Shown here piece by piece: positions 1 through 26,840 of a stretch of 26,840 bases of DNA; position 1 is the first letter of the stretch, and the number at the start of each line of letters is the position of its first letter. The notes under the pieces were generated by a model, which was not told the origin of the DNA, ran no database searches, and saw nothing but the letters and a program-made list of their open reading frames with translations. Source of the DNA: a virus; IMG/VR virus record IMGVR_UViG_3300027608_000130, positions 1 through 26,840 of that record, one strand, 5' to 3'. The position numbers and the translations under genes were made by a program.

Positions 1-640
1 TTAATTTAGACGGTGGAGTAGTTACTGCAGTTTGTAAATTACCGCCAGTCTTAGCATTATAAGCATCAACACCTTTTTGCGTTAGACCACCAGTAGAACT
101 CTTGTGTCCTTTAGCGTCAATAGCATATTCTAATAACTCTTCATCAGTAATAGCTTCTAATTTTTCCCATATAGAATCAGCGTGAATATCATGCTCTAAT
201 GAAAGATCTTCAACATATTCTTCAATTAGATCAAACTGTTCTTCCAGTTCATCTCTGGATTGCATATAATCTCTAACAGAACTTATATAGTCTTGGGCCA
301 AAGTAATCTTAGACTGAACCCATTCAGGCATATTGTCGTCATCACTAAGCATGTCAATCAGATCTTTAGAGTTACGCAAAACAGTTTGTAATTGAGTGCG
401 AGCCATCTGACCTTCATAGTCATACTCTCCTTTATCAATTGCCTTTGCGGCTTCTTCTAACACATTGAAGACTTCTTCAATTTCTTCGTTTGCTGATTTA
501 AAATCAGCGTCAGTTGGAGCACCTTCACTTCCAGGTTTACGCATACGCTCACCTGAACCATTTTTAATTCGTTTTCTTTTAGCGTGAATGTTATCCCACA
601 GTCCACGCTTTTCTTCTAACCATTCTTTGAAATTAATCAT
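1..640 (-). CDS. Partial CTS-bearing protein with basic KRKR motif; C-terminus off the window
   Basis: The ATG at 640 overlaps the upstream stop as ATGA, and the frame stays open to position 1, so about 213 residues are visible and the end is missing. Residues 1-10 (MINFKEWLEE) match the T4 capsid-targeting pattern. Residues 14-43 carry a basic stretch (WDNIHAKRKRIK followed by GSGERMRKPGS and GAPT) that is common in small proteins of marine T4-like phages, which I recall under DUF5872. A long acidic helical middle follows. The last visible part (GLTQKGVDAYN, then NLQTAVTTPPSKL) resembles the start of a basic Cys-containing domain that I recall as DUF6321. The DUF numbers are from memory. A packaged, DNA-associated protein is an inference. 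Function is unknown. Confidence 0.75.
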   Translation of the reverse strand, partial: MINFKEWLEEKRGLWDNIHAKRKRIKNGSGERMRKPGSEGAPTDADFKSANEEIEEVFNVLEEAAKAIDKGEYDYEGQMARTQLQTVLRNSKDLIDMLSDDDNMPEWVQSKITLAQDYISSVRDYMQSRDELEEQFDLIEEYVEDLSLEHDIHADSIWEKLEAITDEELLEYAIDAKGHKSSTGGLTQKGVDAYNAKTGGNLQTAVTTPPSKL

Positions 641-1866
641 CTTTGCCACCCTTTAATTATGTCAGCAGAGAAATTAGCCTTGCTGAATTCCATACGATCT
701 ACAATCTTTACAGCACCACCAGTAAGGTGATCAATAGCAACGAAACCTTCTACACCTGTTGCTTTAAAGCCATTAGATGTTTTAAGGAATGTGCTAACAT
801 GACCAGCTGAATTCATTTTGTTTATAATCATTGCTTTTGCTTCAACCAATAGGTTTACTAGATCAAAGATTGCTACAATTTGATTTTGGTCATGATGAGC
901 GAAGAAGCTTAGAATCTTCTTACGCATATCTTCCTGCGTTTTCTTTCCAGCAGAAGTCTTTTTCTTTTCTATTTCTTTTTCGTATCTATCATGAATCCAG
1001 TGATAGAGCTCTTGAACGTGAGCTTTAGTGTTGGTGATTAGTTCACCTTTACGAATCTTTGAATTGCCGAATGTTTTTACAACCATCAATAGGTCTTCAT
1101 CAGCGCTAATAGCGTTTAGTGTTGGTGCACTGATGGAATTAAATAAAGTACCTGCACGAGAAAGAATCTTTGTAACTTCGGCAGTTTCAGATGCAGTGAA
1201 TGTTGCAGTTCCAGAATAGTCTTTATAGTTTGCGTCATCCATCCAAATACTTGACACATCGTTGAACTTATCAACGATAGTCTTACCGAAGGAAGCAGAC
1301 ATAGATTCAAATGAATCACCGGTATAAGTAGTATGCCAAACTATACCAATCTTTGAAGATCTAATCTTTTTACCAAGAGTAGAATCATATGGTACTGCAT
1401 ACATAATTGTGTTTGGATGGAAGGTGATGTATTTCTCACCATCAATAGTCTCGGTCTTCTTATCATCGGTAAACATTAAGTCACCCTGATATACACCGGA
1501 TTTAATACCAAGCTTTGAGAATTCTTTAAGAGCTATCTTTAGTTTTATAGCCAGATCACCGGATGTATCTGCTTCTACTTCAGCGGCAGTTTTATAAACT
1601 TTAGGATTTTTATTAAAAACCCCTTTTTTAGCTACGAAGAATTTTCCATCGGTTGGATCAATACCAGCAAAAACTGCAGGGGCACCATCCCATTTCACCG
1701 TTGCAGTGATTTTATTTTTGCTATGACCAGCAAGCATGTCGCGTAGGTCTTGTAGAAAATTGATAGCTTTACGTGTGCCAGTAACACCTTCATTGAAGAT
1801 TAGATCCTCAATGTGTTCCATGTGCGTATTTTTTTCTTCTTTTAAATATGTTTTAAAATTTAACAC
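637..1866 (-). CDS. Ligase-like covalent nucleotidyltransferase candidate with capsid-targeting N-terminus
   Basis: 409 aa, starting at a GTG that directly follows the upstream stop, with an AAGGTG ribosome site seven bases before it. Residues 1-10 (MLNFKTYLKE) resemble the T4 capsid-targeting sequence. Residues 58-61 are KWDG, fitting motif I (KxDG) of the ligase/capping nucleotidyltransferase superfamily. FVAKKGVFN at 77-85 sits where ligases have SRxG or SKGS. GVYQGDLMF (124-132) and TIMYAVP (153-159) fit motifs III and IIIa. EGFVAID (373-379) fits motif IV and VKIVD with K387 fits motif V. The motif order is correct and ends at the C-terminus, as in RNA ligases. I recall homologues in marine T4-like phages only as hypothetical proteins (DUF6267, from memory). 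The enzymatic role is an inference; the substrate is unknown. Confidence 0.8.
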   Translation of the reverse strand: MLNFKTYLKEEKNTHMEHIEDLIFNEGVTGTRKAINFLQDLRDMLAGHSKNKITATVKWDGAPAVFAGIDPTDGKFFVAKKGVFNKNPKVYKTAAEVEADTSGDLAIKLKIALKEFSKLGIKSGVYQGDLMFTDDKKTETIDGEKYITFHPNTIMYAVPYDSTLGKKIRSSKIGIVWHTTYTGDSFESMSASFGKTIVDKFNDVSSIWMDDANYKDYSGTATFTASETAEVTKILSRAGTLFNSISAPTLNAISADEDLLMVVKTFGNSKIRKGELITNTKAHVQELYHWIHDRYEKEIEKKKTSAGKKTQEDMRKKILSFFAHHDQNQIVAIFDLVNLLVEAKAMIINKMNSAGHVSTFLKTSNGFKATGVEGFVAIDHLTGGAVKIVDRMEFSKANFSADIIKGWQR

Positions 1867-3252
1867 TTAATACACCTTATAGTGAATTGATGAAAAGTCA
1901 TTTAATTTTTTAGCAGACATATACATTTTTTTAAACAATACTTTTTTATTTGATTCTGATTCAAAACTCCAGATATAATATAACAATACTGCAGCTCTTC
2001 GTATCTTATATTCATCTGGTTGCTTTTCATTTATCCCGTTGACATTAACTAAATCAAATTTATTAGCTTTAATAAATTTAGCGAATTGTATATCTTCCTT
2101 TTGAGTAATTAGTGTATCATATACACTATTTACTGTAGGCAATACTGTAGAAGCATATGTCACCCAATTCTTAATATTTGGAAACAATGTATTAATTACA
2201 TCGGATGATATAGCACCATCAAATGTTTTAGCATCTTGAGTTTGACCTTCGCCATATGTTTTTAATTGGCCAGATGCTGCTTTTGGTCGAAATCTAAATC
2301 TATAATTAATAGTATTATCATACGATTTAAATATTGGTAGAATATCAAAATAAGAATTTTCTACATTATATTCGAATTTATTTGATATTTTAGTATACTG
2401 TATATTATCTACTAGATCTGCATCTACTTTAACTTTAATAATATTAGCTTTAGGATTAGATACTTTCTTCAATGATATACCATAAAGATCTTTAGAATTA
2501 AAAGCCTTTTCTAAAAATAAATTTAAGTTTTCGATTCCTACTTTTTTAGTTTTTAATTCATTATACAATATATTTATATTCGACTGTAAAATATTCTCAC
2601 TGGATTTTTTTACAGCCCAAATATCTGCAGGATTCCAATTATCTTTACTATCTGGCAAAATCTTTTCATCGGTAATTTTATTTAGAAAATCTATTTTTCG
2701 TTTGTCACTGTCTCTGTAAAAGTTATATTGATTAAGATTTGGTATTACGGTATTAATAGCATTAAATGTTTTAACAAATGAATCATGCCATGATTTATCA
2801 AATTCAAATTTAATGGTTTTGTTTATAGTTTCTTTAGATGGTATTGACCCATATTCTAACATAAATCGAATAGCATCTTCTTGCTGAGCAGTTGAAGGAG
2901 TTTTATTAGTATTAGAATTTCCATCATTATCTATGACGTTAGTTAAACGGCCGCCAGATTTATATAATCTAAATTTAAATGAATCTATTGTAAACAATCC
3001 TTGATTATTCGGTTTTTCTAAAACAGCTTTTACATTTTTATCTGCTGAAATTGCATTATATATTTGGTTAAAGGTGTTAATGTCATTTGATACTAATTTT
3101 AAGCGAACTATTCCACTTATTACGCCGTCTTCAGTTTCTACAAAAAGAGATAATTTATATGGCAATAATTTTTTCATGACTGGTTTTAACTTAAGGCTCT
3201 TGCCTATAAGTATAGCAAACCCACTTTCTCCCTGAAAATATTTTTTTGACAT
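1867..3252 (-). CDS. Phage protein of unknown function with PD-(D/E)XK-like motifs
   Basis: 461 aa, very A+T-rich codons, first gene after the 3295-3310 terminator and directly abutting the next gene. I recognise no named family. A glutamate-containing helix (QEDAIRFMLEYG, 124-135), then WNPADIW (206-212) and GISLKK (258-263) fit the order of a PD-(D/E)XK nuclease core: helix Glu, Asp210, and a hydrophobic-x-Lys in which Ser replaces the usual Glu. A basic strand YRFRFRPKA lies at 317-325 and is followed by a Gly/Gln-rich loop. There is no signal peptide or membrane segment. The start ATG at 3252 is preceded by a weak GAG site and, farther up, by a late-promoter-like AATAAATA. The nuclease call is a weak inference; a structural or DNA-binding role is equally possible. 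Confidence 0.75.
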   Translation of the reverse strand: MSKKYFQGESGFAILIGKSLKLKPVMKKLLPYKLSLFVETEDGVISGIVRLKLVSNDINTFNQIYNAISADKNVKAVLEKPNNQGLFTIDSFKFRLYKSGGRLTNVIDNDGNSNTNKTPSTAQQEDAIRFMLEYGSIPSKETINKTIKFEFDKSWHDSFVKTFNAINTVIPNLNQYNFYRDSDKRKIDFLNKITDEKILPDSKDNWNPADIWAVKKSSENILQSNINILYNELKTKKVGIENLNLFLEKAFNSKDLYGISLKKVSNPKANIIKVKVDADLVDNIQYTKISNKFEYNVENSYFDILPIFKSYDNTINYRFRFRPKAASGQLKTYGEGQTQDAKTFDGAISSDVINTLFPNIKNWVTYASTVLPTVNSVYDTLITQKEDIQFAKFIKANKFDLVNVNGINEKQPDEYKIRRAAVLLYYIWSFESESNKKVLFKKMYMSAKKLNDFSSIHYKVY

Positions 3253-3277
3253 ATTAAATCTCGATACATTGATACTA

Positions 3278-3285
3278 TATTTATT
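3278..3285 (-). promoter_or_regulatory. Late-promoter-like box (AATAAATA)
   Basis: One mismatch to the T4 late -10 sequence TATAAATA. It lies 25 bases upstream of the 461-aa gene and immediately downstream of a strong terminator, so that gene and the two after it need their own promoter. A gp55 homologue is encoded in the window. The match is short in A+T-rich DNA. Confidence 0.35.
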
Positions 3286-3287
3286 AA

Positions 3288-3310
3288 ACTAAAAATGCCC
3301 CGAAGGGCAT
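3288..3310 (-). terminator. Rho-independent terminator with UUCG loop
   Basis: On the minus strand a perfect 6-bp stem ATGCCC/GGGCAT encloses a TTCG tetraloop (arms 3305-3310 and 3295-3300) and is followed by TTTTAGTTT. It begins 4 bases after the methyltransferase stop codon. C(UUCG)G-loop terminators are typical of T4-like phages. It marks the end of the DNA-modification operon. Confidence 0.92.
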
Positions 3311-3313
3311 CAA

Positions 3314-4504
3314 TTAGAAGAAACTTTCTAAACTTTGTATAGGTTCAGTGTCTCGAATCTCGTATGTCTTATTGTTATTAAACTGATAGAGCAACGAAGC
3401 ATTAAATCTATCACGCTTACCTTCCAACGATGCTTTAATTTCCATCGCCATATCTGTCGCAGTTCCAACAGGCACATTCTGACAAACATGATTTAGGTTT
3501 TTTGCTGGACTTAACAACTCAAAGTCTTGAGGTAAACCCATAATAGACATACACTCACGATATGTCAGGTATCTATCTTCGTATGGATGAGTCATGGATA
3601 CGGGAAGATGCCCAACAAAAGCGCCAATGTAGTCCTTTGGAATATATGATGCACGTCTCATAATGTTTCCGCCACCATCAAGTTTATCTTGCATGGCTTC
3701 CATCTTTTCAGCAAACTTAGTGTATCCTTCTTTTTCAAAGAAAGACTTTACCATACGATAGTTGTGACCATTCTCTTCAATGTAATGCATTGCATCTGTA
3801 GACTTCTTTAGAGTCTTTTGAAATTCTGCATGAGTAATTCCACCATGCATAACCTCAAGAACATACCGATAGTAAGGATCATCTTTACTTGGAATCTTTT
3901 TATTAGTTCTAACGTGTTGCAGCGCAGATGGAGAAATGTCTGCAAATAGATCTTCAATCTTTTTATTAGGACGATCAAAGTAATTAAAGAGTGGAACTGT
4001 GTTGCCCTGCCAAAAGAAATAGAATGATCGTTCTCTTACTTGACTTAGTCCATGCAATAAAGACTTAGTTCTATACACAGACATTGTATAACCATTATCA
4101 GTGGCAAGCTTATGAAGTTTATCTACGATTGGTTTGCCCATTGCACCGGCAAATCGTGGAGCATTTTCTCCCCACAACACTTGTGGGTTCATTTCCTCTA
4201 GCACGTACTTAGTCGTGGTTGTCAACCAATCATTAACGGCTGCATCGGAATTAGCTGAAGGTGATAAAGAAGATAGCCCAGCACAAGGACACACAGCGTT
4301 GACAACATCAACATAATGAGGATGCTTACCGCCTTCATCAAGTAAGATGTAAGGAACGTCTTTAAGGTGATTGACCAAGTGAGAATCATTGTTGCTGAAT
4401 GGAGAGTATGAAAGTAAGTAATCTGGTTTAGTTCCAAATGCCGCCATTTGGCCAAGTGTTTCTCCGCCAATAAGTGGAACTATACTTGCATGTTTTAGAG
4501 TCAT
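3314..4504 (-). CDS. DNA cytosine-C5 methyltransferase, divergent
   Basis: 396 aa; the ATG overlaps the glucosyltransferase stop as ATGA. Conserved C5-methyltransferase motifs are visible: motif IV CPC with catalytic Cys74 (71-76), motif VI GENAPRF (112-118), motif VIII QVRER (155-159), motif IX RYLTYRE then GLPQDF (311-328), and motif X QNVPVGTA (342-349). The target-recognition region would be about 170-305. The N-terminal cofactor region is unusual: IVPLIGGETLG replaces the FxGxGG loop, and SYSPF stands where the acidic motif II residue is expected. The protein ends in IQSLESFF, close to the polymerase C-terminus SLEDFF, so it may bind the gp45 clamp. A C5 methylase in a hydroxymethylcytosine phage is odd, because C5 should already be substituted. 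Family assignment is firm; the real substrate is open. Confidence 0.9.
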   Translation of the reverse strand: MTLKHASIVPLIGGETLGQMAAFGTKPDYLLSYSPFSNNDSHLVNHLKDVPYILLDEGGKHPHYVDVVNAVCPCAGLSSLSPSANSDAAVNDWLTTTTKYVLEEMNPQVLWGENAPRFAGAMGKPIVDKLHKLATDNGYTMSVYRTKSLLHGLSQVRERSFYFFWQGNTVPLFNYFDRPNKKIEDLFADISPSALQHVRTNKKIPSKDDPYYRYVLEVMHGGITHAEFQKTLKKSTDAMHYIEENGHNYRMVKSFFEKEGYTKFAEKMEAMQDKLDGGGNIMRRASYIPKDYIGAFVGHLPVSMTHPYEDRYLTYRECMSIMGLPQDFELLSPAKNLNHVCQNVPVGTATDMAMEIKASLEGKRDRFNASLLYQFNNNKTYEIRDTEPIQSLESFF

Positions 4505-5706
4505 AAGTTATTTTCGATTTGTTTCATCATTTCGGCAAAGGTATGCTGAGAATCCTGATGTTGTTTATAAAATTCAAATGCCATTTCACGATATTCATTT
4601 CTCATAACATCGTCATTGGCTAACTTATTTAGTAATTCATACGCTGGCTGCATGTCATTGTCGTCAAGCCAAATAGTTCCAGTGTCCTTGCAATTAATAA
4701 GCTTATCGCCGAATGCTCTATGAGTACAGCGTTCGCCATAGGCTTTACGGAATACGGGAACTACACCTGTACACGCAACTTCGCAATGAGTGTATTCAAT
4801 AGAACGTTCAATGTATCGTTCGTCTAATACAGATAATTGATAACCAAATCCACAACGAGCCATGCGATGAAGCATTTCATCATTGATGTATGGACCAAAT
4901 ACATATGCTGGTTCGTTATTCTTCAACGATGTGTTGGAGATACTAACATCAATGCAAGAGTTAAATTCTGACAACTCACGGAATCCAAGATATGCTGGAG
5001 ACTTTTCAATACCTTCAAAGGTTGTGATGTATCCATTAGGACGTAAGAATTCATTGTGGAATTTAAACATCTGAACGTAACCTTTCCACGAGGTAGTACG
5101 ACCAATCCACTTATTCATGATAGGATCAGTTCCTTCAATAGGTAACCAATACTTATTACGAATAGAATCAAAGTCCATGCCTGGTTGGAAGTTCAGAATA
5201 GTCTTAGATGTATCATCATCAAAGAATCCTGCTAACCCACCTCCGCCAGTTGAAGACTTAACAGCACGAGCGAAGTCATTGCGAGAACTATGGCCAAAAA
5301 GAATTGTAGCTTTTCCGATAGACTCATCGATTGCAGCATTACGCTTAATCGACAACGCAGAGTGATCATGTTGAATAAGAACAATTGGTTTAGTAATTTC
5401 ATTTAGTGCTCTCTTAAATTGAATGATACATTCGTCAGGATGTCCAATGGACGGTAGACTATTAATGATAACTACATCAGCAGCATTACAACCAGCAATG
5501 AGCTTATTAGTTTCTTCAGGTTTTGTAAACTTTAGTTGAACTACATTGGATACATCATGGGCGTTCTTACGAGTCCACGACTTATCTTTAGAAGAGAACA
5601 CAGTAAATTCGTGTCCATTCTTTGCAAGCCATTTGGTTTGCTCAACGGTAAATTTAGTTACGCCGCAGCCTTCAATGCCTCGTCCCATAATAATTGCTAT
5701 TTTCAT
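4501..5706 (-). CDS. agt: DNA alpha-glucosyltransferase (T4 Agt-like, GT-B)
   Basis: 401 aa, very like T4 Agt in sequence and length (about 400). Shared blocks include the N-terminal RGIEGCGVTKF (9-19), KDKSWTR, the IQHDHSAL block, WIGRTTSWKG in the middle, and GFGYQL followed by EYTHCE near the sugar-nucleotide site. Agt transfers glucose from UDP-glucose in alpha linkage to 5-hydroxymethylcytosine in finished DNA, which shields it from restriction. The ATG has a good AGGAA ribosome site at the right distance. The gene sits between dCMP deaminase and the C5 methyltransferase, in an operon with dCMP hydroxymethylase, which makes the substrate base. No beta-glucosyltransferase is visible here. 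T4 Agt has been reported to contact the gp45 clamp; no SLxxFF-type tail is seen in this copy. Confidence 0.95.
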   Translation of the reverse strand: MKIAIIMGRGIEGCGVTKFTVEQTKWLAKNGHEFTVFSSKDKSWTRKNAHDVSNVVQLKFTKPEETNKLIAGCNAADVVIINSLPSIGHPDECIIQFKRALNEITKPIVLIQHDHSALSIKRNAAIDESIGKATILFGHSSRNDFARAVKSSTGGGGLAGFFDDDTSKTILNFQPGMDFDSIRNKYWLPIEGTDPIMNKWIGRTTSWKGYVQMFKFHNEFLRPNGYITTFEGIEKSPAYLGFRELSEFNSCIDVSISNTSLKNNEPAYVFGPYINDEMLHRMARCGFGYQLSVLDERYIERSIEYTHCEVACTGVVPVFRKAYGERCTHRAFGDKLINCKDTGTIWLDDNDMQPAYELLNKLANDDVMRNEYREMAFEFYKQHQDSQHTFAEMMKQIENNL

Positions 5707-5714
5707 TTATATTC

Positions 5715-6167
5715 CTATGTTTGTATCCATTCGCATCGTACGCCAGCTTCACTGAACATATCGCATGTTAAGTCATATGCTTCTGTCCAAATTGCTGGTA
5801 CCGCATCATCTGTATATATGAAAACTTCTTTGATGCCTACTTGAATAATTCCTTTAGCACATTCAGAACAAACAGGAAGCCCATATACATAGAGTGATGC
5901 ACCATCAAGAGATACGCCATTGAATGTTGCATTGTAGATCACATTCATTTCAGCATGAACTACAAGTTTATATTTCATAGGGCGATCGTTGTACCGATCA
6001 GCGCTGTCTAAAATACCACGAGGAAATCCATTGAATCCCTGTGAAAGAATCTGACCCTTAGATCCTACAGCAACAGCGCCAATTTTTCTACTTGGATCTT
6101 TACTCCAAGTAGAAACTCGTTTTGCTAGATCTAAATAACGATTACGCCATGTTGTACTTGGTGTCAT
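5715..6167 (-). CDS. cd: dCMP deaminase
   Basis: 150 aa from the chosen ATG at 6167. An in-frame ATG at 6215 would add 16 residues but overlap gene 42 by 74 bases. The 6167 start has a GAAGAG site just upstream and gives the normal N-terminus, with TWRNRYLDLAKRV leading into the core. Zinc motifs are HAEMN (His71, Glu73) and PVCSEC (Cys100, Cys103), the CMP/dCMP deaminase signature. The enzyme converts dCMP to dUMP for dTMP synthesis. In this phage it competes with dCMP hydroxymethylase for the same substrate and sets the hmC to T ratio. It overlaps the end of gene 42 by 26 bases, in the same operon, as expected for coupled nucleotide supply. Confidence 0.95.
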   Translation of the reverse strand: MTPSTTWRNRYLDLAKRVSTWSKDPSRKIGAVAVGSKGQILSQGFNGFPRGILDSADRYNDRPMKYKLVVHAEMNVIYNATFNGVSLDGASLYVYGLPVCSECAKGIIQVGIKEVFIYTDDAVPAIWTEAYDLTCDMFSEAGVRCEWIQT

Positions 6168-6867
6168 ACTCTTCTTTAGTGATTGTGGTTTCGTTTGTTT
6201 TAATGAAGTGATCAATCAGATAAAAATGTCTTTCATATACATGAAGTGAACCTGCAGCCCAATAAATATCGCCTGTTGTATACACCTTACCATGATTCAT
6301 TAGTTTTGCTTGTACTTTATCAAGCATATATTCTTGCCATGCATAGTCATTACGATATCCAAAAATAGCATCATTACTGCGCATATTAACTATAGCATGG
6401 ATTTTACCATCACGTATAATATACTGTACGGTATTAGTGCACATAAAGTCTGAACGACCATTCTTAGTATGATCACCCCACATCTCAGGACGAGTATAGA
6501 TCATAGTAGCACGGCGAGAATCTGGCTGGTGTTCTAACTCAGCTACAACGTTTGCAAACTGATGATTATTCTCTGCAGAAAATACACACCATCCATAGTT
6601 GCTATTAATGTAACCATCTTTATCTGCTATTTGTTTCCAAATAACTGGAGGACCACCGGGAATATCATTAACGTTTAATGATTGACCTTCATACCAACGA
6701 ATTTCGCGACTTACATATTCATTGTTAACAGCACCGAAAATCAAAGGCTCAGTTGCGGTAAAGTTAGCATTTATAATCTCGATAGTTTTTACACCGGACT
6801 TATCAATTACAAATTTACTGCGCTGATAGAGTTGCGCAAACTGATGACGAATATCATGTACGATCAT
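6142..6867 (-). CDS. 42: dCMP hydroxymethylase (T4 gp42-like)
   Basis: 241 aa against 246 in T4, with strong similarity along the whole length: KSGVKTIEI (23-31), INSNYGW (87-93), PDSRRATMIYTRP (115-127), DFMCTNTVQY (140-149) and FGYRNDYAWQ (169-178). Cys143 corresponds to the T4 catalytic Cys148. Asp174 corresponds to T4 Asp179, where thymidylate synthases carry Asn, so the substrate should be dCMP rather than dUMP. It makes 5-hydroxymethyl-dCMP from methylene-tetrahydrofolate in the cytoplasm. An AGGAG site precedes the ATG. The gene overlaps the Nmad1-like gene by 14 bases and is followed by deaminase and alpha-glucosyltransferase. Together these predict hmC-containing, glucosylated phage DNA. 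The matching dCTPase (T4 gp56) is not recognisable in the window. Confidence 0.97.
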   Translation of the reverse strand: MIVHDIRHQFAQLYQRSKFVIDKSGVKTIEIINANFTATEPLIFGAVNNEYVSREIRWYEGQSLNVNDIPGGPPVIWKQIADKDGYINSNYGWCVFSAENNHQFANVVAELEHQPDSRRATMIYTRPEMWGDHTKNGRSDFMCTNTVQYIIRDGKIHAIVNMRSNDAIFGYRNDYAWQEYMLDKVQAKLMNHGKVYTTGDIYWAAGSLHVYERHFYLIDHFIKTNETTITKEEYDTKYNMA

Positions 6868-7321
6868 TCTGCACTCCTATTGGCCAAGATGAATTAGTAC
6901 CATTATTAATAGTAATTGTACCAGACGTTTGTAGTCTAAACTTATCTGGAGTCAATGCAGTTGTTGGATGAGTTTGTTTAGTGATACGACGATTGAAGAT
7001 ATCCTTAGTACCATCTTGTCCATCGATTTCACCACGCATATATGCAACTACAAACGATAGGTAGTTGATTGCATCAAGTGCAGAATCCTCAACAGATTCG
7101 AAGTTTGCTTTACCGCCTGCTTCCATTGTTTCAAGAACAGAAACCATACGTAGAAGTTTACCATTCACGGTGTCAAGAATAGTATGAACACCACGAGGGT
7201 AGTGATCCACCTGACGAACGCGACTCAAAGGATTTTGATAATCCTGGCCTTTCTTTTCTTGAATAGCAGCTGCCTCAAGAAGTACGTTTGCAGAGTAACG
7301 AGTAAATTGTTTATCAGTCAT
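6854..7321 (-). CDS. Nucleotide-modification-associated protein, Nmad1/DUF1599-like
   Basis: 155 aa; ATGA overlap with the upstream gene and 14-base overlap with gene 42. The all-helical first 100 residues show KGQDYQNP (24-31), GVHTILDTVNGKLLR (44-58) and FESVEDSALDAINYL (74-88). The last is an acidic helix of the kind found in DUF1599 (Nucleotide modification associated domain 1) and in all-alpha NTP pyrophosphohydrolases. The C-terminal 55 residues look disordered. DUF1599 proteins occur with modified-base pathways, and here the gene directly precedes dCMP hydroxymethylase. A role in nucleotide supply or in removing unmodified dCTP is an inference from fold and position; family assignment is from memory of motifs. 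Confidence 0.8.
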   Translation of the reverse strand: MTDKQFTRYSANVLLEAAAIQEKKGQDYQNPLSRVRQVDHYPRGVHTILDTVNGKLLRMVSVLETMEAGGKANFESVEDSALDAINYLSFVVAYMRGEIDGQDGTKDIFNRRITKQTHPTTALTPDKFRLQTSGTITINNGTNSSWPIGVQNDRT

Positions 7322-7752
7322 TTAAAATGTCCTAGAGTTTCAGAGTTAGAGAAGTTGCGCATAATTTCTGCGAGCTTTGGATGTTTTACTTTTTTAAGAA
7401 TTTCCATTTGATCAATTGGCCAGCATGCCATGTTTCGTCCATCATCCATAATCATACCAAATACACTTCTACGATTAGTGCATTCATATATGATTATTAT
7501 ATCACTAAGACTATATTCTATGAAAATTAATCTATCAACATATAAGCATTTCTTTAGGTTGTTCTCATTTGCTTTATTGACAGTGAACGCATTAGAACCG
7601 CGTAAGCGGCTCTGTGTTTTTATTTCTACTTGAAGTCCATCTGCTTGTACGAGATCTTTATCGCCATCATATTTCCAGTCAGAAAGCAATCCACCAAAGA
7701 TAGCTTGGTAATAAATCTCACCAATAGTTCCAAGAGTTTCTTGATTAGTCAT
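7318..7752 (-). CDS. Small PD-(D/E)XK nuclease-like protein
   Basis: 144 aa, first gene after the early promoter at 7758-7787 and first of the modification operon. GTIGEIYYQ (8-16) supplies a helix Glu12. KYDGDKDLV (27-35) supplies Asp31 or Asp33, and QVEIKTQ (41-47) gives the Glu43-x-Lys45 signature, the arrangement seen in PD-(D/E)XK nucleases such as Holliday-junction resolvases and short restriction-type enzymes. Length fits a single nuclease domain. There is no Shine-Dalgarno site, and the ATG lies only 6 bases beyond the -10 box, so the mRNA may be leaderless. Position suggests action on DNA that lacks the phage modification, or repair, but that is an inference. Confidence 0.8.
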   Translation of the reverse strand: MTNQETLGTIGEIYYQAIFGGLLSDWKYDGDKDLVQADGLQVEIKTQSRLRGSNAFTVNKANENNLKKCLYVDRLIFIEYSLSDIIIIYECTNRRSVFGMIMDDGRNMACWPIDQMEILKKVKHPKLAEIMRNFSNSETLGHFK

Positions 7753-7757
7753 GGTTT

Positions 7758-7787
7758 ATTATATCACAAAGACGAATTAATGTACAC
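7758..7787 (-). promoter_or_regulatory. Early promoter A, upstream of the modification operon
   Basis: The -35 region GTGTACA is at 7781-7787, followed by a 17-bp spacer, and TATAAT is at 7758-7763, with a TGn extended -10. The first 16 bases are identical to the promoters at 20965 and 23135. It starts at the stop codon of the primase gene and would drive the genes from 7752 down to the terminator at 3295-3310. Confidence 0.85.
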
Positions 7788-8752
7788 TAAACATTTCTAT
7801 ATGCAAATTCTATAGCTCTGGAGGCTTCAACATTAAGAGGGCGCTTAGAATAGCGATTACTAGTGTCACGATCCAAATTGCGAACGATGTCAACGATTTC
7901 ATATTCTGTTATAGGGTATTTGCGTTTAATAGCACTGCATGCAATGCTAGTCATTATTTTGTAGATCATAGAATATCTTCCAGATCCATCAATTCTTGAA
8001 ATAGTCTTGTAGTCATTAATGAGACTTTTACTTAAGAATGGGCAATCATTATACGATGTCCATTCAAATTCTTTTTTATCTTCGGAAAGCTTTTGTTGAC
8101 GATGCTTAATAATTTCTTTCTGCATACTTTCCGGCAGTCTATCCATGAATGAATTAGACGTACTTGGTGCAGTAAATGCATGCTTAGTTAAAAGAACATC
8201 AACGTCAAGGAAGCTATCAGCACGATGAGTGAAGATAAAATTATGAGCATTAGGATATATCGCAGGTACGTAATACATTCGAGATAAGTCCTTAGTCTGG
8301 GTATCTCCCACCATGCCAAATTCTGTGTTGAGTGCATACCAAAAATGCTTGATTTCTTCACTTCTAACAGTTCTTGTAAGTGGGAATACGAGACGGAACT
8401 TTGGCGTAATCCGAGTACTACTAGCAGTAGAATAACAAACGTAATAAATGTTTGGATATAATTTAGCCAATGCATTTTCAAGATCTCCATCATAAGTGGC
8501 GTTATCAACATCAAGAGCAGCCCAAGCAGCCCATTCAATTACGTTTGCGTTTGCTCTAGTAGTATCTGGCTTATAAACAGCCGGCGATATAAGAGGTGAT
8601 GCATGTTTTACAAACTCACCGCGCTTAGCCTTATATCCTTTAATCGTGGAAAGATAGTACAGCGACTTCTCAAACTTTTCAAAGGTTTCAAAATCAATGC
8701 GAGTATCCGTCTTATTATCAAAGATTGACTTAAACACGGTGAGCGAAAACAT
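7787..8752 (-). CDS. AEP-like DNA primase
   Basis: 321 aa; start overlaps the upstream stop as TAATG. The N-terminal half shows AALDVDN (79-84, Asp81 and Asp83, motif I), YSTASS (107-112) followed by KFRLVFPL (118-125, motif II region), and Asp150 with SRMYYVP (157-163). This order fits archaeo-eukaryotic-type primase domains found in plasmid and phage primases. The motif II His of many AEPs is not obvious. No zinc-finger or TOPRIM motifs of the DnaG-type T4 gp61 are visible. The C-terminal third is helical and basic (RQQK, RYSKRP) and may bind the helicase or DNA. It occupies the gene 61 slot after helicase gene 41. It would lay RNA primers for the lagging strand. AEP assignment is by motif only. 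Confidence 0.75.
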   Translation of the reverse strand: MFSLTVFKSIFDNKTDTRIDFETFEKFEKSLYYLSTIKGYKAKRGEFVKHASPLISPAVYKPDTTRANANVIEWAAWAALDVDNATYDGDLENALAKLYPNIYYVCYSTASSTRITPKFRLVFPLTRTVRSEEIKHFWYALNTEFGMVGDTQTKDLSRMYYVPAIYPNAHNFIFTHRADSFLDVDVLLTKHAFTAPSTSNSFMDRLPESMQKEIIKHRQQKLSEDKKEFEWTSYNDCPFLSKSLINDYKTISRIDGSGRYSMIYKIMTSIACSAIKRKYPITEYEIVDIVRNLDRDTSNRYSKRPLNVEASRAIEFAYRNV

Positions 8753-9153
8753 TACTTTTGTACCTTACTTAGCAGTCCAACATTATCTGCATGACTTGGT
8801 GCAATCCATCCTTCGGGCTTAATCAAGTCAGGCAATCCTAGAGGATTAGGACGACTTGCTTTGATACCAACTTCTTTTGTCATGTTTGATTCTAGTACAC
8901 GATCCCATGCGGTATGTGCATCAACATCTAGTGCATCAAGAGTTCCAATAGCTACCACGCAAAGATCGATCAATGCGTCAACGGTGTCATCGCCATTGTT
9001 TGATACGATCATTTCATCTAGTTCTTCTTGCAAAAACTTAATACGAAACTGAATAAACGCCATAAGTTTTGCTTTGTCTAATCCACGAATCACTTGATTA
9101 ACACCGAATTTTGCATGCATATCCTGCATGTCTTTTACCCAATTAGTACTCAT
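8752..9153 (-). CDS. MazG/HisE-like nucleotide pyrophosphohydrolase
   Basis: 133 aa with its own promoter (9170-9199) and a well-placed AGGAG site. FLQEELDEM (40-48) followed by DDTVDALIDLCV (55-66) matches the ExxE-x(n)-DxxxD metal-binding pattern of all-alpha NTP pyrophosphohydrolases (MazG, HisE and relatives). Glu44, Glu47, Asp59 and Asp63 are the likely ligands. The C-terminal 40 residues (Pro/Gly-rich) are outside the fold. These enzymes hydrolyse (d)NTPs to monophosphates. In a hydroxymethylcytosine phage one such enzyme is needed to remove dCTP, so it is one candidate for that job. The stop overlaps the primase ATG, which suggests translational coupling. Confidence 0.82.
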   Translation of the reverse strand: MSTNWVKDMQDMHAKFGVNQVIRGLDKAKLMAFIQFRIKFLQEELDEMIVSNNGDDTVDALIDLCVVAIGTLDALDVDAHTAWDRVLESNMTKEVGIKASRPNPLGLPDLIKPEGWIAPSHADNVGLLSKVQK

Positions 9154-9169
9154 ATATTCTCCTATAACA

Positions 9170-9199
9170 ATTATAACACATTACCATTAAAATGTAAAC
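9170..9199 (-). promoter_or_regulatory. Early promoter E, upstream of the MazG-like gene
   Basis: GTTTACA at 9193-9199, 17-bp spacer, TATAAT at 9170-9175, with TGT before the -10. GTTTACA is the T4 early-promoter -35 form. It overlaps the last codons of the helicase gene. The predicted start point falls at the AGGAG site, so the leader is about 10 bases. Confidence 0.85.
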
Positions 9200-10578
9200 C
9201 CTTCACCGGCACTTTTCATCCTTTTGCCAAATGAAGTCTTATCAAATGCTGGTCCATCATCTTGACCGGCATCTGAAATATTCTTTTGTGCAGATTCCTC
9301 AACATCATATAGTTTCATTCTAGATCTATCGACACCAATAACAAATCGTTTATAATAGTTAACATCATTGTAACGATTCTTAAGTTGCTTAACCATGATC
9401 TGATTAAGATTTTCAAGTTCTTCTGTGGAGATCAATGCAAACATAAGATCGGTTGTTGCTGGAAGACCAAATGATTCAGAAGTATCTTCAAGTCCAACGT
9501 CAGTATTGCCAAAGCCGCCACGAGTAGTTTGTGTTGCACTTATGATTGGCACATTATACTCAACTGCAAGACCACGAAGTTCTTCGGCAATTGACTTTAC
9601 AAATGTATATGAATTAACACCGGCACCAGCTTTCATACGAGCAGAAGAACAAATATTTAAATAATCAATGATGATTAAGTCTGGTGTAAAGTTGCGTTTC
9701 ATCTTTAACTCTTCAAGCAATGCTTTAAAGTGGCCAGAGTGTGCGGCTGCTGTAGGGTATTCCTTAACAATTAATTTGCCAGCAGTTTTCTTGATTAGTT
9801 TACCTAGACGTGTTTCATAGATGTCCTTAGTAACTTTACTAAGTTCTTCCATTGTCATGTTCAATAAATTAGCATCAATACGTTCTGCAATACGTTCTTC
9901 TGCCATTTCCATTGTAATGTACAGAACGTTCTTACCTTGCATTAAGGCAGCAGCAGCCATGTGACACATGAACAATGACTTACCCACACCAGTTCCAGCA
10001 AGTATAACATTAAGAGTTTTCTTGGATAGACCACCTTTTGTTATCTTATTGAATAGATCTAGATCAAACTCAAGCTTTTCTTCTTTGCGATTATAGAAGT
10101 CATATCGTTCCTCAAAGTCTTCAAGGTAATCATGGCCTACAGATGAATCAAAGGATACGGCCAATGCATCGGATAGCATTGAAGGAATAGCATCTTCAGT
10201 ACGAACTTTGTCTTTACCTTCGATGATTTCAAACGAATCGATGATTGCGTTATACACTGCTTGCTTCTTACAGAAGGCTTCAGTATTTTTGTACAACCAA
10301 TCATCGTTGTCTGTTTTGAATGTAAGTTCGTTGATGTAGGTTTCAACTTGACTTAACTGATCACCGCGAAGATCCTTACGCTTGCCGAGTTGAATTGCAA
10401 GGATATCAAGTGATGCTGGCTTGTTATACTGTGTAAAGAAAGAAACTAACTCTTGTGCAACCACTTTCTCAAAGTGATCTGAGAAATACTCAGTCTTTAG
10501 GAATGGTACCACCTTTCGGCAATACGCTTCATTGTGCATCAGATTCGATAGAATCGTCTTCTCTATTTTGTTCGCCAT
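9187..10578 (-). CDS. 41: Replicative DNA helicase (T4 gp41-like, DnaB family)
   Basis: 463 aa from the ATG at 10578; a TTG one codon upstream is possible but less likely. T4 gp41 is 475 aa. An N-terminal helical domain (about 1-160) is followed by the RecA-like motor. Walker A is AGTGVGKSLF near 195-205. The MEMAEERIAERI helix follows, Walker B is LIIIDYLNI near 300, and SATQTTRGG corresponds to the H3/H4 region of DnaB-type helicases. The hexamer moves 5' to 3' on the lagging strand and works with the primase encoded two genes downstream. The start lies inside the end of the preceding 114-aa gene. The C-terminus is FTF-ending and basic. Confidence 0.95.
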   Translation of the reverse strand: MANKIEKTILSNLMHNEAYCRKVVPFLKTEYFSDHFEKVVAQELVSFFTQYNKPASLDILAIQLGKRKDLRGDQLSQVETYINELTFKTDNDDWLYKNTEAFCKKQAVYNAIIDSFEIIEGKDKVRTEDAIPSMLSDALAVSFDSSVGHDYLEDFEERYDFYNRKEEKLEFDLDLFNKITKGGLSKKTLNVILAGTGVGKSLFMCHMAAAALMQGKNVLYITMEMAEERIAERIDANLLNMTMEELSKVTKDIYETRLGKLIKKTAGKLIVKEYPTAAAHSGHFKALLEELKMKRNFTPDLIIIDYLNICSSARMKAGAGVNSYTFVKSIAEELRGLAVEYNVPIISATQTTRGGFGNTDVGLEDTSESFGLPATTDLMFALISTEELENLNQIMVKQLKNRYNDVNYYKRFVIGVDRSRMKLYDVEESAQKNISDAGQDDGPAFDKTSFGKRMKSAGEGFTF

Positions 10579-10873
10579 CAATAAATCCCATCTTATCGCG
10601 CTCTATTCCATAATAGAGTAGTGCTGTTATAAAATCACCAAGTTCTTTTTCAAAGACTTCTTTGTCGAAGTCTTTTAAATGGTGAGGAACATCATGTAAG
10701 TGATATTCAAATGCAATAGTGAGAGTATCGTCATTCTCTCTAAACTTAACGTCAGTATATGAGAAGACGATATCCGCAAAATCTCCAGTAGTAAATGCTA
10801 ATGCATGAAGATCACCTGTTGGAGAACTCTTACCTAAAACTCTATGCGGTCTCAGAGGCGTTGTCTTCTGCAT
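10529..10873 (-). CDS. Conserved small protein between uvsX and 41 (gene 40 position)
   Basis: 114 aa, overlapping the end of uvsX by 32 bases and the start of the helicase gene by 50, so it is wedged tightly between two replication genes. It occupies the position that gene 40 has in T4, and T4 gp40 is of similar length, but I cannot show sequence homology. The middle is beta-rich (DIVFSYTDVKF, then LTIAFEYHL). A helical stretch with LGDFITALLYYG follows, and the tail is very acidic (DGEQNREDDSIESD). There is no membrane segment and no catalytic motif. It could be a small accessory or assembly factor; function not assigned. Confidence 0.75.
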   Translation of the reverse strand: MQKTTPLRPHRVLGKSSPTGDLHALAFTTGDFADIVFSYTDVKFRENDDTLTIAFEYHLHDVPHHLKDFDKEVFEKELGDFITALLYYGIERDKMGFIDGEQNREDDSIESDAQ

Positions 10874-11927
10874 ATGTTTCCATTTCTTCTAAAATTTCAT
10901 GATCGCTAATCATCTCGCCGTGAGAAACTTGATAACGTTCTTTAACCCAGTTTCTAAATGATGCATCCATAAGAATAGAACTCCAGAATTCGCTAGAGTC
11001 TGTGTCCTTAATGCGCCATTTTTTATCTTCCATCTCACCAGTCGATTGATCTACTTTTGCATACCAACCATTGCTTGGTTTGATAACGTGCTTAGATTCA
11101 AGCGCCATGTCTAGAAGTCCAGACCATTTACTTAGTCCACCTTCAAACTTAACGCAGATTGGAATCTTAGATTTTTCACGAACATAACGAGATTTCTCAA
11201 CATTAATAATAAAGTTATAACCAATTAGATCAGTGCCGTCTTTTTCTTGTTGACGACCAAGAATAAAGATGTTATCAGCTGATAAATAAATTCCAGTTCC
11301 ACCAGACACAATTGCCTTAGGATACAATCCCTGTTCCATGTAGATGTGATTAACAGCAACCATTGGAATATCAAGACGATTCAGATAAGGTGTAATCATA
11401 CGAAAGATTGACTTCATCTGCTTTGCGCGAGACATGTCAGCTACAGACTTTCCTTCTAGAGCATCATCCATTTCTTTCTTAGAAGACATGTTACCAAGGG
11501 AGTCTACAACAAAGATAACTCGATCTCCACGATCAAGATTTTCAAGTTGCTTGATAACATCAAATTTAAACTCTTCCATATTCATGATTGGGACATGAAG
11601 AATTCTGGATTTGTCAATCTGAAGTGATGTGAAATAAGCATCGGGTGTACCAAACTCACAATCATAAAAGACCATCACTGCATCTGGATACTTGTCCATA
11701 TAAGACTTAGCCATGATTAAAGAGAACATAGACTTAAAGTGTTTTGAAGGACCACACCATAGTGTGAGACCTGGAACAAATCCACCATCAAGTTCACCCG
11801 ACAATGCAACGTTCATTGCTGGGATTGAAGTTTGAATCATGTCCTTCTTAGTGAAGAACTTAGACTGAGACAGAATTGCCGAGTCTTTAATTGTAGTATT
11901 TTTTTTAATTTTATCTAGTAAGCTCAT
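10842..11927 (-). CDS. uvsX: UvsX RecA-like recombinase
   Basis: 361 aa against 391 in T4. Walker A is GPSKHFKS (59-66), very like the unusual T4 GPSKSFKS. Walker B is VIFVVDSLGNMSS around 138-150, followed by the acidic helix EMDDALEG, and VNHIY corresponds to the RecA loop region. The C-terminus is acidic (EEMETYAEDNASET), as in UvsX, where it modulates DNA and accessory protein binding. It forms filaments on ssDNA and drives strand invasion for recombination-dependent replication. The ATG has an AAGGAA site, and the gene has its own promoter at 11971-12000. A perfect palindrome AATAGCGCTATT at 11956-11967 sits in the leader near the predicted start of transcription. Confidence 0.96.
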   Translation of the reverse strand: MSLLDKIKKNTTIKDSAILSQSKFFTKKDMIQTSIPAMNVALSGELDGGFVPGLTLWCGPSKHFKSMFSLIMAKSYMDKYPDAVMVFYDCEFGTPDAYFTSLQIDKSRILHVPIMNMEEFKFDVIKQLENLDRGDRVIFVVDSLGNMSSKKEMDDALEGKSVADMSRAKQMKSIFRMITPYLNRLDIPMVAVNHIYMEQGLYPKAIVSGGTGIYLSADNIFILGRQQEKDGTDLIGYNFIINVEKSRYVREKSKIPICVKFEGGLSKWSGLLDMALESKHVIKPSNGWYAKVDQSTGEMEDKKWRIKDTDSSEFWSSILMDASFRNWVKERYQVSHGEMISDHEILEEMETYAEDNASETA

Positions 11928-11970
11928 TGTATTTCCTTAAACGAAGTATGTATTAAATAGCGCTATTACA

Positions 11971-12000
11971 ATTATACCACATATGCTAGTTGATGTACAA
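11971..12000 (-). promoter_or_regulatory. Early promoter D, upstream of uvsX
   Basis: TTGTACA at 11994-12000, 17-bp spacer, TATAAT at 11971-11976 with TGG before it. It lies in the 103-base gap between gene 43 and uvsX, giving a leader of about 37 bases that ends in a good ribosome site. The rest of the gap shows no terminator. Confidence 0.85.
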
Positions 12001-12030
12001 ACATAAAATGATTAAACTGTATACTACTTA

Positions 12031-14559
12031 TTAAGTAAAAAAGTCTTCAAGTGATGCCTCTTCTTCTGCACGCCATCCAATTGAGTGAATGATTATTTTG
12101 GCAGGATCGAGAAAAGCTTTTTCAAATTGTACCGTATTGTCAATAAAGCGATGGAGACCAAACTCAGGAGGCAAAATGCTAGTGAATGCAATAACATCTT
12201 CACGCATAGGATTCCTAGGATTAAGATAAATGTACTTAATCTTTTCACCTTCTTTAATAGCCTCATACTTATTTTCCAGCTTATGTAACTTCAACATGTG
12301 ATTATAAAGTAGTGCTGCTCGTGAATTGATTGGAGTACCCTTCTTATAGATTAGTTTTGGATCGCTGTATTTCTTGAGCGACGATACCCCACGAGGAAAC
12401 GCCTTCTCTTCAGCAGGTAAGGAATCAAATTTCTTTTGGAATTCTTGAATAAAGCTCTGAGTTTGTACTTCCGTGCCACTAATGAGCACTTGAAACAACT
12501 CTTTAAAAGCCTTGCGGCACGTGCTCGGAGTAGACGACTTGATCGCCTCAATACCCATGATCTTAAGTTTTGGTTTTGCATAGCGAACTCCTTCATTATC
12601 TAATACATTTAGAATGTATCGTTTCTTTGCAGTCCAAATTGCACGATCAGCGATACTCTCGCGCTTCATAGTGATACGAGGTTTGTAAACATTTAAGTTA
12701 TCACCGAGTTCACCAAAGCATTTATCGAATACATCAGTTTCGATCTTAGAACAAACACGGCTTAGAAAGTCTACGATCTTATCTTTTGGCATAGAGACTA
12801 CGCCATCTGCGCCATAAACTTTTTGGACTAGATCATTAAGACTTACATAGATTGAATCAGTATCGATTGCGATAACGTAATCTTTATTAGTCTTAAGCAT
12901 ATCATTCAGATACTTATTAAGATGCTTCTCGCCCCACTTAATAATCATCTGACCAGAGATAGTAACACCTTCTGCAATTTCCATTGTGAAGTAACGGAAG
13001 TACTTATTACCAAGAGCACCATAGAGTGAATTCAAAAGAATCTTAATCGCGGTTTGTTGGTTTTCAAAGTGGGCGATATCACGTTCAATGCGATACACTT
13101 CTACTTTATCAGTGCGATCACATACTTCAAGTTCCTTCTTGGATTCAATCATCTTCTTCTTGATCACAACCCGTTCATCATACATTTCTTCAATGATCTT
13201 TGGCATGAAGCCTTGTTTGTGTTTGGAGAAGTATTGACCAGTTCCAGCCATGCACTTATCTGTTGTATTTTTAATACCACTAAGACAAGTTTCTACATTT
13301 ACATTCTGTGCGATATCACCTTTAAGAATAGTTTCAGGTGACATGTTCCATTGTACAATGATGTTTGGATAAAGTGAGTTAACGTCAAAGGAAGCAACCC
13401 AATCATGAACTCCGCACTGAGGATCTTTAACATATCCACCTTCATAGTCAGTCTTGTAACTATTCTTATTTGGTGGAATGATGATGTTGTCAGCCATCAG
13501 TGTACGGTGAATCAATGCATCCCAGATTGCAACAGTGCCCATTGTATCAGAGTAGTTCACACCGGCCTTGTACGCCATAGTCAAACATAACGTAATCATG
13601 GCGATCTTATCTTCCATGCGATCGACAAGCCATACGTCCTTGATGTTGTAATCAATAAACTTCTGGTGATCGGTAAGATAGAGACTGTATAGACTACCAT
13701 CGTATTCCAACTTGCGTTCACTAAGAACAACCTCAGCAATATGATCTAGCTTGTATGATTCCTGTGGACCAAACGAATATCCAAACTTCTGGAATAGATC
13801 AAGGTAATCGAGTTGAGCAATGCCGGTGATTTCATACACTTGAACCATGCCTTTACGCATAGTAACCATTTTAGCTTCAACCATTCCCCACGGTGAAAGC
13901 TTCTTAGCTTCATCTTCACCGAGCAAACGATTAATACGATTGATAAGATATGGAATATCGAATGTACGAATGTTCCAACCTGTTACTACATCAGGACATA
14001 GGAATTCATCATGCCAAAAAGCAACAAATTGTTTTAGGAGTGTTATCTCATCTTTGCACTTCATATAACGAATCTGGCAATCTTTCATGAGTGCCTTAGT
14101 CGTGTCATATTCGCCAAGGGCCCACACAAAGTAAACATTAAGAATGCTGTCTTTAATGCCAATAGCAGTTATAGTATGTGCTGCTTGATCTGGTTCAGGG
14201 AAACCTTCATTGGAAGCAACCTCAATATCGAGAGTATGAACTCGAATTAGATTACGATCAAACTTAATTTCACCGGGAAAGTCTTCAGCAATAAATTGAG
14301 TAATGTAATTGGTGTTACCATAGATGTTGAAGTTTTCAACGCCTTCATATTTCTCGACAAACTCCTTTGCCTCACGCATAGAAGCAAGTTTGATAGGATC
14401 TACGTTAGTCCCATCGAGAGCATTGAATTTAGATCTACCTTTACCTTTGACGTAAAGAGTTGGTTTGAAAGAAATCTTTCGTTTGACGCGAACACCATCT
14501 TCATATCCACGATAGAGAAGTGAGTTGCCATAGCGGTTAACTGAAGTATAGAATCGCAT
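12031..14559 (-). CDS. 43: Family B DNA polymerase (T4 gp43-like)
   Basis: 842 aa against 898 in T4. Proofreading exonuclease motifs are LDIEVAS (Asp111, Glu113), NIRTFD (Asp201) and YNIKD (Asp308). Polymerase motifs are FDVNSLYP (motif A, Asp392), KILLNSLYG (motif B, 506-513) and DTDS (motif C, Asp566 and Asp568), with TAKKRYIL as the KxY motif. The C-terminus EEASLEDFFT fits the T4-type sliding-clamp binding tail. It copies phage DNA with the gp45 clamp and gp44/62 loader encoded upstream. No Shine-Dalgarno site precedes the ATG; instead a perfect 12-bp hairpin ends 11 bases before it (separate entry), suggesting translational autoregulation as in T4. Confidence 0.98.
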   Translation of the reverse strand: MRFYTSVNRYGNSLLYRGYEDGVRVKRKISFKPTLYVKGKGRSKFNALDGTNVDPIKLASMREAKEFVEKYEGVENFNIYGNTNYITQFIAEDFPGEIKFDRNLIRVHTLDIEVASNEGFPEPDQAAHTITAIGIKDSILNVYFVWALGEYDTTKALMKDCQIRYMKCKDEITLLKQFVAFWHDEFLCPDVVTGWNIRTFDIPYLINRINRLLGEDEAKKLSPWGMVEAKMVTMRKGMVQVYEITGIAQLDYLDLFQKFGYSFGPQESYKLDHIAEVVLSERKLEYDGSLYSLYLTDHQKFIDYNIKDVWLVDRMEDKIAMITLCLTMAYKAGVNYSDTMGTVAIWDALIHRTLMADNIIIPPNKNSYKTDYEGGYVKDPQCGVHDWVASFDVNSLYPNIIVQWNMSPETILKGDIAQNVNVETCLSGIKNTTDKCMAGTGQYFSKHKQGFMPKIIEEMYDERVVIKKKMIESKKELEVCDRTDKVEVYRIERDIAHFENQQTAIKILLNSLYGALGNKYFRYFTMEIAEGVTISGQMIIKWGEKHLNKYLNDMLKTNKDYVIAIDTDSIYVSLNDLVQKVYGADGVVSMPKDKIVDFLSRVCSKIETDVFDKCFGELGDNLNVYKPRITMKRESIADRAIWTAKKRYILNVLDNEGVRYAKPKLKIMGIEAIKSSTPSTCRKAFKELFQVLISGTEVQTQSFIQEFQKKFDSLPAEEKAFPRGVSSLKKYSDPKLIYKKGTPINSRAALLYNHMLKLHKLENKYEAIKEGEKIKYIYLNPRNPMREDVIAFTSILPPEFGLHRFIDNTVQFEKAFLDPAKIIIHSIGWRAEEEASLEDFFT

Positions 14560-14570
14560 AGTATAAAGTA

Positions 14571-14602
14571 AAACAGGGTATAAAGTTAATTATACCCTGT
14601 TT
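14571..14602 (-). promoter_or_regulatory. Hairpin in gene 43 leader: candidate gp43 operator (or terminator)
   Basis: A perfect 12-bp inverted repeat encloses an 8-base loop, ATTAACTT on the minus strand, and ends 11 bases before the gene 43 start. The T4 gp43 operator also has an 8-base loop (AAUAACUC). The four positions shared by that loop and its known SELEX variant AGCAACCU, namely A1, A4, A5 and C6, are all present here. The stem is longer than in T4, and the bases after it (TTTACTTTATAC) are only weakly U-rich, so intrinsic termination is the alternative reading. Confidence 0.65.
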
Positions 14603-14619
14603 AAGATTAAAAGTAAAAT

Positions 14620-14928
14620 TTAAACGATCATCTTCGGCATTTCAGACGCAGAAGCAATCATAATGCCAGATCCAAAGATCCTGCTATATTCATTACTCAA
14701 TTTGACATCTATTTCCATATAACCAGCAATTGATGTTTTGTAAATTGTAATAGTGTTATCCTTAGCAAATGGAGAATATGGAGCAAATGCTGCGCCAACT
14801 CTACCATCTTCTGTTTGTTGTACTACAATAGCAGCTGGATTCTTTAAAATAATCTCCGTTGGAGTATCCTTTTCAAGATTAGCTATAATATCTTCACCAC
14901 TAATAAGTTTGTAAACTTTCACTACCAT
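14620..14928 (-). CDS. Small beta-rich protein, possibly Sm-like
   Basis: 102 aa with a good GGAG ribosome site. The sequence is almost all predicted beta strand: VYKLISGEDIIANLE (5-19), TEIILKNPAAIVV (24-36), VGAAFAPYSPFA (44-55) and YSRIFGSGIMI near 81-91. The pattern of LISGEDIIA, then LKNP, a central hydrophobic strand and a closing IFGSGI recurs in short proteins of marine T4-like phages. It looks to me like an Sm/Lsm-type barrel, which would imply RNA binding, but I cannot confirm this. It lies between hsp20 and gene 43, immediately upstream of the polymerase hairpin. No catalytic motif, signal peptide or membrane segment is visible. Confidence 0.78.
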   Translation of the reverse strand: MVVKVYKLISGEDIIANLEKDTPTEIILKNPAAIVVQQTEDGRVGAAFAPYSPFAKDNTITIYKTSIAGYMEIDVKLSNEYSRIFGSGIMIASASEMPKMIV

Positions 14929-14949
14929 AATAACTCCAATTGTTAAATT

Positions 14950-15411
14950 TTACTTAATCTTAACTAGAACTTTCTTTGGTTTCTTTTCTTCTGGAACTAA
15001 GCGTTCCAAGATGATCTTAAGCATGCCATTGAATAGTTCAGCATTTTTAACTTCAATTTGATCATCAATAGCAAATGCACGAGTAAAACTGCGATTAGCA
15101 ATACCTTTGAACAAGAAGTTTTCTTCTTTGTCATCTTCCCTTAATGCTGCATTACCTTTAACGATAAGTTTACCACCATCGATTTCAATATCAATTTCAC
15201 TTTGAACGAATCCAGCAATTGCAAGTTCGATACTATATGTGTTATCACCAGTTTTCTTGATGTTGTATGGAGGATAGCCGGGAATATTTTTAGTGACGTC
15301 AGCGTGAAGTTTCTGCATGTGAGCTTGGTGCTCTTCAAAACCTACGAAGTATCTATCAAAGTCCTTAAACATTGGACCAAACGAAATGTTGCCGAGTTTT
15401 AAATCAGTCAT
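14950..15411 (-). CDS. Small heat-shock protein, Hsp20 family
   Basis: 153 aa from the ATG at 15411, which has a GGAG site six bases upstream. A longer frame from 15474 would run into the preceding gene. The alpha-crystallin domain covers about 58-148: YPPYNIKKTGDNTYSIELAI, then IDIEIDGGKLIVKG, then NRSFTRAFAI and GMLKIILER, ending in a VLVKIK tail that fits the C-terminal I/V-x-I/V anchor. The N-terminal arm (GPMFKDFDRYFVG) is typical of the phage and bacterial IbpA-type group. It would hold unfolding proteins during infection. Hsp20 genes are a regular accessory of marine T4-like phages. It is one of three small genes inserted between regA and 43. Confidence 0.95.
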   Translation of the reverse strand: MTDLKLGNISFGPMFKDFDRYFVGFEEHQAHMQKLHADVTKNIPGYPPYNIKKTGDNTYSIELAIAGFVQSEIDIEIDGGKLIVKGNAALREDDKEENFLFKGIANRSFTRAFAIDDQIEVKNAELFNGMLKIILERLVPEEKKPKKVLVKIK

Positions 15412-15421
15412 ATCAATCTCC

Positions 15422-15646
15422 TTATTGTTTAGCAAATGCTTTTTTTGCATCGAAGGTATAAGCTGAAAGCCCAAGTGATGTAAAAAAATCTACATGAGCT
15501 TTAGCAATTATCTTTGCAAAGGAAGATTGTGCTGAAATAAATTGATTGAGTGGTTTTTTAATTTCTTCATTTTTAACGTATGTATCAACGAAGTTTGTTT
15601 TGACACCTTGAAAAGTGTCGATCGCGTCATTAATGTTTTTTAACAT
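15422..15646 (-). CDS. Small helical protein of unknown function
   Basis: 74 aa with a strong AGGAG ribosome site and 10 bases before hsp20. The whole protein is predicted helical: NINDAIDTFQGVKTNFVDTYV (4-24) and FISAQSSFAKIIAKAHVDFF in the middle, with Phe and Ala spaced as in an amphipathic helix. The second helix has a loose phasin-like look (alternating Q, F, A, K), but the match is weak and I do not assign the family. It follows the structured RNA region. Likely co-transcribed with hsp20. Confidence 0.72.
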   Translation of the reverse strand: MLKNINDAIDTFQGVKTNFVDTYVKNEEIKKPLNQFISAQSSFAKIIAKAHVDFFTSLGLSAYTFDAKKAFAKQ

Positions 15647-15671
15647 TATTTTCTCCTATTAAGCGAGAGTT

Positions 15672-15696
15672 TAAAAATGTTGCCCAAAGGCGCAAC
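15672..15696 (-). terminator. Terminator-like hairpin at the 3' end of the structured RNA
   Basis: On the minus strand GTTGC(G)CC pairs with GGGCAAC around a TTT loop (15679-15696, one bulged G) and is followed by ATTTTTAAA. It ends the structured region described separately and lies 26 bases before the next start codon, so it could end a short RNA or attenuate the operon. Confidence 0.7.
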
Positions 15697-15830
15697 GGTA
15701 TTCCTGCTTACTTAATACAGGGTCAACTAACGAGTGACAGTGCAATTGCTCGGACGCCTTTTACCGTAGCATCAAACAGCCCTAAGGTGGGCCAAACTGT
15801 GACAGTTATTTACTAGGATGTCGCCTAGTT
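15672..15830 (-). ncRNA. Candidate structured non-coding RNA
   Basis: This 198-base gap between two small genes has no coding frame, and its G+C content (about half, by hand count) is well above its surroundings. On the minus strand successive helices cover nearly all of it: 15812-15829 (6 bp), 15795-15807 (5 bp), 15778-15793 (5 bp), 15747-15771 (7 bp with one bulge), 15722-15738 (4 bp), 15703-15721 (4 bp) and the terminator hairpin. I do not recognise a known RNA family or a tRNA. It could be a processed small RNA or an attenuator between regA and gene 43. No promoter is visible directly upstream. Confidence 0.55.
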
Positions 15831-15844
15831 CCCATCCCTGAGAA

Positions 15845-16036
15845 TCAAACGTCAGTTACAACATTAGGATTAGCAGCATCAGCAGTAGCCTTTGCTGCAG
15901 CTTCTAAAGCTGCCATCTGAGGTTGAGCCTGTTGCTGAAGTTTGTTAATCAAACCAGCAACAGCTTCAAAAGGTGCTTTACCAAGAGCTGCAAGAACCAT
16001 GTTGGCTTCTTCAAGAGTCAATTCAAATTTAAGCAT
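15845..16036 (-). CDS. Small helical protein downstream of regA
   Basis: 63 aa from the ATG at 16036, chosen because a GGAG site lies six bases upstream; an ATG at 16048 that overlaps the regA stop would add four residues. The N-terminal FELTLEEANMVLAALGKAPF is a compact helical motif (residues 4-23). It is followed by a coiled-coil-like INKLQQQAQPQ and an Ala-rich tail. Similar short proteins are common in marine T4-like phages, without known function. Position right after regA and before the structured RNA. Confidence 0.8.
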   Translation of the reverse strand: MLKFELTLEEANMVLAALGKAPFEAVAGLINKLQQQAQPQMAALEAAAKATADAANPNVVTDV

Positions 16037-16047
16037 ATTTATCTCCA

Positions 16048-16470
16048 TTAATTAATGCTAGGTTTTTTGCCAATGTTATATTTGGCGGTTAAAGTCCATT
16101 CAAGTTTCTCTTTAAAAGATACTACTTTTATCTGCGACAACGACACTCGCTCTTCTGCTTTAGACAGAATAACGATTTTCAACAATCCCCAGTCTGCAAG
16201 CAGACCAGTGATAGTATTTCTACGCTCAATATCACTAATAGTAATATTAGCTTCTTTGCCATCCAAGGCAAAGAGTTCTTTAAAATGCACAATAAAGTAT
16301 CTACCTTGCTTATGCAAAATATGACACGATTGATACAAGGTTTTGTCTTTTCTAGATGCCACTCCAATACGAGTGAGAGTTTCACGAACTTTGAGAAAAT
16401 TATCAGGTTCAGGTAACGTCACTTCAAGCATTGAATCCGGCGTCCAATCGTAATAAATTAATTCAGTCAT
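16048..16470 (-). CDS. regA: RegA translational repressor
   Basis: 140 aa; T4 RegA is 122. The similarity is clear: KVRETLTRIGVAS (27-39), KDKTLYQSCHIL (41-52), YFIVHFKELFALDGKEA (58-74), LLADWGL and VVSFKEKLEW. It starts with a 13-residue extension relative to T4, but the ATG at 16470 has a strong AAGGAAG site, while the internal Met14 has none, so the longer form is kept. RegA binds the A/U-rich start regions of early phage mRNAs and blocks ribosomes, including on its own message. The leader here is very A/U-rich, with a 7-bp all-A/U hairpin at 16487-16506. Gene order 62-regA-(insert)-43 matches T4. Confidence 0.95.
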   Translation of the reverse strand: MTELIYYDWTPDSMLEVTLPEPDNFLKVRETLTRIGVASRKDKTLYQSCHILHKQGRYFIVHFKELFALDGKEANITISDIERRNTITGLLADWGLLKIVILSKAEERVSLSQIKVVSFKEKLEWTLTAKYNIGKKPSIN

Positions 16471-16486
16471 TTCACTTCCTTTATTT

Positions 16487-16506
16487 TTATTATATTATCA
16501 TAATAA
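16487..16506 (-). promoter_or_regulatory. A/U-only hairpin in the regA leader
   Basis: TTATTAT pairs with ATAATAA around a GATAAT loop, 10 bases upstream of the regA ribosome site. It may be part of the A/U-rich region that RegA uses for autoregulation. In such A+T-rich DNA it could also be chance. Confidence 0.3.
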
Positions 16507-16522
16507 CATGCTAGACTGGATT

Positions 16523-16530
16523 TATTTATA
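16523..16530 (-). promoter_or_regulatory. Late-promoter-like box TATAAATA upstream of regA
   Basis: Exact match to the T4 late -10 sequence, in the 64-base gap between gene 62 and regA. It lies just past the gene 62 stop and about 52 bases before the regA start. No -35 match, as expected for gp55-type promoters. Could allow late expression of regA and gene 43. Confidence 0.45.
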
Positions 16531-16534
16531 CGAC

Positions 16535-16915
16535 TTATCGACCTCCTTCTGCATATTTTGCTTTAAGTTGTTTAAGATTTTCATCTGTAAGTAACTCAAG
16601 CGCAACTGCAGCTTTCTCAGATGAATAGTTATATTCTTTCATGACAAGTTTAAGGTTCTCAGAATTCTGATCTTTCTTATGCCACTTAGAAAATCGTTTC
16701 TTTTTGCTGATACCGTTAAGATAGAATGCAAACTGCCAATCTTTTGGAATAGAAGCATGACCATTCATTTCATTTGCAAACATAATCGTATCAGGAAAAT
16801 AGCTTAAACCTCTATTCACCATGAATGGAACATAGTCTTTTTCAGTAAGAGGATCTTCTTTAATAAGATCTTTTTTACTGTCATTGATTGCGTTTAGAAA
16901 ATCAAAGAAACTCAT
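16535..16915 (-). CDS. 62: Clamp loader small subunit (gp62-like)
   Basis: 126 aa, shorter than T4 gp62 (187) but close to the short form of other marine T4-like phages. The N-terminus SFFDFLNAINDSKKDLI and the PFMVNRGLSYFPDTI block (30-44), followed by the helical WQFAFYLNGISKKKRFSKW region, are typical of gp62. It forms a 4:1 complex with gp44 that opens and closes the gp45 clamp around primer-template. It overlaps the preceding small gene as ATGA. Called by family pattern plus position between gene 44 and regA. Confidence 0.88.
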   Translation of the reverse strand: MSFFDFLNAINDSKKDLIKEDPLTEKDYVPFMVNRGLSYFPDTIMFANEMNGHASIPKDWQFAFYLNGISKKKRFSKWHKKDQNSENLKLVMKEYNYSSEKAAVALELLTDENLKQLKAKYAEGGR

Positions 16916-17220
16916 TTCATTAACTTTAGCATATCTTCGTGTGAAACGGCAAATGTTTTATCTGGAAATTTGTCTTTTAATTGATTTTCAAGATCTAAGA
17001 ATTTTTCGGCATGGCCAATATAGATATTCGTTTCTTTATCATACATGAATATCATATTATCTTTTAATTCTATAAAAGCATTTATTTTAGATTCTTCTTT
17101 TGTTGTTTCATTCTTGATGAAACTCTTTACACGAATTGAAGCAATAAACTCGCGAGCATACCAACCAACATAAAAGCTTATACCAACTAGAAGAGCATAA
17201 AAAGCAAAGTCATCCATCAT
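16912..17220 (-). CDS. Small membrane-anchored protein between 44 and 62
   Basis: 102 aa, overlapping gene 44 and gene 62 as ATGA on both sides. Residues 5-22 (FAFYALLVGISFYVGWYA) are one hydrophobic segment, so the protein is probably a single-pass inner-membrane protein with its remaining 80 residues in the cytoplasm. The soluble part is charged (NETTKEESK) and then shows a short beta pattern (NMIFMYDKETNIYIGHAEKF). T4 has no membrane protein at this place. I do not recognise the family. Tight overlap with clamp-loader genes suggests expression in fixed ratio with them, not necessarily a shared function. Confidence 0.75.
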   Translation of the reverse strand: MMDDFAFYALLVGISFYVGWYAREFIASIRVKSFIKNETTKEESKINAFIELKDNMIFMYDKETNIYIGHAEKFLDLENQLKDKFPDKTFAVSHEDMLKLMK

Positions 17221-18152
17221 TTAAACTTCAGTTGTGCCATGATTTCAGTCAAGGCTGCCATAGTGTTTATTTCACGATCTGCAACGAATGCAGCCTTATA
17301 TTGGTATTCAGCAAGAATTAAAACTAGTTGAGGAATAGATCCTTGTTCTAGAATGTCAATTGCTTTATCGTAAAACTTGCGAAATAACTCTGTAGATTCT
17401 GTATCAGAATTCTTACCAACCCACTTACGAACCTCAGTGAAGTTCTTAGTCTTAAGATACTTTACTAATTCAGTGTACGATTCATCACCAATATTCACCA
17501 ACAATCCAGCGTCAATAGTACCACTCACTGAGTATCGTTGCAACTCATTAAGAATACGACGATAGTCTGGAAAGTATTTAGTAACTAGTTCAACAACTAC
17601 CTTAGGTTCAAAGGTGATGTTCTCAGTCTTAAGGATTCCAACAACACGCTTATAGAAAGCACCCATAATAGAGGGTTTGTCTTTGTTTTCTATCTTAAAT
17701 TCAATAACTGCACAGCGTGAATGTAAAGGTTCAATGATTCTATTCTTGAAGTTACAAGTAAAAACGAACCTACAGTTATTACTAAACTCTTCAATGAAAC
17801 CACGAAGAGCAGGTTGAGTAGAGTTAGCATTAAGATAGTCTGCCTCATCGAGGATAACTACTTTCTTAGCATCCGTTAGGGATACTGAAGATGCAAAACT
17901 TTTAATCTTACTACGAAGAACATCGATGCCGGATTCTTCTGAACCATTGATGAAGAGATACTCTGCGCCAATCTCATTACATAGTGCTTTAGCGACAGTA
18001 GTCTTACCTACGCCAGCTCCACCACAGAATAAGAAATTAGGCAACTCTCCAGAATTAATAAACTCATGAAAAGTCTTCTTCATGGATTCAGGTAGAATAC
18101 ACTCATCGATAGTAGATGGTCTATACTTCTCGACCCACAAATATTGATTCAT
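17217..18152 (-). CDS. 44: Clamp loader large subunit (gp44-like AAA+)
   Basis: 311 aa against 319 in T4. The opening WVEKYRPSTIDECILP (6-21) is the standard clamp-loader N-terminus. Walker A is GGAGVGKT (44-51), Walker B VVILDEAD (98-105), and HSRCAVIEF near 144-152 holds the SRC arginine-finger motif. The C-terminal collar domain is helical. As a tetramer with gp62 it loads the gp45 clamp at the cost of ATP. It begins on the gp45 stop codon as TAATG, so the two genes are likely translationally coupled, as in T4. Confidence 0.97.
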   Translation of the reverse strand: MNQYLWVEKYRPSTIDECILPESMKKTFHEFINSGELPNFLFCGGAGVGKTTVAKALCNEIGAEYLFINGSEESGIDVLRSKIKSFASSVSLTDAKKVVILDEADYLNANSTQPALRGFIEEFSNNCRFVFTCNFKNRIIEPLHSRCAVIEFKIENKDKPSIMGAFYKRVVGILKTENITFEPKVVVELVTKYFPDYRRILNELQRYSVSGTIDAGLLVNIGDESYTELVKYLKTKNFTEVRKWVGKNSDTESTELFRKFYDKAIDILEQGSIPQLVLILAEYQYKAAFVADREINTMAALTEIMAQLKFK

Positions 18153-18808
18153 TAGAACTCCGAGTCAGCTTCAACAGCAACAAAGTAAGTCAAGTCAGTT
18201 GCACTTTTAAAGCGAGAGATCTTCTTCTTAGAGATAGCAACATCATAATCACCGGGAAGCATCTTAAGATTTTCAACTTTAAGATTGGCGCTGAAAGTTT
18301 CTTCGGTCTTACCAATAGTAACTTCATATGCGTTTGATGTATTGTTCTTCTTGTCTGATACTAAAACCTTGAGGGTTGTACCATCACCGACGATAGATAG
18401 ATCGCTTGCTTTTAATGCAGACGATGTCTTAAGAATCATTGCAAGTTGCGCTGCATCTAGTTTAAACTCAACGTCTGGTTGTGGGAATTTAATAGTTGAT
18501 GGAGCGGATTTAACTACACCTTCACCAGCAGCAAAGTATTTAATCTTACTTGAACCTCCATCGGAAACCATCACGTATTTTTCGGAGAAGTCGAGTTGCG
18601 TAGTTTGAAACAACGACACAACATTTAGGAATTCATTAAGATCATAGATCCCGAAGTCCATAGGAAAAGTTTCACCGATAGACACTTCTGCCATGATGTT
18701 CTTTCCTTCAGAAATTGTAGACAACTTATTGCCTTGCTTAAGCATTATACTACCATTGATACCAGCGAAGTTCTTAATCAACGATAGTGTTTCTTTACTT
18801 AGTTCCAT
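18152..18808 (-). CDS. 45: Sliding clamp (gp45-like)
   Basis: 218 aa against 228 in T4. Start (MELSKETLSLIKNFAGIN), MDFGIYDLNEF (50-60), LPGDYDVAISK near 185-195 and the ending FVAVEADSEF all match T4 gp45. It forms the trimeric ring that holds gp43 on DNA and, with gp55, activates late promoters. The likely clamp-binding tails of the polymerase and of the C5 methyltransferase (SLExFF) are encoded in the same window. The start overlaps the DUF5664 gene by 14 bases and lacks a strong ribosome site, suggesting coupling to upstream translation. Confidence 0.96.
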   Translation of the reverse strand: MELSKETLSLIKNFAGINGSIMLKQGNKLSTISEGKNIMAEVSIGETFPMDFGIYDLNEFLNVVSLFQTTQLDFSEKYVMVSDGGSSKIKYFAAGEGVVKSAPSTIKFPQPDVEFKLDAAQLAMILKTSSALKASDLSIVGDGTTLKVLVSDKKNNTSNAYEVTIGKTEETFSANLKVENLKMLPGDYDVAISKKKISRFKSATDLTYFVAVEADSEF

Positions 18809-19127
18809 TTGGTTCTTTCTTTGTATATTTCACATCATGCTCATAGAGAAATGCGAGGCAACACATAGCATGAGCTAAGTGATGGATTCCACTCTCTGGA
18901 TCTAGATCTTCACCCATTTTCCATGCCCAGACATGACGTTCCATAGCATCAAAATAGCGAGTGATAGAGTCTTCAACATGTTTCCAATTATCTGGTTCAT
19001 ATTTTTCTGCACCAAACGTAAGAACCTTCACCATTTCTTGCTGAGCAAGAGGAGGTATCAATCCATAACGAAGTTTACCGATGTCGAATTTACGACCTAG
19101 CGCAAGAGGTGTAGGTTTACTTTTCAT
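18795..19127 (-). CDS. DUF5664 dATP/dGTP diphosphohydrolase-like protein
   Basis: 110 aa with its own promoter at 19154-19183. RKFDIGKLRYGLIPP (12-26), FGAEKYEPDNW (38-48), RYFDAMERHVWAW (56-68) and DPESGIHHLAHAM (76-88) follow the DUF5664 pattern, which is annotated as dATP/dGTP diphosphohydrolase-like. The GAxKY...NW and ESGxxHLxHA blocks are the conserved core, with Glu and His as likely metal or phosphate ligands. It probably trims the deoxynucleotide pool during replication. No ribosome site precedes the ATG (the leader is TTTTTTAATT), unlike most genes here. Confidence 0.88.
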   Translation of the reverse strand: MKSKPTPLALGRKFDIGKLRYGLIPPLAQQEMVKVLTFGAEKYEPDNWKHVEDSITRYFDAMERHVWAWKMGEDLDPESGIHHLAHAMCCLAFLYEHDVKYTKKEPNGTK

Positions 19128-19153
19128 AATTAAAAAAGGAAGATCGAGATACT

Positions 19154-19183
19154 ATTATACCCCAATCCTCCATAAAAGTACAA
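19154..19183 (-). promoter_or_regulatory. Early promoter F, upstream of the DUF5664-45-44-62 operon
   Basis: TTGTACT at 19177-19183, 17-bp spacer, TATAAT at 19154-19159, with GGG before the -10. It sits in the 62-base gap after the HTH-like gene and would feed the clamp and clamp-loader operon. The -35 is one base off the TTGTACA form. Confidence 0.75.
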
Positions 19184-19189
19184 TTCTAA

Positions 19190-19435
19190 TTAAGCAAACA
19201 AACCAAAGGAATGCGCAATTTGAATCATTTTCTTGCTTGGGTTACCAACACGATACTTAATTGTTGGTTTGCCACTTGCTAGCTTTGCTTTGTTTGCGTA
19301 AACACAAACACCTTTGCTACGAAGAGCGTGGATTGCAGATGTTGGATTTTGCAATCCAAACATACCGCTGATTTGACTAGGCGTGGCGGTAGAACCTGAT
19401 TTCAGGTATGCTTCAAGTCTAGATAATTTACTCAT
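19190..19435 (-). CDS. Small winged-helix-like protein
   Basis: 81 aa, basic, with a GGAG site before the ATG and a promoter just upstream. Residues 4-45 (SRLEAYLKSG, then ATPSQISGMFGLQNPTSAIH, ALRSKGV) read as a helix-turn-helix in which the second helix follows the GLQNPTSA turn. KPTIKYRVG at 55-63 would be the wing strand. This is the arrangement of small winged-helix DNA-binding proteins. It is the most likely transcription regulator in the window, but its target is unknown. The two neighbouring genes upstream carry a possibly related domain. Confidence 0.8.
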   Translation of the reverse strand: MSKLSRLEAYLKSGSTATPSQISGMFGLQNPTSAIHALRSKGVCVYANKAKLASGKPTIKYRVGNPSKKMIQIAHSFGLFA

Positions 19436-19465
19436 AGTTACTCCATTATGTTGATGATATAGCCG

Positions 19466-19822
19466 TTAAGCTACTTCCATTATACCATATTCACGCAGTT
19501 CTGTAAAAAATTCTTTATCTTCTTCTGAACTTTTTACTAGATCTTTAGCAATTTTGGTATTTGATTTGACTTGGGCTTCTTGAGCTTCGATCAAATTAGG
19601 TGCGGGGAACTTATAGTGTCCACGTGAAACCTTGTCTCCTTTGACAAGCCACATTGGATAACCAATCTTTTCTCCTCCATCGGCACGTTTAGAATGTAGT
19701 TCTGCAAATAGTTCTTCTACTTCTAAACGAGTGATGCTGTATTGGGACGCCAGTGCAGGGCGAATAGTGATGAAAGCATCGATGCAACGCTTTTGGGTTT
19801 TGGTGAGGTTAGTGTAGTTCAT
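19466..19822 (-). CDS. Small protein sharing a module with the adjacent ATPase N-terminus
   Basis: 118 aa with an AAGGAA site that overlaps the preceding stop region. Residues about 27-75 contain SITRLEVEELFAEL, then YPMWLVKGDKVSRGHYKFPAP. The N-terminus of the MoxR-like ATPase encoded just upstream has VSRAQIVEVM, then YPTWLMQNRVGRGLYAVP. The pattern (S/T)R-x-(E/Q)-(I/V)...YPxWL...(S/G)RGxYxxP is common to both and looks like a winged-helix-type fold. The C-terminal 40 residues are helical and charged. It may be a stand-alone partner that competes for or shares the binding partner of the ATPase. Not otherwise recognised. Confidence 0.8.
   Translation of the reverse strand: MNYTNLTKTQKRCIDAFITIRPALASQYSITRLEVEELFAELHSKRADGGEKIGYPMWLVKGDKVSRGHYKFPAPNLIEAQEAQVKSNTKIAKDLVKSSEEDKEFFTELREYGIMEVA
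19479..19508 (-). promoter_or_regulatory. Early promoter G, upstream of the 81-aa winged-helix gene
   Basis: TTTTACA at 19502-19508, 17-bp spacer, TATAAT at 19479-19484 with TGG before it. It lies inside the last codons of the 118-aa gene. The leader is about 37 bases and ends in a GGAG ribosome site. Confidence 0.78.
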
Positions 19823-19830
19823 ATAATTCC

Positions 19831-20937
19831 TTAGAAGGGGATTTCAGTTGATGATTGAGGAGTAGTACTCACGACTGGTGCAGGAGTAGCAACCTTTTCG
19901 AATAGATCTGCGAAAGCATTGCGAGTGATATCGTCAAACCTATTGATACACAGTTCAACTGCTTTCTTCTTATCTTTGAAGATAGAGAATGCTCGAACAA
20001 TATGTACCAAGCGGCGGGTTGTAATAGTCTCATCTACACCGCCATCTGCAAAAGTCCTACGAATTGCATCTGCCCACTTAACGAGAGTGTCTGCAAAATC
20101 CTCATCTTTACATGAGTAGGACTCCATTAGATTCATAACAATCTTACGTTCAATAGCAGCGGATGGATAATCCTGATTGAAGGTGATTGCAAAGCGCTCA
20201 AGGAACGCCTCATTTAAAACATTTGTGCCAATATAACGGCCATCTTCTGAACCCTTACCTTTGGTGTTTGCAGTGGCAAACACAGTGAATCCTTCGGCAG
20301 GATAGACCAATTCATTCTTCAATTTGAAGTAGAATGGTTTACCTTCAAGGATAGGTTGTAGACACAGAAGAGTGTTGGCAGAGCCAGCATCAATTTCGTC
20401 TAGCAAAAGAGGTATGCCTGAGCGCATAGCAATAAGCACTGGGCCTTCAACCACTTCAACATTACCATCAACTAATGTTTTAGATCCGATCAGTTGATCT
20501 TCATCGGTCATCATGTTCAGATTGACACGAATAAGAGGGCGCTTGTTTTTGGCGCAGCATTGCTCAACGGTAGTAGACTTACCATTGCCTGTTGGTCCTG
20601 AGATATAAGCAGGGTAGAATTGACGAGACTTGATGATGGTATCAATGTCACGATGGTTACCAAATATGACGTAATTAGGATCCACTTTTGGAACCAAAGA
20701 CGTGGTGTCTTCAATTTTCGCCATAGGTTTTACTGGTGTTTCAGGTTTAGAAAAGTCTGCTCCATCAGTTGGAACGGCATAGAGACCACGACCCACTCGA
20801 TTTTGCATAAGCCAAGTGGGGTACTTGGACGTAGCAGTTAGAGCCATGACTTCGACAATCTGAGCTCGACTTACTTGTCGAGTTGACTCGGTGTCGGGAA
20901 ATTGTTTGAAAAGAACAGAGAGAAAGTTTGTATCCAT
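19831..20937 (-). CDS. MoxR/CobS-like AAA+ ATPase
   Basis: 368 aa. An N-terminal winged-helix-like module (about 20-56) and a linker lead into a MoxR/NorQ-type AAA+ domain. Walker A is GPTGNGKS (114-121), Walker B is IPLLLDEIDAG near 174-184, followed by FATANTKGKG (sensor 1 region), ERFAITF, and a TTRRL motif (sensor 2) near 305. Phage homologues are often labelled CobS (cobaltochelatase subunit), but MoxR-type ATPases generally pair with VWA-domain proteins to remodel other proteins, and such a partner is encoded next door. It has its own promoter (20965-20994). No Shine-Dalgarno site before the ATG. The C-terminal tail is disordered (STTPQSSTE). Confidence 0.92.
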   Translation of the reverse strand: MDTNFLSVLFKQFPDTESTRQVSRAQIVEVMALTATSKYPTWLMQNRVGRGLYAVPTDGADFSKPETPVKPMAKIEDTTSLVPKVDPNYVIFGNHRDIDTIIKSRQFYPAYISGPTGNGKSTTVEQCCAKNKRPLIRVNLNMMTDEDQLIGSKTLVDGNVEVVEGPVLIAMRSGIPLLLDEIDAGSANTLLCLQPILEGKPFYFKLKNELVYPAEGFTVFATANTKGKGSEDGRYIGTNVLNEAFLERFAITFNQDYPSAAIERKIVMNLMESYSCKDEDFADTLVKWADAIRRTFADGGVDETITTRRLVHIVRAFSIFKDKKKAVELCINRFDDITRNAFADLFEKVATPAPVVSTTPQSSTEIPF

Positions 20938-20964
20938 AATGTAGAACTTAGTAGGTATAGATCT

Positions 20965-20994
20965 ATTATATCAAATAAACGAATTAATGTACAC
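20965..20994 (-). promoter_or_regulatory. Early promoter B, upstream of the MoxR-like ATPase
   Basis: GTGTACA at 20988-20994, 17-bp spacer, TATAAT at 20965-20970, extended TGA. The 16-base block from the -35 is identical to promoters A and C. It lies between the VWA gene and the ATPase gene. Confidence 0.85.
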
Positions 20995-20998
20995 TGTT

Positions 20999-23128
20999 TT
21001 ATGCAACCATTCCAATAAATTTGTTAAGAACCACTCTAGAAGTCTTGCGAGTATTCATAGAGTTGCCAAGAACACGAGCAATAGAACTTGCAGACATATC
21101 TTCATTGATCTTACCCAGAGTGTCATCCTGAATCTTAGACGTAGATGACAATAGATACATTTCATCCCGACCTGGAACATTCTTAAGAACACAGAACTTA
21201 TCTTTTCTCAAAGAATTTAAGATATGAAAAGCCGCATCTAAATCACTTGAACCATTACCTGTTGGCATATTGATTCTAACAAATGCACCACTAGCTCGTT
21301 GTGTGGCATTCATGATAAAGAATGCTACACTTTTGACTTGGTATCTATCACGAATAATCTTCAAAAGTGTTCCAGTCTGCTCATGAGACTCTACACCGAG
21401 TTCATAATCTTTCTTAGTAATTGGATCACGTAAGTAGCACTTAACACTTACTTTCTTATATTGGCCAGTTTGATCATACTCATAATCAGAACCATTCTTA
21501 ATGCGGAACTTTTCATTTCCTTGTATTGCACCACCTTCACCATCGGTTAGTGTGATGAATGTAGTCTTTTCAACTCCTGTGTTAGCAATGAATTTTCCAA
21601 GATAGTCAACCATGAATAGAAGAGCCTGATTCAATGGAGTTCCTTGCAGACCGTATTTGCGCATTCTGGTATATGGTTTGCACATCATATAGTCGATCAT
21701 CTTATTAAACTCTACATTAGACATTTTGTTAGAGAACAACTCTAACAAATGCACGCTACCATATAGACCATTTTCATTAGTTGCAATAATCTTAGGTTCA
21801 GTTCTACGTTTTTCATCACAATAACCATCGGTAAATGCAAACACCTGATATGGAATTTGAATACGCTGACAGAACATAGCCAAGTTCATAACTTGTTCAA
21901 CGGTCTCTTCCATATAGTCAGACATAGAACCTGACCAATCTAAGAGAAACACCATTCCATGTTTCTTACCATCTTGCACCGTCATGATCTGACGAAACAA
22001 ATCATCTTTAAGTTTATAAGCATATAGCTTTTTGCTGTCGAGTTGTCCAAGCTTAGAGATCTTAGCGCGGCGGTATGCAGTAGCAGACTTGCGCATTTCA
22101 AACTCTTTGACAAGGTAGTTCACCATGTTAGAAGAATTAGACTTAAACTTTGCAATGCTAGATTTTCCAAGAAGAACATTATCCGAAAGTGCTTCAGCAA
22201 AATCAGGCAGGATCTTTTTATAACTTACGATGATGTCTTCTGGCGTTTTAGACAATGAAGGTTCAAAGTAACGAGTGATTAAAGACTCATCTGCAAGTTG
22301 CTCTAGCTTTTCATCAAACTTTTGTAGTGTAGTTGGTTTCAGTTCATCCATGATCTCTTTTTCAGGATCTGGTGAGGTTGGCTTTGGCTTTGAAGATTGA
22401 CGTGGAGATTCTTCCTGTTCTTCGTCTTCGTCTTCGTCTTCATATTCATCATCTTCATCGATGTAGTCATCATACATAGAAGACTCATCGTCTTCATCAG
22501 CTTCTTCGGCTTCTTCGGCTTTACCACGAGTATTTGTGACTTTACGCTTTTCAATCTTTTCTTTAATAGTATCTTTGCTATAGGCAAAGATTTCTTCGGC
22601 AAGAGCAATTACTTCTTTTGCAGTAGAACACTTATCTACTCGACGAATCAGTTCTTGTTCTTCGGCATTGAATTGTACACCACAGCTGAAGCCAACTTTG
22701 AAGTATAAGTTGATGCGGTCAATCAATAGGAGTTTAGAAAGATCACGATCTTTAACGCCAAAGAAGTCGCGATCGTTCAGTTCACGATATCCAGTGTTGA
22801 ATGACTTGCGTGAACCAGGATAACGTTCCTTCATCTTCTTTTCGATGCGAACATCCTCAATCACATTAGCATAATCTTTAAGATGCTTCTTTTCTTCAAA
22901 GACTACACCGTAGGAATCTATCTCTGTGTAAAGAGCGTGGCCGACCTCATGCATCATGAGCATTTCTTCGATCGTGAGTGTCATTTCCTTCCATCGTGGA
23001 AGAAGTAGAGTACGACCTTTGATGTCAAACGCAGCAGTTTTAATGTTGCTGCGAATAATGTTGATGTTCTCGGTGGCCAGCAATTTTGCCAGCATGTCTT
23101 GAGATTGAGTGTTTGTTTGTATAACCAT
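20999..23128 (-). CDS. VWA-domain protein with HExxH metallopeptidase motif (CobT-like)
   Basis: 709 aa from the ATG at 23128; a frame start at 23146 would lie inside the promoter. The N-terminal domain carries HEVGH (60-64) and a downstream NVIEDVRIE (88-96), the layout of a zinc metallopeptidase with Glu as third ligand. A long acidic linker (about 204-240, almost only Asp and Glu) follows. The VWA domain has an intact metal-binding DWSGS (397-401) and a downstream FAFTDG and TLTDGEGG. Such proteins are often named CobT, but the peptidase-plus-VWA layout resembles predicted metal-dependent peptidases that work with MoxR ATPases. The ATPase gene is immediately downstream. The ATG lies at the predicted transcription start, so the mRNA may be leaderless. 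Confidence 0.9.
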   Translation of the reverse strand: MVIQTNTQSQDMLAKLLATENINIIRSNIKTAAFDIKGRTLLLPRWKEMTLTIEEMLMMHEVGHALYTEIDSYGVVFEEKKHLKDYANVIEDVRIEKKMKERYPGSRKSFNTGYRELNDRDFFGVKDRDLSKLLLIDRINLYFKVGFSCGVQFNAEEQELIRRVDKCSTAKEVIALAEEIFAYSKDTIKEKIEKRKVTNTRGKAEEAEEADEDDESSMYDDYIDEDDEYEDEDEDEEQEESPRQSSKPKPTSPDPEKEIMDELKPTTLQKFDEKLEQLADESLITRYFEPSLSKTPEDIIVSYKKILPDFAEALSDNVLLGKSSIAKFKSNSSNMVNYLVKEFEMRKSATAYRRAKISKLGQLDSKKLYAYKLKDDLFRQIMTVQDGKKHGMVFLLDWSGSMSDYMEETVEQVMNLAMFCQRIQIPYQVFAFTDGYCDEKRRTEPKIIATNENGLYGSVHLLELFSNKMSNVEFNKMIDYMMCKPYTRMRKYGLQGTPLNQALLFMVDYLGKFIANTGVEKTTFITLTDGEGGAIQGNEKFRIKNGSDYEYDQTGQYKKVSVKCYLRDPITKKDYELGVESHEQTGTLLKIIRDRYQVKSVAFFIMNATQRASGAFVRINMPTGNGSSDLDAAFHILNSLRKDKFCVLKNVPGRDEMYLLSSTSKIQDDTLGKINEDMSASSIARVLGNSMNTRKTSRVVLNKFIGMVA

Positions 23129-23134
23129 GTGTCT

Positions 23135-23164
23135 ATTATACCACAACTACGAATTAATGTACAC
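23135..23164 (-). promoter_or_regulatory. Early promoter C, upstream of the VWA-peptidase gene
   Basis: GTGTACA at 23158-23164, 17-bp spacer, TATAAT at 23135-23140, extended TGG. The 16-base block from the -35 is identical to promoters A and B. The predicted start point coincides with the ATG at 23128. Confidence 0.85.
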
Positions 23165-23166
23165 CG

Positions 23167-24879
23167 CTAAACAATAGAAGAAAAATCATTTTTCTTCTCA
23201 AACTTGATTACTGAGTGAAATTTATCAAAAAGTTGGTCTCCCTTATGGCTAATCACGAAGATATTAGACTTGTCGCCTATAGCATTCATGATAGATAGGA
23301 AGTAATCTGTACCAGAGTTGTCAAGGCTTGAGTCAAAGATTTCGTCTAGAATTAGAAGATTTGTGTTCACAGAGTTCTTCATCTTAGCAATTTGACGCCA
23401 TGTAAACAAGATTGCTAGATCTATACGCATCTTCTCACCTTCCGAAAACGAATCATATGTGAATTCATCTCGAAAGCGAGACTTGATTACCTCATTAAAT
23501 GATTCGTCTAATTCAAAATGAACATAGAAATCCATTGCTGTAAGATAACTATTGATAAGTTTGTTCATGACAGGAAGATATTCCTTAATGATAGCAGTCT
23601 TAATGCCCGTATCTTTTAGTAATAGTGCAGAAACTTCTTGGATATTGCGTTCTATAGACAGTTCATTCTTTTTATCAATTAAAACTATTGCATCATCAGC
23701 AACTTGTTTAAGTTTTTGTTTCTCTACATCAATATTTCCAGTGTCCTGTTTAGTAGCTTCAATGTCTTCATTGAGTTTCTTATTGCTTCGGATAAGTAAC
23801 TTATTAGCGGTGATGGTTGCATTTGATTGTACATTTAATGCTAACAATTCTTTATTTAATTCAGTGAGTTTCTTTTGGCGCTCCATCAAATTATCATAAG
23901 CTTCTTGTAGAACATTAAGGTTGTCTATACTATCACTATACTCTTGATTAAATTTAGAACCAATATTTGTCTTATGCTCATGTGGAATATCTTGTTCACA
24001 AGATGGACAAGTGGTATTGTCTGCAAAGAATTGAAGAGTTTCTTCTATGTGTTCTTTCTTAGAATTTAACTTAGAACGAAGAGCAGCGGCTTTATCAATG
24101 TCTTCTTTAAGTTCCTTAGCGTTATCACCGGCCGCCATCATTTCATTCATCGTATCGCCCAGCACTTCCCAACGATCTTCATTGGCTTTGATCTCAGCAT
24201 CATTGTCTGCAATCTGTTTACGAATGTGATCTACTTGTTCTTGCTTGGATGATACCATCGATGAAATGATTTTCTTTTGAGCAAGTACTGAGTTCTTAGC
24301 AATCTCAATCTTATTCTCAATATCGCGCATCTCTTCTTTAGTTTGACTAATACGTTCCTTTAGAATTATATTCATAGTGGAAAATATACTAATGTCAAGA
24401 ATGTCTTCAATAACTTCACGACGTTGCCACGCAGGTAGTTGCATGAAGGGAACAAACGATGCTGAACCGAGGATGATAACCTGTGTAAACGTCTTATAGT
24501 TAAGACGTAGAACTTGTTGCTCTAATACTTTTTGATAATCTTTTACTGCAGCATCTTGATTAATCATAACACCATTGAGATAAATTTCAAAGATGCTTGG
24601 TTTTATACCACGGACAATCTTATATTCTAATGTACCAATTTCAAACTCAATAGTGACTATACAGTTTTTACCGTTGATTGAATTTACAAGTTGTGGTTTA
24701 TTGATATTACGGAATGGCTTCCCAAATAACGCAAACGTTAACGCGTCTAACATCGTAGACTTGCCTTCGCCATTCTTACCAATGACTAAAGTACTTGCAG
24801 ATTTATTGAGGATAATTGTATTAGCCGAGTTACCAGTTGATAGAAAGTTTTGCCAAGTCAAAGTCTTAAATATCAGCAT
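23167..24879 (-). CDS. 46: Recombination endonuclease subunit gp46 (SbcC/Rad50-like)
   Basis: 570 aa, close to T4 gp46 (560). Walker A is GKNGEGKST (34-42). Two coiled-coil arms flank a zinc hook CPSCEQDI near 293. The ABC signature FSEGEKMRIDLA near 478 and Walker B LLILDEIFDSSLD near 508-520 are intact. With gp47 it resects double-strand ends for recombination-dependent replication and degrades host DNA. Starts on the gp47 stop codon as TAATG, so the subunits are coupled. The start of the protein (FKTLTWQNFLSTGN) is the standard SbcC-type opening. Confidence 0.97.
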   Translation of the reverse strand: MLIFKTLTWQNFLSTGNSANTIILNKSASTLVIGKNGEGKSTMLDALTFALFGKPFRNINKPQLVNSINGKNCIVTIEFEIGTLEYKIVRGIKPSIFEIYLNGVMINQDAAVKDYQKVLEQQVLRLNYKTFTQVIILGSASFVPFMQLPAWQRREVIEDILDISIFSTMNIILKERISQTKEEMRDIENKIEIAKNSVLAQKKIISSMVSSKQEQVDHIRKQIADNDAEIKANEDRWEVLGDTMNEMMAAGDNAKELKEDIDKAAALRSKLNSKKEHIEETLQFFADNTTCPSCEQDIPHEHKTNIGSKFNQEYSDSIDNLNVLQEAYDNLMERQKKLTELNKELLALNVQSNATITANKLLIRSNKKLNEDIEATKQDTGNIDVEKQKLKQVADDAIVLIDKKNELSIERNIQEVSALLLKDTGIKTAIIKEYLPVMNKLINSYLTAMDFYVHFELDESFNEVIKSRFRDEFTYDSFSEGEKMRIDLAILFTWRQIAKMKNSVNTNLLILDEIFDSSLDNSGTDYFLSIMNAIGDKSNIFVISHKGDQLFDKFHSVIKFEKKNDFSSIV

Positions 24880-25934
24880 TAGACAACGTCCTTATTGAGT
24901 GCTTCAGTGTACAAAGCTTTCATAAAATTCTTTACCTTATCTTTGTCAACATCAGTTTCAACAGAATCGATATAATCAGACAGCACACTAGATGTATCTT
25001 CTAGGTTAATGTTCTCATCAACCTGACCATCACTAAACTCTGAGAAGTTTTCAATGATCTTTACTTCAAGTGGATTATTAAGATAAACTCGGTTTATAAA
25101 CTTATCAAATTTATAAAAGTCAGTTTTATTAATGACAACTATCTTTACATACTTGTCAGTTACAAAACTAGTATCAACTTTATCTGGATCTTCTTTAGTA
25201 TCATCATACTCGTATCGCTCAAATAAACTATACGGATTTTGAATAAACTCAAGTGTACGAGTGTCAAGATCAAAGAGATGAAAACCACGAGGATCTTTAT
25301 AATCTTGCCACGTTAATTCATACGGGTTGCCAAGATAAAACACATGACCATCGTTAGACCGATGATGATAGTGTCCGGAAAAAACCATGTCAAACTTATT
25401 AAATGACTCTTTAGATAATCCATCATGAGATTCTACTCCTCTATACATAGCAAATCCCGAAATCTCTAGGTGACCCATACAAATTTCGGCAACAGTGTTC
25501 TTAATCTCGTTCATTGAATCTTCATAATTATCTGTGCAGATCCAAGGGAGAAAACAAACTGGTATTCCAGCAACATTAACAGTTTCTGGTCTTGTAACAA
25601 TGACAATGTTACTATATTCTTTCAATGTTAACTCGGGGCTGTTAACTTCATTGGTGTTCTTAAAATATGTATCATGATTACCAGCAATCATAGTGATAAA
25701 GATACCAGCCTCAAAAGCCTTATCAAAGAAGATCTTCTTAGTGCGTGATAGTGTATTGAAGTTTATATATTTACGACGATCAAAGGTATCACCAAGGATA
25801 AGCATTGTTGTAATATTGTGTTCTTTAAGCTTAGGAAAGAAAACATTCTTATAGAAGTTCTCATAATAATCTAAACATTGAACACTATCACCACGAGCAC
25901 CAAAGTGCTGATCAGTTATGATTGCTACTTTCAT
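24879..25934 (-). CDS. 47: Recombination endonuclease subunit gp47 (SbcD/Mre11-like)
   Basis: 351 aa against 339 in T4. Phosphoesterase motifs are in order: TDQHFGARG (7-15), GDTFDRR (48-54), AGNHDTY (84-90), MGHLEISG (near 153) and SGHYHHRS (near 186-193). Asp8, His10, Asp49, Asn86 and His87 are the expected metal ligands. The C-terminal part is helical and probably contacts the gp46 coiled coil. It works as nuclease partner of gp46 in end resection. It overlaps the 50-aa gene upstream as ATGA. All catalytic residues are intact. Confidence 0.97.
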   Translation of the reverse strand: MKVAIITDQHFGARGDSVQCLDYYENFYKNVFFPKLKEHNITTMLILGDTFDRRKYINFNTLSRTKKIFFDKAFEAGIFITMIAGNHDTYFKNTNEVNSPELTLKEYSNIVIVTRPETVNVAGIPVCFLPWICTDNYEDSMNEIKNTVAEICMGHLEISGFAMYRGVESHDGLSKESFNKFDMVFSGHYHHRSNDGHVFYLGNPYELTWQDYKDPRGFHLFDLDTRTLEFIQNPYSLFERYEYDDTKEDPDKVDTSFVTDKYVKIVVINKTDFYKFDKFINRVYLNNPLEVKIIENFSEFSDGQVDENINLEDTSSVLSDYIDSVETDVDKDKVKNFMKALYTEALNKDVV

Positions 25935-26083
25935 TGTTTCCTAGCTTCCATCATCCTATCATATCCATATGCATGATACAAAAATTCAATGAACTTATCA
26001 ATCTCTGCTTCATTAGCTTCTGGCAATTCACAATATACTGAAGCAGCTAATGCAACTTTGTCTAACCAGTCTCTATCATTCAT
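25931..26083 (-). CDS. 50-aa protein between 55 and 47
   Basis: A short frame that fills the gap between genes 55 and 47 exactly. Its ATG (26083) overlaps the gene 55 stop and its TGA overlaps the gp47 ATG, the same style of overlap as the other genes here. The peptide starts MNDRDWLDKVALAASVY and has FIEFLYHAYGYDRMM in the second half, mostly helical, with conserved-looking Trp and Tyr. Short proteins of this type occur between 55 and 47 in related phages as far as I recall. Function unknown. Confidence 0.78.
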   Translation of the reverse strand: MNDRDWLDKVALAASVYCELPEANEAEIDKFIEFLYHAYGYDRMMEARKQ

Positions 26084-26669
26084 GACGGATATCATCACTA
26101 AAAAATGGATTGTTATCTTCGTTTATAATTATCTTTGGGTCGTCAATAAAGTTAGCAAGTGATTGTTTTAACTTTTCTTTCTTTTTCTTTTCTTTATTCT
26201 TTATAAAAGAATCGTCAAAGTTAGAATTTGATTGGATAAATGCGGTGTAAGCATTCTTAAAGTCTGCATCATCATCATGGCCTTGTAGATCAAATGAGTC
26301 AAATGCCATATCTTGAATGAGTTTACCTTTGATGTATGATTGCTTCTTTTCCTTGGCAATGCGGCGAAGGAAAGCAAAGTATATTACTTGTGTAAAATAG
26401 GAAAATGGATTTGAAGATTTCTCTGGATCAAAAGAATGCATACATTGAACACAGTTTTCAATTCCATCAAGAATCATATCATCTTTATATGAATAATTAA
26501 TAAAGTTTGATTTTCTACTTAGACCAGTAGCAATCTTCATAATACATTCACCAAGATATTCTGGGATCCTGGGAATTGTAGTTGAGTTAGCTCGAGCTGC
26601 TAGTAATTTTTCTCGGTAATCCTTAATGGACTCGAGCATCTGAGCATTATTTACATAGTGAGTTGCCAT
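26076..26669 (-). CDS. 55: Late transcription sigma factor (gp55-like)
   Basis: 197 aa against 185 in T4. Matches T4 gp55 in YVNNAQMLESIKDYR (5-19), ATGLSRKSNFINYSYKDDM (47-65), DGIENCV, FDPEKSSNPFSYFTQVIYFAF and RIAKEKKQ. It recognises the TATAAATA late promoters with host RNA polymerase and the gp45 clamp. T4 gp55 ends in a clamp-binding tail; here the last 20 residues contain NNPFFSDD, a plausible but weak equivalent. A Lys-rich stretch (NKEKKKKEKLKQ) precedes it. It has its own promoter at 26693-26722 and a weak GGA ribosome site. Confidence 0.95.
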   Translation of the reverse strand: MATHYVNNAQMLESIKDYREKLLAARANSTTIPRIPEYLGECIMKIATGLSRKSNFINYSYKDDMILDGIENCVQCMHSFDPEKSSNPFSYFTQVIYFAFLRRIAKEKKQSYIKGKLIQDMAFDSFDLQGHDDDADFKNAYTAFIQSNSNFDDSFIKNKEKKKKEKLKQSLANFIDDPKIIINEDNNPFFSDDIRHE

Positions 26670-26692
26670 TAAAATTCCAGTTTGTTTTCTCT

Positions 26693-26722
26693 ATTATACA
26701 CTATAAGATAGATATCGTACAA
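26693..26722 (-). promoter_or_regulatory. Early promoter H, upstream of gene 55
   Basis: TTGTACG at 26716-26722, 17-bp spacer, TATAAT at 26693-26698. The -35 differs by one base from TTGTACA, and the extended -10 is not a clear TGn. It fires leftward into gene 55 from the divergent region. Confidence 0.7.
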
Positions 26723-26752
26723 TCTAAATTAGACGCATTTAGATTTTTTACA

Positions 26753-26782
26753 TTGTACAATTGAAAATGTGTATGTTATAAT
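26753..26782 (+). promoter_or_regulatory. Rightward early promoter P
   Basis: TTGTACA at 26753-26759, 17-bp spacer, TATAAT at 26777-26782 with TGT before it, on the plus strand. It is the only plus-strand feature in the window and would start transcription near 26789 for genes beyond the right edge. The 58 bases after the -10 hold no visible start codon with a ribosome site. Confidence 0.82.
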
Positions 26783-26840
26783 AAATCTCTGGGTTTCATA
26801 TTAATGTAACATTCTACCCTTTGGTATATTAGTCTGTTCT

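What the first reader, a model, noticed from the sequence alone, without database searches (positions are those of the whole stretch)
637..1866. Unrecognised ligase-like covalent nucleotidyltransferase
KWDG (58-61), VAKKG (78-82), QGDL (127-130), EGFV (373-376) and VKIV (386-389) reproduce motifs I, Ia, III, IV and V of the DNA/RNA ligase and capping enzyme superfamily, in order. The family is known to me only as hypothetical. If also injected, it could seal or adenylylate nucleic acids at the very start of infection, for example to counter tRNA or DNA cutting defences.
Basis: partly seen in the sequence, partly recalled or inferred. Interest (0 to 1): 0.8.

Follow-up and report, generated by a model that had tools for sequence, protein, structure and literature searches.

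The report
Probably head-packaged phage ligase-like enzyme
An unstudied but abundant protein of T4-like phages (DUF6267) looks like a new branch of the RNA-ligase enzymes, and in this phage group it carries the short address tag that T4 uses to pack proteins into its head and inject them, so the phage may bring a nucleic-acid mending enzyme with its genome.

Summary
The ORF (minus strand, 1866 to 637, 409 aa, GTG start) is Pfam DUF6267 / PHROG 455, "unknown function", found in 468 phage records. The motif residues (K58-x-D-G, K81, Q127/D129, H178, E373-G, K387/R391) are invariant across 58 representatives below 80% identity. Two AlphaFold2 models (pLDDT 86.7 and 90.2) match DNA/RNA ligases; for the second, all 50 best PDB alignments are ligases, led by Naegleria RNA ligase. 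No OB domain follows motif V, and a helical domain sits between motifs IIIa and IV. No sequence profile links it to a known ligase family, so I call it a new family of the covalent nucleotidyltransferase superfamily.

"If also injected" gains real support. All 78 close relatives start with a 10-residue leader in the register of T4's capsid-targeting sequence. A matrix trained on it ranks IpIII, IpII and IpI first among 1,185 T4 ORF starts. Neighbouring genes carry the same leader (114 ORFs, all on the coding strand): an NMNAT-like enzyme, a HAD phosphatase and others. Cyanophage versions lack it, and the one with tabulated virion proteomics was not detected there.

Substrate and activity are unproven. 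A packaged RNA-repair role is my leading, not demonstrated, reading.

The parts
637..1866 (-). DUF6267 CDS, ligase-like covalent nucleotidyltransferase, 409 aa, GTG start
1837..1866 (-). N-terminal leader V-L-N-F-K-T-Y-L-K-E (residues 1-10), capsid-targeting-like, (I/L)-x-E processing motif at 8-10
   Evidence: T4 rule in PMC9026906
1804..1830 (-). Invariant N-terminal block N13-x-H15-x-x-H18-x-E20-D21
1684..1695 (-). Motif I KWDG (58-61), predicted nucleotidylated Lys58
1621..1635 (-). Motif Ia-like VAKKG (78-82), K81 invariant
1477..1488 (-). Motif III-like QGDL (127-130), Q127 and D129 invariant
1321..1350 (-). Probable motif IIIa strand IGIVWHTTYT (173-182)
811..1194 (-). Predicted helical domain (225-352) inserted between motifs IIIa and IV; contains invariant N268 and K344
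739..750 (-). Motif IV EGFV (373-376)
694..711 (-). Motif V VKIVDR (386-391), K387 and R391 invariant
2..640 (-). Downstream gene (cut by the window end), leader MINFKEWLEE, then GLWDNIHAKRKRI; the only other high CTS-scoring start of the window
1867..3252 (-). Upstream neighbour, phrog_1462, unknown function, no leader; D-x-W...SLKK pattern suggests a nuclease-like core (by eye only)

Best explanation
DUF6267 is a new, divergent family of the covalent nucleotidyltransferase (DNA/RNA ligase, capping enzyme) superfamily, closest in fold to RNA ligases. Lys58 would take AMP from ATP (or possibly NAD+), then pass it to a 5'-phosphate end and seal a strand, more likely RNA than DNA. In this phage's clade the protein is made with a 10-residue capsid-targeting leader, enters the prohead core, is trimmed after Glu10 by the gp21-type protease, and is injected with the genome together with other leader-bearing products of the same operon (NMNAT-like enzyme; HAD phosphatase in about a third of loci). 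It would act from the first minute, most plausibly mending cut RNA. Shown: motifs, fold class, leader, operon (by sequence and prediction). Inferred: lysine nucleotidylation (about 0.9), packaging and injection in this clade (about 0.75), nucleic-acid end sealing (about 0.55), RNA repair against host defence (about 0.35). The stated confidence is for covalent nucleotidyltransferase plus packaging plus nucleic-acid sealing taken together.
For: Invariant motif residues over 58 diverse members. Two models, pLDDT 86.7/90.2, whose PDB matches are ligases: VIA Z 8.4, 184 residues, 3.7 A to Naegleria gruberi RNA ligase 6vt1, TbREL1 8.2, T4 Rnl2 7.6; for the short form all 50 rows are ligases, including fungal Trl1 and T4 Rnl1. 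No OB domain after motif V, as in T4 RNA ligases. Leader x9-E in 78/78 close and (I/L)xE in 79/79 HTVC-clade loci; a leader matrix ranks T4 IpIII, IpII, IpI first of 1,185 starts. 114 neighbouring ORFs carry it, 0 on the opposite strand; column-permuted matrices gave a median of about 1-2 hits. HAD phosphatase just upstream in 23/78, P-loop kinase (Zeta_toxin/AAA_33; weak polynucleotide-kinase PHROG hits) in 53/90 HTVC-clade loci.
Against: No sequence profile ties it to a known ligase, and Foldseek E-values are 0.006-0.03 at best. Motif III has D where most ligases have E. Cyanophage members, the majority of sequenced ones, lack the leader, and S-SZBM1's copy is not in its virion list while both downstream genes are, so the function cannot depend on injection in all phages. 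The commonest partner is an NMNAT-like enzyme, which fits NAD+ chemistry as well as RNA repair. The HAD and kinase are clade-specific, and neither could be assigned to RNA end healing.
Confidence: 0.42

Rival explanations
1. It is the missing replicative DNA ligase of cyanomyoviruses and relatives: a nick-sealing enzyme that replaces T4 gp30 next to the replication genes.
For: Gene lies beside gp43/uvsX/gp41 in most genomes. PF01068, PF01653 and PF09414 find no ligase in HTVC008M, Melnitz or the seven cyanophages tested, though T4 rings for PF01068 and PF09414. A review states that cyanomyoviruses lack a g30 homologue and that a distant one may be unrecognised (PMC2984593).
Against: Three of three large window-clade genomes and DLP6 carry DUF6267 and a PF01068 ligase. 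No OB or DNA-clamping domain. The fold ranks nearest RNA ligases. A head-targeting leader makes little sense for a replisome enzyme.
Confidence: 0.2
2. It works with the NMNAT-like partner in NAD+ chemistry: either an NAD+-dependent nucleotidyltransferase whose NMN by-product the partner recycles, or part of a counter to NAD+-depleting defences.
For: NMNAT-like gene nearby in 60/78, 67/90, 78/80 and 73/79 loci of four clades. Natural fusions: S-PM2 A0A0M6VVW4, 591 aa; L453/L454, about 920 aa; the PHROG 455 profile spans both domains. [quoted passage not shown]
Against: Not seen near the gene in the fifth clade (0/79, within 2.5 kb flanks). Nothing like the NMN-binding Ia domain of LigA was recognised. 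Neither activity is shown.
Confidence: 0.2
3. It nucleotidylates a protein, a small molecule or a 5' RNA end (cap-like) rather than sealing strands.
For: The superfamily includes capping enzymes; the helical insert could bind a non-nucleic-acid target.
Against: Best fold matches are ligases, not guanylyltransferases; capping enzymes carry an OB domain that is absent here.
Confidence: 0.14
4. A core or scaffold protein of the head that no longer acts as an enzyme.
For: Leader shared with several putatively head-targeted products.
Against: All catalytic positions are invariant in the alignments, including leaderless cyanophage ones.
Confidence: 0.04

Closest known systems
Naegleria gruberi RNA ligase (Rnl5-type; 5cot, 6vt1)
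   Same: Best solved-structure match of both models (Z 8.4/184 residues/3.7 A; Z 8.2/177 residues/4.0 A); covalent Lys-AMP core of the same superfamily.
   Different: 11-13% identity; N. gruberi ligase has an N-terminal OB domain (own knowledge); DUF6267 has none and has a helical insert between motifs IIIa and IV.
T4 RNA ligase 2 (RnlB; PF09414) and T4 RNA ligase 1 (RnlA; PF09511)
   Same: Core fold and ordered motifs I, Ia, III, IIIa, IV, V; no OB domain or motif VI; T4-like phages.
   Different: No HMM or profile-profile match; K-x-D-G rather than the K-x-H-G of T4 Rnl2; motif III acidic residue is D; no Rnl2/Rnl1-type C-terminal domain.
T4 internal head proteins IpI, IpII, IpIII (capsid-targeting sequence)
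   Same: Ten-residue N-terminal leader with aromatic 7, I/L at 8, E at 10.
   Different: T4's are small proteins without enzyme motifs; here the cargo is a 45-kDa enzyme-like protein plus an operon of such cargo.
T4 Alt (injected ADP-ribosyltransferase)
   Same: Precedent for an enzyme carried in the head and injected (PMC9026906).
   Different: Unrelated chemistry; different propeptide.
T4 PseT (Pnkp) + Rnl1 tRNA repair and phage RNA-repair sets reviewed in PMC7824862
   Same: Ligase with a HAD phosphatase or P-loop kinase encoded alongside.
   Different: T4's is not a packaged set; here kinase and phosphatase are not shown to act on RNA.

Membership tests
Covalent nucleotidyltransferase superfamily (DNA/RNA ligases, capping enzymes) | Motif I K-x-(D/H/N)-G with invariant Lys | tested here: met
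   K58, D60, G61 58/58; also invariant in A1
Covalent nucleotidyltransferase superfamily (DNA/RNA ligases, capping enzymes) | Motifs III, IV and V downstream, in order, with conserved acidic and Lys residues | tested here: met
   Q127/D129, E373-G374, K387 invariant; motif III has D, not E
Covalent nucleotidyltransferase superfamily (DNA/RNA ligases, capping enzymes) | Adenylyltransferase core fold | tested here: met
   Two models; 50 of 50 best VIA rows are ligases for model 2, most for model 1; Foldseek alone weak
Covalent nucleotidyltransferase superfamily (DNA/RNA ligases, capping enzymes) | K58, E373, K387 around one pocket | not testable with these tools
   Model coordinates are not released
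Covalent nucleotidyltransferase superfamily (DNA/RNA ligases, capping enzymes) | Covalent Lys-NMP intermediate | not testable with these tools
   Needs biochemistry
T4 Rnl2 (PF09414) / Rnl1 (PF09511) families | Match to the family profile | tested here: not met
   hmmscan up to E=1 lists DUF6267 and two unrelated weak hits; hhalign against T4 Rnl2 relatives probability 0.2%
ATP-dependent DNA ligase (PF01068) / mRNA capping enzyme | C-terminal OB domain with motif VI | tested here: not met
   Chain ends one short helix after motif V
DUF6267 (PF19782) / PHROG 455 | Profile match above the curated cut-off | tested here: met
   368 bits against a cut-off of 27; E=1.2e-96
T4-type capsid-targeting sequence | About 10-residue N-terminal leader, hydrophobic/aromatic at 4 and 7, I/L at 8, E at 10 | tested here: met
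   VLNFKTYLKE; 78/78 relatives; IPs top-ranked in T4
T4-type capsid-targeting sequence | Protein found, trimmed, in virions | not testable with these tools
   No virion proteomics found for a leader-bearing member; leaderless S-SZBM1 copy not detected
Pnkp + RNA-ligase repair system | 5'-kinase and 3'-phosphatase partner | tested here: inconclusive
   HAD 23/78, P-loop kinase 53/90, in different clades; weak polynucleotide-kinase PHROG hits only

The most novel reading that the evidence does not exclude
These phages package a ready-made nucleic-acid mending set (new-family RNA ligase, phosphatase or kinase, NAD+-making enzyme) in the head through a shared capsid-targeting leader and inject it, so that tRNA- or nucleic-acid-cutting and NAD+-depleting defences are answered before any phage gene is expressed. 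In cyanophages, which lost or never had the leader, the same enzyme is the unrecognised phage ligase.
Probability: 0.3. Interest if true: 0.87.

Novelty: new variant of a known kind. Interest (0 to 1): 0.68.

Why it matters
DUF6267 is in 468 sequenced phage records, including most cyanomyoviruses. Giving it a testable enzyme class bears on a published gap (no ligase found in cyanomyoviruses, PMC2984593). The leader result offers a simple sequence rule for predicting injected proteins in non-enteric T4-like phages, and points to an operon of them. An injected ligase would extend phage RNA repair from a response made after infection to one carried in the particle.

Tried and rejected
Sequence-profile search of the PDB with 94 members: nothing ligase-like. 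hhalign against T4 Rnl2 relatives from two alignments: no match. Profile of the HAD phosphatase against the PDB: nothing; kinase: seryl-tRNA(Sec) kinase, zeta toxin and a chain that I take to be a clostridial Pnkp kinase (4gp7) at weak E-values, so undecided. PADLOC: only a chance-level Cas13a hit at E=0.004, set aside. NCBIfam: nothing for the protein. PF09511 search: a first run had no ringing control, repeated with T4 as control. I considered that DUF6267 simply replaces gp30 everywhere and rejected it, since window-clade phages and DLP6 have both. I considered injection as a property of the whole family and rejected it: 0 of 238 cyanophage loci have the leader. Cellular homologues were sought; of 34 loci all but a few are from metagenome bins and look like phage contigs, which I did not check one by one. 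The main earlier survey of RNA-repair systems (Nucleic Acids Res. 2016, gkw722) is not held, so prior mention of this family there cannot be excluded.

Full report
What is there. The ORF at 637-1866 is on the minus strand and encodes 409 residues from a GTG directly behind the stop codon of the upstream gene. The window is a T4-like replication region: DNA polymerase, UvsX, DnaB-like helicase, clamp, clamp loader, gp46/47-like SbcCD, late sigma factor, RegA, thymidylate synthase, dCMP deaminase and a glucosyltransferase. It is a 26.8-kb virus record, probably a fragment. The protein is Pfam DUF6267 (E 8e-110) and PHROG 455, both without function. It is called 'T4-LIKE GC: 71' in cyanophages. 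tblastn finds it in 468 phage records, mostly Synechococcus and Prochlorococcus phages, plus Pelagibacter HTVC008M, Methylophilales Melnitz and Stenotrophomonas DLP6. No held paper mentions DUF6267.

Motifs. From five scans I took 406 proteins and reduced them, with named phage members, to 58 below 80% identity. So are H178, T179, Y181, R391, F394, S395, N398, F399 and, but for N13 (57/58), the N-terminal N-x-H-x-x-H-x-E-D block. Shuffling and other ORFs show that the ordered pattern is not chance.

Fold. AlphaFold2 with 94 family members gave pLDDT 86.7, pTM 0.82. A second model on a short cyanophage member (309 aa, 30% identical to the window protein) gave 90.2 and 0.84. Foldseek against the PDB ranks ligases first, at weak E-values. 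VIA-align of Foldseek's candidates gives Z 8.4 over 184 residues at 3.7 A to Naegleria gruberi RNA ligase, then TbREL1, fungal Trl1, T4 Rnl2 and DNA ligases. For the second model all 50 rows are nucleic-acid ligases, led by RNA ligases including T4 Rnl1. Z near 8 is modest, but the purity of the list is not what a chance fold match gives. The chain ends one helix after motif V, so there is no OB domain. Residues 225-352 form a helical domain between IIIa and IV. Sequence profiles do not join it to any known ligase family. I therefore place it in the superfamily but in no named family.

Leader. All 78 close relatives begin with nine residues and a glutamate before the E/D/Q-K-N-x-H-M-x-H block, for example MKTLKSFIAE or MLNLKDYLKE. 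In T4 IPIII the first ten residues suffice for head targeting, residues 4 and 7 matter for targeting, and 8 and 10 for processing (PMC9026906). A position matrix (positions 2-10) built only from DUF6267 leaders was run over 1,185 ORF starts in 150 kb of T4: the first three are IpIII, IpII and IpI. In the window only DUF6267 and the next gene down score highly. Within 6 kb of DUF6267 in its relatives, 114 other ORFs score 7 or more, in 64 of 78 loci, all on the coding strand and none of 593 on the other. T4 has 2 of 282 ORFs and Melnitz 3 of 326. Twenty column-permuted matrices gave a median of 1 to 2 hits, with one outlier of 37. The carriers include the NMNAT-like gene, the HAD phosphatase, the GLWDNIHAKRKR protein and an 'SDDKGKLHELL' protein. 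The HTVC008M clade has a shorter leader that keeps (I/L)xE in 79/79; the three cyanophage clades have none in 238.

Virion data. T4-GC190, the NMNAT-like gene next door, is a virion protein of S-SM1 (PMC3037559), and NMNAT-like proteins are in virions of S-SZBM1, S-SCSM1 and S-CREM2 (PMC9146016, PMC9602691, PMC10665884). In S-SZBM1 the DUF6267 gene is _141; the virion table holds _140 and _139 but not _141. S-SZBM1_140 starts MRFRQFIIEA and S-SM1's GC190 starts MKKFSAFLNEA, both with (I/L)xE; the DUF6267 copies of these phages start without it. This is a small but consistent contrast: leader present, protein in the virion. SSZBM1_139 is in the virion without such a leader, so the leader is not the only route. 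Non-detection is weak evidence, and authors of these papers note that such proteins could be contaminants.

Neighbourhood. The NMNAT-like gene is near DUF6267 in 60/78, 67/90, 78/80 and 73/79 loci of four clades and not seen in 79 of the fifth, where flanks are short. The two are fused in S-PM2 (A0A0M6VVW4, 591 aa) and in two distant contigs, and the PHROG 455 profile contains both. A HAD phosphatase lies upstream of DUF6267, abutting or overlapping it in nearly all cases, in 23/78 window-clade loci; a P-loop kinase follows it in 53/90 HTVC-clade loci. PHROG links both weakly to polynucleotide kinase (E 1e-4 and 8.5e-8), while Pfam and NCBIfam point the kinase to zeta toxin, AAA_33 and seryl-tRNA(Sec) kinase. 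This makes RNA end healing possible, not shown.

Other ligases. T4's own ligases ring in the control searches. PF01068 is found in three of three large window-clade genomes and DLP6, but not in HTVC008M, Melnitz or seven cyanophages; PF01653, PF09414 and PF09511 are found in none of the DUF6267 phages searched. A review noted that cyanomyoviruses lack a g30 homologue and may have a distant one, though it held absence more probable because host ligase can substitute (PMC2984593). DUF6267 is a candidate, but its coexistence with gp30 elsewhere shows that this is not its only role.

Verdict. The 'injected' condition is supported for this clade by a strong sequence argument. The substrate is open; RNA sealing at the start of infection is my first choice, with NAD+-linked chemistry and DNA nick sealing as serious rivals.

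Noticed in passing
window 1867-3252 (-); L070:4096-5310, L085:4923-6008, L082:6935-7993, L086:4791-5927: Genes upstream of DUF6267 differ between clades but several share a D-hydrophobic ... hydrophobic-SLK pattern (e.g. WNPADIWAVK...GISLKK) that looks like a PD-(D/E)XK nuclease core; no Pfam or NCBIfam match.
   Followed up: partly
L030:5378-5992, L070:5384-6001, L039:5387-5998: HAD phosphatase (FDIDDTLFHT) with a capsid-targeting-like leader directly upstream of DUF6267 in 23 of 78 window-clade loci; no Pfam hit.
   Followed up: partly
L082:9730-10389 and 52 other HTVC-clade loci: P-loop kinase of the zeta-toxin / seryl-tRNA(Sec) kinase / polynucleotide kinase kind downstream of DUF6267, often starting with F(I/L)(I/L)KE.
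   Followed up: partly
window 2-640 (-); L022:7224-8015: GLWDNIHAKRKRI protein (DUF6321 at its end in L022) with a leader; a similar GLYANIHAKRKR segment recurs inside another cyanophage protein, P-HM2 gp164.
   Followed up: no
L419:21306-21701 (Melnitz-3): 131-aa ORF with the best capsid-targeting score in Melnitz (17.9), annotated only as hypothetical; a candidate injected protein.
   Followed up: no
L084:5992-7771 (S-PM2, AJ630128): The original S-PM2 record splits DUF6267 over two genes (p138, p139), the second annotated as cytitidyltransferase; BFVD holds a single 591-aa S-PM2 protein, so the split may be a sequencing frame error or a real difference.
   Followed up: partly
L022:9783-10220 and similar: A ferritin/Dps-like gene follows the NMNAT-like gene in most of the window-clade loci inspected.
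   Followed up: no
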